Below are positions 1-64,000 of a stretch of DNA of 64,000 bases, piece by piece. The DNA is from Alphaproteobacteria bacterium. Its GTDB lineage: Bacteria > Pseudomonadota > Alphaproteobacteria > Rickettsiales > SXRF01. Within the stretch, counting starts at the first letter, position 1, and every line of letters starts with the position of its first letter. Under the pieces are notes generated by a model. That model did not search any database and was not told the origin of the DNA. It saw nothing but the letters and a program-made list of their open reading frames with translations. Location of the stretch: positions 186,001 to 250,000 of the forward strand of contig JAGVLO010000003.1 in NCBI GenBank assembly GCA_020049775.1. The letters run 5' to 3'. Made by a program: the position numbers and the translations under genes.

Positions 1-1107
1 TTAAGCGATGCCGGGTTAGCCTACGATGATCTCGTATATGAAGATTCCAAAGCGGAGTGGAAAAGCCCTGCTCCTTATACATTGAAAGATTTGAAAGCTA
101 AAACCTCTGTCGGGGTTGGAATGGTTAGTTTTTTCACTGGTTGTGGGGGAATGGATTTAGGCTTTGAATCTCAAGGATTTGAACATGATGCGGCATTTGA
201 AATCAATGAGCTGTTTTGCAAGACATTGAGGAAAAATCGTCCGAATTGGAAGATTTATGGTCCTCCTATTAGCTCAGGAGATGTTTCCAACTTTGAAGAA
301 ATCAATGATGCACTATCTAAAATAATTACAAAGCCATACGATGGTATTTTTATTGGCGGACCGCCATGCCAACCATTTTCAATAGCCTCGAATCAAAGAT
401 TTTCTAAATCCGGGGAAAATTTTAAACGGGTGGGATTCGCTCATGATAAAAACGGCAATCTTCTTTTTGACTACGTAAACCTGATTATTGAATTTCAGCC
501 AAAAGCATTTGTTATAGAGAATGTCCCCGGGTTAAGGGATCTTGATGATGGGAAGCAATTAACGCAAGCTATCAGCTTGTTGAGCGAGGCAGGCTATAAT
601 GTATTAGAGCCTATGGTTCTTGATGCCGCTGATTATCGTGTTCCACAATTCAGGCAACGGTTATTTGTAATTGGTTCCAGAACCAAAAAACCCTTTACTC
701 CTCCTAAGCCTTCGCTTGAAAAAATCGGGTGCGGCTCTGTTTTAATCAATACAAAAGCTTCTAAGCATAACGTTGAAACGAGAGAGCATAAAGCTGAGTC
801 TATCAAAAGGTATATGAAGCTGAAATATGGTCAGCGAGATCAATTGGGACGGGTTGATAGATTGAACCCGGCGCTTCCCTCTAAAACAGTCATTGCAGGA
901 GGGACTAACGGTGGTGGAAGGTCTCATTTGCATCCTGAGATACCGAGGACGCTTAGTGTGCGTGAATGCGCTCGATTGCAAACTTTTCCTGACGATTATG
1001 TATTTTTAGGCCCATCTGCGCGGCAATTTACGCAGGTTGGAAATGCTGTGCCTCCGGTTCTGGCGGCTCAAATTGCAGCAGCAATTAGATCATCATTTTT
1101 TGATTGA
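1..1107 (+). CDS. DNA (cytosine-5) methyltransferase, 5' end possibly truncated by window edge
   Basis: FFTGCGGMDLGFESQGF (motif I), GGPPCQPFS (motif IV), FVIENVPG (motif VI), QVGNAVPP (motif X). The frame is open to base 1 (LSDAGLAYDDLVYEDSKAEWKSPAPYT...), so the listed start at 82 (TTG) may be internal. Confidence 0.93.
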   Translation, partial: LSDAGLAYDDLVYEDSKAEWKSPAPYTLKDLKAKTSVGVGMVSFFTGCGGMDLGFESQGFEHDAAFEINELFCKTLRKNRPNWKIYGPPISSGDVSNFEEINDALSKIITKPYDGIFIGGPPCQPFSIASNQRFSKSGENFKRVGFAHDKNGNLLFDYVNLIIEFQPKAFVIENVPGLRDLDDGKQLTQAISLLSEAGYNVLEPMVLDAADYRVPQFRQRLFVIGSRTKKPFTPPKPSLEKIGCGSVLINTKASKHNVETREHKAESIKRYMKLKYGQRDQLGRVDRLNPALPSKTVIAGGTNGGGRSHLHPEIPRTLSVRECARLQTFPDDYVFLGPSARQFTQVGNAVPPVLAAQIAAAIRSSFFD

Positions 1108-1284
1108 TCCTATATTTAAACTAATGCTTCCAAAAATCGCATCGTCTTATGTTGTGACGGTGGTACCAATTTAGAATTTTACTATGGAAAGTAGTCACAA
1201 TTCGGGAATGCAGCCTTAAAAGCACCTCTCAAGTTCAGAAAAAACTTCAAAAGCGCTTAAAATAGCATCTTTTTGCCTGATTAT

Positions 1285-2115
1285 TTACATTCTAGAAGAC
1301 TTATAAACATGCAGGTTATGCCACGCTAGAAACTTTTTCTGATTGGGATGAAAATTTCCTACATTCTTTGGACTAATGCCCCAGCACTGTAACGCCTCTT
1401 TTGCTTGATCGGATAAGAGCATATCGCCATTGCCAGCGAAACTTAGATGTCCACGATCAAAGAGCCTGTCAATGTGTGGGGATAGTAAGAGACCATTGTA
1501 GCCATCCAAGCGCTCTTTATCATTACATTTATTCCACGGCTTTATGTGGCTGGCAATCAGCAAATTTGTATTTTTTAGTCCAGTTATGCGACATTGCTTC
1601 TCAATGCAAATAACGGCTTCCCTGAATTGGCCTTGTCCCATTCGTGCATTTATAAGCCGTTCTTTTTCTGTGGGAGGAAGACTTGAGTTTTCAATCTCAC
1701 GAATGTCTTTTTGCAATTCATGCTCGGGGAAAGTGCCTTGGCGAAGGCGTTGTGCAAATTCTTCATGGATTGCCCGCTGTTCTTCCAAACTGCCTTTACC
1801 CTTTGTGTTATAATAGCGGATGTGTTGATCTAAAGCAGAAAGAGCTTTTGCTAATGCTGTTGCTCCATCCTTCCCTTCGCTAATTCTCTCTAAAAAATAG
1901 CGCGTCGCTGGGGCATTCATTGTGCGTTGGTATTGGATACCCAAGCGCATGTTCCGATAGTTGCTCAAATATGCTTTGAGCGTATTGGAAGGCATTATGC
2001 TTTGGGTCAATGCCTCCCCATGCTTTAATTCCTTATCATATACTGCTTTTGCGAGTTGATAGGCTTGCATATAGGCTGTGGGAGAGATTTTTGTGCGCGG
2101 TGCCATTTTGTACAC
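1285..2115 (-). CDS. HNH endonuclease (putative restriction enzyme partner of the C5 MTase)
   Basis: CRITGLKNTNLLIASHIKPWNKCNDKERLDGYNGLLLSPHIDRLFDRGHLSF resembles the HNH_2-type motif of restriction-associated nucleases; adjacent to C5 MTase. Confidence 0.8.
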   Translation of the reverse strand: MYKMAPRTKISPTAYMQAYQLAKAVYDKELKHGEALTQSIMPSNTLKAYLSNYRNMRLGIQYQRTMNAPATRYFLERISEGKDGATALAKALSALDQHIRYYNTKGKGSLEEQRAIHEEFAQRLRQGTFPEHELQKDIREIENSSLPPTEKERLINARMGQGQFREAVICIEKQCRITGLKNTNLLIASHIKPWNKCNDKERLDGYNGLLLSPHIDRLFDRGHLSFAGNGDMLLSDQAKEALQCWGISPKNVGNFHPNQKKFLAWHNLHVYKSSRM

Positions 2116-2124
2116 TCATGTTCT

Positions 2125-2796
2125 CTATATGCGGCGCATCATTGGAATGCTTATCTCAATGCCCTGTTTGGCAATATCGCCAGCGGGCGTGTCGGCAATT
2201 TCAAATCCGTACCGTGAAAATAATTTTGCCAAATCTTCGGTAGCAGCCGTCAAGGTAATCCCGGTGCATTTAAGCTCTCTGGATATCCTTTCCACATTTG
2301 CAAGGTAAGTACCAAGTAATCCCAAGCCCTCAAAGTGCATGTGCGGATGTTGTCTCTTATCCTTTGGGATTGGCTTATAAGGATTGCTGAATTCTATATC
2401 CGCTATATGCAAGTGATTGGGATAGACATGGGCTATTAGAGTTTCTGCTACGGTATAATCCTTTCCCTCTAAGGCAAGGGTGGCATGTCCGTAGTAAACG
2501 TCAAATAAGACATCTTTCCCAAGTTGATTCCTGATACGCCTTATCAATGATGGGTCTTCATTATCGACGTATTTGGCGAGTGCTTTGGGCTCAACCGCGT
2601 CTTTTCCATCAGCAATGATGTTATCCCAGACGGACAATCCCATCGCGCATAATGCCGTGCCTTTTAGGGAGGTGATGGTGGGTAACTTGTCGCGTCCGTA
2701 TTCAGCAAAGCTTATGGCCTCAAAGCGGGTAGATAACTCATTTTTAGGCAGCGCTTGCAGAAGCAAAGAGGGAGGCATAGACGGTCTTCCATACAA
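2125..2796 (-). CDS. GNAT-like acetyltransferase-fold protein of unknown function in R-M cassette
   Basis: C-terminal GLGLLGTYLANVERISRELKCTGITLTAATEDLAKLFSRYGFEI resembles GNAT motifs A/B; 9 nt upstream of the HNH gene on the same strand. Start uncertain (TTG at 2796 or a downstream ATG). Confidence 0.5.
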   Translation of the reverse strand: MYGRPSMPPSLLLQALPKNELSTRFEAISFAEYGRDKLPTITSLKGTALCAMGLSVWDNIIADGKDAVEPKALAKYVDNEDPSLIRRIRNQLGKDVLFDVYYGHATLALEGKDYTVAETLIAHVYPNHLHIADIEFSNPYKPIPKDKRQHPHMHFEGLGLLGTYLANVERISRELKCTGITLTAATEDLAKLFSRYGFEIADTPAGDIAKQGIEISIPMMRRI

Positions 2797-2816
2797 GCAT
2801 TTGATTTTTATTGGAA

Positions 2817-3124
2817 TGGTGGGCCGTGCTGGGATCGAACCAGCGACCTATTGATTACTCCACTACTACGGCTTTAGCCGCCTTACCGAAGTAAGTTTGT
2901 AGCCCGGACTATCTCATCGTCATGTGCCTTTTAAAGGCATTTAGACGGGCACCGTATAGTCTCTACACCTTCTTTGACATTTCTGCCAAAGCTTGGCTCG
3001 GGATTGCCAACAGCATGACCTGTAAGGGTTCCCCGAATTTGATGCCTTTTTCACTCTTTGGTTTCCCAACGAGGCTCCTAATTAAGTCAAGAGTCAACCG
3101 CTCTACCAACTGAGCTAACGGCCC
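2817..3124 (-). tRNA. tRNA-Lys(CUU), interrupted by a group I intron (2858-3089), CCA encoded
   Basis: Minus-strand exons GGGCCGTTAGCTCAGTTGGTAGAGCGGTTGACTCT + TAATCAATAGGTCGCTGGTTCGATCCCAGCACGGCCCACCA fold as a full cloverleaf. Anticodon stem GTTGA/TCAAT, loop CTCTTAA gives anticodon CUU. Confidence 0.9.
2858..3089 (-). ncRNA. Group I self-splicing intron (IC3-like, Azoarcus tRNA-Ile-type) in the tRNA-Lys anticodon loop
   Basis: 5' exon CUCU pairs with internal guide GGAG giving U.G at the 5' splice site; intron ends in G. P7-like strands GACTAT (2956-2961) and ATAGTC (2907-2912) are complementary. Segments TCAAATTCGG, CCCGAGCCAAGC, GAAGGTGTAGAGACTA..ACGG and GATAGTCC resemble the Azoarcus ribozyme core as recalled. 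No ORF inside. Confidence 0.9.
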
Positions 3125-3686
3125 ACTGCTTATGAAAGCCCTGAATTTCTAAGAGATGGTGCGAGCAAAGTAAAGCCCAGACTCATAATTTAACGATACA
3201 AAAATACAATTTTCAGCATATACATTGGCTTAGGACGCTTTTTACAAAAGAAAACCTTACAAGCTTTTCAGGCAAATAGGATACCAAACTACCCCGAGCA
3301 TCTTATGCATCGCTTAAAAGCGACGATAATAGCTCTAAATAGTATTTAGGCGTAGGGAGTGCACATGCAAAGAATAAATAGTAATGGAACTTGCCGTTTT
3401 GCTGATTGTACGTTTCCTAAGCCGCGCTCTAAAGACTTGCAGTTATCAATTCGTAGGGTGCGGCCTCCATTGTTTAAACGGTTAAACACTAGGCAATTTT
3501 TTATTGCTTTTAAGCAATATCTTATGGCATAAAATGGGGGTGCTTGTTGGCAAGCCTTCTCGTTCGTGTAAGATTTCATCAGCCAACCGATAGATAATAT
3601 AACCTTATGCCAAGCTTATTATCTGAGCAAAGATTACGAACGCAAATATCCTAGATAATAAACTTGGTCAGCATAAGGATTATGTC

Positions 3687-4166
3687 ATGACACCTATCGA
3701 ATACTTCAAACTCCAAGCTAAAAACATGTTCAGGGATTATAAAACTCAAACATCCTACATTGATGATGTGGATGGTAATTCCTACTTTAAATACGATCCA
3801 AAATATTTCGATATAGATAGTATTTTCTTAAGCTATCACGGCTTCTTTGATGAGGGGTGGGATGAGAAAAATCTTAGTTTAATGCAGATTCAACATCTCC
3901 TTGCATATATGCTCGGATTTGAGAAATGGGCAGATTTAGCAAAGGCTTCGGAAGCCGAATTAGAACTCGCAAAACTGCTGTTCGATCATCAAGATAAGAT
4001 CAGTTTGGATGATTGGGAAATGTATATCGGGGATGTAGAGCATGATAATAGAACGCCTCTTGATACTGAGGCTAGAATAGGAATATTCAACATGGTTTTT
4101 GCCAACGTAGAGGGACACAGTAGCTCTTTCGGGGGTTATCGCATAACTAAACAAAATCTACTTTAG
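3687..4166 (+). CDS. hypothetical protein (159 aa), integrative-element cargo
   Basis: Intact ORF; no recognised domain. Confidence 0.6.
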   Translation: MTPIEYFKLQAKNMFRDYKTQTSYIDDVDGNSYFKYDPKYFDIDSIFLSYHGFFDEGWDEKNLSLMQIQHLLAYMLGFEKWADLAKASEAELELAKLLFDHQDKISLDDWEMYIGDVEHDNRTPLDTEARIGIFNMVFANVEGHSSSFGGYRITKQNLL

Positions 4167-4195
4167 GCATTTAAGTACATGCAATTGGGACGTCA

Positions 4196-5395
4196 TCAAT
4201 CCGCTTTGATGACGTCCATTTTCTTCTCTTCCATTGCAGTTGAAATGGCATTTCCTATAAGGCTAACAGCTTCCTTAAGCGCGGAATTATTTAGATGTGC
4301 GTAACGGGCTGTAGTGCTGGTTTGTGAATGCCCAAGTAGCCCGCCGATAATTGGTAAACTCAGGCCGTTAGCAACAGCAATGGATGCGAAGGTATGGCGT
4401 AAATCATGCATTCTTACATCTTCAATTTTTGCGAGTTTACGAACACGGCACCAAGACTTCTCCAGATTAACTAAATGTGTATTTTCTTCCCTACCAACAA
4501 TTACATAGGGATTAGCCGGATTTCTTTGGGGGTTTTCAAAAAGGGTTTCTAATATCGTTATGGCATCCAATGGCAGATAGACGAATTTTTCGCCTGTTTT
4601 TGAATCCGGTAAATTAAGCAGTCGATTGTCCAAATCGACATATTGCCATTTAAGCGTAAGTATTTCTGAAAGTCGGCTTCCGGTGAACATGATAAGACGA
4701 ATAGCTGCTGCTGCGCTTGGCAATATGGTTTTATTTGCTTCACAGTTATTTAATACCGAATTCAGGGTCTTTATTTCCTCCATCGATAGATAGCGTTTGC
4801 GTTTCTTTTCTGCATATCTTTTGAGATGACGACAAGGATTGGTATTGTCCGGTCGGTAGTTCCAAAGCTCGGCAAGGTTGAATGCTTTTGAGAGAAGAGC
4901 TAAACAGCGGTTGGCGGCTGTAGGAACGTGTGACAACGCAGCATGAATAGTGGCTATGTCATTTCGGGTAACACTGGAAACCTTGCAGTTACCGATGCGT
5001 GGCAGGATATAGTTTTGCCACATGCTTTCATCAATTTTAGCGCTGCTCGGCTTCTTTTGGGTTTTTGCGTGTTCTTTTAAGTAACGTTCGGATAGCTCTT
5101 TGACTGTAACCATATGACGGCGTGTTGATTTATCAGCCGATGGATCGCCGCCTTTGGCAATTTCAGCTTGCCATTCAATAGCAATAAGCCTTGCCTGATC
5201 GCATGTCATTGTGCCAAATACGCCGATTACAGGCCGACGTTGACGGAAATCCTTAGTTAGGTAGTAATAAAGAAAGACGCGCTTGCCTTTAGGGGTAATT
5301 TTGCAGTGAAAGCCCTTGATCTCGTTGTCCCAGACAAGCTTGTCTTTTAGGCCAGGTTCGAGGGATTTAACAAGAGTGGATGTCAGTTTTGGCAT
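4196..5395 (-). CDS. P4-type tyrosine recombinase/integrase
   Basis: N-terminal arm-binding-like region LVKSLEPGLKDKLVWDNEIKGFHCKITPKGKRVFLYYY; catalytic core TGSRLSEILTLKW ... HDLRHTFASIA ... LGHSQTSTTARYAHL. Start chosen at internal Met (MPKLTSTL); the ORF track starts at 5479. Confidence 0.9.
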   Translation of the reverse strand: MPKLTSTLVKSLEPGLKDKLVWDNEIKGFHCKITPKGKRVFLYYYLTKDFRQRRPVIGVFGTMTCDQARLIAIEWQAEIAKGGDPSADKSTRRHMVTVKELSERYLKEHAKTQKKPSSAKIDESMWQNYILPRIGNCKVSSVTRNDIATIHAALSHVPTAANRCLALLSKAFNLAELWNYRPDNTNPCRHLKRYAEKKRKRYLSMEEIKTLNSVLNNCEANKTILPSAAAAIRLIMFTGSRLSEILTLKWQYVDLDNRLLNLPDSKTGEKFVYLPLDAITILETLFENPQRNPANPYVIVGREENTHLVNLEKSWCRVRKLAKIEDVRMHDLRHTFASIAVANGLSLPIIGGLLGHSQTSTTARYAHLNNSALKEAVSLIGNAISTAMEEKKMDVIKAD

Positions 5396-5554
5396 AAGTC
5401 GTTCTAAGTATTTGCTAAGTAGTAATGTGGTGGATAAACCTGATACCACGATACTAATTTCGCTGAACGACCATATCAATTAAATTGCTGTATTATATAA
5501 AAAAAGATCAAGATGATAAAGGCTGGAACAGAATGGATAAACGGGTTACAGATT

Positions 5555-5600
5555 ACTCTTAATCAATAGGTCGCAGGTTCGATCCCTGCACGGCCCACCA
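5555..5600 (+). repeat. 46-nt 3' tRNA-Lys remnant, candidate attachment-site duplication (attR-like)
   Basis: ACTCTTAATCAATAGGTCGCAGGTTCGATCCCTGCACGGCCCACCA is tRNA-Lys(CUU) from the anticodon loop through CCA; no 5' half precedes it; lies just upstream of the integrase gene. Confidence 0.85.
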
Positions 5601-5861
5601 CTTTCCTACGATTAGCCTTGACTTGCCTTGTTTTGGGGTCTATTGTGGCCACGAGTTTGGTTTTACTCTTTATTGATGACAGTTGACGCTTGGAGCTTAG
5701 CCCGAGCTTGTGCCGAAGGCACAATATCTAAGATAATCCTTTCGGTGTTCTTACATTTCCCCTGACGTTTCAAAAAGAGGCAAGGTTTATGCCTTTAATT
5801 TCAGACTCGATGCTTCCTGCATGGTGCAGGCGGCAATGTAATACTAAAAAGGATGTTTGTT

Positions 5862-6068
5862 ATGGCTACTGGTACAGTTAAATGGTTCAACCCGATGAAG
5901 GGTTTTGGTTTTATTCAGCCTGATAACGGCGGCGCTGATGCGTTCGTTCATATCAGTGCTCTTGAGCGTGCTGGTCTCACCACCTTGAACGAAGGCGCTC
6001 GCGTCACTTATGACCTGGCGACTGAAAAAGGTAAGACTTCAGCTGTTAATTTGAAGCTTGCTGCTTAA
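5862..6068 (+). CDS. cold shock protein (CspA family)
   Basis: MATGTVKWFNPMKGFGFIQPDNGGADAFVHISALERAGL; RNP1/RNP2 motifs. Confidence 0.96.
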   Translation: MATGTVKWFNPMKGFGFIQPDNGGADAFVHISALERAGLTTLNEGARVTYDLATEKGKTSAVNLKLAA

Positions 6069-6092
6069 TACAGCGCAATAACGTATGATCAA

Positions 6093-6129
6093 TGCCACGG
6101 CGGAGTAAAATCCACCGTGGCATTTTTTA
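6093..6129 (+). terminator. Rho-independent terminator downstream of csp
   Basis: TGCCACGGCGGA-gtaaaa-TCCACCGTGGCA followed by TTTTTT. Confidence 0.85.
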
Positions 6130-6196
6130 TTGCAGGCGGCATTACATGGTCGCTTAGCATTGTTTTTTTGACGGCACATGTTGTATCCTGCACAGC

Positions 6197-7387
6197 ATGG
6201 GACACGCACTGATTGACACTATTATCGCCAGCATCGTAACCGCCTTCGTATTTGGCTTGCTGGCAAAAAAGCTGAAACTACCTGCCATGCTTGGTTACCT
6301 GCTAGCGGGCGTTGCCATCGGGCCGTTTACGCCCGGCTTTGTTGCCGATGCCAATGTCGCCAAGGAACTGGCGGAAGTAGGCATCATATTGCTGATGTTC
6401 GGCGTCGGCTTACATTTTTCCATGCGTGATTTGCTTAATGTAAAAAGAATCGCACTTCCGGGCGCGCTGGCGCAGATTGTGGTGGCGACTATTGTTGGCG
6501 CAGTGACGGCCGATTATCTCGGCTATACATTTGTGCAGGGACTTATTTTTGGTTTTTCCCTGTCGGTGGCAAGCACCGTGGTGCTGCTGCGCTCACTGGA
6601 ACAGCGCGGACTGCTGGAAAGCGACGGCGGGAAAATTGCCATTGGCTGGCTGGTTGTGGAAGACGTTGCCATGGTGCTGGCGCTGGTGATGCTGCCGGTA
6701 ATTGCCGGTATGTCGCATGCCGATGCGGCACTTGATATTTCGCTTATCGCCTCCACCCTGCTTGCGACATTGTTCAAGATAGGCGGGTTTTTTGCCTGCA
6801 TGCTGCTGGTGGGGCGGCGCTTTCTGCCGTGGTTGCTGACACAGCTGGAAGAAGCGCATTCCTCGGAACTCAGCACACTGGGTACGCTTGCCATCGCGCT
6901 TGGCTTTGCCACCATTGCCTATAGTGTTTTCGATGCGTCGCTGGCGTTGGGCGCATTCCTTGCCGGTACGATGCTCAACGAAAGCGAAATCGGGCGTCGC
7001 TCGGCGGTCAATTCCCTGCCCATGCGTGATGCGTTTTCGGTGCTGTTTTTTGTATCGGTGGGCATGTTGTTTGATCCGGCCACATTATTTACCCAGACGG
7101 CGGCGGTGCTGGTGACGCTTGCCATCATCGTGCTGGTAAAAAGCGCCGTGGCGCTGGCCATTACGCGGCTTTTCCAGCAATCGCGAGAGGTCAGTTATAC
7201 CATTGCCATCGGGCTGGCGCAGATTGGCGAGTTTTCATTCATCCTCGGTGGCCTTGCGCTGGCTAACGGTATGTTCACGCAGGAGCTGTACAACCTGATT
7301 CTCGCGGGCGCGATGCTGTCGATTATGGTTAATCCGTTTTTATTCCGTGCCTACAGCTCTTGCCGCAAGCCGGACAAAGCAGCCTGA
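6197..7387 (+). CDS. monovalent cation:proton antiporter-2 (CPA2/Kef-like), membrane domain only
   Basis: Multi-TM; KLKLPAMLGYLLAGVAIGPFTPG, FGVGLHFS, ASTVVLLRSLEQRG; no TrkA-N domain. Confidence 0.88.
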   Translation: MGHALIDTIIASIVTAFVFGLLAKKLKLPAMLGYLLAGVAIGPFTPGFVADANVAKELAEVGIILLMFGVGLHFSMRDLLNVKRIALPGALAQIVVATIVGAVTADYLGYTFVQGLIFGFSLSVASTVVLLRSLEQRGLLESDGGKIAIGWLVVEDVAMVLALVMLPVIAGMSHADAALDISLIASTLLATLFKIGGFFACMLLVGRRFLPWLLTQLEEAHSSELSTLGTLAIALGFATIAYSVFDASLALGAFLAGTMLNESEIGRRSAVNSLPMRDAFSVLFFVSVGMLFDPATLFTQTAAVLVTLAIIVLVKSAVALAITRLFQQSREVSYTIAIGLAQIGEFSFILGGLALANGMFTQELYNLILAGAMLSIMVNPFLFRAYSSCRKPDKAA

Positions 7388-7443
7388 ATTATCTTTGGCG
7401 GTCGGAGGATTAATATCCGAAAATGGTTCTAAAAGAGGCCTCC

Positions 7444-7785
7444 TCAGCCACCACCACCGCCGCCTAACACTGCGCCGCAACGCGTTCTTGCGTGGGAATC
7501 GCAGCTATTGAACAGATCAGAGTACGCAGGCTCCAGCGTACCACTACCACTATCCCATAACTCGAGAGCATTCTGTTGTTGCCACATACCATTAACTTCT
7601 ATCTCTACAGAGCAATTAATCCAGCTATCTTGGCCTTCAAACACTTTCAAAATAGTGAATCGATAATGACATGCCCCATCGTACCCGTCATGACTCCCCA
7701 GCGTTCTGGTGTGCAGCTGCGCGTGTGCTGCGCTGGACATTATGAGTGCCAAGGCAGAGATTATCAATATTTTGCATTTTTTCAT
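7444..7785 (-). CDS. small secreted hypothetical protein with oligo-Gly C-terminus
   Basis: MKKCKILIISALALIMSSAAHA signal peptide; several Cys; ends CGAVLGGGGGG*. Start taken at internal Met. Confidence 0.55.
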   Translation of the reverse strand: MKKCKILIISALALIMSSAAHAQLHTRTLGSHDGYDGACHYRFTILKVFEGQDSWINCSVEIEVNGMWQQQNALELWDSGSGTLEPAYSDLFNSCDSHARTRCGAVLGGGGGG

Positions 7786-7905
7786 AGCCGGATCTCCGAG
7801 TTGATTATCCATATAAAGCACTACATCACTCCTTACTGTTTGGCAATTCCATGCCGCAAAATCCAACAAATAGATTACAAAACATGTGTAAATTTCTAAT
7901 GAATT

Positions 7906-8358
7906 TTACCGCTGCTGCCCATAGCGCGTTTCCAGCACATCATCAATATCAGCGGTGATGGTGCGGTAACATTCTGCGGCGAGTTTGTCGCCGATGAGGT
8001 AGGCAAGGAATGTCAGCTCGGTTGACAATGCTGTTTTGGTGACATCGTCGCCGGTTTCGGGGTTGCGCGCCTCGGCCAGCCCTGTGCGATATCCGGCGTA
8101 AGCCATGCAGATATGTTTGAAATGCCCGTAGAGGAAATTCTCCGGATCATGGCCTGCGGCCTGCGCTTCTGTCACTATGCGCTCTTTAAAGCTGCCATCG
8201 AGTTTTTCCAGTGCCTGTTCAATAGACGGGCGGGATTCGCGGAACGCATCGCTGATAATAATCATCAGCCGCTTCTGGTTGGCAATCGGGTCAAAAGACA
8301 CGGGTACACTGATACGTGGCGGCAATGTAAAACGCAGCGCAGGTGATGTTTCAGGCAT
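7906..8358 (-). CDS. hypothetical protein (150 aa)
   Basis: Intact ORF with coding-like composition; no domain recognised. Confidence 0.55.
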   Translation of the reverse strand: MPETSPALRFTLPPRISVPVSFDPIANQKRLMIIISDAFRESRPSIEQALEKLDGSFKERIVTEAQAAGHDPENFLYGHFKHICMAYAGYRTGLAEARNPETGDDVTKTALSTELTFLAYLIGDKLAAECYRTITADIDDVLETRYGQQR

Positions 8359-8436
8359 ATAATGCTTTCCAGATATTTACGAATCCCTATAATAAAACCC
8401 TAATATTTAATAACCAGTATTTTGTGGGTTATAAGT

Positions 8437-8928
8437 ATGGTGCAACCACCAACCACTGAACCAAGGCTCTCGCGCGCGGACGAAGTACGCATTATCGCTA
8501 AAATAATCAAAGCATTAGCAAGAAAACACTACCCTGATGCCGCCTTTGAAACCATGGCCGAGCATGGGTCGGCTTTTAACATTGACGATGTCAGGTTTGG
8601 TCCTGCCTATACTGGTGCCGATGGCGTAACCTGCCCGCCTTATGCCATGGCGTCGTTCCTGATAGGAAGTCAGGAGGCCGTGGATTCTGAGCTGATGGAA
8701 ACCAGCCGCCGCGCACTTGCGCGTGATTTGCAACGCGTGTTTGGCAACGGCGTGCAAGACGTGCGTTATGAACCCTCCGCCGGAAGCATGATATTCCAGA
8801 ATAGATGCACGGGTACGGCCTGTGTTTACGGCCAGACGGATGCGCTCTATGCCAGCATGCTAAAGGCCATGGAGCAGGACAGCACATTGCGATTTCTGCT
8901 GCCGGGGAATGTGCGAAGGGGTGTTTAG
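8437..8928 (+). CDS. hypothetical protein
   Basis: Intact ORF; start adjusted to the internal ATG at 8437. Confidence 0.5.
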   Translation: MVQPPTTEPRLSRADEVRIIAKIIKALARKHYPDAAFETMAEHGSAFNIDDVRFGPAYTGADGVTCPPYAMASFLIGSQEAVDSELMETSRRALARDLQRVFGNGVQDVRYEPSAGSMIFQNRCTGTACVYGQTDALYASMLKAMEQDSTLRFLLPGNVRRGV

Positions 8929-8955
8929 GCGTATAATTTCAAACCAACATTTATA

Positions 8956-10683
8956 TCATTTTATTTTTGTAATTTGATATGGGGCTGCGGTTAAACACCA
9001 ACTATTGTTTTTTACAGAATCGCTCATTACTATCAAAGATTCTGCGCTAATTACTCCAGCCATATATACGTGCCTTTCCGGATAGTAGGACATGAGATTG
9101 GAATTTCTCTCTTTCTTATTCAGAGCGAAAACTACTAACGGATTGTTATCTTGCGGCATCACAAATAATACATGTCGGAATTGTTTGTCATTTTCAACAA
9201 ACACCAGTGCTGGCTTTTTAACAGCGCTCATAATGCTATTGTAGTAGTCTATGTTTCCTTCAACAAAATTCTTACCATAATATCGGAACAATTCGCCCGT
9301 GCGCGCAGTGAAGCCATAGATTGTACAGCCAACAATTATCAGTGCAAAAGCACCTACCCAAGCTGCATTACCAGCCCTGACCACATTATGTCTGCGGGCA
9401 AGCGCAGGCATTCTTTGAATCGCCAGCGCGGATAATACGATAACAACTCCAATGGAATCATAGAGGTATCGTGCGCTGAAAATATGAGTCCATATATGCA
9501 GTATGACCATAAGGCTGATACAAGCTGACAGAAAAGTCAATGCCAGCAGGTAGCAATATTTTTTGTGCATTTTGAAAGCAAAGAGGCTGGCGAGCAGAAA
9601 CAGCGAAGGTATAGGCCAGCAGAACAATTCTTCATTCAAGGTGCCGATTTGTTTTGAGGCACGTAGAAGGTCAAGCCAAGGGAACGTAGTGCTGTCGAAC
9701 GATGAAAGCCATCGCGTTGAAAGACCATGCATCAGCCGATAGCCCGTTAGAAACGGCTTGCCTGTTGTCGCCCAGTTATAACCGATATAGAGGAGGAAAA
9801 ACGGTATGACACCAGCAAAAGCAGAAAGATAGCATCTGCTGTATAGAGCCATATTTTTACGCCACATCCATAGCGCATGCACTGCGTATAGTGGTAACAA
9901 TATGATTACGGTGTGTGGGCGGGTAATCAAGAGATAGCCTATAGCAACCCCAGATAGAAACCCGTATTTATAACTACCGAATTTATGAGTTCGTATATAG
10001 AAAAGGATAAAAAGAGTTGTCATGAGCAAAGCTGTCGCATGACTCATGAATTCTGATGACATAAAAACGATAAACGGTGATACGAGCGCTAAGAGCATTG
10101 CGATATAGCCTGTCGTCTTGTTGCCAATTTCTTTACCCAAAAGAAATACGGCCAATAAGGACAATGCGCCAACGACAGGATTTACAATCCAGGGGATGCT
10201 GAAAAACATTCCTATGGCCAGCAGAATGCTATGTCCGGGAGGATACGAGCTGAATAATGTGCTTCCCGTACTAAGAAAGCGCATTTTGAAAAACTCATTA
10301 AACGTGTGTGATGGTATCGTTATGTTACCTGATGCAAGTATTCTTGCGTAAATATAGTGCGCTTGGCTATCTGATACGTGCGGTGTGTTGCTGAAGAGTA
10401 CGGAAGATAATGTGCTGGCTATTAAAATAAATACCGCGCAGCTCAAAAACATTATAATATTCTGCGGCAATTCTGAAGTCTTTATTATGGATTTTCCTGC
10501 CAAAGACAGCAAGCGCCTGCTGACGTGAGAACGCAATGATATTATGGTTATAAATGCTATTACCAGTAGGGTGACCCAATTTAAAAAAAGACTATAATTA
10601 CTCTTGGCTATCAAAGCATGCGTTGGCGCTAACGTGGTGAGACATAATATCAACGTAACTATTCGTTTGAGATATATGTTCAT
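8956..10683 (-). CDS. GT39/ArnT-like membrane glycosyltransferase
   Basis: 575 aa, multiple TM segments; SNTPHVSDSQAHYIYARILASGNITIPSH and SSYPPGHSILLAIG resemble dolichyl-phosphate-mannose-type GT-C enzymes. Confidence 0.7.
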   Translation of the reverse strand: MNIYLKRIVTLILCLTTLAPTHALIAKSNYSLFLNWVTLLVIAFITIISLRSHVSRRLLSLAGKSIIKTSELPQNIIMFLSCAVFILIASTLSSVLFSNTPHVSDSQAHYIYARILASGNITIPSHTFNEFFKMRFLSTGSTLFSSYPPGHSILLAIGMFFSIPWIVNPVVGALSLLAVFLLGKEIGNKTTGYIAMLLALVSPFIVFMSSEFMSHATALLMTTLFILFYIRTHKFGSYKYGFLSGVAIGYLLITRPHTVIILLPLYAVHALWMWRKNMALYSRCYLSAFAGVIPFFLLYIGYNWATTGKPFLTGYRLMHGLSTRWLSSFDSTTFPWLDLLRASKQIGTLNEELFCWPIPSLFLLASLFAFKMHKKYCYLLALTFLSACISLMVILHIWTHIFSARYLYDSIGVVIVLSALAIQRMPALARRHNVVRAGNAAWVGAFALIIVGCTIYGFTARTGELFRYYGKNFVEGNIDYYNSIMSAVKKPALVFVENDKQFRHVLFVMPQDNNPLVVFALNKKERNSNLMSYYPERHVYMAGVISAESLIVMSDSVKNNSWCLTAAPYQITKIK

Positions 10684-10703
10684 ATGATGTTAGGAAAAAT
10701 AAA

Positions 10704-11654
10704 TTAGCTAATATTGGATGGGAACACGGCTTCCTGGCGGAAGTGGAAGCTATACATACGCTCCAAACCTTCCTGCATGTTGATTTTTGGTTTCCAGCCC
10801 ATAGCAAACAGGCTGGTGCAGTCGAGTACTTTGCGCGGTATGCCGTCGGGCAGGGTCTCGTCGGTATTGATATTACCTTCGTAGCCCACCACGCGCGCCA
10901 CGCGCTCAGCGAGTGTACGGATGGAAATTTCCTGCGCCGTACCGACATTGATGAAGTTGGGTGATTCGTATTTTTCCATCAGCATGGACAGCGCATCGGC
11001 CAGATCATCCACATAAATGAATTCGCGCAGCGGGCATCCTGTACCCCACAGCGTCACTTCCGGCACGTCCTTGGTGCTTGCCTCGTGGAAGCGTTGCATC
11101 AGCGCAGGTATGACATGCGCAGCCTTGGGATCGAATGTATCGCCCACACCATACACATTGGTGATGATGGGAAGCACGACGTTAAGCCCGAATTCCTTGG
11201 CATAGCTTTGCGCCATGACGAGCGCGTTTATCTGCGCGCAGAGATAGGGCAGGCTGCCTTGCTCCATTTTGCCGCTCATGAATTCATTTTCCTTGACCGG
11301 CTGTGGCGCCAGCTTGGGATAAATATTCGCAGAGCCGGGTATCAACAGTTTTTCTACGCCGAAGCGGTAACATGCCTCAATGATGTTGGCATGAATGAGT
11401 GTGTTGTCATAGCTGAACTGTGCCGGGTTGGAGCCGCTAGCATATAGCCCGCCGGTGCGTGCGGCGAAGTGGAACACAAACATGGGGCGGTTAGTGCGCA
11501 CATACTCAAACACGGCCTTCTGGTCGCGCAGATCAAGCACGGCATGTGTCGGCGCCAGCACGCGTGTGAAACGGCGATTGGCCAGCAGCCGCTTCATGCC
11601 GCCGCCGATCATGCCCGAACTACCGGTGATGAGAATAGTGCTTGAAGCTTCCAT
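10704..11654 (-). CDS. GDP-L-fucose synthase-like NAD-dependent epimerase (catalytic Lys replaced)
   Basis: ILITGSSGMIGGGMKRLLA Rossmann motif; GSANIYPKLAPQPVKENEFMSG matches the GDP-fucose synthase family; YLCAQ in place of YxxxK. Confidence 0.8.
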   Translation of the reverse strand: MEASSTILITGSSGMIGGGMKRLLANRRFTRVLAPTHAVLDLRDQKAVFEYVRTNRPMFVFHFAARTGGLYASGSNPAQFSYDNTLIHANIIEACYRFGVEKLLIPGSANIYPKLAPQPVKENEFMSGKMEQGSLPYLCAQINALVMAQSYAKEFGLNVVLPIITNVYGVGDTFDPKAAHVIPALMQRFHEASTKDVPEVTLWGTGCPLREFIYVDDLADALSMLMEKYESPNFINVGTAQEISIRTLAERVARVVGYEGNINTDETLPDGIPRKVLDCTSLFAMGWKPKINMQEGLERMYSFHFRQEAVFPSNIS

Positions 11655-11734
11655 GTGGTCTTGTGTAAATGTAATTTATGTGTAAATGTCTTTTTAATGC
11701 CCTGCACTTTATAGCATAAAATCACAGATAGACG

Positions 11735-12634
11735 ATGGATTTTTTAGAAGATAACACGCTGCCCACCGAACTTACCCTGTCTATGATTGAGGCTTCACAG
11801 ATAGGCGCGAAGGAAGCGTTGCGCAACCGCGCCATTGGCCTGCGTGCCCACCAGAAATCGGCTGCCGAAGGTGATATCGTGACCCAGGGCGATCAGGCGG
11901 CGCAGGCGGCCATCTTCAGCCTTCTTCCCGCCAGCGCCATCATTGATGGCATACAGCAGGTAATAGGTTTTCACGCTGAAGAAGGTATGCATGAGGGCTA
12001 TGAATTTCCAGTGCAGGCGCAGTGGCGCTGGTGCGTAGATCCCATTGACGGCACCAAGCCCTACTTCAAGGGCGAGCATTACTGGTCTGTTTCTGTTGCG
12101 CTGCAAAAACTCAATACCGCAGGTGACAACTGGGACAGCCATGCCGGTGTGGTGTACCGCTCTACGGCGGCAGACACGCTGGATGTGTTGCACGGCAAAG
12201 CCTACTGGGCGGAAAAAGGCCGCGGCGCCTACGCGCTGGAAGTAAAGCCGGGTAGGCAGGCGCGTCTTGGTAAGCCGGATATCATTGCGCCGGTGGTGGA
12301 ATGCGAAACCAGTCCAGAAGTTACCACGCCGGAAGCCATTACCTATGCAAAGCACGCGCAGGAAATTTTTAGTGCGCTGGGCCTGGAGACGCATTTCCGG
12401 CGCAGTATCTGCCATTCAGTGTGCGAATTGCTGGAGGGTGAGCGTGCGGCCGTGGTGCAGGGTGTTGGCGGGCCGTTTGACTGGGATATCGCAGCCATTT
12501 CTGTGATTGCCGCCGAAGCGGGCGTACATGCGAAATTCACGCCACGCATATTATTTGAAGGCAAATGGCGCTATCCCGCCATTATGGCGTGGGACAAAAA
12601 ACTGTTTGAGCAGCTTGTGGCGATTGCACCTTAG
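11735..12634 (+). CDS. inositol monophosphatase family protein
   Basis: GFHAEEG, WCVDPIDGTKPYFKG and GPFDWDIAAISVIAAEAG match IMPase metal-binding motifs. Confidence 0.88.
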   Translation: MDFLEDNTLPTELTLSMIEASQIGAKEALRNRAIGLRAHQKSAAEGDIVTQGDQAAQAAIFSLLPASAIIDGIQQVIGFHAEEGMHEGYEFPVQAQWRWCVDPIDGTKPYFKGEHYWSVSVALQKLNTAGDNWDSHAGVVYRSTAADTLDVLHGKAYWAEKGRGAYALEVKPGRQARLGKPDIIAPVVECETSPEVTTPEAITYAKHAQEIFSALGLETHFRRSICHSVCELLEGERAAVVQGVGGPFDWDIAAISVIAAEAGVHAKFTPRILFEGKWRYPAIMAWDKKLFEQLVAIAP

Positions 12635-13650
12635 CGCGTAAGGAAATGGCCACCATCTGTAATGCGCGTACGCCAGTATTCCAGCAGATCTTTCATGGTG
12701 GTTTCAAACGGTATTTGCGGTTTCCAGCCCGTGTGCTGTTCAAACTTGGCCGTATTGGGGATTTGCATGTCCGCATCAATAGGCCGCATACGCTGCGTGT
12801 CCACTTCGATTTTGATTGTATTTTTTACGGGTGACAGGGAAATCAAAAAATCGAGCATTTCCCCTATCGTACAACTATACCGTCCACCAATATTATAATA
12901 TTCACCTGCCACAGGTTTTATAGTCAGCAGCATGTAATAAGCGCGTACCGCATCACGAACATCGGCAAAGGTACGCGTGGATTTTAGGTTGCCAACTTTA
13001 ATGACGGGCGCAATTAGCCCGCGCTCTATCATGGCAATCTGTTTGGCAAAACTGGATTCGGAAAATACGTCGCCCCGCCGCGGACCGGTATGGGTAAACA
13101 TGCGCGTGGTCATTACGTTCATGCCATAGGCTTCAGCATAAAAACGTCCGACGAGGTCGGTGCCGATTTTGGAGATGGCATAAGGGCTGGAAGGGTGAAA
13201 TCCGCACTCCTCATCAATTGGCAATTTATTTTTAGGCACTTTGCCGAATACTTCCGATGAAGCGCAGACATGAATGATGGTGTCTGATTTATACTGCCGC
13301 AATGCTTCCATCACGCGTGATGTACCCTGAATGTTGGTGTCGTAAGTATCTAGCGGCGCTGTAAAGCTGGTCTTAGGATAGCTTTGTGCGGCGAGGTGGA
13401 ACGCATAATCCGGCTGGGCGGCACGTATGGCTTCATTGATGGAGTCGCTGTCACGCAAATCGCCGTACAGCAGAAACAGGCGTTCATTGTTGTTGGCGTG
13501 CTGTAACAGGTGGTTGATATTATCCAGCGGGCTGCGCCAGCGCAGAAGGCCGTATATGTCCCAGTCGGTATTTGCCAGTATGAAATCTGCAAGGTGTGAG
13601 CCGACCATACCGGTAATACCGGTGATAAAGGCGCGTTTTTTAGTCGCCAC
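12631..13650 (-). CDS. GDP-mannose 4,6-dehydratase-like SDR
   Basis: AFITGITGMVGSHLADFIL; CASSEVFGKV; SSPYAISKIGTDLVGRFYAEAYGMNVMTTRMFTHTGPRRG. Confidence 0.85.
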   Translation of the reverse strand: MATKKRAFITGITGMVGSHLADFILANTDWDIYGLLRWRSPLDNINHLLQHANNNERLFLLYGDLRDSDSINEAIRAAQPDYAFHLAAQSYPKTSFTAPLDTYDTNIQGTSRVMEALRQYKSDTIIHVCASSEVFGKVPKNKLPIDEECGFHPSSPYAISKIGTDLVGRFYAEAYGMNVMTTRMFTHTGPRRGDVFSESSFAKQIAMIERGLIAPVIKVGNLKSTRTFADVRDAVRAYYMLLTIKPVAGEYYNIGGRYSCTIGEMLDFLISLSPVKNTIKIEVDTQRMRPIDADMQIPNTAKFEQHTGWKPQIPFETTMKDLLEYWRTRITDGGHFLTR

Positions 13651-13763
13651 ATGAACCTTCCTGTTAAATCATTAATGCTGGCATTACATTAGGAATAATC
13701 CGTAATGTCAATCTTTTGCGCTGGCCATTGTGCTGAATAATCGGCTGTGATAATCTCGCGCGC

Positions 13764-15308
13764 ATGAGTGCAAACACAAACAAAAAACTCGATTCCGATA
13801 TCAAAACCCGCATGTCCGTGTTGTTTGAAGTGCTGGGCGGCACTGTGGATTTGAAGGTGGCGGACGGGCTGGAAGTAACGTGTGCGGCCGATGGTAGCGT
13901 GATTGCGCAGCTTGCCACCGACAGTAAAAAAACTGTGGACCAGAAAGCCGCCACCGCCCGCAAAGCACAGAAAATATGGTGTATGAAAAGCCGTGTCCAG
14001 CGCGTGGCCCTGGTGGAAGCGTTGTCAGCAGCCATTAAGGAACACCGCGAGCCGCTGGCCACATTGATTACGTTGGAAGTCGGCAAAACACTCAAAGAAG
14101 CCTACACGGAGGTGGACGGCTCTGCGGATATCCTCGCCAAGACCATCAAGGATGTAAGCCTGCCGGAATTTGGCGGTATGCTGCGCGCCAAGGAGCGCCC
14201 GCCGGTGGGCATTGTCGGGCTGATTACGTCGTTTAATTTTCCTCTGGTGGTTGCTAACTGGAATATGGGCGCAGCGCTGGTTGCGGGTAACGCCGTGCTG
14301 TGGAAGCCGTCGGAAAAAACGCCGCTGGTGGCGCTGGGCTATAAATGTGTGTTTGACAAGGTAGCGGGCGGCAACTCTGATTTATTGCAGATGATTGTGG
14401 GCAAGCGCGATGTCGGCGAGGCACTGGTTGCCAGCGAGGAGGTGGACATGGTGAGCGCTACCGGCAGCGTGGCGATGGGCAAAGGCATCAAGGCGACGCT
14501 TTCCAAGAAATACAACAAGGGCGTAAAACATATATTGGAACTGGGCGGAAATAACGGCGTTATCATCACTGAAAAAACCAGCAGGCCACACCGCGAATGG
14601 GCAATAAACGCACTGCTGACATCATTCCTCGGCACGTCCGGCCAGCGCTGCACTAACACGCGGCGCGTGTTCATTCACCGCAGCGTGTATGACGAAGTGT
14701 GCGAATATTTCAAAATCAAGCTGGATACGTTCATTGCATCAGGCGCAATACAAAACCCGCTTTCTGGTGAATCAAACGAATATGGCTACGGGCCGCTGAT
14801 TGACCGCGACGCCTTCCGCCGCTTTGAACACGCCAAGCACCGCGTGGAGATGGAGGGCGGCCTGACTGTGCTGGGTACGCGGCTGCTGCAGGCCGAGTAC
14901 CCGAATGCGTATTACGTTGAACCGGCACTATCCTTCCTGCCATCGCAGACGGCTATCATGCTGGAGGAGACTTTTGCACCTATCCTCTATCTTGTGCCTT
15001 ATGACGGTGAGGTGGAGGTAGCGGCGGCGCTGGTGAACGCGCCTGCCAATGCAGGACTGGTGAGCGCTATTTACACACAAAATCAGGAAGAAGCGGATTG
15101 CTTTGCGCATCTTAGCGAAGCAGGGCATGTGCTGATTAATTCACCCAAGGGTACGGGTACGCCCGCTTACGGCATGGGCTTTGGCGGCAACAAGGATTCC
15201 GGCGAGGGTGAAATTCTCAATAGCTGTGATCCGCTGCAGGCCTTCACGCGTGACGGGCATTTCACCCGCATCGCGCAGAATAAAGACATAGTTATGGATG
15301 TGGTTTAA
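13764..15308 (+). CDS. aldehyde dehydrogenase family protein (ALDH7-like)
   Basis: GLITSFNFPLVVANWNMGAALVAGNAVLWKPSEKTPL; ELGGNNGVII; GQRCTNTRRVFIH; EETFAPILYL. Confidence 0.9.
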   Translation: MSANTNKKLDSDIKTRMSVLFEVLGGTVDLKVADGLEVTCAADGSVIAQLATDSKKTVDQKAATARKAQKIWCMKSRVQRVALVEALSAAIKEHREPLATLITLEVGKTLKEAYTEVDGSADILAKTIKDVSLPEFGGMLRAKERPPVGIVGLITSFNFPLVVANWNMGAALVAGNAVLWKPSEKTPLVALGYKCVFDKVAGGNSDLLQMIVGKRDVGEALVASEEVDMVSATGSVAMGKGIKATLSKKYNKGVKHILELGGNNGVIITEKTSRPHREWAINALLTSFLGTSGQRCTNTRRVFIHRSVYDEVCEYFKIKLDTFIASGAIQNPLSGESNEYGYGPLIDRDAFRRFEHAKHRVEMEGGLTVLGTRLLQAEYPNAYYVEPALSFLPSQTAIMLEETFAPILYLVPYDGEVEVAAALVNAPANAGLVSAIYTQNQEEADCFAHLSEAGHVLINSPKGTGTPAYGMGFGGNKDSGEGEILNSCDPLQAFTRDGHFTRIAQNKDIVMDVV

Positions 15309-15326
15309 TTCATCTAGGAAATATTT

Positions 15327-15857
15327 ATGAAAAAATATTTTACATTAGTAGTGATGATTTCATTGATTGCCTGCCAGCTCGTTCCAAAGACGTTGGATGA
15401 ACAATTCTCTGAGGCATGTATAAATGGTGGCTATCAAAAAGACTCAAAAGATTATGATGATTGCATAAAAGCAGCGTATAAGGCTTATGATGACGAGATA
15501 AAGAAAATACAAAAAGCTGAAGCTGAATACAGAGAAAAAATGCGTAAACAGCAGTTAGCAGCAGATGCTAAGAAATGTAACGAATATGGTTATAAAAAAG
15601 GTAGCAATGGCTTTGCCGATTGCATGTTGAAAATTGAACAATCAAGAATTCAACAACAGCAACATGAACAAGCTATTGCGTCTCAACAAGCAGCAGTGGC
15701 GCAGCAAATTGAGGCACAAAGGCAATTAAATGCTCTTCAATATTTACAGAATTACAATTTACAACAGCAAGCGATTCAGGCACAGCAGAATCAGCGGGTG
15801 CAAATGAACTGCACTACTAGCCAAATGGGTGGGTTCGGTAACATAAATTGTTACTAA
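15327..15857 (+). CDS. putative Gln-rich lipoprotein
   Basis: MKKYFTLVVMISLIAC lipobox; Q-rich coiled region; two GYxKxSxxxxDCxxK-like segments. Confidence 0.6.
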   Translation: MKKYFTLVVMISLIACQLVPKTLDEQFSEACINGGYQKDSKDYDDCIKAAYKAYDDEIKKIQKAEAEYREKMRKQQLAADAKKCNEYGYKKGSNGFADCMLKIEQSRIQQQQHEQAIASQQAAVAQQIEAQRQLNALQYLQNYNLQQQAIQAQQNQRVQMNCTTSQMGGFGNINCY

Positions 15858-15945
15858 ATAAACACGGCTTGAGCAGCAATGCTCCCCTGCCATTTAATGT
15901 AAGCCAATTTAATAAAATAAAATAAAACGCCGTGTAAAGAACGGT

Positions 15946-16425
15946 TTAAACAGCCACAGTGTAATCGGGTGTTCCGGCTTCTTTACGCGCTTTTTCTTTG
16001 TCTGCAGCGCTCTGATCCGGTGCGACGGTTGTCATCTGCTGCGCACCCTTCTTTTCCGGATTGCCGGCGCTCAATTTTGCTTCCAGTGCCGCTGATTCTT
16101 CCGGCGTTACGGAATTGCTGTAGGATGGCTGTGCGGGGGCTTTTCCGTCACCGGCTACAGCTTCTAGGCCAGCGGCCACAAGACCAGCCGTTGCCTGAAC
16201 AGTAGCTGTTGCCAGTCCGACAGGAGCTGCTACCAGCGCGGCCGCAGGGTGCATGGGGAATTTCTCAAAGCTGCCATCGCCACGTCTGACACCACCTTCT
16301 ACGCCTTCGTCAGACGGCCTGCCTGCCATAACGCTGCTTGCTCCGAATGTAGGATCAAATTTTGCAGTGAATGTTTCTTTGATTGTTTTCCAAGCGCCAC
16401 TGAACAGATTTCCACTCGTTGACAT
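15946..16425 (-). CDS. hypothetical protein (159 aa)
   Basis: Intact ORF; Ala/Gly-rich; no domain recognised. Confidence 0.5.
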   Translation of the reverse strand: MSTSGNLFSGAWKTIKETFTAKFDPTFGASSVMAGRPSDEGVEGGVRRGDGSFEKFPMHPAAALVAAPVGLATATVQATAGLVAAGLEAVAGDGKAPAQPSYSNSVTPEESAALEAKLSAGNPEKKGAQQMTTVAPDQSAADKEKARKEAGTPDYTVAV

Positions 16426-16544
16426 AGCAATTCTCCTAATATTAACCTTTGAGCCTATTATACTGTAGCATTGTTAAGGTTTTATTAAGGGAATAAAATT
16501 ATATTATAATGTTATATCAGCGGGTTATTGCTGAAGACTGAGGC

Positions 16545-17777
16545 CTAATCGAGATTCAGTTTCATCTCGCCGACATGGCAGGGATAACAGAATTTCACGC
16601 TGCCGATTTTATCGGCGGTCACCGGCCACGGGCCAACGGCGGGGTCTTTATCATAGAGCGCTGCCGATTTGCTGACAAAAATGCCCGAAAAACTTTCCGG
16701 CGCGTGGAAAGCAACACCGGAAGGAATGGCGACTGCTACCACATCATCTTTAGAAATGGCTTCCATTTCGTCATACTGGTAAACGGCGTAGTGCATTTCG
16801 CCTGCGGGCTTGGTACTGAATTGTGCCACGCTTTGCAGCGCCCAGTGACCGTCGGGACGGCGCACAATCACCGTGTCGCTGCGCTCGGGTACAGAGGCCA
16901 GCGCCTCGCAGCGTCTGGCCATGTAGATTTTATCATCGCCATGCAACACGCCGTGATGCGCGAGGTCGGCATAGGTGATGCGTGGGCGCACGCCGTAGCG
17001 TATGAACACACCATCTTCTTTTGCTTCCAGCGGCGCAACTGCCGTAATGCCGAGTGTGTGCAGCAGCGCCAGTGTAAAGGCAGCCGCCGTAGCAGGGGCA
17101 TCGGGCGCTTCGTGGCGTCCGGCTTCGATACCGGTCTGGCTTTTGATATTGGGCAGTGGCGTGAGTATGGTTTTAAACGTTTTGACCTGCACGCTGGTGG
17201 AGGCATGGGCGGAAATAGCTTCGGCCAGCTCGGTCAGTAGATTGCGGATAGGAGTGTATTTCAGGTCGCGGTCATGCTTGTGGTCGGTGATACACACCAT
17301 GTTACCGCGCGCGGAATGGATATCGGCGATACCCCAGATGTGCTGCCCTAGCGTAAACAGTTCCTGTGCGCGGCGTGTGTGGTGGTCGGCGGCGTCACGC
17401 GTCATGAAATCCACGGGGATACGGTTCATGTCCGGCAGCAGGCGGCCATCACCGGCAAGGCCACAGCGATAGGCGTCGCGCGTTTCCTGCCGCGCATGCG
17501 GGTCTTTCAGGTAAGCATCGAAATATTGGGCAGCGGCCAGCGGGTTGCCGATAGCACCGATAACGGGTTTTGCGAGCAGCCCTGCTTCGGATAGCGCCAT
17601 GGCCAGCGCGATGCCCGCGAGACCCGGCGGCTCGTTGCCGTGCATTTGCGCCAGAATCATGAACGGTGCGCCTTGTTCTTTTGCGGGAATCGTGAATGCG
17701 GCGGGAATGATTTTTCCGTCAATGGTGATGCTGCTTTGCGCTACAATATCGAATATTTTTTTAAGATCATGAATCAT
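16545..17777 (-). CDS. succinylglutamate desuccinylase/aspartoacylase family protein
   Basis: MILAQMHGNEPPGLAGIALAMAL (HGNE zinc motif); IWGIADIHSARGNM. Start taken at MIHDLKKIF (17777); the longer ORF reaches 17903. Confidence 0.8.
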   Translation of the reverse strand: MIHDLKKIFDIVAQSSITIDGKIIPAAFTIPAKEQGAPFMILAQMHGNEPPGLAGIALAMALSEAGLLAKPVIGAIGNPLAAAQYFDAYLKDPHARQETRDAYRCGLAGDGRLLPDMNRIPVDFMTRDAADHHTRRAQELFTLGQHIWGIADIHSARGNMVCITDHKHDRDLKYTPIRNLLTELAEAISAHASTSVQVKTFKTILTPLPNIKSQTGIEAGRHEAPDAPATAAAFTLALLHTLGITAVAPLEAKEDGVFIRYGVRPRITYADLAHHGVLHGDDKIYMARRCEALASVPERSDTVIVRRPDGHWALQSVAQFSTKPAGEMHYAVYQYDEMEAISKDDVVAVAIPSGVAFHAPESFSGIFVSKSAALYDKDPAVGPWPVTADKIGSVKFCYPCHVGEMKLNLD

Positions 17778-17877
17778 AAGCGCTTTTTTGAAAAAAGCGG
17801 CATGAAAAGCGCTGCTGTTGGCGCAGGCGGAAAAATCATGGTTGAAAATGTCGCGTAAAAGCTGCCCTATAGTCGTC

Positions 17878-19272
17878 ATGTCACCCATCGTAAACGATAG
17901 CATTCAGGAAGTCATCTTTGTTGGTATGCCCGGCCCAACGCACCATTACAGCGGGCTGTCAGTGGACAACGTGGCTTCAAGCATCAATCGCGGCAATATT
18001 TCTAACCCAAGGCAGGCGGCATTGCAAGGGCTTGACCTTGTGCGCTTGCTCACGTCATTGGGTATTACGGCGGCGATTCTGCCGCCACAGTTGCGCCCGC
18101 ATTTGCCGCTTTTACGCTATCATTTTTCCGGTAATGATGAATCGGTGATATTGCAGGCAGCGCGCAAGTCGGAAGGCTTGCTGGAGAGTGCCTCGTCGTC
18201 GTCGGCGATGTGGGTGGCCAATGCCGCCACCGCCACGCCGGGCATCGATGCCAAGGACGGCAAGCTGCACCTGACCACCGCCAATCTGTTCACCAATGTT
18301 CACCGCCGTATTGAGGCAGAAGATACGCACCGTGTGCTTTCCGCAATTTTTGCCGATGTGCCGGACAGTATCGTGCATGCGCCGCTGTCGGCAGCGGCTG
18401 GCCTGAAGGACGAGGGTGCGGCCAACCATATGCGCCTGTCGCCCAGCCAGGATGAGCTAGGCCTGCATATATTTGTGTATGGATCAGACGGGCGCTCGCG
18501 TGATCCGGAAACGGCGCGCCAGACTATTTCGGCTTCGCGCGCGGTAAAAGCCCTGCACGGTATCAGTGACGCGCAGGCGCTGTTTATGCGCCAGAATCCG
18601 GCGGTGATTGAGCAGGGTGTGTTCCATAATGACGTGATTGCGGTGAGCAACGAAAACCTGCTTTTGGTGCATGAAAAAGCCTATGACGGCGAAAGTCACA
18701 GCATGGAAGTGATAGAACACGCCTACGCAGAATTGCACCCGGGCCGCAAACTCAACATAATCATGATTGGCGAAAAGGATTTGTCGGTATCGGAGGCGGT
18801 GCATACCTATTTCTTCAACAGCCAGATTGTCAGCAAGCGCGGTGGCGGTATGGCGCTGATTGCGCCCATAGAAGTAAAAGAATTATATGGCGGTAAGGCA
18901 GCTTCAATCATGGAGCGCATTTGTGCGGCGCGTGACAACCCGATTGAAGAGATGCATTTCATCGATCTGCGCCAGAGCATGCGCAATGGCGGTGGCCCTG
19001 CCTGCCTGCGTATGCGTGTGCCGATGACGGATGTGCAGCGCTTGGCGCTGGCTGGCGGTGCTGCCAATGTCGTTGCCAGCGATGCGCTGCTGGAAGGGAT
19101 TGAAGGTATTATCGAATCATTTTACCCCGAGAGGCTCTATCCCAGCGATGTAGGCAACCCCGACCTCTACCATTGTTGCCAGCATGTGCTGGGTGAAATG
19201 GAAAAGCTTATGCGCCTTCCCCTGCTTTCGGGGGCGTCTGGGACGCTGGCGTCTGCGGCGCCGATGGCTTAG
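17878..19272 (+). CDS. astB: N-succinylarginine dihydrolase
   Basis: VGMPGPTHHYSGLSVDNVASSINRG; SSSSAMWVANAATATP; FHNDVIAVSNENLLLVHEKAYD; MRNGGGPACLRMRVPM. Confidence 0.93.
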   Translation: MSPIVNDSIQEVIFVGMPGPTHHYSGLSVDNVASSINRGNISNPRQAALQGLDLVRLLTSLGITAAILPPQLRPHLPLLRYHFSGNDESVILQAARKSEGLLESASSSSAMWVANAATATPGIDAKDGKLHLTTANLFTNVHRRIEAEDTHRVLSAIFADVPDSIVHAPLSAAAGLKDEGAANHMRLSPSQDELGLHIFVYGSDGRSRDPETARQTISASRAVKALHGISDAQALFMRQNPAVIEQGVFHNDVIAVSNENLLLVHEKAYDGESHSMEVIEHAYAELHPGRKLNIIMIGEKDLSVSEAVHTYFFNSQIVSKRGGGMALIAPIEVKELYGGKAASIMERICAARDNPIEEMHFIDLRQSMRNGGGPACLRMRVPMTDVQRLALAGGAANVVASDALLEGIEGIIESFYPERLYPSDVGNPDLYHCCQHVLGEMEKLMRLPLLSGASGTLASAAPMA

Positions 19273-20023
19273 CCGGAAGCCGTGCAAAAAACGGGTCGGT
19301 GATAATAGTCGAAAGGCAGGATAAAAACCACAGCGGCAAGTAAAGCGCGAGCGGGAAGGCAATGCGCGATTTGTTACGCGCCAGCCCGCTCATCATGAGC
19401 AGCGCCGCCTTGTCGGCATCCATAATAAAGGGCATGCGGAAATCATTGACCTCGGTCATCGGCGTGTGGATATAGCCCGGGCAGATGACGCTGACCTTTA
19501 CACCGTGTTTGCCCAGCCAGCCGCGCAATGCCTCGCCGTAACCGCGCACGCAGATTTTGCTGGCGCTGTAAGCGGGGCAGCTGGGCAGCCCGCGTATGCC
19601 TGCCAGTGACGACATGACGGCAATCTGGCCGCTTTTGCGCGCCACCATGCGCGGAATCAGAGGCTGTACTGTGTTGATGACACCGTCGATATTGGTGGCA
19701 AAAATCTGGCGTACCTGCTCGGCGGATTCCATGCCGCCGCCCGTGCCTGCAGAGATACCTGCATTGGCAATCACGAGGTCGATGGGGGTTTTCGTATCAA
19801 TGTCTTCCAGCCAGCGCTGCATATTATCCTTGTCGGTGACATCGAGGATGCGTGTATGCACTACCGCCTGTTTCTTGCGGCAGCTGTTCGCTATTTCCTC
19901 AAGCCGTGCAGGGTGACGGCCCTGAAGGTATAAATGCACGCTGGGGGCGGCATAACGCCTTGCCAAAGCAGCGCCAATACCGCTGCTTGCTCCTGTAATT
20001 ACAATATTTTGTGGATTTTTCAT
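19208..20023 (-). CDS. SDR family oxidoreductase
   Basis: NIVITGASSGIGAALARRYA; VIANAGISAGTGGG; MSSLAGIRGLPSCPAYSASKICVRGYGEALR. Confidence 0.93.
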   Translation of the reverse strand: MKNPQNIVITGASSGIGAALARRYAAPSVHLYLQGRHPARLEEIANSCRKKQAVVHTRILDVTDKDNMQRWLEDIDTKTPIDLVIANAGISAGTGGGMESAEQVRQIFATNIDGVINTVQPLIPRMVARKSGQIAVMSSLAGIRGLPSCPAYSASKICVRGYGEALRGWLGKHGVKVSVICPGYIHTPMTEVNDFRMPFIMDADKAALLMMSGLARNKSRIAFPLALYLPLWFLSCLSTIITDPFFARLPAKPSAPQTPASQTPPKAGEGA

Positions 20024-20108
20024 AGAAAAGTAACCAATTATTAGTCATACTGGTAAGTAATTCATCACTTCAGTAGCAAATGACAATCAAAATTAACAGC
20101 AGGAAATC

Positions 20109-20663
20109 ATGAATAGTCCCAAGTCTTTATGCGTCTTTTGTGGCGCGTCCAATAGTGTTGACAAAAAATTCCTCGATATCGGTGCAGAATTCGGAACGAT
20201 GCTGGCGAAAAGGGACATCACCCTTGTGTATGGCGGTGGCGATTGCGGCGTAATGGGCGCTATTGCCAATTCCACCATGAAAACCGGCGGACATGTGACC
20301 GGCGTGTTTCCTGTCAGCTTACGCAATATCGAAAACGAGCATCAGTCGCTCACTGAAATCATCATCGTGAACACCATGCATGAACGCAAGCAGTGCATGT
20401 TCGAGCGCTCGGATGCGTTTATTATATTCCCCGGCGGCTTTGGTACCATGGACGAGATGTTCGAAATCCTGACATGGAAACAGCTACTGCTGCACAACAA
20501 GCCGATTGTGATTTTCAACTACCAGCATTACTGGGATCCGCTGATCGCGCTGATGCACAGCATCATCGAAAACCGTTTTGCCAAGCCAGAAACCGCCAGC
20601 TTCTTCCATGTGGTGACCGAGCTGGAACAGATTATCGATGTGCTTGAGGGCGATAATACCTAA
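20109..20663 (+). CDS. LOG family protein (TIGR00730-type, cytokinin riboside 5'-monophosphate phosphoribohydrolase-like)
   Basis: FCGASNSVDKKF; LVYGGGDCGVMGAIANSTMKTGGHVTGVFP; ERSDAFIIFPGGFGTMDEMFEILTWKQL. Confidence 0.95.
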   Translation: MNSPKSLCVFCGASNSVDKKFLDIGAEFGTMLAKRDITLVYGGGDCGVMGAIANSTMKTGGHVTGVFPVSLRNIENEHQSLTEIIIVNTMHERKQCMFERSDAFIIFPGGFGTMDEMFEILTWKQLLLHNKPIVIFNYQHYWDPLIALMHSIIENRFAKPETASFFHVVTELEQIIDVLEGDNT

Positions 20664-21328
20664 AACAGCTTGATCGCAACGCTCAGTCCCTCCTGCGTCG
20701 GCAGGATGGTGGACATATAGTGTTTGGCATCGGCCAGCCTTTCATTGAAGCGGCGCATTTCTTTCCATGTGGTGGGGGCAACGCCCTCAGGCGGTGAATC
20801 CTGCCAGACGGCGCCGAACAGGAACGTATTATCGGCCACAATCAGCCCGCCCTTGCGCACATGTGTTTCCGCCCAGTCAAGATAATGGTTATAGCTGATT
20901 TTATCGGCATCGATGAACACCATGTCCAGCGGTGTTTTCTTGAAATCGGGATTGGCGGAAAGCCTCGGCAGCAATTCCCGCGCGTCGCCCTCGAGCATGG
21001 TGATTTTATGTTTTACCTCTGATTTTGAAAAAGACTCACGCGCCATGGCGATATGCTGCGGTTCCTTGTTCAGCGTGGTGATATGCCCGCCTTCCGGCAG
21101 GGCGCGCGCCATCCACAGGGTGGAATAACCCGCCAGTGTGCCGATTTCGACAATGGTGCGTATCTCTCTGAGCGCTATCAGCAATTGCAGCAGCTTGCCC
21201 TCGTCGGCGCCGATATGAATGTCCATATTGATGGACTTCAGGCGGTTATCAATACCCTCCAGCAAGCTGTCTTGCGCGGCGTAGAGGCTACGGATATAGT
21301 GGGTGGCAGGAGTGGGTTGCCGTGACAT
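20660..21328 (-). CDS. O-methyltransferase (class I SAM-dependent, CCoAOMT-like)
   Basis: IVEIGTLAGYSTLWMARALPEGGHITTLNKEP; DMVFIDADKISYNHYLDWA; GGLIVADNTFLFGAV. Start taken at MSRQPTPATH. Confidence 0.92.
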   Translation of the reverse strand: MSRQPTPATHYIRSLYAAQDSLLEGIDNRLKSINMDIHIGADEGKLLQLLIALREIRTIVEIGTLAGYSTLWMARALPEGGHITTLNKEPQHIAMARESFSKSEVKHKITMLEGDARELLPRLSANPDFKKTPLDMVFIDADKISYNHYLDWAETHVRKGGLIVADNTFLFGAVWQDSPPEGVAPTTWKEMRRFNERLADAKHYMSTILPTQEGLSVAIKLF

Positions 21329-21385
21329 GGCGGGTACCTCGCATAATAATTTTTTGTTATCATAACCTATATTTGAGAGCTGCCA

Positions 21386-23176
21386 ATGGCTGTTGCATAT
21401 ACCGCAGAAGCGCCAAGTATTTCGCTGACCGGACGCCCGTGGATACTGCGCGAGGCCGATGACCGGCAGGTGCTGGCCATGGTGCAGAAGCACGGCCTGC
21501 CGGAGATGCTCTCGCGCATATTGGTAGCGCGCGGCGTCGGGCTGGAGGAGGTGGAGGATTTCATGAATCCCAGCCTGAAAGCATTGATGCCTGACCCATC
21601 GCACCTGCTGGATATGGACGCGGCAAGTGCGCGTGTGGCGCAAGCGGTAATGGCGGGCGAGCGCATGGCCATATTCGGTGATTATGATGTGGACGGCGCG
21701 ACGTCTTCGGCGCTGCTGGTGCATTTCATGCGGGCGCTGGGGGGGGAGCCGATAGTCTATATTCCTGACCGCATGAAGGAAGGCTATGGTCCGAATACAG
21801 CGGCGCTGCTTTCATTGAAAGAGCGCGGTGCGTCGCTGGTGATTACGGTGGATTGCGGCACGCTGTCGTTTGAGCCGCTGGAGGCTGCGCATCAGGCGGG
21901 GGTGGACGTGATTGTAATCGACCACCATCAGGGCGAGGCGAGGCTGCCCAAGGCCTATGCTGTGGTTAACCCCAACCGGCTGGACGAAAGCTCGCCGCAT
22001 CGCCACCTTGCTGCCGTGGGGGTGAGTTTTTTGCTGGCGGTGGCGGTCAATCGCTGTTTACGCGCGCAGGGCTGGTTCGAGGGAAAGCGCGAACCGGATT
22101 TGCGCCAGTGGCTGGATATTGTGGCACTGGGTACGGTGTGCGACGTGGTGCCGCTGGTGGGCGTCAACCGCGCGCTGGTGGCGCAGGGCCTGAAAGTGAT
22201 GGCGGGGCGTGGCAATCTCGGCATGCGTACCATGCTGGACATGGCCAAGATTGATGACCGGCCGGGTGTGTACCATGCCGGTTTTGTGCTGGGGCCGCGT
22301 ATCAATGCCGGTGGCCGCGTGGGTAAATCAGACCTTGGCGTGCGGCTGCTGACGTCGCAGGATGAAACAGAAGCGCAAGGTCTTGCCAAAGAGTTGGAAC
22401 AATATAATGCCGAGCGCAAGGCTATTGAAGCCGCCGTTCTGGAAGAGGCACAACTACAGGCCGAACGGCTGGATGAAGGCAGCCCGATGATACTGGTCAG
22501 TGGGCAGGGTTGGCACCCGGGGGTAATTGGCATTGTAGCGGGCAGGCTCAAGGAGCGCTTCCACAAGCCGGTGGCGGTGCTGGGGGTTGAAGGAGGCATC
22601 GGCAAGGCGTCGGCACGCTCGGTCACGGGATTTGATTTTGGCGCTGCCGTGATTGCGGCACGGGATATGGGCCTGCTGCTGGCGGGTGGCGGCCATGCCA
22701 TGGCGGCGGGTTTTAGCGTGGAAGAGGACAAAATTCCTGCGCTTGCCGAGTTCCTGTCAACACGGGTGCGCGCGCAAGTGAAGGATACGGTTGCGCAGAA
22801 ACGCCTGTTCCTTGATTGTATGCTGGGTGTTTCCGGCGCGACAGCGGAACTGGTGGAACAGATGGAACGGCTGGGGCCGTTCGGCCAAGCCAATCCGAAT
22901 ATACGTGTGGTTATTCAAAATGTTGTAAACCTAAAACCGGACGTGGTCGGGCAAGACCATATACGTACCCTGCTGGTGGATCGCCTTAGCAATGCACGGC
23001 TTTCGGCTATTTCTTTCCGCTGCGTTGGTACAAGCCTTGGCGAGGCGCTGCTTTCTACGCGCGGACAGGTGCTTGATGTGGCTGGACAATTGCGGCTTCA
23101 GGACTGGAACGGCAAGCAGAGCCTTAGTTTCCAGATTGATGACATTGCCCGCACATCCATGCAGCCGGAAGGTTAA
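21386..23176 (+). CDS. recJ: single-stranded-DNA-specific exonuclease RecJ
   Basis: FGDYDVDGATSSALLVHFMRALG; VIVIDHHQGE; GPRINAGGRVGKSDLGVRLL; GQGWHPGVIGIVAGRLKERF. Confidence 0.96.
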   Translation: MAVAYTAEAPSISLTGRPWILREADDRQVLAMVQKHGLPEMLSRILVARGVGLEEVEDFMNPSLKALMPDPSHLLDMDAASARVAQAVMAGERMAIFGDYDVDGATSSALLVHFMRALGGEPIVYIPDRMKEGYGPNTAALLSLKERGASLVITVDCGTLSFEPLEAAHQAGVDVIVIDHHQGEARLPKAYAVVNPNRLDESSPHRHLAAVGVSFLLAVAVNRCLRAQGWFEGKREPDLRQWLDIVALGTVCDVVPLVGVNRALVAQGLKVMAGRGNLGMRTMLDMAKIDDRPGVYHAGFVLGPRINAGGRVGKSDLGVRLLTSQDETEAQGLAKELEQYNAERKAIEAAVLEEAQLQAERLDEGSPMILVSGQGWHPGVIGIVAGRLKERFHKPVAVLGVEGGIGKASARSVTGFDFGAAVIAARDMGLLLAGGGHAMAAGFSVEEDKIPALAEFLSTRVRAQVKDTVAQKRLFLDCMLGVSGATAELVEQMERLGPFGQANPNIRVVIQNVVNLKPDVVGQDHIRTLLVDRLSNARLSAISFRCVGTSLGEALLSTRGQVLDVAGQLRLQDWNGKQSLSFQIDDIARTSMQPEG

Positions 23177-23283
23177 TAATTCACGTGTTATTTTTGCCCA
23201 TTATTTTTGGGTTATGTTTTTTGGCGATTGGTGCTAAACACAACGTTCTGTAAAATATTCTAACCATTGCATAAAGGGCAAAA

Positions 23284-24147
23284 GTGGCGTCAGCACTCGT
23301 CATTGCATTGCGCAAGTTCAAGCGGCCAAGCATTATTCCCGGCTTTGGCCTGACCCTTGGCTTCACCCTCTTCTATCTGGCGGTTGTCGTTATCATCCCG
23401 CTATCCGGCCTGTTTATCAAAACGGCGACCCTGAACCTTGACCAGTTCTGGGAAGCGGTAGCCAGCGAGCGCGTGATGCATGCCTACCGTATCAGTTTCG
23501 GTTTGTCGTTTCTGGCAGCCCTTATCAATTGTTTTTTCGGCCTGATTCTGGCGTGGATACTGGCGCGCTACACCTTCCCGTTCAAGAAGCTGGTGGACGC
23601 CATGGTTGATTTACCGTTCGCGCTGCCGACGGCGGTGGCGGGTATTGCACTGACCGCGCTTTATGCGCCGCAGGGGTGGCTGGGGCAGTATCTGGTGCCG
23701 ATGGGTATCAAGGTGGCCTTTACGCCGCTGGGTATATTGATGGCGCTGGTATTCGTTGGCTTGCCGTTTGTGGTGCGCACGGTGCAGCCCATCCTGCAGG
23801 ATACCGATCGCGAAATCGAGGAAGCTGCCATGAGCCTTGGCGCCACGCGCTGGCAGACTTTCTGGAAAGTGATTTTCCCCAGCATTATACCGGCTTTGCT
23901 GACCGGCTTTGCCATGTCGTTTGCACGCGGGCTGGGCGAATATGGCTCGGTGATTTTCATTGCCGGTAATATACCCAAAGTGTCGGAAATTGTGCCGCTG
24001 GTGATTGTCACCAAGCTGGAGCAGTATGACTATGCTGGTGCCACGGCCATTGCCTGTGTAATGCTGGTAGCATCATTCATTTTGCTTTTTATCATCAACC
24101 TGCTGCAATCATGGGCGGGTACCAGATCAGCGAAGGATACGGATTAA
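23284..24147 (+). CDS. cysT: sulfate ABC transporter permease CysT
   Basis: Permease with MDLPFALPTAVAGIALTALYAPQGWLG; EEAAMSLGATRWQTFWKVIFPSIIPALLTGFAMSFARGLGEYGSVIFIAGN; followed by cysW and cysA. GTG start. Confidence 0.93.
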   Translation: MASALVIALRKFKRPSIIPGFGLTLGFTLFYLAVVVIIPLSGLFIKTATLNLDQFWEAVASERVMHAYRISFGLSFLAALINCFFGLILAWILARYTFPFKKLVDAMVDLPFALPTAVAGIALTALYAPQGWLGQYLVPMGIKVAFTPLGILMALVFVGLPFVVRTVQPILQDTDREIEEAAMSLGATRWQTFWKVIFPSIIPALLTGFAMSFARGLGEYGSVIFIAGNIPKVSEIVPLVIVTKLEQYDYAGATAIACVMLVASFILLFIINLLQSWAGTRSAKDTD

Positions 24148-24151
24148 CGCT

Positions 24152-25000
24152 ATGGCAAAGCAAGCTATGCAAAGCCCATCGCCCACCAGTGAGCCGTTCT
24201 GGATACGCGCGCTGCTGATGAGTCTTGGCCTGAGCTTCATGGCCGTGCTTGTGCTGTTGCCGATGGCAGCGGTGTTTGCCGAGGCGTTTCGCGATGGCTG
24301 GCAGGCCTACACCGATGCGCTGGTGCAGGAATATGCGGTCTCTGCCATCAAGCTGACGCTGCTGGTAGCGGCTATTGCCGTGCCGCTCAATGTTGTGTTT
24401 GGTGTGGCGGCGTCATGGGCGATTGCCAAATTCGAGTTCAAGGGCAAGCGCCTGCTACTCACTTTCATCGATCTTCCATTTTCCGTATCACCTGTGATTT
24501 CCGGCGTGATTTATGTGTTGTTGTTTGGCTCGCACAGCTTGCTGGGCGAGTGGCTGGCGGAAAATGACATACAGATAGTGTTTGCCGTGCCGGGTATAGT
24601 GATAGCCACTATTTTCGTGACCTTTCCGTTTGTCGCACGCGAACTTATACCGCTGATGGAAGAGCAGGGCAGTGAAGAAGAAGAGGCCGCCATCATGCTT
24701 GGCGCTAGCGGTTTTCGTACATTCATGACTGTCACATTGCCTAATATCAAATGGGGTCTGCTGTATGGCGTGCTACTCTGTAACGCGCGCGCCATGGGCG
24801 AATTTGGCGCTGTATCAGTGGTTTCCGGCCATATACGCGGCCAGACGAATACCATTCCACTGCATGTGGAAATTTTGTATAACGAGTATAACTTTGTGGC
24901 GGCGTTTGCCGTGGCGTCGGTATTGACCATACTGGCGTTGGTGACGCTCTTGCTCAAGTGCCTGATTGAATTTAGATTTGCCCCGGAGATGAAGGGATAA
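24152..25000 (+). CDS. cysW: sulfate ABC transporter permease CysW
   Basis: [90 protein letters not shown]. Confidence 0.94.
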
Positions 25001-25001
25001 C

Positions 25002-26228
25002 ATGACGATTGAAGTAAAAAACTTGCGCAAGAGCTTTGGCGATTTTAATGCGCTTAATGACGTAAACCTCAAAGTCAATGACGGTGAGCTGGTAGCGCTG
25101 CTTGGGCCATCGGGTTCTGGTAAGACGACACTGCTGCGCATTATTGCCGGCCTTGAATTTCCTGATGCGGGGCAGGTGCTGATTGACGGCAAGGAAGCAA
25201 CCGAGAAGCATGTGCAGGAACGTCATGTCGGGTTCGTGTTCCAGCATTACGCGCTGTTCCGCCACATGACGGTGTTTGACAATGTCGCCTTTGGCCTGCG
25301 CGTGCGCCCTGCGCATGTGCGCCATTCCAAAGCTGAAATTTATGACCGCGTGATGTCGTTGCTGAAACTGGTGCATCTTGATAAATTCTACGATCGCTAC
25401 CCTTCCCAGCTTTCCGGCGGGCAAAGGCAGCGTGTGGCGCTGGCGCGTTCACTGGCAGTCGAGCCGAAACTACTGCTGCTCGACGAGCCGTTTGGCGCAC
25501 TCGATGCCAAGGTGCGCAAGGAACTGCGCCGCTGGCTTCGCCGCTTGCATGACGATATTCACATCACCAGCATCTTCGTGACACATGATCAGGAAGAGGC
25601 GATGGAAGTGTCTGACCGCGTGGTGGTGATGAACCATGGAAAAATCGAGCAGGTGGGAACGCCGGAAGAAGTGTATCACCAGCCCAGCAACGGCTTTGTT
25701 TATGACTTTCTTGGCAACTATAACGAGTTCTTCGGATGGAAAGACGATAACGGCACCGTGCATCTGGCCGAGGATGACTTATGGGAATCCCAGCAATCAG
25801 CGGCTGTTGCTATCCCTGAGACAGGAAAAGCCCATTGGCTGAACCGCTATCCGGAACTGGTGGGGGCGATACGCAAGGTCGTTCCCGGTTTCCCGCTGCC
25901 TGCGGCGGGAGGAAATATTGCTATCAGCAACGCTCGCAGGACACGTGCGCAGATGCGCTCCCTGCTTGCCGAGCGTGGTATTCCGGTGCGTGTGTTCGCC
26001 CGCCCGCACGAAATGTATGTGACCAAAATTCCGGACGAGGAAAACGAATATATACCGGTAGAGGTGATTCACTTAAATCCGGCAGGGCCGTTGGCTAAAA
26101 TCGAGCTGCAGCGCAAAAACGGCTCTATCCTGCAGGCGGAAGTGCCCAAGACCATTATTGACTCGCTTAATATACGCCGCCATGATCAGGTGTTCGTGCG
26201 GCCCAAAAACACACGGGTATTCGAGTGA
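25002..26228 (+). CDS. cysA: sulfate ABC transporter ATP-binding protein CysA
   Basis: Walker [26 protein letters not shown], Walker [14 protein letters not shown]-terminal TOBE-like region. Confidence 0.94.
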
Positions 26229-26833
26229 AGTTCAGCAAAAAGGACATTCCCAACTACCTGACGTATTTCCGTATTGCGGTTATTCCTGCGTTAGTGCTGG
26301 TGTTTCCGTGGTCGTACAAATTGCCGGCACTGTTATTTGCTGTGGCCAGCATCACTGACTGGCTGGACGGCTATGTCGCGCGCATCTGGCAGGCGCAGTC
26401 GAATATCGGCCGTTTCCTTGACCCGATTGCCGACAAGCTGCTGGTGGCGACAGCCCTTATGCTGCTGGTGCAGGCGGACCGTGCAGATTTGCTACCTGCA
26501 ATTGCAATTGTCTGCCGCGAGATTCTGGTTTCCGGCTTGCGCGAGTTCCTTGCCGAAATCCGTATCGGCCTGCCTGTTTCTAAATTGTCGAAATTCAAGA
26601 CGGCAGCGCAGATGGGCGCTATTTTCTTCCTGCTGCTGGGCAAGGGCGGCCCCGAATGGCTACATAGCGACATACTGGGCAGCGTATTGCTATGGATTGC
26701 GGCGCTGCTGACGCTGGTGACCGGCTATGCCTATGTCAAGACAGGCCTGCTGCACATAGCAGGCGAAGACAAGCCAGCACCGGAAAAAACACCGTCAAAC
26801 GTAACTCCTGAAGATTACGCTGCTAGCGAATAG
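26225..26833 (+). CDS. pgsA: CDP-diacylglycerol-glycerol-3-phosphate 3-phosphatidyltransferase
   Basis: [51 protein letters not shown] (CDP-alcohol phosphotransferase motif). Confidence 0.95.
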
Positions 26834-26838
26834 ACTGC

Positions 26839-27726
26839 TTACGCTGCCATTTGTGCGGACGTGACCAGTGCGCTGTAATCGGTCATCAGCTGCTTGGTAA
26901 TCGGGCCGACAGGGAATTTCTGGTCGCCGATTTGCCCGATGGGAGTTACTTCGGCAGCGCTTCCGGTCAGGAAGGTTTCGCTGGCGTTTTTCATCTCCTC
27001 GGGCATGATGTGGCGCTCTACCACCTTAATGCCCCGTTTGCGAGCCAGATCCATCACTGTGCGGCGGGTGATGCCGTCCAGAAAGCAATCCGGTGTCGGG
27101 GTGTGCAATTCGCCGTTATAGACAAAAAACAAGTTGGCACCGGTGGCTTCGGCGATATAACCACGATAGTCGAGCATCACGGCGTCGTTGAAGCCCTCCG
27201 ATTCGGCTTTATGCTTGCTTAAGGTGCAGATCATGTAGAGGCCCGCCGCTTTGCTGGCGAAAGGCGCCATGTTCGGGGCGGGGCGTGTCCACTGCGACAT
27301 CTGGAGCTTTACGCCGCGCTCCACCACTTCCTTATTGAACATGGCTGGCCAGTCCCATGCGGCGATAGCCACATGGATTTTGCTTTTCTGTGCGGCGACC
27401 GCCATCATCTCGGAGCCGCGCCATGCGACGGGGCGGAAATAGCCGTTGACGATGTTGTTCTTCCTCAGCACTTCCTCTTTGGCTTTGATGATCTCGTCAA
27501 TGCTATAGGGAACCTTGAAACCCAGCAGCTCACCGGATTTATGAAAGCGCTCGGCATGTTCGCGCGATTTGAAAATGCGGCCGTTATAGGCGCGTTCGCC
27601 TTCGAACACGCAGGAACCGTAGTGCAGGCCGTGGGTGAGTACATGGATTTTCGCATCGCGCCAGGGGATGATTTTACCGTCCATCCATATAAAACCGTCG
27701 CGGTCGTCAAAAGGTATCAAAGACAT
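26839..27726 (-). CDS. ilvE: branched-chain amino acid aminotransferase
   Basis: GLHYGSCVFEGERAYNGRIFKSREHAERFHKSGELLGFKVPYS; EATGANLFFV; DGITRRTVMDLA; GSAAEVTPIGQI. Confidence 0.95.
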   Translation of the reverse strand: MSLIPFDDRDGFIWMDGKIIPWRDAKIHVLTHGLHYGSCVFEGERAYNGRIFKSREHAERFHKSGELLGFKVPYSIDEIIKAKEEVLRKNNIVNGYFRPVAWRGSEMMAVAAQKSKIHVAIAAWDWPAMFNKEVVERGVKLQMSQWTRPAPNMAPFASKAAGLYMICTLSKHKAESEGFNDAVMLDYRGYIAEATGANLFFVYNGELHTPTPDCFLDGITRRTVMDLARKRGIKVVERHIMPEEMKNASETFLTGSAAEVTPIGQIGDQKFPVGPITKQLMTDYSALVTSAQMAA

Positions 27727-27753
27727 GAATTTATTCCTGCTTTCTAGCTGGCC

Positions 27754-28545
27754 TTATGCTTCCAGTACGATTGCAGAGACCTGACGGCCATACACAGGTT
27801 CTGCACGCAGGCAGGCCCGCCGGTAGCTGAAAAAGTCCCCCTCTTCACGGCAGGTGTCGCGAGCAAGCACATTTACCTGAGAAATACCCGCTTTGGCAAG
27901 ACGGTTTTCAGCGTAGGATTTGAGGTCAAACATATAGTGGTTTGCGCGTTCGCCATCCATAAAATAATCTCTGTTTTCAAAACCTTCAGAGATGAAGCGG
28001 TCGCGGAACTCGGCGCCCACCTCGTAGGATTCCTGCGCTATAGCCGGCCCAAGAGTAGCAAAAATATCCTGCCGTCTTGCGCCAAGGCCCACCATGGCAT
28101 CAATGGTAGCCTCCATCACGCCGCTGATAGCACCTTTCCAGCCTGCGTGCGCTGCCCCGATAACGCTGCCTCTGCTATCAGCGAATAATATTGGCAGGCA
28201 ATCGGCGGTCAGTATGCCAAGGATAATGCCGGGTGTTCTGGTGACCAGCGCGTCGGCTTCCGGCGCGTCGCGCCATGCCCATGCGTGATCCAGCACCACA
28301 GCGCGCGGGCTGTGAATCTGGTAGGCGGTGCATAATGCATCGCTGTTTTGACCCAGTGCCGCTGCGACGCGTGCGCGGTTTTCTGCGACGATTTCGACAT
28401 CATCGCCTGAACCGAATCCGCAATTAAGCGAGCTGTACAGGCCACTGCTGACGCCGCCCTTGCGTGTGAAAAAACCGTGGCGCACGCCGCTGCATGCGGC
28501 GAGCGTGGGGCAGGTGATTTCATAAGAGTCCTGTACAATCTGCAT
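27754..28545 (-). CDS. pgeF: laccase-domain / purine nucleoside phosphorylase YfiH family
   Basis: GVRHGFFTRKGGVSSGLYSSLNCGFGSGDD; LTADCLPILFAD; GAAHAGWKGAISGV; GPAIAQESYEVG. Confidence 0.93.
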   Translation of the reverse strand: MQIVQDSYEITCPTLAACSGVRHGFFTRKGGVSSGLYSSLNCGFGSGDDVEIVAENRARVAAALGQNSDALCTAYQIHSPRAVVLDHAWAWRDAPEADALVTRTPGIILGILTADCLPILFADSRGSVIGAAHAGWKGAISGVMEATIDAMVGLGARRQDIFATLGPAIAQESYEVGAEFRDRFISEGFENRDYFMDGERANHYMFDLKSYAENRLAKAGISQVNVLARDTCREEGDFFSYRRACLRAEPVYGRQVSAIVLEA

Positions 28546-29607
28546 TTAAAATCCGTCTGGATGCGGGTGGTCAGGATGGGCAACGCATAATGCCTTGAAC
28601 AAGTCACCCATCGCATCGGGTGATGTTAGCCGTTCCAGCCCTGAAATCATAGCGGATTTCTGCGCAACGGTCGCATCCTTGCATAGAGCCTTCAGGCGCA
28701 GGTCGGCACCCAGCCTCTCGAGGAACCTGCCCTGCGGTGCAACGGGAAAACGGATAGCGCCTTTTGTCACCGCTGCATTCGCCAGTGCATCAAAATCGAC
28801 ATGGGCGCTTAGATCGGCAGCGCCCGGCGCTTCCAGCACGGGGTGGAAACTATGCGCCTTTACCGCTTGCAGGGTGTCAGCGCACGTGCCGCCCGTATAA
28901 CCGTAATCAATAATCAGTGCCGCGCCGCCGCGCTCTTTCAGGCGCGTTCCTATCATATGCATGACCTGTATGGAAGGCTCGCTATATTCATAGATGTTTT
29001 CTGACACCGGCAGTTTTTTCAGCGCTGCAGGCGGTTTGGCTGCTACCATGGTGAAGGCGAGTTTTCCTTCCTTATCCAGCGTTATCATGCGTTCCTGCCA
29101 GCCTTTTTTCGTATGCACATACTGGCGTATGGGCAGTGCGTCAAAAAATTCATTTGCTACCAGCAGTAATGGCCGGTCGGGTACGGTGTCCAGCCCGTCA
29201 TGCCAGTGCAGGCTGAGATGTGCGCCTGCCAGCGTACTCCATTGTTTTTGTTTCAGCGTCGGGCTGGTTTCCACCATATGCACGGAGATTGCGTCATGGA
29301 AATCGGGAATCTTGCGTGTGGCGCGCAATATGTCGGCCATCAGCGTGCCGTGGCCGGGGCCGAGTTCCACCAGCGCCATGCCGGAATTGCCTGCTATTTC
29401 CCATTGCATGGCCATCCATGCGCCAATCAGCTCGCCGAATATCTGGCTGATTTCCGGCGCGGTGGTGAAGTCACCTTTTGCGCCCAGCGGGTCGTTGCGT
29501 GTGTAATAGCCATAGTCAGGGTGTTGCAGTGCCAGCTGCATATAGTCAGCAACAGTGATGGGTCCGTGCTTTTTTATCTGCTGCTGTATCAGGGCAGACA
29601 GGCTCAT
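28546..29607 (-). CDS. SAM-dependent methyltransferase (MidA/NDUFAF7 family)
   Basis: GPITVADYMQLALQHPDYGYYTRNDPLGAKGDFTTAPEISQIFGELIGAWM; VELGPGHGTLMADILR. Confidence 0.92.
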   Translation of the reverse strand: MSLSALIQQQIKKHGPITVADYMQLALQHPDYGYYTRNDPLGAKGDFTTAPEISQIFGELIGAWMAMQWEIAGNSGMALVELGPGHGTLMADILRATRKIPDFHDAISVHMVETSPTLKQKQWSTLAGAHLSLHWHDGLDTVPDRPLLLVANEFFDALPIRQYVHTKKGWQERMITLDKEGKLAFTMVAAKPPAALKKLPVSENIYEYSEPSIQVMHMIGTRLKERGGAALIIDYGYTGGTCADTLQAVKAHSFHPVLEAPGAADLSAHVDFDALANAAVTKGAIRFPVAPQGRFLERLGADLRLKALCKDATVAQKSAMISGLERLTSPDAMGDLFKALCVAHPDHPHPDGF

Positions 29608-30440
29608 GCTGCTTTATGGGTGATTGTTGCGTAAGCAGGCGGTTTGCGGAATATCAGGTACAGTCCGTAAGCAAGCATAGGCAGGCACAGCAGCTGCCCC
29701 ATGGTGACAAAACCGAACAGGTAGCCGAGGAAATCGTCCGGCTCGCGGAAGAATTCCACAATCATGCGTGCTACTGCATAGCCCGCGATGAACGTGCCGC
29801 CAAGCATACCCGGTTTGTCGCGTGCGTTGGTGTATTTGAGCATGTAATACAGAATGCCGAACAGCACAACACCCTCGAGTGCCGCTTCATAAAGCTGGCT
29901 GGGGTGGCGAGGAAGGTCACCTCCTCCTGGAAACACAATGCCCCACGGCGCATCGGTGACGCGGCCATAGAGTTCGCCATTGATAAAATTGGCCAGCCTG
30001 CCGAAGAAAAGCCCAATCGGCGCAGCACAGGCGATGATGTCGATGAGCTGGAAAAAGCGCATCTTGTGCCTGCGCGCAAACAGGATGAAGGCGATGATGA
30101 CGCCGAGCAGCCCACCATGGAACGACATGCCGCCTTCCCATAAATGTAGTGTCTGGCTTGGGTTCTCAAGGTAATAGCCAGGTTTGTAGAACAGTACATA
30201 ACCCAGCCTGCCGCCGCCTACTACTCCGATGACTGCCCATGTAATAATGTCGTCCAGCGCGTTCTTGCTTAAATTGGGGATGGGTTTGCGTGCATGTTCG
30301 CGTGCCACATACCACCAGCCGATGACAATGCCGGCGATATAGGCCAGCGAATACCAGCGTATAGCCAGCGTTATGTCCAGATAGGGAATTGGCCCGAGGT
30401 AAAGGGCAACAGGATCGATTGTCGGGAAGGCAATGGCCAT
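29604..30440 (-). CDS. lgt: prolipoprotein diacylglyceryl transferase
   Basis: IRWYSLAYIAGIVIGWWY; GGRLGYVLFYKPGYY; WEGGMSFHGGLLGV; GLFFGRLANFINGELYGR; RHPSQLYEAALEG. Confidence 0.96.
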   Translation of the reverse strand: MAIAFPTIDPVALYLGPIPYLDITLAIRWYSLAYIAGIVIGWWYVAREHARKPIPNLSKNALDDIITWAVIGVVGGGRLGYVLFYKPGYYLENPSQTLHLWEGGMSFHGGLLGVIIAFILFARRHKMRFFQLIDIIACAAPIGLFFGRLANFINGELYGRVTDAPWGIVFPGGGDLPRHPSQLYEAALEGVVLFGILYYMLKYTNARDKPGMLGGTFIAGYAVARMIVEFFREPDDFLGYLFGFVTMGQLLCLPMLAYGLYLIFRKPPAYATITHKAA

Positions 30441-30530
30441 CAGCTACACCTAGGCGGTTACTTTATCGTTCAAGTAGGGGATAATAGGAGAAGGCGTTGT
30501 GATGGCAAGGGATTTAGCCAGTACAGGTGA

Positions 30531-31013
30531 CTAGTATTCGTCCCAGCTCTTTTTTTCCGTGACGGTAACGGCAGCCATAGGCGGTGCGGAAGGCTTTGTA
30601 TCAAGTATTTTATAGGTGCTGGCAATTTCTGCACGCACGTCATCACTGGGTTCGCCACGGCCTGCGGCAATGATCGTGCCGAAATCATTGGGGCTGAACA
30701 TCTTGCCCACCTGTATGGCAAGTTTTAATTTATCAAGGCCACCGAGTGTAATCTTGAGATAGGAATATATCTTATCGCCGAAGGAATTCTTGCCGTACAT
30801 GAGAAGCACAACGTATTTTTCTGGGTCGTTCCTTGGGTCTATTTCCGATGACGACGCGCTGCTTGCTGGCGGCACGCTGCTGGCGGTAGGACGTTGGCTG
30901 CCTGTAGCCGATGGCGTTTCAGTTGCAGCAGCACTCCCACCAGCGGCAGGCTTTTTATCATCGCCTGAGCCGTCTTTGCCAAATAAAGTCTTGTTAATCC
31001 AATTAGCCGTCAT
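30531..31013 (-). CDS. hypothetical protein with low-complexity Ala/Ser/Pro N-terminus
   Basis: Intact ORF; low-complexity linker then KYVVLLMYGKNSFGDKIYSYLKITLGGLDKLKLAIQVGKMFSPNDFGTIIAAGRGEPS. Confidence 0.55.
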   Translation of the reverse strand: MTANWINKTLFGKDGSGDDKKPAAGGSAAATETPSATGSQRPTASSVPPASSASSSEIDPRNDPEKYVVLLMYGKNSFGDKIYSYLKITLGGLDKLKLAIQVGKMFSPNDFGTIIAAGRGEPSDDVRAEIASTYKILDTKPSAPPMAAVTVTEKKSWDEY

Positions 31014-31049
31014 GCCTGCGCGTTCTATAACCAGTCGATAAAAAACGAT

Positions 31050-31076
31050 TAACTATGATATTTTATATCATAGTTA
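31050..31076. promoter_or_regulatory. Perfect AT-rich palindrome (12-bp arms, 3-nt loop)
   Basis: TAACTATGATAT-ttt-ATATCATAGTTA, 37-63 nt upstream of the 30531-31013 gene. Confidence 0.6.
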
Positions 31077-31195
31077 CTTAAAAAGTATCAAAAAACTACA
31101 CGTTTAAGGGAGATTATTGTAAATTACTTAAGGCTTTATGAACAAAAACCCCTGAAAGGCATGAATAAAACCGTTGTCTAGATTCGGTTCCTAGC

Positions 31196-31489
31196 CTAGT
31201 TGCCTTTAACCATGCCGCTCTGCTGAGCAACATTGGTATTCATGGCCTTATCATCCAGAACAGGGCCACCCGTGCCGCTAACAGTTACCATTTCCAGATT
31301 TTTAATGGCGCCGAAATTCACGCCTTCACTCTGTGCGGCCTGCATTGTCGTTACCCTGTCCTTTGACTGTGAGAACGTCGCAACATCTGCCTGCATAGCC
31401 TGTGATGCGCCTGCGATACCTTCGATAGACCATGAACCTGCTGCTGACAGGTCCGCTTTGAGATCTTGAGGAATGGATAATGCGGTCAT
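31196..31489 (-). CDS. hypothetical protein (97 aa)
   Basis: Intact ORF; no domain recognised. Confidence 0.5.
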   Translation of the reverse strand: MTALSIPQDLKADLSAAGSWSIEGIAGASQAMQADVATFSQSKDRVTTMQAAQSEGVNFGAIKNLEMVTVSGTGGPVLDDKAMNTNVAQQSGMVKGN

Positions 31490-31760
31490 AAATTTATCTT
31501 GTACTGTTTTCTGTTGATGACGCTTCTTACAGTTTCATACTATCGAAAACGGGAGGGGGCATCAAACCCTAAGGAACAGGAGGGCGGTTATTTCACCGAG
31601 CTGTCATGGTCTTGTAACGCAACTGTAACATAGGTTAAACACGACTGTAAGAAAGCGGGTAAATAAGCACTTTTTAGACTGTTGCTAGCCTGTGGATAGA
31701 TAGTATTTTAGCTAATTTTTATAGGGTTTTAGCAGGGAGATGGTGTATAAACCCATGGAT

Positions 31761-33200
31761 TTATACGGCTGTTCCACCCACCGTTAGCTTCTCTATGAGA
31801 AGTGTGGGTTGTCCGACACCCACTGGCACGCTCTGGCCTGCCTTGCCGCACGTGCCGATGCCTTCATCAAGCGCCATATCATTACCAATAGCGGTGACGC
31901 GCGTTAATGCATCGGGGCCGTTTCCTATCAGCGTTGCGCCTTTAAGCGGTGAGGTGATTTTGCCATCTTCTATAAGATAGGCTTCCGAGGCGGAGAAAAC
32001 GAATTTACCGGATGTAATATCCACCTGCCCGCCGCCAAGGTGCGAGGCATAGATACCTCGCTTTACCGAGGCAATAATATCGTCCGGTTTATCCTTGCCG
32101 CCTAACATGTAAGTATTGGTCATGCGCGGCATGGGCTGGCTGGCGAAATCCTCGCGCCTTCCATTGCCGGTGGCGCGCATATTCATCAGCCGCGCGTTCA
32201 GGCGGTCCTGAATATAGCCGGTGAGTATGCCGTCTTCGATAAGCACGGTGCGGCTGGTGGGCGTGCCTTCGTCATCAATCGAAAGTGAGCCGCGCAGGTT
32301 GGGGATAGTGCCGTCATCGACCACGGTGACGCCTTTGGATGCTACCTTTTGGCCCATGAGTCCGGCGAAAGCCGAGGTCTGCTTGCGGTTGAAATCGCCT
32401 TCCAGCCCGTGTCCTACGGCTTCGTGCAACAGCACGCCGCACCAGCCCGGGCCAAGCACAACCGGCATTTCACCTGCCGGAGCAGGAATGGATTCAAGGT
32501 TAACCAGTGCCTGCCGTAGCGCCTCGTCTGCCATTTTCTTCCAGCCTGCTTCACTGATATATTGCGCGTAAGATGTGCGTCCGCCTGCGCCGGAAGATCC
32601 GGTTTCCATACGTCCGTCTTTTTCCACCAGCACATTGATGTTGAGGCGCACAAGCGGGCGTATGTCGCCAGCCATGTTGCCGTCGGCTTTTATTATCTGT
32701 ACTGCCTGCCAGTGGCCGCTTAAGCTGACGGATACTTGCTTTACATGGGGATTTTTAGCACGCACATAAGCGTCAATTTGTTGCAGCAGCTCCACCTTTT
32801 TCTCAAAGGCGACCTCTTTTAACGGATTGACGTCGGCGTATAGTTGGCGGTTGGTGCCAAAGGGCGGCGGGGTGAGGGCCTGCACGCCCGACTGTCCGTA
32901 ATGAACCAAACGTGCTGTGGCAATGGCGCGTTTTATGGCGTCTTCACTCAGTTCCGAGGCATGGGCGTAGGCACTGGCTTCACCAAGCACCGAGCGCAGG
33001 CCAAAACCCTGCGAGGTATTAAAGCTGGCATTACGCAGTTTGCCGTCGTCAAAACTCAGGCTTTCGGCCTGTGCGTATTCAAGGAAAAGTTCGCCGTCGT
33101 CCATGCCTTCCAGCGCGGTGGCGACCATTTTGCCCACACGGTGCTTGTCCATGCCGGTGCGGCGGTAAAAGAGTTCGTCGGGCGAGGGGGTATCGTTCAT
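31761..33200 (-). CDS. tldD: metalloprotease TldD
   Basis: HEAVGHGLEGDFNRKQTSAFAGLMGQKVAS zinc motif; DDEGTPTSRTVLIEDGILTGYIQDRLNARLM; GGGQVDITSGKFVFSASEAYLIEDGKIT. Confidence 0.96.
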   Translation of the reverse strand: MNDTPSPDELFYRRTGMDKHRVGKMVATALEGMDDGELFLEYAQAESLSFDDGKLRNASFNTSQGFGLRSVLGEASAYAHASELSEDAIKRAIATARLVHYGQSGVQALTPPPFGTNRQLYADVNPLKEVAFEKKVELLQQIDAYVRAKNPHVKQVSVSLSGHWQAVQIIKADGNMAGDIRPLVRLNINVLVEKDGRMETGSSGAGGRTSYAQYISEAGWKKMADEALRQALVNLESIPAPAGEMPVVLGPGWCGVLLHEAVGHGLEGDFNRKQTSAFAGLMGQKVASKGVTVVDDGTIPNLRGSLSIDDEGTPTSRTVLIEDGILTGYIQDRLNARLMNMRATGNGRREDFASQPMPRMTNTYMLGGKDKPDDIIASVKRGIYASHLGGGQVDITSGKFVFSASEAYLIEDGKITSPLKGATLIGNGPDALTRVTAIGNDMALDEGIGTCGKAGQSVPVGVGQPTLLIEKLTVGGTAV

Positions 33201-33334
33201 AGGAGCATTACAAGTAATATTATTAAAATAATCAACTATATAGAATATCTAATGCAGCATACAAAAATCATTGCGCTTGGGGCAAGGAAAGATTACAAAA
33301 CGCATGGTTTGGTCCACCAATTAATAGGTTACGA

Positions 33335-34216
33335 ATGAAAAAACTGTTATTGCCCGTTGCTTTGGCTGCATTTGCCGCATTTGCCTGTAACGCGTTTGCC
33401 GCGCCCTATGAAAGTATCGCGAAGCCCTGGCAGCTGGGGTTTCACGAGCCTGCCAGTCCGGTGATGGAGAAACTCGATAAAGCGCATGATTTCCTGCTGG
33501 TGGTGATTACGGTTATTACCGTGTTTGTACTGGTGATGCTGACCTATATATGTATCCGCTTCCGCCGCAAGGCCAACCCTGTTCCTAGCAAGACCGCGCA
33601 CAATACCAAGCTGGAAATTATCTGGACGGCCATTCCTATCCTTATTCTCGTAGTGATTGCCATCCCCACTTTACGCGTTCACTATTACATGCAAAATAAC
33701 GTGGACGCGGAAATGACCATCAAGGCTGTGGGCCACCAATGGTATTGGCATTATGAATATCCTGACCATGGCGGCTTCAAGTTTGACAGCTATATGATTA
33801 AAGACGCCGACCTGAAACCTGGCGACCACCGCCTGCTTTCCGTGGATAACCGTATGGTTGTGCCGGTGAACACCAAAATCAAAATCCAGCTGACCGGCGC
33901 AGACGTTATCCATGCGTGGGCAATGCCCGCGTTTGGTGTGAAGCGTGACGCCGTTCCCGGCCGTCTCAATGAAACATGGTTTGAAGCCACCAAAATTGGC
34001 ACTTTCTATGGCCAATGTTCGGAGTTGTGCGGTGTTGGCCACGGCTTCATGCCTATTGTGGTTGATGTAGTCAGCAAGGAAGAATTTGACGGCTGGGTGA
34101 AGAAAAAACAGCAGGAAGCAGGCGTTACTACCGCCGCTGCTGTCGCTGCGCCTAATGGCAAGGATTCTGAAAAGAAGCCTGCTGATGCCGCCAAAACCGA
34201 GAAATCCGCTCAATAA
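33335..34216 (+). CDS. coxB: cytochrome c oxidase subunit II
   Basis: LEIIWTAIPILILVVIAIPTLRVHYY; GHQWYWHYEYPD; DVIHAWAMPAFGVKRDAVPGRLNETWF; GQCSELCGVGHGFMP (CuA site). Confidence 0.97.
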   Translation: MKKLLLPVALAAFAAFACNAFAAPYESIAKPWQLGFHEPASPVMEKLDKAHDFLLVVITVITVFVLVMLTYICIRFRRKANPVPSKTAHNTKLEIIWTAIPILILVVIAIPTLRVHYYMQNNVDAEMTIKAVGHQWYWHYEYPDHGGFKFDSYMIKDADLKPGDHRLLSVDNRMVVPVNTKIKIQLTGADVIHAWAMPAFGVKRDAVPGRLNETWFEATKIGTFYGQCSELCGVGHGFMPIVVDVVSKEEFDGWVKKKQQEAGVTTAAAVAAPNGKDSEKKPADAAKTEKSAQ

Positions 34217-34248
34217 AATACAGCATTATTGCCAGTAACTGAATGTAA

Positions 34249-35856
<1,608 letters not shown>

Positions 35857-35858
35857 AC

Positions 35859-36785
35859 ATGTCATCTTCTGCTACATTCGCTGAATCGGCCCGTGTTTCC
35901 ACGGTGAGTGATTATGTGACGCTGATGAAGCCCGGCGTGATGTCGCTGGTGGTGTTTACCGGCCTTGCCGGAATGTTGCTGGCCGAGCTGCACAGCGATG
36001 TGCCGTTCAACCTGTTCCAGCAGCTACTGACGCTGGCCTGTATTGCCCTTGGCTCTGGCGCGGGCGCGGCAATGAACATGTGGTATGACCGTGATATCGA
36101 CAGCATCATGACGCGCACCCAGGCGCGGCCTGTGCCTGCGGGCCGTGTAGCACCGGACGATGCGCTGGCCTTTGGCCTGTTCATGGCGGCGGCATCGGTG
36201 ATGCTGATGGCGCTGGCGCTCAATATGGTGGCGGCCCTGCTGCTTGCTGGCGCGATTGCATTTTATATTGGTATTTACACGATCTGGTTAAAACGCCGCA
36301 CACCGCAAAATATTGTGATTGGCGGTGCGGCGGGCGCATTCCCGCCCATGATTGGCTGGGCGGCAGTAACCGGCGATGTATCACTTCAGGCGGTTATTCT
36401 GTTTGCTATCATCTTCCTGTGGACGCCGCCGCATTTCTGGGCTTTGGCGCTTTACCGCAATGGCGATTATGCGCGTGCAGGCGTGCCGATGATGCCGGTG
36501 GTAGCGGGCCCTGAAAGCACCAAGCGCCAGATGATAGCCTATACATGGCTGCTGGTGGCCATTACCCTGCTTTTACCCGTGCTGGGTATGGCAGGCTGGA
36601 TATACAGCGTCTGCGCAGCCCTGCTGGGCGCGGCTTTCCTGTACCATACCTACAAACTGCGCTCGGATAATTCGGATAAATGGGCGCGTAAGACATTCGG
36701 CTTTTCCATTTATTATCTTTTTATGCTATACAGTGTGATGATGATGGACAGCTGGATTATGCAATATGTTGTACTGTCACGCTAA
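35859..36785 (+). CDS. ctaB: protoheme IX farnesyltransferase
   Basis: LMKPGVMSLVVFTGLAGM; NMWYDRDIDSIMTRTQARPVPAGRV; TPHFWALALYRNGDYARAGVPMMPVV. Confidence 0.96.
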   Translation: MSSSATFAESARVSTVSDYVTLMKPGVMSLVVFTGLAGMLLAELHSDVPFNLFQQLLTLACIALGSGAGAAMNMWYDRDIDSIMTRTQARPVPAGRVAPDDALAFGLFMAAASVMLMALALNMVAALLLAGAIAFYIGIYTIWLKRRTPQNIVIGGAAGAFPPMIGWAAVTGDVSLQAVILFAIIFLWTPPHFWALALYRNGDYARAGVPMMPVVAGPESTKRQMIAYTWLLVAITLLLPVLGMAGWIYSVCAALLGAAFLYHTYKLRSDNSDKWARKTFGFSIYYLFMLYSVMMMDSWIMQYVVLSR

Positions 36786-36803
36786 TCGATAACGGAGTCC
36801 GCT

Positions 36804-36971
36804 ATGGAAACGCATACGCCAACGGCTGCAGAAAAAGTCCAGATACTGGCTGATATTACCCAGAACACCATCTACCTGATGGGTGCGAGCTTCGTGCTTG
36901 GCAGCTTGTTTACCTTGCTTTTGCTGCTGATACTGGACTTCGTTCGCCGTAATAAGGGTCAGAAAATCTAG
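36804..36971 (+). CDS. 55-aa single-TM microprotein in cox operon
   Basis: ATG...TAG encodes METHTPTAAEKVQILADITQNTIYLMGASFVLGSLFTLLLLLILDFVRRNKGQKI*; one TM helix; between ctaB and the CoxF-like ORF. Below the ORF-track size cutoff. Confidence 0.65.
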   Translation: METHTPTAAEKVQILADITQNTIYLMGASFVLGSLFTLLLLLILDFVRRNKGQKI

Positions 36972-37000
36972 CAACGGCGGAAGTGCAGAATGGGGGCGTT

Positions 37001-37123
37001 GTGCCAAAGACCGAATTACACCATACGCAGAAACGCAAAAACCTGACCATGCTTTTGGTGCTGCTGGTGCTGATGGTGCTGCTTTTTGCCATCACGATGA
37101 TGAAAATGACGCCTGCTTCATAG
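37001..37123 (+). CDS. CoxF-like cytochrome oxidase small protein (40 aa)
   Basis: GTG start; VPKTELHHTQKRKNLTMLLVLLVLMVLLFAITMMKMTPAS*; short basic N-terminus plus TM resembles the alphaproteobacterial CoxF located before ctaG. Below the ORF-track size cutoff. Confidence 0.65.
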   Translation: MPKTELHHTQKRKNLTMLLVLLVLMVLLFAITMMKMTPAS

Positions 37124-37139
37124 GGATTGCTGACCAGCC

Positions 37140-37694
37140 ATGGTGTCTGTTGCTTCAAAGAAAAACCTGAGCCTTGCCATAAACCTCTGCACGATTGTCG
37201 TGGGCATGTTGCTGCTGACGGCGGCATCCGTGCCACTATACCGCCTGTTCTGCGATGTGACCGGTTACGGCGGAACCACGGCACGTGAAGAAGCGGGAAG
37301 CAAACCTGTGCCTGTGCTGGCGCGTGAGGTTACCATACGTTTCAATGCTGACATTGCGCCGGAACTGCCGTGGGAATTTCTGCCCGGGCAGCGGGAAGTG
37401 AAAATCAAGGTGGGCGAGCAGAAGCTTGTCTATTATACGGCACGTAACCGACTGAACATAGCCGTTAAAGGGACGGCCACCTATAATGTGCTGCCGTTCT
37501 CGGCGGGCAGCCATTTTGTAAAAATCGACTGCTTTTGTTTTCAGGAACAAACACTTGAAGCCAATCAAGAAGTCAGTATGCCCATTTTGTTTTACATCGA
37601 CCCGGCCATTATGGATGACCATGAGCTGGATGACGTGAAAACAATTACGTTGTCATACACATTTTTTCCTGTAAAAACAGACCCATCAAAATAA
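37140..37694 (+). CDS. ctaG: cytochrome c oxidase assembly protein CtaG/Cox11
   Basis: ASVPLYRLFCDVTGYGGTT; VTIRFNADIAPELPWEFLPGQREVKIKVGEQKLVYYTARN; FCFQEQTL. Confidence 0.95.
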   Translation: MVSVASKKNLSLAINLCTIVVGMLLLTAASVPLYRLFCDVTGYGGTTAREEAGSKPVPVLAREVTIRFNADIAPELPWEFLPGQREVKIKVGEQKLVYYTARNRLNIAVKGTATYNVLPFSAGSHFVKIDCFCFQEQTLEANQEVSMPILFYIDPAIMDDHELDDVKTITLSYTFFPVKTDPSK

Positions 37695-37727
37695 AATACT
37701 GTACGAGTTTCTAAGGAGTTTCCAACA

Positions 37728-38705
37728 ATGACACATCATGGGGTACATCACGGCGACAGTCATAGCCACCAGACCCATCCTTACCATTTGGTCAATCCCA
37801 GCCCATGGCCCGCACTTGGTGCGCTTTCCATGTTCATGGGAACGATGGGCGGTGCGATGTGGATGCACGGCAAGACGGGCGGCGGCTTCCTGGTGATCAT
37901 TGGTTTTGCGCTGGTGCTTTACACCATGTATGTGTGGTGGCGCGATGTGGTGAAGGAAGCGCGTGAAGACAAGGCGCACACCGGTGCGGTGAGCCGTGGC
38001 CTGCGTGCAGGCATGGCGTTGTTCATTATCTCGGAAGTGCTGTTTTTCTCCGCATTTTTCTGGGCATTTTTCAATGCCAGCACATTGCCGGTTACCCCGC
38101 TTGCAGATACATGGGCGATTACTGATGGTGTATGGCCGCCCAAGGGTATCGAGCCGTTTGATCCGTGGCATTTGCCATTCCTAAACACGCTTATCCTGCT
38201 GCTGTCGGGTACGACCGTGACGTGGGCGCATCACGCCATCTTGCAGGGTAACAAGAGAGAAACCATTCAGGCGCTGTGGTACACGGTGATTCTGGGCGTT
38301 ATCTTCACTGCTTGCCAGGCCTATGAATATTCGCATGCTGCCTTCGGCTTTAAAGACGGCGTCTATGCTTCCACCTTCTACATGGCGACCGGTTTCCACG
38401 GTTTCCACGTTCTGGTGGGTACTATCTTCCTTGCCGTGTGTTTAGGCCGCGCCTACAAGGGCCATTTCACGCCTGAAAAGCATCTGGGCTTCGAATTCGC
38501 CGCATGGTACTGGCATTTTGTGGACGTGGTGTGGTTGTTCCTCTTCGTATTTATTTACGGTGACATGGCTAACAAGCTGATGCCTGCGTTTGAAACCATC
38601 TTCACTGGCCTCAACACTATCATCATGGTTCTGGGCGCTACAGCGGTTGCCTGCTACTACAGCTACAAGAAGCTGGTATCCGGCGGTTTCACTACCCACC
38701 ATTGA
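37728..38705 (+). CDS. coxC: cytochrome c oxidase subunit III
   Basis: HPYHLVNPSPWPALGALS; WWRDVVKEA; SEVLFFSAFFWAFFNAS; GFHGFHVLVGTIFLAV; HFVDVVWLFLFVFIY. Confidence 0.97.
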   Translation: MTHHGVHHGDSHSHQTHPYHLVNPSPWPALGALSMFMGTMGGAMWMHGKTGGGFLVIIGFALVLYTMYVWWRDVVKEAREDKAHTGAVSRGLRAGMALFIISEVLFFSAFFWAFFNASTLPVTPLADTWAITDGVWPPKGIEPFDPWHLPFLNTLILLLSGTTVTWAHHAILQGNKRETIQALWYTVILGVIFTACQAYEYSHAAFGFKDGVYASTFYMATGFHGFHVLVGTIFLAVCLGRAYKGHFTPEKHLGFEFAAWYWHFVDVVWLFLFVFIYGDMANKLMPAFETIFTGLNTIIMVLGATAVACYYSYKKLVSGGFTTHH

Positions 38706-38721
38706 TATACTGATATAAGGC

Positions 38722-39099
38722 GTGGAAACTAAACCACCCGTTTTTGGGCCGCCCGTTTCTTTATCACGTATCGTGCTGCGGGGCCGCTGCCCGCGCTGCG
38801 GGCAAGGCAAGCTTTATAGCGACCTGCTGACCATCGTGGATCAGTGCAGCGAATGTAAGCTTGATTTAAAACAGCATGAGCAGGGCGACGGTCCGGCCTT
38901 TTTCGGCATATTGATTGTCGGTGCGATTACTGCCATTGGTGCAGCGGTGGTGGAAATCAAATACCAACCACCTTTCTGGCTGCATGGTGCCATATGGGCG
39001 CCGTTTGTATTGATTGCGTCTGTAGTGTCACTGCGCTGGTTGAAGGCAGTGCTGATTGCTGTTCAATACCAGCTACGCAGGGACGATTTTAAAAGCTAA
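38722..39099 (+). CDS. DUF983 family protein
   Basis: LRGRCPRCGQGKLYSDLLTIVDQCSECKLDLKQHEQGDGPAFFGILIVG. Confidence 0.9.
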   Translation: METKPPVFGPPVSLSRIVLRGRCPRCGQGKLYSDLLTIVDQCSECKLDLKQHEQGDGPAFFGILIVGAITAIGAAVVEIKYQPPFWLHGAIWAPFVLIASVVSLRWLKAVLIAVQYQLRRDDFKS

Positions 39100-39103
39100 G
39101 ACG

Positions 39104-41416
39104 TTACGCCTTTGCCTTCTTGCCTTTGCCAAGGGCGCTGACCTTGGAGCTACGCTCTACAATCGCTTCATAGGCCGCAAGTGCTGCCATATTCAGGATT
39201 TCCGACACGGTGGCATTCATATGCACGATTTGCGCCGGGCGCTGCAGGCCCAGTAATACCGGACCGATGGTCACGCCGTCGCCCAGTTCCTGCAACAGGT
39301 GCGAGGCAATATGCGCAGAATGCAGTCCGGGCATGACAAGTATGTTAGCCGGGCCGGTTAAACGGCAGAACGGATACAGGCTCATGATGTCCTTGTTGAG
39401 GGCAACGCCTGCCGACATTTCGCCGTCATACTCGAAATCCACTTTCATGTTGTCGAGGATTTTGACGGCGTCGCGGATGCGCGCTGATTTTTCACCCATC
39501 GGGTTGCCGAAGGTGGAATAAGACAGCAGTGCCACGCGCGGCTCGTGGCCGAGCTTGCGGGCCAACTGCGCAGTTTTAACAGCAATACGCGCCAGTTCTT
39601 CGGCTTCAGGCAGTTCGTTGACGGTGGTATCGCTGAAGAACAACGTGCGGCCTTTGGCAACAACGAGCGATATACCTTGTAATACTTCACCAGGTTTGGT
39701 GTCGATAACGCGGGTGATATTGTCGAGGCACACATGGTAATTACGGGTGGCGCCGGTCAGCATGGCATCGCCATTTCCGAGCGCTAGTTTGCACGCTGCG
39801 AAAATATTGCGATCGTTCTTCACCATACGCGCTACGTCGCGGTACAGGAAGCCATGGCGTTGCAGGCGCGGGTAGAGATAGTCGATATATTCATCGACAT
39901 GCTTGCTGACGGCAGCGTTGGCTATCACGATATTCTGCTCGGACACGCCCATCTTTTTCATGGACGCCTGAATGCGCTCGGTGCGGCCAACCAGTACCGG
40001 TGTGCCGTAGCCATTGTCGCGCCATTGCACGGCAGCACGGATGATTTTTTCTTCTTCACCTTCGGCAAAAATCATGCGTTGCGGGTTGTCACGCAGCTTG
40101 TCGAAAATATGCTGCAGGCTGTTTGCTGTCGGGTCGCGGCGTGCAGCCAGTTCTTTTTTGTAGGTGGCGATGTCGATGATCGGCTTACGCGCAACTTTGG
40201 TGCGCATGGCGGCCTGCGCCACGGCGACAGGAACAGTTGTCATCAGGCGCGGATCGAATGGAGCGGGAATGATGTACTCCGGACCGAATTCCATCTGGCG
40301 GCCACCGTAGGCGGCGCTGACTTCTTCCGGCACTTCTTCGCGTGCCAGCGCAGCGATAGCTTCGGCAGCGGCGATTTTCATTTCCTCGTTGATCTGTGAG
40401 GCGCGGCAATCGAGCGCACCACGGAAGATGTAGGGGAAGCCCATCACGTTATTGACCTGGTTTGGATAATCCGAGCGGCCTGTGGCGATGATGGCGTCCT
40501 TGCGCACGGAGCGAACCTGCTCGGGCGTGATTTCCGGATCGGGGTTGGCCATGGCAAAAATAATCGGGTTTTTGGCCATGCTCGCCACCATTTCCTTGGT
40601 CACCGCGTCTTTAGAGGCCAGGCCAAGGAACAGGTCGGCACCTTCCATGGCTTCAGCCAGCGTGCGCTTCTTGGTTTTCACTGCGTGGGCGGATTTCCAC
40701 TGGTTCATGCCTTCGGTGCGGCCTTCATAGATGACGCCTGTCTTGTCAACGAGCAGGGCGTTTTCATGTTTGATGCCCATGCGCTTGATGAGTTCCAGAC
40801 ATGCAATACCGGCAGAACCGGCACCGAGTACCACAACCTTGATGTCCTGAATTTTACGGTTGGTCAGGTGGGCGGCGTTGATAAGGCCGGCGGCGCAGAT
40901 AATGGCGGTGCCGTGCTGGTCGTCGTGGAATACGGGGATATCCATGGCTTCGCGCAGGCGCTGTTCGATGATGAAACATTCGGGCGCTGCGATATCTTCC
41001 AGATTGATGCCGCCCCATGACGGGCCGAGCAGCCTGACGCAGTTGACGAATTCATCCACGTCACGCGTGTCAACTTCGATATCGATGCCGTCAATGTCGG
41101 CGAAGCGCTTGAAAAGAATTGCCTTGCCTTCCATTACGGGTTTGGAAGCTAACGCACCGAGATTGCCAAGGCCTAGTACGGCAGTGCCGTTGGAAATAAC
41201 GGCTACGAAATTGCCGCGTGCCGTGTAGTCATAGGCTTTATCTGGGTCTTTCTGAATTTCAAGGCAGGGAATGGCGACGCCCGGGGAATAACCCAGCGAC
41301 AGGTCGCGCTGCGTCATCAGCGGCTTGGTCGGCAGAATGGAAAGTTTGCCCGGTTGTCCTTCCGAGTGATAGGCAAGGGCTTCTTCGTTCGTGATAGGTT
41401 CTTTCTCTTTGGACAT
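39104..41416 (-). CDS. maeB: NADP-dependent malic enzyme with C-terminal phosphotransacetylase-like domain
   Basis: [69 protein letters not shown]-terminal PTA-like [24 protein letters not shown]. Confidence 0.95.
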
Positions 41417-41601
41417 CGTTTCCGCTCTCAAATGGCAGCCGCTTTAACTGCATTGTGCAGTGCAGCATAAGTTTATGATTTTCAACAACGAACAGCCTTA
41501 TTCCCACACAGACGGTGCGAATGCAAGGAAAATTTGCGTCTTTTAACGTGTCTGCTAGAGTCATTTTTACTGCGTCTTAATATCAAAAAGGAAAACTACA
41601 G

Positions 41602-42036
41602 ATGCCCGCCGCCACGGTTTTATTCGCTAGCCTGTTGACACTGCTTTATCTTTACCTGACGCGTGAAGTTATTCGCCGCCGCCGCGCTTACCGTGTGGCC
41701 TATGGTTCGCCGGAAGATCATCCGGATTTGCAGCGTGCCATCCGCGCCCATGGCAACTTCCAGGAATACACACCACTGTTCCTGATAATGCTATATTTGC
41801 TTGAAACCAGTACAGGCATGACATGGCTATGTTACGTGTTCGGCCTAATATTTTTTTGCGGCCGCTTGTCGCATGCCTATTCGCTGCATGTTGCTGAGGC
41901 AAGGGGGTTAGCTTCAGGTGCGCGTGCTTCGGTAACGTTCCGTTTCCGTTTTTACGCCATGGCGCAGACACTGACCACGCTGGGCGTGATGGCGGGGCTG
42001 CTTTTATTCCAGTTTGCTATGCAGGCTATTGGCTAA
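41602..42036 (+). CDS. MAPEG family membrane protein
   Basis: QRAIRAHGNFQEYTPLFLIMLYLLE; GRLSHAYSLH. Confidence 0.88.
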   Translation: MPAATVLFASLLTLLYLYLTREVIRRRRAYRVAYGSPEDHPDLQRAIRAHGNFQEYTPLFLIMLYLLETSTGMTWLCYVFGLIFFCGRLSHAYSLHVAEARGLASGARASVTFRFRFYAMAQTLTTLGVMAGLLLFQFAMQAIG

Positions 42037-42039
42037 CCA

Positions 42040-44691
42040 ATGCAACTTGCCGAAAAACCAGACTTTCCCGAGCCGCCACTATCCACTGCCACTCCGGCGA
42101 TGCAGCAATATATGGCGCTTAAAAGCGCACACAAGGATTATCTGCTGTTTTACCGCATGGGGGATTTTTACGAACTGTTTTTTGATGATGCGGTAAAAGC
42201 TTCGCAGATACTTGATATTGCGCTAACCAAGCGCGGCAAGCATGCGGGTGAAGATATTCCCATGTGCGGCGTGCCTGTGCATAGCAGCGACATGTATCTC
42301 GAGCGCCTGATTGTATCAGGTTGCAAGGTGGCAGTGTGTGAGCAGATGGAAGATCCTGCCGAAGCCAAGAAGCGTGGCTACAAGGCGATTGTGCAGCGTG
42401 ACGTGGTGCGTATTGTCACCCCCGGCACACTCACCGAAGAAACACTGCTTGATGCGCGTCAGGCTAATTTTCTTGCGGCGCTGGCTGAAAGCGAAGGCCA
42501 ACTATCTATGGCGTGGCTGGATATTTCCACCGGTGAGTTTTTTGTAAGCAACGTGGCGGCGGCCAATCTTGGCGCTGAATTGTCGCGCATTGCGCCCAAG
42601 GAAATATTGCTGGCCGATACGCTCTCGCAGGCGGCGCACATGCAGAATATAACGCAGGAATGGAAGGCAAAACTCACGCTGCAGCCCGCCAGCGTTTTTG
42701 ATGCGCGGCGCAGTGAACGCCTGCTGAAAGAAACCTATGCGGTGACGTCGCTGGAAGCGTTCGGTAGCTTTACCAGCGCGCAAATGGCGGCTTGCGGCGC
42801 GCTGCTGGATTATGTGCGCCTGACGCAAAAAGCATCGCTGCCGCGCCTTGATGCGCCGAAAATTTTACAATCCAGCGAGCATATGCTGATTGACGCCGCC
42901 AGCCAGCGCAATCTTGAACTGATGGTGACGCTCTCGGGCGAGAAAAAAGGCAGTTTGTTTTCGGTCATCGATGAAACAGTAACGTCGGCAGGCGCACGCC
43001 TGCTTGCGGGCTGGCTGATGTCACCCTCAACCGATGTATCACGCATTCGCGCGCGGCAGGACGCGGTTGCCTGCCTGCTTGACGATAGCGGATTGCGCGA
43101 CAAGATACGCGGCTTCTTGAAAGAATGCGCTGATATCGAGCGCGCGATTTCACGCCTGAGTATGGCCCGCGGCGGTCCGCGCGATATCCTTGCGGTAATG
43201 CAGGGATTGCTGTGCGCCCACCGCGTGCGTGTACAGATGGAAGCGGCAACGTTGCCGGCTGCGCTTGAGGCACTGCGCAACCGCTTCGGTGGCCACGAGG
43301 CGCTGATTGAAAAGCTCGGCCTTGCCATTAAACCTGATTGCGGTCTATTTGCGCGTGACGGAAATTTCATTGCGGAAGGCTATGACGCGCCGCTGGACGA
43401 ATTCCGCCGCTTGCGCGACGAAGGCAAAAAAGTCATTGCCGATTTGCAGCAAAAATACATTGCGCAGACGGGCATCAACACGCTGAAAATCCGTTTCAAT
43501 AATGTGCTGGGTTACTACATAGAAATCACGCAGGCACATCAGTCGAAAATGACGCCGGACTTTATCCACCGCCAGACGCTGGTGGGTAATATGCGCTATA
43601 CCACGGTGGAGCTTTCCGAACTGGAGCGCAAAATCGGTGAAGCTGCCGACAAGGCGCTGAAGCTGGAACTGGAATTGTTCGCGCAGCTTGTAGCCGATAT
43701 ACAATCAGCGCAGGAGCGCATTGTGGCAACCGCACGCGCGCTTGCCGCGCTGGACGCGTTTGCAGGGCTGGCGCAGCTGGCGAAAGAGCGCCGTTACACC
43801 CGTCCGCAAGTGGATGGCAGCATAGCCTTTGATATTAAAGGCGGACGCCATCCGGTGGTGGAGGCGAGTTTAGAACACAGTACGCACACGCCATTCATCG
43901 GCAATGATTGCCAGCTGGAAGAGGCGCAGCGCCTGTGGCTGCTCACCGGTCCGAACATGGCGGGTAAAAGTACCTTCCTGCGCCAGAATGCGCTGATTGC
44001 CATACTCGCGCAGATGGGGTCGTTCGTGCCTGCAGAGAGCGCACATATCGGCATGGTGGACAGGTTATTCTCGCGCGTTGGCGCGGCAGACGACCTTGCG
44101 CGCGGCCGCTCCACCTTCATGGTAGAGATGGTGGAAACGGCAACCATATTGCATCAGGCGACATCGCGTTCGCTGGTGATACTCGATGAAATCGGGCGCG
44201 GCACGGCAACGTTCGACGGGCTTTCGATTGCGTGGGCGGTGATAGAACATTTACATAACCACACGCAATGCCGCACCTTATTTGCTACGCACTACCACGA
44301 ACTCACAGGCCTGACCGAAAGCTTAAACGCACTTTCCTGCCACACCATGAAAGTGAAGGAATGGAAAGGCGATCTCGTATTCCTGCATGAGGTGGGCGAG
44401 GGAGCGGCAGACCGTTCCTACGGTATCCATGTGGCAAAGCTTGCGGGTTTGCCCGCGCAGGTGCTTTCGCGCGCGGCGGACATATTACATCAACTGGAAA
44501 AACAACAGGTGGGGGCGAAAGAATTGCCTGCCTCGCTGCCGCTCTTTTCCTATGCGCCTGCTGCCTCAGAACCAGTGGTGGATAGCAAGGCGCAGGCGGT
44601 TATGGATGAATTAAAGATGCTTTCACCCGATTCACTGACGCCAAAACAAGCGCTTGATTTGTTGTATAAAATTAAGGGTATGGCAGGGTAA
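42040..44691 (+). CDS. mutS: DNA mismatch repair protein MutS
   Basis: [77 protein letters not shown]. Confidence 0.98.
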
Positions 44692-44785
44692 TTTACAAAT
44701 TATCCGCTTGCACATATAAAAAAAGTATTTTATACCAAATTAACATTTTCAATTCGTAAAATAACTGTCTGACGGGGTATTTCCT

Positions 44786-45256
44786 ATGGCCAAACTCAAC
44801 GTATCGCTCCTGCAACTGCCGCATGGCAAAGACCTGCCGCTGCCGGAATATGCAACCATCCATAGCGCAGGCGTGGATTTGATGGCCGCTATTGATGCCG
44901 ACATGGTGCTAAAACCCATGCAGCGTTCGCTGGTGCCTACCGGCATTGCTATTGCGCTTCCTGATAATTATGAAGCGCAGGTGCGCCCGCGTTCCGGCCT
45001 TGCGCTCAAACATGGCATTTCGCTCGTCAATACGCCCGGCACCATTGATGCCGATTATCGCGGCGAAATCAAGGTGCTGCTGATTAACTTAGGGCAGGAA
45101 GATTTTGTCATTACGCGCGGTATGCGCATCGCGCAGATGGTTGTAGCGCCGGTAACGCAGGTGTCGTTTGCTCGCGTCGAATCGCTGGACGAAACGCAGC
45201 GCAGCGATGGCGGCTTTGGTTCCACCGGCGTGAAAGCGAAAGTCGCCTCGGCATAA
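44786..45256 (+). CDS. dut: dUTP diphosphatase
   Basis: [64 protein letters not shown]. Confidence 0.97.
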
Positions 45257-45257
45257 T

Positions 45258-45704
45258 ATGCTCTCTAAAAAACTATTCTACGCGGTGGAGGCGGTACTTT
45301 ATATCGCCTATAACACAGGCCGTGGCCCTATCAGCAGCCGCGACATCGCTGACAGGCAGGGCCTGCCTCCGCGTTATCTCGAACAGCTGATGCAACGCCT
45401 TGTGCGTGGAGGAATATTGCGCGGTGTGCGCGGTCCGCGCGGCGGCTATTTACTGGCCAAGGAACGCAGGCGCATTACTGTGGGTGATATCTGTGATGTG
45501 CTGAACGACGAAAAAGACGAGCATGACATGAAAGGCTACGGAGGCACGCCGCTGGGTGGCAAGGTGGTGCTGCCGGTGTGGGAGGAAGCCCACAAGAAAA
45601 CGATGGAATATTTGAAACAGGTCAACCTGGCCGACTTATGCGAACAGGCGATTTCAAGCCAGATTCGCAAAGAGTCGGACGAACGTATGGACTTCGCTAT
45701 TTGA
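45258..45704 (+). CDS. Rrf2 family transcriptional regulator (no Fe-S Cys triad)
   Basis: LFYAVEAVLYIAYNTGRGPISSRDIADRQGLPPRYLEQLMQRLVRGGILRGVRGPRGGYLLAKERRRITVGDI. Confidence 0.92.
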   Translation: MLSKKLFYAVEAVLYIAYNTGRGPISSRDIADRQGLPPRYLEQLMQRLVRGGILRGVRGPRGGYLLAKERRRITVGDICDVLNDEKDEHDMKGYGGTPLGGKVVLPVWEEAHKKTMEYLKQVNLADLCEQAISSQIRKESDERMDFAI

Positions 45705-45718
45705 GCATCCTCCATTTA

Positions 45719-45808
45719 ACCATTCGCGTTGTTATCCTTCGGGCTTGGCGTGCTCATGTACTCTGGTGTACACTCCGCGCGCCTCGCCTCGGCTGCCTAG
45801 CGAATGAT
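45719..45808. repeat. Imperfect palindrome with GTAC-type core, cysK upstream region
   Basis: CATTCGC ... GGCTTGGCGTGCTCATGTAC-tctg-GTGTACACTCCGCGCGCCTCGCC ... GCGAATG; outer arms 7-bp perfect. Confidence 0.75.
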
Positions 45809-45863
45809 TAAAGCGAGAACGCTCAAAAAAATTATGCTTTGGTATTAAACGAAAGGATTTTTT

Positions 45864-46847
45864 ATGACTGCATCTGCTGCAAAACAAGCCCCCGCCCAGC
45901 TCGACCGCCCCGGCCGCGGGCGCATTTACGATAACATTCTCGCCACTATCGGCAACACGCCGCTGATTCGCCTGCACCGTTTGGCGAAGGAAGCGGGCTG
46001 CGTGGCTGACGTGCTGGTCAAGGCGGAATTCTTTAACCCGCTCTCGTCAGTAAAAGACAGGATCGCGCTGTCGATGGTGGAAGCCGCCGAAGCTTCCGGC
46101 AAAATGCACGACCAGACCGTGCTGGTAGAACCGACGTCGGGCAATACCGGCATTGCGCTGGCGTTTGTGTGCGCCGCCAAGGGCTACAAGCTGATACTCA
46201 CCATGCCCGAAAGCATGTCGATTGAGCGCCGCAAGATGCTCAAGCAGCTGGGTGCTGAACTGGAACTGACGCCTGCCGCAAAAGGCATGCGCGGGGCGAT
46301 TGAGCGCGCCGAAGAAATTCTGGCATCCAACCCGAGTGCGCTTATGTTGCAGCAGTTCAAGAACGCATCTAACCCCGAAATCCACCGCCGCACCACCGCC
46401 GAGGAAATCTGGGCGGATACGGCAGGCAAGGTGGATGTGTTCATCACCGGTGTTGGCACCGGCGGCACTATCACCGGTACCGGAGAAGTGCTGAAAGCAA
46501 AAAAACCCAGCGTAAAAATCATCGCCGTTGAACCGGAAGATAGCCCAGTGCTCTCCGGCGGCAAGCCCGGCCCGCACAAGATTCAGGGCATCGGCGCCGG
46601 CTTTGTGCCTGACGTATTGCAGAAAGATATCATTGACGAGGTCATCACCATCGGCAACGAAACCGCCTTTGCCACGGCGCGCAAAATCGCCAAGCTGGAA
46701 GGTATTCCGGTGGGTATTTCCTCCGGTGCAACGATTGCCGCTGCGCTGGAAGTGGGCGCACGTCCCGAAATGAAGGGCAAGACAATCGTGGTCATCGCGG
46801 CGTCGAGCGCCGAGCGTTATATCTCGACTGATCTGTTCGCTGAGTAA
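45864..46847 (+). CDS. cysK: cysteine synthase A
   Basis: ILATIGNTPLIRLHRLAKEAG; EFFNPLSSVKDRIALSMVEAAE; EPTSGNTGIALAFVCAAKGYKLILTMPESMS; GTGGTITGTGEVLK. Confidence 0.96.
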   Translation: MTASAAKQAPAQLDRPGRGRIYDNILATIGNTPLIRLHRLAKEAGCVADVLVKAEFFNPLSSVKDRIALSMVEAAEASGKMHDQTVLVEPTSGNTGIALAFVCAAKGYKLILTMPESMSIERRKMLKQLGAELELTPAAKGMRGAIERAEEILASNPSALMLQQFKNASNPEIHRRTTAEEIWADTAGKVDVFITGVGTGGTITGTGEVLKAKKPSVKIIAVEPEDSPVLSGGKPGPHKIQGIGAGFVPDVLQKDIIDEVITIGNETAFATARKIAKLEGIPVGISSGATIAAALEVGARPEMKGKTIVVIAASSAERYISTDLFAE

Positions 46848-46849
46848 CA

Positions 46850-46991
46850 GGTTTCATGCCTTTCTCTACTCTGGCGGATAATCTGCTTGTCAACGGCGTA
46901 CTCGAAACTCATGTACGGGCGTGTACACTCAAGTTTCTGCGTGCGCCGTTTTCGCGCGCTCACCTTGCCATAGCGAGACAGGTATGAAACC
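46850..46991. repeat. 142-bp imperfect palindrome with GTAC-type core between cysK and moeB
   Basis: Outer arms GGTTTCATGCCT (46850-46861) / AGGTATGAAACC (46980-46991), 11/12 complementary; core AACGGCG...AACTCATGTAC-gggc-GTGTACACTCAAGTTT...CGCCGTT. Confidence 0.75.
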
Positions 46992-47775
46992 TAATAATGC
47001 AGGGGGCACAGCATGTGCTTCGCCCGTTGAGGTAACGGACAAGCTGCGCCGCTATGCGCGCCATGTCGTGTTGCCGCAAGTGGGCGAACAGGGGCAGGAG
47101 AAGCTGCTGGCCTCGTCAGTGCTGATGATTGGCGCAGGCGGGCTGGGCAGCAGTGCGCTGGCGTATTTAGCGGCAGCGGGCGTGGGGCATGTCGGCGTGG
47201 TGGAATATGACCGCGTGGAACTCTCCAACCTGCAACGCCAGATATTGTTTGAATCGTCCGACCTTGGGCGGTTGAAAGTAGAAGCCGCCGCCGACCGTAT
47301 CAGCGAAATCAACGAAGATTGCCGCGTTACATTGTTTCCTGTGCGCCTGAAAGAAACCAACGCCCGCGAGATGGTGCGCGATTTTGATGTGGTGGTGGAT
47401 GGCTCGGATAATTTTGCCACGCGCTTTGCCGTGGCCGCTGCTTGTATGCAGGAGAAGAAACCACTTATATCTGCCGCTATCAGCGGTTTTTCGGCGCAGC
47501 TTTCCACCTTCAAGCCGTATTTGGGCAAGCCGCACCCCTGTTACCGCTGTTTTGTGCCGGAATTGCCGGAGCGCGAAATCACGTGCGCGCAGGAAGGCAT
47601 CATCGGCCCGCTGGCGGGCGTGATGGGAAGCATGCAGGCGCTTGAAGCAGTGAAAGAGCTGCTCGGCATCGGCGAATCGCTTTCCGGCCAGCTGCTGGTG
47701 ATGGATGCGCTGTCGATGGATATACGCAAGGTGGCGCTGCCGCGTGATGCCGCTTGCGCGCATTGTGGCCAATAG
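46984..47775 (+). CDS. moeB: MoeB/ThiF family adenylyltransferase
   Basis: RYARHVVLPQVGEQGQEKLLASSVLMIGAGGLGSSALAYLAAAGVGHVGVVEYDRVELSNLQRQILF; CYRCFVPE; start taken at MKPNNAGG. Confidence 0.93.
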   Translation: MKPNNAGGTACASPVEVTDKLRRYARHVVLPQVGEQGQEKLLASSVLMIGAGGLGSSALAYLAAAGVGHVGVVEYDRVELSNLQRQILFESSDLGRLKVEAAADRISEINEDCRVTLFPVRLKETNAREMVRDFDVVVDGSDNFATRFAVAAACMQEKKPLISAAISGFSAQLSTFKPYLGKPHPCYRCFVPELPEREITCAQEGIIGPLAGVMGSMQALEAVKELLGIGESLSGQLLVMDALSMDIRKVALPRDAACAHCGQ

Positions 47776-47835
47776 CAGAACAAAATTATTAAACACTCTT
47801 GCAAGTGCGCGCGCCTGCGATTAATGGATTAGCCT

Positions 47836-48333
47836 ATGCTGGCCATGTTGCGTTTTATATTACTTACTTTTTGTGCCGTATCCGTTATCTTCACGGATGC
47901 GTGGGCGATGACTGCATCCGGACTTCCGGTTCCGCGTTTTGTATCACTGAAATCCGAGGAGGTGAATATCCGCACTGGCCCGGGTACGCGCTACCCCATA
48001 CAGTGGGTGTACCGTCGCAAGGGTATGCCCGTGGAGGTGACCGAGGAATATGACGCATGGCGCAAGGTGCGCGATATGGAAGGCACTAGCGGGTGGGTGC
48101 ATAAGGGCATGATTGACGGAACGCGCAATGTCATGGTCAAGGCTGAAGCGCCGCAGGTGGTGCGCCTTGACGCTGACGCCAAGTCCAAGCCGCTTCTGAA
48201 GGTCGAACCAAAAGTAGTGGCCAGTGTGGTGGAATGCCAGGAAGAATGGTGCCGTATCCTTGTTTCCGGCCGTAAGGGTTGGCTGGAAAAGAAACATCTT
48301 TGGGGTGTCTATCCAAAGGAAATTATTGAATAA
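47836..48333 (+). CDS. SH3 domain-containing secreted protein
   Basis: Signal-like N-terminus; FVSLKSEEVNIRTGPGTRYPIQWVYRRKGMPVEVTEEYDAWRKVRDMEGTSGWVHKGMI (bacterial SH3). Confidence 0.9.
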   Translation: MLAMLRFILLTFCAVSVIFTDAWAMTASGLPVPRFVSLKSEEVNIRTGPGTRYPIQWVYRRKGMPVEVTEEYDAWRKVRDMEGTSGWVHKGMIDGTRNVMVKAEAPQVVRLDADAKSKPLLKVEPKVVASVVECQEEWCRILVSGRKGWLEKKHLWGVYPKEIIE

Positions 48334-48418
48334 ATTAAGCGTAGCCTGACAGTTCAAAAATACTGCATTTGGCCCCGCAAACAAGTTGCCCGCCTGCGTC
48401 TTTTCCACTAATCATAGA

Positions 48419-48607
48419 GGCCGATGGTTCTCTGCCCGAAAGGCAGGGATAAAAGGGAATGCGGTCTTAAATCCGCAACTGCCCCCGCAACTGTAGGCGG
48501 CGAGTAACTGGTTCTACGATACACGGTCACTGGATTTCCGTTTACGGAATGTCTGGGAAGACTGACCAGCTTACGATGACCCGCAAGTCAGGAGACCTGC
48601 CATCGCG
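48419..48607 (+). ncRNA. Cobalamin (B12) riboswitch
   Basis: AAAAGGGAATGCGGT..AATCCGCAACTGCCCCCGCAACTGTAGGCGG...CACTGG...GGGAAGA...GATGACCCGCAAGTCAGGAGACCTGCC (B12 box); P1 CGATGG (48422-48427) / CCATCG (48600-48605). Confidence 0.95.
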
Positions 48608-48714
48608 TGCTACACATGCGCCCAACGGATCGGGGAAGGTCCACCGCGGTGTGCATCCGGCAATGCCGGAAGAGTGTGTGGCTGAGGTGTTTAATTTTTA
48701 TGGAGTGTGTCGAA

Positions 48715-50073
48715 ATGTCCCAGTTACCCAATGAACCTTCAGTAGTTGATTTGTCCCTGTTTACCAACCCGCAACGCAGCATTCAGGCTATGCGCAATTG
48801 CGGTGTGATTACCAAAGATGAAGATCAGGCAGCGCTGCTGGTGGTCAAGCGCATCAACCATGGCGCTTTTGCCGATTACAGCGCAGGCGGCATGAGCGAC
48901 GAGCTGAAAAAAGCCATCGCGGGCGTGCAGGCGGAATTCAGGCAGAAATTGCAGACCATGCCCTACCAGCAACTGGTAGAGGGCGGCCATGTCAACAAGC
49001 TGCTCGATGATTATCTTGACCTGCTGGTGAAGGGCAGCGAGAAAAAACTGTATCACCTTGACAACGAGGCGCTGACGGGTCGTGAAGAAAATGATCCCAA
49101 GCGGTTCAATGAACTGCGTGCGGCGGAAGAATCCAAGCGCAAAAAATACAGCGATGAAAAATCCTATTACGCGGGCAATCCGGAAATCGTGAAGGATGCA
49201 GCGCGCCGTTTTGAGTCGCTGGTGAAGCATCAGGGCTACTTGCCGGTTGGCAAGATTCTGGCTATGAGCGGTGCTTGCGGCGTAGAAGGCGAAGCGGCTG
49301 CCGACCTTGTACAGGATGTGCTGGGTGTGGTTGCTGCGCGCAGCGTGAAAAGTATGCTGGCTAAATTTGTTGACGATGCGTCACTGCAGCGCTACGAAGC
49401 TGACCCGAAAGCCAACGAAGTTCGCATCAAGGCGCTGGCGGAAACGATTGCCGGCATGACTTCGCCGCTGCATTCGCTGCGTGACTTTGACAAGGAATCG
49501 CCGGAACTGGACCGTATCAACGCGCTCAAGACGCTGCTTTCTGCGCAGATGCATTATGCTATCATGCAGGAGCGCAGCCCTGCGCAATGCATTGCTGTTG
49601 AGCGCGAGGCACGTCACCACGCGAAGGAATGCACCGATGTGGTTATGTCACTGGCCTATGATTATATGGGCATAGGACCTGCAGTAAGCGATAGGCGTGT
49701 ACAGGCAATCCGTGCCAACCTGAAAGCGGAAATGGAGCGCGACGGCATTCGCCTGATTCCTGGCGAAGAAGCCAAGCTGCGTGCGGCTATCCTTGCGCGC
49801 AAGTCGGCAGAGGATTTGTTGCAAACGGCGCATGGCGACCAGCAACAGGTGGGGCGCATTAATGCGCTGGCAGCAGCAGCGGACGTTCAGGTTACTACCA
49901 TGCCGCTGAAGAAAATACCGCACATTATTGGCGAAGATTTGCTTGATGTACTCAAGGAAAAACTGGCGCAGCGCAACGTTGTGGTGCCGGACGCGGAAAC
50001 GCTTGCCGGTTTCCTGAAGACGGAGCTTAAGCGCCGTGCCGAGACACCGGCAACACCAACCTTGGCTGCATAG
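48715..50073 (+). CDS. hypothetical protein (~452 aa) downstream of the B12 riboswitch
   Basis: Long intact ORF; GGAG-type RBS before ATG at 48715 (alternative in-frame ATG at 48700); no domain recognised. Confidence 0.75.
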   Translation: MSQLPNEPSVVDLSLFTNPQRSIQAMRNCGVITKDEDQAALLVVKRINHGAFADYSAGGMSDELKKAIAGVQAEFRQKLQTMPYQQLVEGGHVNKLLDDYLDLLVKGSEKKLYHLDNEALTGREENDPKRFNELRAAEESKRKKYSDEKSYYAGNPEIVKDAARRFESLVKHQGYLPVGKILAMSGACGVEGEAAADLVQDVLGVVAARSVKSMLAKFVDDASLQRYEADPKANEVRIKALAETIAGMTSPLHSLRDFDKESPELDRINALKTLLSAQMHYAIMQERSPAQCIAVEREARHHAKECTDVVMSLAYDYMGIGPAVSDRRVQAIRANLKAEMERDGIRLIPGEEAKLRAAILARKSAEDLLQTAHGDQQQVGRINALAAAADVQVTTMPLKKIPHIIGEDLLDVLKEKLAQRNVVVPDAETLAGFLKTELKRRAETPATPTLAA

Positions 50074-50081
50074 GAGGTCGT

Positions 50082-50480
50082 ATGCGCAACATCATGATGG
50101 CAACAACTATGGCAGCGTTTCTGGCAAGCAGTGCCAGCGCCTCGGAAATTGACGAACGTTTTATCCGTGACCGTGTACTGGCACAAAAGCAACTGAGTAC
50201 AACGCAGCGTCAGGACTGCCTGAAGGACTTTTCGCAAAAGATTAAAGCAACTTCGCAGGTGAAAACGCAGGGCAGCTTCAGTTTCAACGAATATATCAGC
50301 CGCGATGTATATGAAAAACTGTACTGGCAGGGTGCGGACCGTGGTGTGGCGTTTACCGTGCCGGTGCGCCTAAACGACCCTGTGCGCGGGGAAGTGGCGA
50401 CGAACCTTGCCTGCTACTATGCGGTCAGCGGTGATAAGCTGGTGTTCCAGTATTCGCAGCAAGTGACCTGGAGGCTGTAA
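50082..50480 (+). CDS. small secreted hypothetical protein
   Basis: Signal peptide MRNIMMATTMAAFLASSASAS; 9 nt downstream of the preceding gene. Confidence 0.65.
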   Translation: MRNIMMATTMAAFLASSASASEIDERFIRDRVLAQKQLSTTQRQDCLKDFSQKIKATSQVKTQGSFSFNEYISRDVYEKLYWQGADRGVAFTVPVRLNDPVRGEVATNLACYYAVSGDKLVFQYSQQVTWRL

Positions 50481-50488
50481 AATTTGTC

Positions 50489-51877
50489 ATGAAAAATTTG
50501 CCTGTCCTGAAGCACTTATTTTTACTGGTTGCGTTTCTATTTCATTTGCTGGGGAATACATCTGGCGCACTGGCCGCAGCGCCGCAGCCGGAAGAGGGGC
50601 TGGCGAATGTAAAATACATTATTGTCATATACCTTGAGAACCGCAGCTTTAACAATTTGTTTGGTATGTTTCCTGGTGCTCAGGGCGTAGAACAAGGCTT
50701 GGCCGCGGCACCGCAGACGGACTTTACCGGCGAGGCATACAAGACCTTGCCGCCGGTGATGGATACCAATAAAAAACCGCCTGTGGTGGATTTGCGCTTC
50801 CCGCGTGATTTGCCTAACAGACCATTTCTGATTGACGAGTATGTGCCTGCGGGTGAAAAAACAGGCGACCTTGTACACCGTTTTTACCAGCAGCAGGAAC
50901 AGATCAATGGCGGCGTGATGGACCGTTTTGCCGCAATATCGGATGCGGGCGGGCTGGCGATGGGGTTTTATGATGGCCGCAGCAGTAATTTGTGGGATTT
51001 CGCAAAGCGCTACACGCTGGCGGATAATTTTTTCCACGCGGCATTCGGCGGCTCATTCCTCAACCATTTTTGGCTGGTATGCGCCTGTACGCCGCGCTTT
51101 GAAAATGCGCCGTCATCTATCGTTGCCAAGCTGGATAGCAGCGGTAGGCGCATTCAGGACGGCGCTGTCACGCCGGACGGTTACGCGGTCAACACAGTCT
51201 TTCCCGCAGGCGGTCCTTATCCTGATTCGGTGAAGGACAAAGCGCTTCTGCTGCCACCGCAGACTATGCCAACGATTGGCGAACGGCTGACAGAAAAAGG
51301 TATAAGCTGGGTGTGGTACGGCGCCGGCTGGAATGATGCGGAAGAAGGAAAGGCAGGTGAAAGCTACCAGTATCACCACCAGCCTTTTGCCTATTTCAAG
51401 GCATACGGTCCGGGTACCAAGGCACGTAAGGAACATTTAAGGGACGGACAGGAATTCATAGACGCTATTGCCTCCGGAAATCTTCCCACGGTTTCTTTTT
51501 ACAAGCCTATTGGCAAGTTCAACCTGCATCCGGGCTATGCAGACCTGACGTCGGGTGACCAGCATATTGGCGACGTGCTTCGCGCCATCGAATCAAGTCC
51601 GGTGTGGGCTAATGCCGTGGTCTTTGTAACGTTTGATGAGAATGGCGGTTACTGGGATCATGTGCCGCCGCCGCTAATTGACCGCTGGGGACCGGCAATG
51701 CGCGTGCCTACGCTTATTATTTCCCCATTTGCCAAGCGCGGCTTTATCGACAAGACCTATTACGACACCACCGCTATCCTGAAATTCATACAGGCACGCT
51801 TTGGGCTAAAGCCGTTGGGAACGCGCGACGCCACAGCCGCAGACATGATGAATGCGTTGACGTTTGACGATAACTGA
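50489..51877 (+). CDS. phosphoesterase-family protein (phospholipase C / acid phosphatase-like)
   Basis: YIIVIYLENRSFNNLFGMFPGA; FVTFDENGGYWDHVPPPLIDRWGPAMRVPTLIISPFAKRGFIDKTYYDTTAILKFIQ. Confidence 0.88.
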   Translation: MKNLPVLKHLFLLVAFLFHLLGNTSGALAAAPQPEEGLANVKYIIVIYLENRSFNNLFGMFPGAQGVEQGLAAAPQTDFTGEAYKTLPPVMDTNKKPPVVDLRFPRDLPNRPFLIDEYVPAGEKTGDLVHRFYQQQEQINGGVMDRFAAISDAGGLAMGFYDGRSSNLWDFAKRYTLADNFFHAAFGGSFLNHFWLVCACTPRFENAPSSIVAKLDSSGRRIQDGAVTPDGYAVNTVFPAGGPYPDSVKDKALLLPPQTMPTIGERLTEKGISWVWYGAGWNDAEEGKAGESYQYHHQPFAYFKAYGPGTKARKEHLRDGQEFIDAIASGNLPTVSFYKPIGKFNLHPGYADLTSGDQHIGDVLRAIESSPVWANAVVFVTFDENGGYWDHVPPPLIDRWGPAMRVPTLIISPFAKRGFIDKTYYDTTAILKFIQARFGLKPLGTRDATAADMMNALTFDDN

Positions 51878-51880
51878 TAA

Positions 51881-52462
51881 TTAGATGGTACGCACTTGCG
51901 TTTCAGGCGGCGACACGACGCGCTCGATGGTGGAGGGCTGAATACCCATCGGTTCCGAGTCGTACATGCGTGCAGGCGTAATGCTCTTGTCATCACCTAT
52001 ATACACAGCGTCAGCACCGATACGGATGGGCTTGTCGAACATCTCTATTTTCCAATCCGGGTTTGACGGTGTTTTGGGCGTGCCATCCGCATTCATGGTT
52101 TGCATCATCAGGCCATTGGAGTGTACGGGCTTGTAGGGTTTTTCTTTTTCTTTGCCGGGTTTGGCCATGACGTCGAAGGCAGCGGGGGCGTTGCCATTCG
52201 GGTCCAGACTCCAGGTGATGTGCAGAATTTTTTCATCCGGTCTTTCCACCGAGCCGTTAATACGCACAACGGCGGTTTGCAGGCCTTTGCCGTCATCGGC
52301 AACGCCGATAATTTCGGCGCTCTTGAGTTCGGGTATAGATTCCCCTTCCTTGCCGGTTTTGAAGGTGATGTGATCGGCTACGACTTGCGGGTATTTAGCA
52401 GGAATGCTATCCAGCAGGCCTTCGCGCGTTGCTTCATCTAGCTTATAAGCGTAGAAACCCAT
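51881..52462 (-). CDS. 2H-phosphoesterase-like hypothetical protein
   Basis: Two HxT motifs: VVADHITFKTG and EKILHITWSLD; N-terminus MGFYAYKLDEATREGLLDSIPAKYPQ. Confidence 0.55.
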   Translation of the reverse strand: MGFYAYKLDEATREGLLDSIPAKYPQVVADHITFKTGKEGESIPELKSAEIIGVADDGKGLQTAVVRINGSVERPDEKILHITWSLDPNGNAPAAFDVMAKPGKEKEKPYKPVHSNGLMMQTMNADGTPKTPSNPDWKIEMFDKPIRIGADAVYIGDDKSITPARMYDSEPMGIQPSTIERVVSPPETQVRTI

Positions 52463-52821
52463 AACACATCTCCCGTTGCGGTGCTGACTTTTGCCAGCCT
52501 TCTATTTTTTTTGGCCTTCTTTTTTGATTTATTATGCCCCTATTGCCTAAACATTAAGTTAACAAAAATTATTAACTATGGTTGGGGGTAGCCAAATCAG
52601 CATAGGGGGGAATGAAAGCCGTATGGTTATTTTAATGTTATAAAATAGATTGTTACTATATTTCATGCCCGCTTTTGCGTGTAAATCCGGCCTTTGAGTA
52701 CAATCCCACCTTTTATGAATTATTTATTAACGTACACATGTTAGGCTCATATCTTAGCAGGTGATAAAGCCCCGCCAGCATAGTATAGTCACCAGTGGTT
52801 TTAATTCAGGGCAGGCAGGGC

Positions 52822-53139
52822 ATGGCCAAGGCAAAAGAGTCCAGTTTTTCAGACAAGGTCATTCGCACGGGTGACGTGCCTATCCATTTTATCGTCTGCC
52901 GCGACAGTAATAATCACATCGTATATTATTTTCTGAGATGTCCCGAACAGAAAATCAAGCGTCTGCGCGACAGTAGCGATAAAGTAGTAAAGCCGCAGGA
53001 TTACGGGATCGTAGTCGCTTCCGGCTTTGGCCGCGTACCCAGCAAGGCGGTCAAAAGGCTGTTGCGCGAGCGCTATAATTACGATTTTGATGTACTCAAT
53101 GATATTCCCGAAGAGGAATATGAGTATAGCGAGGCCTAG
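52822..53139 (+). CDS. hypothetical protein (~105 aa)
   Basis: Intact ORF MAKAKESSFSDKVIRTGDVPIHFIVCRDSNNHIVYYFLRCPEQKIKRLRD... Confidence 0.55.
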   Translation: MAKAKESSFSDKVIRTGDVPIHFIVCRDSNNHIVYYFLRCPEQKIKRLRDSSDKVVKPQDYGIVVASGFGRVPSKAVKRLLRERYNYDFDVLNDIPEEEYEYSEA

Positions 53140-53149
53140 AATTCACTAT

Positions 53150-53290
53150 TATTTCTTGCTGCAAATGGGATTTTCTGCGCTTCCGCTGCTCACGTATCCC
53201 CAAAATCCGCAAGCGGGATTTTGGGCTTTAAGAAAACAAATCCCACCTGTGGATTTGTATGTATGTTGCGCTGCGGTTCTCTAAAACCAA
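53150..53290. repeat. Nested inverted-repeat cluster
   Basis: CCAAAATCC-gcaagcg-GGATTTTGG and AAATCCCA-cctg-TGGATTTG inside outer arms CGCTTCCGCTGCTCACGTA / TATGTTGCGCTGCGG. Confidence 0.6.
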
Positions 53291-53328
53291 CATTTTCGCT
53301 GGCGGTCTAGCGTGCATCTCTACATGTA

Positions 53329-53811
53329 TCAATGTTTTTTCTTGCGCTCTGACTTAATTTCACAGGTCACTGAATTTCCATCTTCGTTGAAGGTAACAGA
53401 ATCAAATCCCGAATTTAGTACAATCCACAGTCCGCGGCCATGCGGGCGGTTGTGGCAAATGTCGTAGTCAATGCTGGCTTTCCAGTTGAAGCCGCTACCC
53501 TGATCGGTGATGGTAATTTTGCAATGGTTCTGCTCTTCCACTACTTCGATATTGACCATTTTATTGGCATTGTCGGGTGTGGAAAGCCTTCGGTGCATTT
53601 CGTCCTGCCAGCTGCCTTCGCGCAGCAACTGCCCCTTTTTTTCTGAACCGATACCAAGGTTGCCATGTTCTATGGCGTTGATGAGTAGCTCGTAGATTCC
53701 CGTAAACACCTCTTCCGGCTCCGAGAAGGATGAAGCAGCCATCATCGCAAGGTTATAGATATCTTCCGGCTTTTGCAGATGGAAATGGTAGTGGTGTTTT
53801 TTGTGTCCCAT
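53329..53811 (-). CDS. RsbW-like anti-sigma factor serine kinase (HATPase_c)
   Basis: YELLINAIEHGNLGIG (N-box), ITDQGSGFNW (G1), PHGRGLWIVLNSGFDSVTFNEDGNSVTCEI. Confidence 0.85.
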   Translation of the reverse strand: MGHKKHHYHFHLQKPEDIYNLAMMAASSFSEPEEVFTGIYELLINAIEHGNLGIGSEKKGQLLREGSWQDEMHRRLSTPDNANKMVNIEVVEEQNHCKITITDQGSGFNWKASIDYDICHNRPHGRGLWIVLNSGFDSVTFNEDGNSVTCEIKSERKKKH

Positions 53812-53829
53812 ACATGCCTCTGATTGACT

Positions 53830-54912
53830 CTATTTACGTTTACATATGCATATTGTCAGGTAGTCGCTAATCAACCCGCCTGTATGCTGGTTATAATGGT
53901 CGAGTATGCGCTTCATCATGATATTTGCACCCTCTTCCTGATGCTGGTGCAGCAGACTTATAAGGTCATCCGTGTTGATATAGATGCCTTCGGCGTTTGG
54001 TGTTTCAACCAGCGCGTCGCTGTAAAGCAGCAAGGTGTCACCCTTATAGAAAGAAATATTTTCAGTGATGTAGGAATGCATGCCGACTCCAAGCAGGCTG
54101 CCACTACTGTCAATCATATCAACATTGCCGCCCACGCCGCGCAATATCAGCGGCTGCGGGCTGCAGGCGAAGCTATAAAAAAGTTGGCTGGTGGCCGTGT
54201 CGATAATGGCATAGAACCTGGTGGCAAACTGCCCGCGCATAGGTATATGCAGGAGTTTGTCGTTTAAATGGGACAGATAATTGCCCGGCTGCGAGGAAAG
54301 CGGTGAATGCTCTTTTACATATGCATGAAGCCGGAATGCATTTATGGCGCCAGCGACACCATGACCCGAGAAATCCACCATCCATAATGCTGCCTGCTGC
54401 GGGAAAAGTGTTTTGATGCCCCAGAAATCACCGCCTATCTCCGATGATGGCTTGAAGTAGGATGCGATATCCAGCATACAGCGCTGCCCAATTTCATGGA
54501 TTTCATTCGGTTGCGGTAATATGGATTGCTGCATCATCCTTGCGCTTTCAAGCTCGTTGTTTACGCGCTCCTGATATTGCTGCAGGCTTTTGGTATATAC
54601 GCGGTTCTGCAGGTGTACATTGACGCGTGCATGCAGTTCGTCGGGGTACACAGGCTTGCTGATAAAATCTGTAGCGCCGACTTCGAATGCTTTGCGCAGC
54701 GTATCGATTTCGATTGAGGCAGTTTGGAACAGTACGGGCAGGTCACGAAATTGCGGATGGTGGCGAATGTCGCGGCAGTAATCAAACCCATTCATGCCCG
54801 GAAGTTCAATATCCAGTATCATCAATTCCGGCTGGAAATTATCTATCTTTTCGCGTGCTTCCTCGGCGCTTTCAACGGCCAGTAAATTGCTGAATCCGTG
54901 CTTGTGAAGCAT
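53830..54912 (-). CDS. Response regulator with PP2C/SpoIIE phosphatase output (RsbU-like); 5' end displaced by frameshift
   Basis: Receiver LMILDIELPGMNGFDYCRDIR...TDFISKPVYPDELHARV plus SpoIIE DIASYFKPSSEIGGDFWG...WMVDFSGHGVAGAINAF...LLLYSDALVETPN. Same-frame codons upstream encode PILIVEDNEVNRIALERML but lack an ATG/GTG/TTG start. Confidence 0.88.
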   Translation of the reverse strand: MLHKHGFSNLLAVESAEEAREKIDNFQPELMILDIELPGMNGFDYCRDIRHHPQFRDLPVLFQTASIEIDTLRKAFEVGATDFISKPVYPDELHARVNVHLQNRVYTKSLQQYQERVNNELESARMMQQSILPQPNEIHEIGQRCMLDIASYFKPSSEIGGDFWGIKTLFPQQAALWMVDFSGHGVAGAINAFRLHAYVKEHSPLSSQPGNYLSHLNDKLLHIPMRGQFATRFYAIIDTATSQLFYSFACSPQPLILRGVGGNVDMIDSSGSLLGVGMHSYITENISFYKGDTLLLYSDALVETPNAEGIYINTDDLISLLHQHQEEGANIMMKRILDHYNQHTGGLISDYLTICICKRK

Positions 54913-54965
54913 GCGTTCAAGCGCAATGCGGTTGACCTCGTTATCTTCTACAATGAGTATGGGCT

Positions 54966-54991
54966 GGCTGGTGATGGCTGGTGATGGCTGG
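54966..54991. repeat. 10-bp tandem repeat (GGCTGGTGAT x2.6) at the 5' end of the RR-PP2C gene
   Basis: ggctggtgat ggctggtgat ggctgg. Confidence 0.95.
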
Positions 54992-55062
54992 CGCCATCGG
55001 AATTGCAGTTGTAGCCGGAATTGCTGCTGAGGATGGAACCGCTGTTGGGGTCGGTGTCACAA

Positions 55063-55404
55063 CTATCTCAACTGGAAATACTGGTTGAATCGCGCCATCT
55101 GTAACATCTTTTTTACCTGCCCGCTTGCGCCCTCCAGAATAATTTGAGGTTGCGTATTCTTACGTGCTTCATCGCGTGCTAGCAGCAACATACCCAGTCC
55201 GGCTGAATCTACGAATTCAAGTTGTTCCATTTGGAAGACAATTTGCGAGATAGGTTGTGCTTGAATTTGTTCAAGCATGGAACGAAAAATCTGGTTGTCG
55301 GCAAAAGTGAATTTGCCTTTCATGACTATGCGGTAACAACCGTCGCTTAGGATCTTCATAGTTTCCATAGAATACTCCGAAGGGAAATAAATCAGGCGAA
55401 GCAT
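55063..55404 (-). CDS. STAS-domain anti-sigma factor antagonist (RsbV/SpoIIAA-like)
   Basis: ISQIVFQMEQLEFVDSAGLGMLLLARDEARKNTQPQIILEGASGQVKKMLQMARF. Confidence 0.88.
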   Translation of the reverse strand: MLRLIYFPSEYSMETMKILSDGCYRIVMKGKFTFADNQIFRSMLEQIQAQPISQIVFQMEQLEFVDSAGLGMLLLARDEARKNTQPQIILEGASGQVKKMLQMARFNQYFQLR

Positions 55405-55611
55405 GGCATTGAGTATGCAGGAAATATGCTCCTGATTTTAATCTAGCGCGGTGACAATAAATTTATTTTAACCTGGTAACTACCAGACAATGTATATACC
55501 AGTAAAATGCACCCGTTGGTTATGGACGCTCTGGAATAGCTGTTACACTTGGCAAAGGTATGGTTTAGTATAAACATCAATTATTTTTGACGCTCTTGAG
55601 GTTTTGATTAC

Positions 55612-56367
55612 ATGCCTAAAATGGCAAAACATTCCGGCAGTGCAGTGCGCACAAAAGCTGGAAGCGACCAGTTGGTGCAGGAATTGCTGATTGCTAATGA
55701 AGAGCTGGAGCAATTTGCGCATGTTGCGGCGCATGACCTGCGCGATCCGATGCGTACCATTGCTAGCTTCACCAGCCTTCTTAGCAAAGAATATGCCGGC
55801 AAGCTGGATGAAACAGGACAAAGCTATATCGATATCATCCACAGCGCTGCCGTGAAAATGGAAGCGGTGCTGGTGGATATGCTGGAATATGCCAATGTGG
55901 TGCAATTAACAGATGAGAACAAGCAGGTTGATGTAAATCAGGTCATCAGGCAGGTAGTGGAAGTGTTGCAGCCTGCCATAGCGGCAACGGGAGCAGTGAT
56001 ACATAGCCAAACCTTGCCCAAATTGTTGGTAAACCCTGTGCGTTTTGCGCGGCTGATGCAGAATTTGATAAGCAATGCTATTAAATACCAGAGGGCAGGT
56101 AATGTGCCTCAGATACATGTAACCGTAAGCGAACAGGGAAAACATTGGCTTTTTTCGGTAGCGGATAACGGCATCGGTATTGAAGCCGCCTACCTGCAGA
56201 CCATTTTTGATCCTTTTAAAAGGCTGCACAGTCAGCAGGAATATCAGGGCAGCGGGCTGGGGCTTGCCATTTGCCGTAAGATTGTTGCAACCATGAACGG
56301 TCAGATTTGGGCAGAATCAATACCAGGTAAAGGCAGTGTTTTTTATTTCACACTGCCGAAAAAATAA
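55612..56367 (+). CDS. sensor-less histidine kinase (HisKA + HATPase_c, phytochrome-kinase-like)
   Basis: EELEQFAHVAAHDLRDPMRTIASFTSLL (H-box); QNLISNAIKYQ (N); VADNGIGIEAAYLQTIFDPFKRLHSQQEYQGSGLGLAICRKIV. Confidence 0.92.
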   Translation: MPKMAKHSGSAVRTKAGSDQLVQELLIANEELEQFAHVAAHDLRDPMRTIASFTSLLSKEYAGKLDETGQSYIDIIHSAAVKMEAVLVDMLEYANVVQLTDENKQVDVNQVIRQVVEVLQPAIAATGAVIHSQTLPKLLVNPVRFARLMQNLISNAIKYQRAGNVPQIHVTVSEQGKHWLFSVADNGIGIEAAYLQTIFDPFKRLHSQQEYQGSGLGLAICRKIVATMNGQIWAESIPGKGSVFYFTLPKK

Positions 56368-56388
56368 TACTTTTGTCAGTATGTGAGA

Positions 56389-57132
56389 CTACATGTGGGG
56401 AAGCGCAACCACGTTCGCCCAGTATTTAATGGTGATATCGATGGCGCTGGAATATTCATCGAGTTCGACACTTTTCTGGATAAAGCCGCTGGCACCGCCG
56501 CTATAGGCCTCGCGCAATTCTTTTTTATGGATGCTGTTGGTGAGTACAATCACGGGTGTGTCCATGGTTTGCGGGTTTTTCTTGATGTATTTAAGTAGCT
56601 GCATCCCCGTAATCTTGGGCAACGATAAATCAAGCAGGACGATGTCCGGCGCGGGCTTTCCATACTTTTCCGTGTGATTGCGCAGGAAATCCTGCACCAT
56701 CTCCGCATCGTGAATGACATGCACATTGACTGGCTCGGATGAGCTGCTCATGGCTTTTTTAAATAAAATCACATCACCCGGGTTATCTTCGACCAGCAAT
56801 ATATTCAGTGGATCAGTGCGGGTGCGCTGGATGATGTTGCTGTCAATTGTGTCGCCAATTTCATCCTCCGTTGGTGCGCCTTCGTAAAAATATTCGGGTG
56901 GCACATTGAGAATTTTTGCGAACTGCAACAGCTTGCTCACCGAGACTTCACTGGAACCGTTTTCGTATTTCTGCATCTGCTGGTAGGAGAACCCCATCAT
57001 CTGCGCTAGCTGGGTCTGATTCATCTTGAGCAGCTTGCGCCGTTCCTTGATGCGCTGGCCAATATAGCTATAGACCATCTTCTGTTTTTTGACGTGGGGT
57101 GACAAATCACCACCAATAGCTGCTTGCGACAT
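56389..57132 (-). CDS. XRE-family HTH fused to response regulator receiver (Rcp1-like REC)
   Basis: IGQRIKERRKLLKMNQTQLAQMMGFSYQQMQKYENGSSEVSVSKLLQFAKIL (HTH) then NILLVEDNPGDVILFKKAM...DIVLLDLSLPKITGMQLLKYIK...VIVLTNS...GFIQKSV (REC). Confidence 0.92.
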   Translation of the reverse strand: MSQAAIGGDLSPHVKKQKMVYSYIGQRIKERRKLLKMNQTQLAQMMGFSYQQMQKYENGSSEVSVSKLLQFAKILNVPPEYFYEGAPTEDEIGDTIDSNIIQRTRTDPLNILLVEDNPGDVILFKKAMSSSSEPVNVHVIHDAEMVQDFLRNHTEKYGKPAPDIVLLDLSLPKITGMQLLKYIKKNPQTMDTPVIVLTNSIHKKELREAYSGGASGFIQKSVELDEYSSAIDITIKYWANVVALPHM

Positions 57133-57143
57133 ATATATACACT

Positions 57144-57254
57144 CTAAGATTGTATTGTTATATTTTATGTGTGGTTTATACTATGTAATAACTATATATT
57201 AATGATTTATTTGTAGGCTTCCTTATAATTTAATATTATTAAATACAATCATAG
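57144..57254. promoter_or_regulatory. Inverted-repeat pair upstream of XRE-REC, putative operator
   Basis: CTAAGATTGTATT (57144-57156) and AATACAATCATAG (57242-57254), 12/13 complementary; the second site also has CAATC-ata-GATTG. Confidence 0.4.
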
Positions 57255-57722
57255 ATTGCATTATAAATACTCCATATAATTTGTAATATCAAGTAATTTT
57301 TCTCTTAATGGTTGCTATGGAGTATGGCTGTCAGGGGTCGGGGAGAGTATGTCAAAAATAATAAAAACAGCGCTAAAGAATGTTCGCTGCGCGGTGGTAA
57401 CGAGTGCTGTGCTTACTGGTTTGTGGCCGGGCAGCTTGATCAGGAATACAGGAATGTCGAGCGCTCAATTAATGATTTGCTGTCAGTTGAGGACAAAAAA
57501 GCGGTGTAATCGTTTTACGTCTATTCTCTGCATACTGTCGCCTATAACACCCCCTAATTTATTAATATTCGGGCGATTTGCCTATAAAAACACTGCATAA
57601 TAAACAATATATAACAGTTGGTTGTAATATTTTTATTCAGAAATCCTAGCCAAAACAAGATTTCTTTCGCCTTGGGGCGGCGCTGCGGCTAGAATCCATA
57701 GAAAAGAGTACGGGGAGAGACT

Positions 57723-58151
57723 ATGGAAGACGCAACATTTCTGGCGGAATATCTGGCCAGCAAGGCGCTGGTCAATGTGCGCCTTGACGATAAGCAGAAA
57801 GATAAAATTATTCCGGCGCTCAATGGATCGGTAGCGGTGTTCCGCGATGAGGCCTCCATGCAAAAAGCCGCAGAGCTGATGGGTCGCAAAGGGCCGGGCG
57901 ATGTCGATATTGATGGCACTTTTACCTTTGAATATCCCAAAAAAGGCGGCGGTACAGTCAGGTTGTTTGGCGTGCATTATGACAATGTAAAGCGCGACGA
58001 ACATAATAAGTCACTTGCGCCGACGCCTGCCGAGACCCTAGAGAAATCAGTACCTACCGTATCTGCCATTACTAAAGATGCGGGCGGACAGGAAGTAAAA
58101 GACGCGGTCGAAAAATTTCTGCGCGCACGGCAGACGCAAAAAGGCCAATAG
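57723..58151 (+). CDS. hypothetical protein (142 aa)
   Basis: Intact ORF preceded by GGGGAGAG RBS-like sequence; no domain recognised. Confidence 0.6.
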   Translation: MEDATFLAEYLASKALVNVRLDDKQKDKIIPALNGSVAVFRDEASMQKAAELMGRKGPGDVDIDGTFTFEYPKKGGGTVRLFGVHYDNVKRDEHNKSLAPTPAETLEKSVPTVSAITKDAGGQEVKDAVEKFLRARQTQKGQ

Positions 58152-58214
58152 CCTCAATATAACGGGAACGGGTTCATAGAAAATCCGGCCAGTATTGCAT
58201 AAACAGGGGATAGT

Positions 58215-59552
58215 ATGTCTTTCAGATGCACGACATTGCCTAACGGATTACATGTGGCAACTTATCACATGCCGCACGCAAAAACCGTTGCCACCGCGCT
58301 TAGCGTTGGTGTCGGCAGGCGCTATGAAAAAAAGCACGAAAAAGGCCTGTCGCACATGCTGGAACATATGCTGTTCAAGGGTACTAAGACCCGCAGTGCA
58401 TATGATATTGTACGCGGATTTGATGACGTCGGTGCTGACTATAATGCATATACCATGGTCGACCAGACGATGTACACGGCAATGGCACTTCCGGAATACA
58501 CAGAGACGATAGTCGATCTTATCAGCGATATGGTGCAAAACTCCACCTTTGAAGAAAAGGATCTTGTAAAGGAAAAAGAAGCAGTCATAGAAGAAATGAT
58601 GGGTGAGAAAGATGAGCCGGAAACCATCCTGTCAAATCATATGGGTGCACAAGCTTTCCCCAAGCAACCTATTGGTGCGTCCATTCTCGGTAGCGAGAAA
58701 AGCGTGCGTTCTTTCAAGCCGGATGATTTCCGGCGCTTCATGCAAAAGCACTACCGCACGGATAACATGGTGTTTTCGGCAGCTGGCAACATACAGCACG
58801 AAGACTTCGTTGCCATGGTGAGTAAATATTTTACGCAGGACTCAAAACCGGATATTGATTTACCCAAAGCGCCGCACGCAAAATTTGACCCTGCGGAATA
58901 CCATGGCGGCGGCAGGCGCGTTAAACGCGAACTTGAACAGACGCACCTGCTGATAGGCCTGCCTACGGTGTCGTTAAAATCTCCGGATTATCCGGCGTTG
59001 CGTGTGTATGCCAAGGTGCTAGGCGGCGGCATGTCTTCGCGCCTGTTCCAGGAAGTACGTGTAAAGCGTGGACTTGCTTATAATGTAAGTGCAAGTGTTA
59101 CCACTTATGATGAAATGAGTATGATAGAAATTTATTCTGCCGCTTCTCCGGAAAAAACGGCTGACCTGTCGCGCGTTGTGTGCGAGCAGATTGCCTCCAT
59201 GGCGGATGATATCAGCGATGCCGAATTGGAGCGCGCCAAACGCTTGCTGCGTACGGAAATTATTATAAATAGCTTGGATCCATCGGTGGTGGCGGAAGAT
59301 ATAGGTACACAGTTGCTGTATACCGGCGATTTCCAGACACCTGAGCAGAAAATAGCAGATGTCAGTAAAGTTACCAAGGAAGACGTGCAGAAGCTTGCTG
59401 AGGACATATTAAAAGGTCGTCCCACAATTGCCAGTGTGGGTGAGGACAATAAAGTGCTTCCCTATAGGGAGCTCAAGCATCTGCTGCAAAAGAAAAAGCC
59501 GCATCCCCGCATCAACGATAGCGGTGATAAAAAAGCACAAGGGCTGGGCTAG
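58215..59552 (+). CDS. M16 family zinc peptidase (mitochondrial processing peptidase-like)
   Basis: GVGRRYEKKHEKGLSHMLEHMLFKGTKTRSA (HxxEH), EEKDLVKEKEAVIEEM, GGGMSSRLFQEVRVKRGLAYNVSAS. Confidence 0.95.
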   Translation: MSFRCTTLPNGLHVATYHMPHAKTVATALSVGVGRRYEKKHEKGLSHMLEHMLFKGTKTRSAYDIVRGFDDVGADYNAYTMVDQTMYTAMALPEYTETIVDLISDMVQNSTFEEKDLVKEKEAVIEEMMGEKDEPETILSNHMGAQAFPKQPIGASILGSEKSVRSFKPDDFRRFMQKHYRTDNMVFSAAGNIQHEDFVAMVSKYFTQDSKPDIDLPKAPHAKFDPAEYHGGGRRVKRELEQTHLLIGLPTVSLKSPDYPALRVYAKVLGGGMSSRLFQEVRVKRGLAYNVSASVTTYDEMSMIEIYSAASPEKTADLSRVVCEQIASMADDISDAELERAKRLLRTEIIINSLDPSVVAEDIGTQLLYTGDFQTPEQKIADVSKVTKEDVQKLAEDILKGRPTIASVGEDNKVLPYRELKHLLQKKKPHPRINDSGDKKAQGLG

Positions 59553-59665
59553 GAAATAAAATACATATAAAAAACAGCCTATTGACGCATTTTTGATTTA
59601 TTTACAAATATTAACTATAGTCGCTATAATACCTGAAACACTTACCGCTGCGGAAGGCATGGTAT

Positions 59666-60976
59666 ATGGCGGGTTGGCGAACCAATCTGAAGGACTATTA
59701 CGAGTCGGTGCGTAAGGAGTTTCCTGTTAATCCGGGGGCGGCTGATAATGTCAGCATTCTTGTGCCGCTGCATATGGTGCCGAATTCGGAAATGCTGGCC
59801 GAGGCACTCAATAAAATTGCCCCGATTGTGGTAATACCCAAAAGCTCGCAGCGTGACGACAAAACCTATCAGGCTATCCGCTCGCGCTTTGCGATGGCAG
59901 ATATAGAAAAACTTCCCAAGGCAAAAGCGATGGCGCAGCAGCTCGCAGCGCACGAGCATGAATTTTCGTTCCGTGACGCGTTGCATGACGAAGAGCTGAT
60001 GCGTGAATTCATCGACACCTATGTGCCAGCGGGCAATAAAATATTGCTGCTGGATATTGGTGGCTATTATGCGCCTACATTGCCGAAATTGCTGAAAAAT
60101 CCTAAATATGCCGACCGGATTATTGGTGTGTCGGAAGGTACGGCCAACGGCGTGAATGGCGATACAGACACCGTTGGCTACAGGAATATTGCCGAACAGC
60201 TTCCCATACCGGTGATGACGCGTGCGTTTGACGCAACCAAACAACCGGAGAATTTAAGTGTCGGGCTTGGTTGCGTGGATGCAGTGAATGCCATCAAAAC
60301 ACGTTTGACAGACAGCGCGCTGACGCATACCGACAAGGTAGGGTTGATTGGTTTTGGTCCTGTCGGCGAGCATATTGCGCGCAGCCTGAAATCACGCGGG
60401 ATTGACGTGCTGGTCTATGATACCAATCCGGCGGCGCTGGCGCGCGCATTCATGACTGGGTGTAAAGTCACCAAAGACCGCGACGCATTGCTGAAAAATT
60501 CCGACGTGCTGTTTCTTGCCACAGGTAACAAAGCCATCACGCAGGAAGACCTGCCAAAATTAAAGGACTACGCCTTTCTTGCCTGTGTGACCTCAGCCGA
60601 TAAGGAAATCGGCGGGTTCAATAATTTCTCTGATATGAAGCACCGCGACATCATGATTGACGGGCGCCTTGCAAACCGTGAGTTTGACGTCGGCGGCAAG
60701 AAAATAAACCTGATGATGAACGGCAAGGCAGTGAATTTCTGGATGGGCGCAGGCTCTGCGCACAGCGCATTATACCTTGCGCTCGGCAGCTGGATTCCGC
60801 ATGCGTCAAAGCTGCTCAATGATGGTGATGCCATGAAAGCGGAAGTGCAAAAGAATCTTGCGGCGGGCATCCCGAATCAGGTGAAGGAAATGGACAAGGC
60901 AACCGTTACCAAAGTAATCAACCTGTGGCTTGACCATTACGGCGAGCTGGTCAAGGACGCACCGCACCGCGGCTGA
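59666..60976 (+). CDS. divergent S-adenosylhomocysteine hydrolase-like NAD-binding protein
   Basis: VGLIGFGPVGEHIARSLKSRGIDVLVYDTNPAALARAFMTGCKV and LATGNKAITQEDLPKLKDYAFLACVTSADKEI resemble the SAHH NAD-binding domain. Confidence 0.6.
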   Translation: MAGWRTNLKDYYESVRKEFPVNPGAADNVSILVPLHMVPNSEMLAEALNKIAPIVVIPKSSQRDDKTYQAIRSRFAMADIEKLPKAKAMAQQLAAHEHEFSFRDALHDEELMREFIDTYVPAGNKILLLDIGGYYAPTLPKLLKNPKYADRIIGVSEGTANGVNGDTDTVGYRNIAEQLPIPVMTRAFDATKQPENLSVGLGCVDAVNAIKTRLTDSALTHTDKVGLIGFGPVGEHIARSLKSRGIDVLVYDTNPAALARAFMTGCKVTKDRDALLKNSDVLFLATGNKAITQEDLPKLKDYAFLACVTSADKEIGGFNNFSDMKHRDIMIDGRLANREFDVGGKKINLMMNGKAVNFWMGAGSAHSALYLALGSWIPHASKLLNDGDAMKAEVQKNLAAGIPNQVKEMDKATVTKVINLWLDHYGELVKDAPHRG

Positions 60977-60983
60977 CAAGGCA

Positions 60984-61940
60984 TTACTGCTTCGGGTGTT
61001 TCAGCATGAAATCAAGAATTTCTTTTGATGCAGACATCTCGGTGGAGGGCTTTTCACTGCTACGATAAGCTTTGCCACCTGGCCATGAATGTCCTCCGTC
61101 TTGCACAGTAAATACGGATACGCCGGTTCCGGCAATGCATTCACTATATTCATCTTTCTGGATTTTCCCGTTTTCACTTCGTGCTGCCGGAGTTGAACAA
61201 TTATTATGGCGTGTCCAGAAATCCACGGCATGTGATACAGGCTTATCCACACGCGGGTGCCGTTTATCAGCCTGATCGGGACCTTGGCCGCCATTATAGG
61301 GTACATGGGTGTCGGCGGTGCCGTGTATAATCATCACCGAAAGTGGCTGCGGCGGACTACAACTAATATTAAGCGCTCCTGCAACGCTGGCAATGCCTGA
61401 GAATATATCCGGCATTTCGCAGCCAAGGCGGTAGCTCATCATGGCGCCGTTGGAAAAACCGGCGGCAAAGACGCGCGACTTGTCAATGCTGTATTGGCGT
61501 TTGATGTCATTGACTACGGCGCGAATAAAACCAACATCGTCTATTTTCTTTTCCATGGCGCTGCCGCAGCATGCTCCGGCGTTCCATGTCAGCAAGAAAT
61601 TATCAAAAGGCCCTGTGCCATTGGGATAGGCAACAATCACATTTTTTTCGCCGGCATAGCTATTCATGGGTGTCATCGTGTCTATGGTCTGTTTGGCATT
61701 ACCGCCACCGCCATGAAGCATCAGTATCAGAGGTGCATTCTGCTCCGGCTTGTAATTGTCGGGTACAAAAAGCAGGTACGAACGTTCGAGACCATCGTGG
61801 GTGATGATATATTCTTTAGGAGAAATATCGCGCTGCAGCCGTTCCTTTATGCGTTCGCGCAGCGTCTGGGCATGAACAAGTGACGGAAGCAGGATGCATA
61901 ATACAGGCACAAGCCAGAGAGATTTTGCTAAACGTCTCAT
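60984..61940 (-). CDS. secreted PHB depolymerase/feruloyl esterase-like alpha/beta hydrolase (LpqC-type)
   Basis: Signal peptide; LILMLHGGGGNAKQTID; VFAAGFSNGAMMSYRLGCEMPDIFSGIASVAGAL; IHGTADTHVPYNGG; DGGHSWPGG. Confidence 0.9.
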   Translation of the reverse strand: MRRLAKSLWLVPVLCILLPSLVHAQTLRERIKERLQRDISPKEYIITHDGLERSYLLFVPDNYKPEQNAPLILMLHGGGGNAKQTIDTMTPMNSYAGEKNVIVAYPNGTGPFDNFLLTWNAGACCGSAMEKKIDDVGFIRAVVNDIKRQYSIDKSRVFAAGFSNGAMMSYRLGCEMPDIFSGIASVAGALNISCSPPQPLSVMIIHGTADTHVPYNGGQGPDQADKRHPRVDKPVSHAVDFWTRHNNCSTPAARSENGKIQKDEYSECIAGTGVSVFTVQDGGHSWPGGKAYRSSEKPSTEMSASKEILDFMLKHPKQ

Positions 61941-61945
61941 ATAGC

Positions 61946-64000
61946 TTAGGCGCTTTTCTTTTGGGATGTCTGGCCGCTAAGTAAATCCAGCGCGGCTTCT
62001 ATGATGCTGGCCTTGCCGGGCAGGGTAATGGTGGCAGCGCGCCCAAGCGGGATAAAACAATCCTCGGCGGCGATGCGTTTGATTTTCGGCGGATTAGGAA
62101 TTTTCTCGTGCAGGCGCGTAAACAGTGTTTCGCTCAGCGATCCGGTGATGCGGCACTCATCGACAATTAACACATGTGAACACGGCCTCACTGCCTCGAT
62201 GATGGCCGCTTCCGGCAGTGGCGATAGCCAGCGCATATCGACAATGCGTAGTTTTATATTGTGTTGTTCGGTCAGCACTTTTTCCGCCTGCCGCGATAGG
62301 TAATAGCCGTTGCCGTAGGTGAGGATGCATAGTTCCTTGCCATCGCCATGCTGCGCCACTTCACCAAAACGCACCGGTTTTTTCAGCGCGCTTTCATAAT
62401 CAAAACACCAGAGATTGTCTTTTGCTTCATGCAGGTCGCGCATGGCATAAAGTGCAATCGGCTCAAGGAACACGACCACACGCTGTTCCTCACGCGCAAG
62501 GCGCACGCACTCGCGCAGCATGCCCGCGGCTTCCGCGCCGTTGCTTGGGCAGGCAAGGATGACGCCCGGAATATCGCGGATGACGGCTACGCTGTTGTCA
62601 TTGTGGAAATGGCCGCCGAAGCCGCGCTGGTAGGCCAGTCCTGCGATGCGTATGACCATTGGGTTGGTAAACTGCCCCTGCGAGAAAAAGCTTAAGGTAG
62701 AGGCTTCGCCGCGCAGCTGGTCTTCGGCATTATGCAGGTACGCGAGGAACTGGATTTCAGGAATCGGCAGCAAATCATTATGCGCCATGCCGATGGAAAG
62801 CCCAAGGATGGTCTGTTCATCGAGCAGCGTGTTGATGACGCGGTGGCCGCCGAAGCGCGCATGCAGCTTGCTGGTGACGGAATACACACCGCCCTTGGGC
62901 CCGATATCCTCGCCGCACAGCACGACATTGTCATTCTCCAGCATCAGGTCGGCCAATGCCCAGTTGATGAGCCGTGCCATGGTGTTGGGGCGGGCGAGCG
63001 CGGTCATATCGTCCCTGAACAAATTCTTGCGCTCGTCTGCGCTGGGCTTGCGCGCTGCTGCGCCCTGTTTTTTCGGCGGGATGATGCTGGCCATCACATC
63101 TTTTGCAGTGGAGAGTTTGGGGCGTTTGATGGCTTCTTCGGCGACTTCGGCTACATTGCGCGCGATATGTTCATAGCGCATGATGATTTTTTCTGGCGTC
63201 AGTACGCCGTGGTCGAGCAGCAGGCGCGCCGAATAGAGCAGGGGATCATGCGCTTCGGTGGCCTCGATTTCCTGATCGCTTAAATACGTGTGTTGGGCGT
63301 CGGCACCGGCATGACCCATCAGGCGGATGCAGCCCATATGCAGGAAGGCAGGCAGACGCTGCTTGCGCACGAAAGCTTCCACTTCACGCGCTGTGCGGTA
63401 GGTGTCAACGATGTCCAGCCCGTTGCAATAAAAATAACGTATGCCAGGTTTGGCATTCATGCTGGCATGTACCCAGCCTTCCGGCGTGGGGGTGGAAATG
63501 CCGATACCGTTATCTTCACAAATCAATACCAGCGGCAGGTGCATTTTCTGGTAGCCCATCCAGCTGGTGGTGTTAACCGCGCCTTGCGCGGTGGAATGGT
63601 TGAGCGACGCGTCGCCGAAGCTGCACAGGATAATACCGTCGGCGGGAAGTACACCTTCGTGTTTGCGGCGCTTGTTCAGGCTGATGCTGGTGGCCGCACC
63701 CACGGCCTTGGGCAGGTGTGAGGCGATGGTACTGGTTTGCGGCGGTATGAAAAGCGGCCTGCTGCCCAGCACCTTGTGGCGGCCGCCGGAGATGGGGTCT
63801 TCTTTCGAGGCGGCGAAGCTAAGCAGCATGTCCCATAGCACGTCTGTGCCGGGCAGGGCCTTAGAGCGCTGTATCATGAATGCGCCGTCGCGGTAATGCA
63901 GGAAGGCCATGTCGCTGACGCGGAAGGCGGCGGCAATGGCGGCGTTTCCTTCATGGCCGGCGCTTCCAATGGTATAAAAGCTTTCACCACGCGCCTGCAA
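61946..64000 (-). CDS. Fused alpha/beta 2-oxoacid dehydrogenase E1 (branched-chain-type), 5' end truncated at window edge
   Basis: E1-alpha TPP region GDASLNHSTAQGAVNTTSWMGYQKMHLPLVLICEDNGIGIS; E1-beta VVLCGEDIGPKGGVYSVTSKLHARFGGHRVINTLLDEQTILGLSIGMA. Confidence 0.92.
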   Translation of the reverse strand: MQARGESFYTIGSAGHEGNAAIAAAFRVSDMAFLHYRDGAFMIQRSKALPGTDVLWDMLLSFAASKEDPISGGRHKVLGSRPLFIPPQTSTIASHLPKAVGAATSISLNKRRKHEGVLPADGIILCSFGDASLNHSTAQGAVNTTSWMGYQKMHLPLVLICEDNGIGISTPTPEGWVHASMNAKPGIRYFYCNGLDIVDTYRTAREVEAFVRKQRLPAFLHMGCIRLMGHAGADAQHTYLSDQEIEATEAHDPLLYSARLLLDHGVLTPEKIIMRYEHIARNVAEVAEEAIKRPKLSTAKDVMASIIPPKKQGAAARKPSADERKNLFRDDMTALARPNTMARLINWALADLMLENDNVVLCGEDIGPKGGVYSVTSKLHARFGGHRVINTLLDEQTILGLSIGMAHNDLLPIPEIQFLAYLHNAEDQLRGEASTLSFFSQGQFTNPMVIRIAGLAYQRGFGGHFHNDNSVAVIRDIPGVILACPSNGAEAAGMLRECVRLAREEQRVVVFLEPIALYAMRDLHEAKDNLWCFDYESALKKPVRFGEVAQHGDGKELCILTYGNGYYLSRQAEKVLTEQHNIKLRIVDMRWLSPLPEAAIIEAVRPCSHVLIVDECRITGSLSETLFTRLHEKIPNPPKIKRIAAEDCFIPLGRAATITLPGKASIIEAALDLLSGQTSQKKSA

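Follow-up and report, generated by a model that had tools for sequence, protein, structure and literature searches.

A bacterial tRNA-Lys(CUU) gene whose anticodon loop is interrupted by a group I intron raises two questions: whether it is the ordinary tRNA-Lys gene of the organism, and what the intron does there. The gene lies in a stretch of 64,000 nucleotides from an alphaproteobacterial genome (GCA_020049775.1, contig JAGVLO010000003.1, 186,001-250,000 of the forward strand; G000:C12:186001-250000), which is referred to as the window. It occupies positions 2817..3124 on the minus strand and consists of a 5' exon with tRNA nt 1-35, ending in ...GACTCT (3090..3124), an intron of 232 nt with G as its last base (2858..3089), and a 3' exon with tRNA nt 36-76 including CCA (2817..2857). 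ARAGORN found no tRNA in the unspliced window. After removal of 2858-3089, that is, with 3124-3090 joined to 2857-2817, it returned a perfect 76-nt tRNA-Lys(CUU). The coordinates and boundaries given in an earlier, sequence-only reading of the locus, which had described a minus-strand tRNA-Lys(CUU) split by an intron of ~232 nt and had anticipated a cloverleaf from the joined exons, are therefore correct.

The intron was then examined for the features of its class. An internal guide, AUUA-GGAG (3075..3082, minus strand), pairs with both exons. Its GGAG segment forms a 4-bp P1 with CUCU of the 5' exon, closed by a U.G pair, and its AUUA segment forms a 4-bp P10 with UAAU of the 3' exon. Because one guide pairs with the 5' and the 3' exon, both splice sites are fixed. 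The sequence-only reading had correctly placed the 5' splice site after a U paired to the CUCU/GGAG guide and had recognized the terminal G; P10 is added here. Its division of the anticodon at U35/U36 agrees with the joined-exon tRNA and the guide pairing, and the two P7 strands that it had named, GACTAT and ATAGTC, can be read from the minus strand at 2961-2956 and 2912-2907, respectively. The match that it had expected to RF00028 (Intron_gpI) was also obtained. In a search of 551 bases, the full model aligned to 3100..2885 on the minus strand with 49.3 bits and E=1.4e-11. This is 0.7 bit short of the gathering score of 50 bits, so that the default scan of the window overlooked the intron. 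In an alignment of 108 related introns, P3 consists of standard pairs in every member (108/108), with changes on both sides at four of its six pairs, and the pairing of P8 and P9 is likewise kept through changes on both sides. P7 is present and nearly invariant and thus holds no covariation information. No ORF of the size of a homing endonuclease occurs on the intron strand of the 232-nt sequence, and no ORF of the intron's own was identified. Chance is excluded as the source of these signals, and we conclude that the anticodon loop is interrupted between U35 and U36 by a group I intron. In all likelihood, it would splice itself out to leave a normal tRNA. Neither a sigma-70-like promoter nor a terminator was found near the gene, whose transcription is predicted.

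The sequence-only reading had taken the interrupted gene for the organism's ordinary tRNA-Lys gene. The genome (2.54 Mb in 15 contigs, rated 100% complete) holds two tRNA introns detected with RF00028, one in this tRNA-Lys(CUU) on C12 and one in a tRNA-Leu(UAA) on contig 4. There are 40 other tRNA genes, of which tRNA-Lys(UUU) is one, and no intact tRNA-Lys(CUU) or tRNA-Leu(UAA) was found in the genome beyond the intron-bearing genes. When the joined tRNA was used as the query, the resident tRNA-Lys(CUU) was recovered in two pieces on the plus strand. Its 5' half (nt 1-41) lies outside the window at G000:C12:179218-179258, and its 3' half (nt 31-76) lies at 5555..5600 of the window (C12:191555-191600). 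The intron-bearing gene sits between the two halves on the opposite strand. Both halves contain the same 8 bp, ACTCTTAA, corresponding to the anticodon loop plus one base. This core forms attR at 5555..5562 (plus strand) and recurs at attL within G000:C12:179218-179258. The sequence across the left junction is GGTTG-ACTCTTAA-ACATTCC, and that across the right junction is AGATT-ACTCTTAA-TCAATAGG. Rejoining the flanks at the core gave a perfect intronless tRNA-Lys(CUU). The junctions themselves retain only nt 1-41 and nt 31-76, and the host tRNA is rebuilt at neither end.

Sister genomes, from the same genus and from others of the family, possess an intact intronless tRNA-Lys(CUU) behind the same upstream sequence. 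Together with the rejoined halves, this indicates that the resident gene was intronless and was cut by an insertion of ~12.3 kb. On the right flank, no synteny with the sister genomes was found, which leaves some doubt over a later rearrangement at that side. Resident tRNAs with introns do exist: 15 of 15 Arg(CCU) loci are without an element or a split core, and the Methylobacterium Arg(CCU) intron looks resident. The tRNA-Lys gene of the window might likewise have gained a group I intron in place, as cyanobacterial tRNA-Leu(UAA) or rhizobial tRNA-Arg(CCU) did, with the nearby element being a coincidence. This is, however, extremely improbable, since the intronless resident gene was identified separately as two halves, is syntenic with the sister genomes, and encloses the intron-bearing gene in opposite orientation. 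We rejected this explanation because the resident tRNA-Lys was found split, a decision that stands unless the assembly is wrong. Thus, the assignment of a group I intron to a tRNA-Lys(CUU) holds, while the gene itself is a foreign replacement copy inside an element.

The right-hand 5.6 kb of the integrated element occupy positions 1..5562 of the window, and its left end lies at G000:C12:~179255, as judged from the attL and attR positions. A tyrosine integrase gene (4196..5479, minus strand) adjoins attR. Its product has the P4-type order of Pfam domains, Arm-DNA-bind_3, Phage_int_SAM_3, and Phage_integrase. The element also encodes a second, short tyrosine recombinase. The cargo includes a C5-cytosine DNA methyltransferase, whose ORF begins before the window (82..1107, plus strand; PF00145, E=5e-59; PADLOC MTase_II), and a restriction-enzyme-like HNH_2 endonuclease (1285..2115, minus strand; PF13391; PADLOC HNH, REase_II). 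The methyltransferase and HNH nucleases constitute a set resembling a restriction-modification system. A 223-aa ORF directly downstream of the tRNA gene (2125..2796, minus strand) had no match in Pfam or PADLOC. Phage structural genes were not detected among the element ORFs scanned, which do include the P4-type integrase and the restriction-modification-like genes, and similarity searches of phage and plasmid records with the tRNA precursor as query gave partial matches only. The same tRNA is occupied in three sister genomes (L095, L096, and L097) by other islands, whose 47-bp repeats rebuild the tRNA, and one sister-genome island at tRNA-Lys(CUU) encodes an integrase with 37% identity to that of the window. 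The window element is a non-rebuilding version at this shared hot spot. Elsewhere in the window, a cobalamin riboswitch was detected at 48408-48618 (plus strand; RF00174, 115.3 bits).

To judge what the intron might do, we compared the spliced element tRNA with the resident one. The two are identical over nt 1-50, and their two differences form a compensatory pair in the T-stem. The element-borne gene is very probably a replacement for the split resident gene and would complement its loss. According to our model, the tyrosine integrase would use the 8-bp core to insert the element at the anticodon loop of tRNA-Lys(CUU), of which the host has a single gene. So short a core does not allow the host tRNA to be restored, and the element would therefore supply its own. 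The survival need for the element tRNA appears less clear in the case of Lys(CUU), because a tRNA-Lys(UUU) is present. The intron divides the core (ACTCT^TAA). Without it, the replacement would equal a perfect attB, as nt 1-50 match the resident gene exactly. Self-splicing would restore a normal tRNA, while the core would remain broken at the DNA level. Most likely, the intron would keep the element's own integrase from recognizing the replacement gene. An intron is among the few ways of breaking the core, because a change in the sequence of the anticodon loop alters the tRNA. We consider this explanation as a whole, with a split host tRNA, an intron-bearing replacement, and a masked core, to be probable. 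That att masking is the selective reason for the intron has an even chance in our estimation; the proposal draws on the position of the intron, the host-identical anticodon arms, the recurrence with unrelated integrases, and the constraint on the loop sequence. Against it stands the fact that group I introns and integrase cores both prefer anticodon loops anyway.

A related possibility is that the intron acts against other elements. With the resident gene split and the replacement masked, competitors with the same core would find no attB. The crowding of tRNA-Lys(CUU) described above, including the sister-genome island with a related integrase, is in line with this proposal, which would be the bacterial form of an idea of Randau and Soll published for archaea (PMC4090602 and PMC3293823). 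On the other hand, attL and attR would still be possible targets. No direct evidence separates a block of competitors from self-protection, and both can hold; we regard the former as rather unlikely to be the reason for the intron.

The same layout occurs a second time in the genome, with another isotype. On contig 4, an element of 31.4 kb (G000:C4:122045-153468; L094, L099) splits tRNA-Leu(UAA). Its nt 1-41 are found at C4:122045 and the 3' half from C4:153406 to 153468, with the common core CTTAAAATC, and a perfect tRNA-Leu(UAA) results when the flanks are joined. Within the element, about 170 bp from its left junction, there is a complete tRNA-Leu(UAA) whose group I intron is inserted at CTT^AAAATC (RF00028, 55.9 bits). 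UUA accounts for 106 of 15,041 codons in long ORFs of the window, which is normal use. Because UUA codons are used and the intron-bearing copy is the only intact tRNA-Leu(UAA) found, it would have to be spliced and functional, and gene content and established decoding rules indicate that it should be. A fragment resembling a large serine recombinase is located near the left end of this element. The two cases bear on a further explanation, in which the replacement is real and its intron is a neutral passenger from a tRNA pool rich in anticodon-loop group I introns, made harmless by self-splicing. The distribution seen here speaks against a passenger: introns occur in both replacement tRNAs of the genome and in none of its other tRNA genes (~42 genes in total), and the two elements, which have unrelated integrases, both carry the intron inside the crossover core. 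Moreover, with their host-identical anticodon arms, the replacements would serve as attB if they lacked an intron. We give the passenger explanation appreciable weight at somewhat below an even chance, in view of the wider survey described below. The general form of the masking proposal, namely that group I introns in anticodon loops of integrative-element tRNAs are att-masking devices that arose independently with different tRNAs and integrase families, falls just short of even.

The layout was also found on a viral contig (L232/L390), whose integrase is 37% identical to that of the window. Within a stretch of 8.6 kb, ACTCTTAA occurs once, at the place beside int that is expected for attP, and an intron-bearing tRNA-Lys(CUU), again split as ACTCT^TAA, lies 110 bp beyond this attP core. 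Another contig, with an integrase 97% identical to that of L232, contains an integrated right junction, in which ACTCTTAA is followed by the 3' half of a host tRNA-Lys(CUU). This half equals the spliced tRNA of the L232 phage over 46/46 nt. This result independently supports the core deduced from the window. Intronless replacement tRNAs, in contrast, speak against masking and for a passenger, as they show that the intron is not obligatory. They occur in L351 and in Aeromonas phage ST4, which has an integrase 61% identical to that of L232 and in whose intronless tRNA-Lys(UUU) 9 bp still match the putative attP without interruption, and they work in mycobacteriophages (PMC10865867). In L395, a relative among the viral contigs with an element at tRNA-Leu(CAA) (2860-2930 and 4362-4446), the intronless replacement differs from the resident gene by C32 -> T in the core, which is another way of breaking it. 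A rule that replacements have either an intron or a diverged anticodon arm was dropped in view of the ST4 match and of several intron-bearing copies that also differ from the resident gene in the outer stem.

In the 90 genomes examined at the level of the order, five tRNA introns were found, and all five adjoin or lie between split halves of the cognate tRNA. An integrase family unrelated to that of the window adjoins the Leu introns in two of these cases and on 12 genome contigs, with the attL half followed by the integrase and then by the intron-bearing tRNA-Leu. We searched 385 genomes of the class with this Leu-associated integrase, irrespective of introns. At seven loci, an intact tRNA-fMet or tRNA-Arg precedes the integrase, with neither replacement nor intron. 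At the loci with a split tRNA-Leu, the Leu(UAA) replacements carry an intron in four of four cases, one Leu(UAG) replacement is intronless, and one locus has no replacement within the stretch. Introns thus accompany 4/6 tRNA-splitting and 0/7 tRNA-rebuilding elements (Fisher p=0.02), a comparison that is unfair as a test of masking because replacement tRNAs are absent from the rebuilding elements. The window integrase has relatives in 64 of the 385 genomes, and the simple core pattern detected no intron near them at the 30 loci examined. As further observations, the leftover tRNA-Leu copy upstream of the integrase in L344 is a shortened tRNA-like sequence with a 5' half and a T-arm and without a proper anticodon stem or variable arm, and in the relative G009, 23S rRNA sequence is interrupted by a group I intron (L042 15-268).

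Tyrosine integrases of the arm type that use a core of ~8-11 bp in the anticodon region and do not rebuild the host tRNA are known from tRNA-dependent lysogeny, described by Guerrero-Bustamante and Hatfull in 2024 for mycobacteriophage Fionnbharth, cluster L, and others (PMC10865867). These authors raise the possibility of a second copy integrating into the phage tRNA as attB, a problem that an intron would solve. The phage tRNAs in their study are not described as intron-bearing, and the word intron appears once in the text. Our case differs from theirs in that the element is a 12-kb island with restriction-modification-like genes and a group I intron in the core, and in that complementation is a prediction. 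Known group I introns of bacterial tRNAs reside in tRNA-Leu(UAA), tRNA-Arg(CCU), and tRNA-Ile(CAU) (PMC3984707). The Lys intron resembles them in being short and ORF-less, in its location in the anticodon loop, in its guide pairing with both exons, and in its terminal G. It differs in the host tRNA-Lys(CUU), in the U35/U36 position, and in its location on an element with an integrase directed at that loop. A 2014 review states that every phage intron then known was in a protein-coding gene (PMC3984707). For archaea, tRNA introns have been proposed to act as integration barriers (Randau and Soll 2008, as cited in PMC4090602), and a model exists for Caldiarchaeum tRNA-Thr (PMC3293823). There too, an intron breaks an attB-like tRNA sequence and an element brings an intron-bearing tRNA beside a leftover fragment; the archaeal introns, however, are spliced by proteins, and the proposed mechanism is host defense or joining at the att site. 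Here, by contrast, the intron is of group I, and the replacement gene that contains it is complete and lies apart from the junctions. The prophages of Sinorhizobium meliloti that replace tRNA-Leu(UAG) (PMC11476347) likewise belong to an alphaproteobacterium, knock out a tRNA, and bring the same isoacceptor with them; no intron is mentioned there. In the open-licence literature, we found no paper that joins group I introns to replacement tRNAs.

If the masking proposal is true, the intron represents an RNA-level answer to a DNA recombination problem, with the anticodon loop kept and the crossover site gone from the DNA. It may then serve two ends, survival of the cell and protection of the element's own tRNA from attack by the element, and bacterial tRNA group I introns, hitherto treated as harmless passengers, would gain a possible job. 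The archaeal idea of integration-blocking tRNA introns was raised without direct evidence, and a system with a 232-bp intron makes it testable. The element also widens tRNA-dependent integration, described in actinobacteriophages, to include small islands of a distant lineage that carry restriction-modification-like genes.

A survey with the intron core pattern gave matches in at least 118 genome stretches and at least 120 viral stretches. Among the matches listed, 198 of 245 intron cores yielded a tRNA confirmed by ARAGORN, mostly Leu(UAA), followed by CAU and Arg(CCU), and also Thr, Lys, Asn, and Arg(UCU). The expectation of the sequence-only reading that Lys(CUU) is an uncommon host agrees with its share of 3 in these 198, the window gene included. 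The other two are in L232 and an Acidobacteriota MAG (L157), and all three introns lie at U35/U36. They form one clade (support 0.91), as if the intron travelled with its tRNA between genome, viral contig, and MAG, which favors a passenger. At 18 of the 103 genome loci listed, compared with 0.75 expected, the surrounding 8 kb contain a further, uninterrupted core of at least 11 nt. A core of at least 10 nt or an adjacent integrase was present in 24 of the 103, and no element within 8 kb in the other 79, which speaks against masking. Thus, tRNA introns occur in at least two settings, one of them being the element-borne replacement. Group I introns in tRNA genes (Leu, CAU, Lys, Asn, Arg, Thr) were found on at least 90 predicted viral contigs (L224-L343), some of which also have clear phage genes (RIIA, tail fibre). 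Nearly all of these contigs are without a recognizable integrase of these families in the examined stretch, L232 being the only one listed with a recognized integrase, which again is in favor of a passenger. Copies of the core are not in excess over shuffled sequence in the viral contigs listed (at least 11 nt in 2 of 90, with 5 expected), and masking is therefore not extendable to viral tRNA introns generally. Intron-bearing tRNA genes, which escape standard tRNA finders, are present on many viral contigs. On one of them, the 281-kb contig L309, two intron-bearing tRNAs, Arg(UCU) and Lys(UUU), lie close by at about 3640 and 4903.
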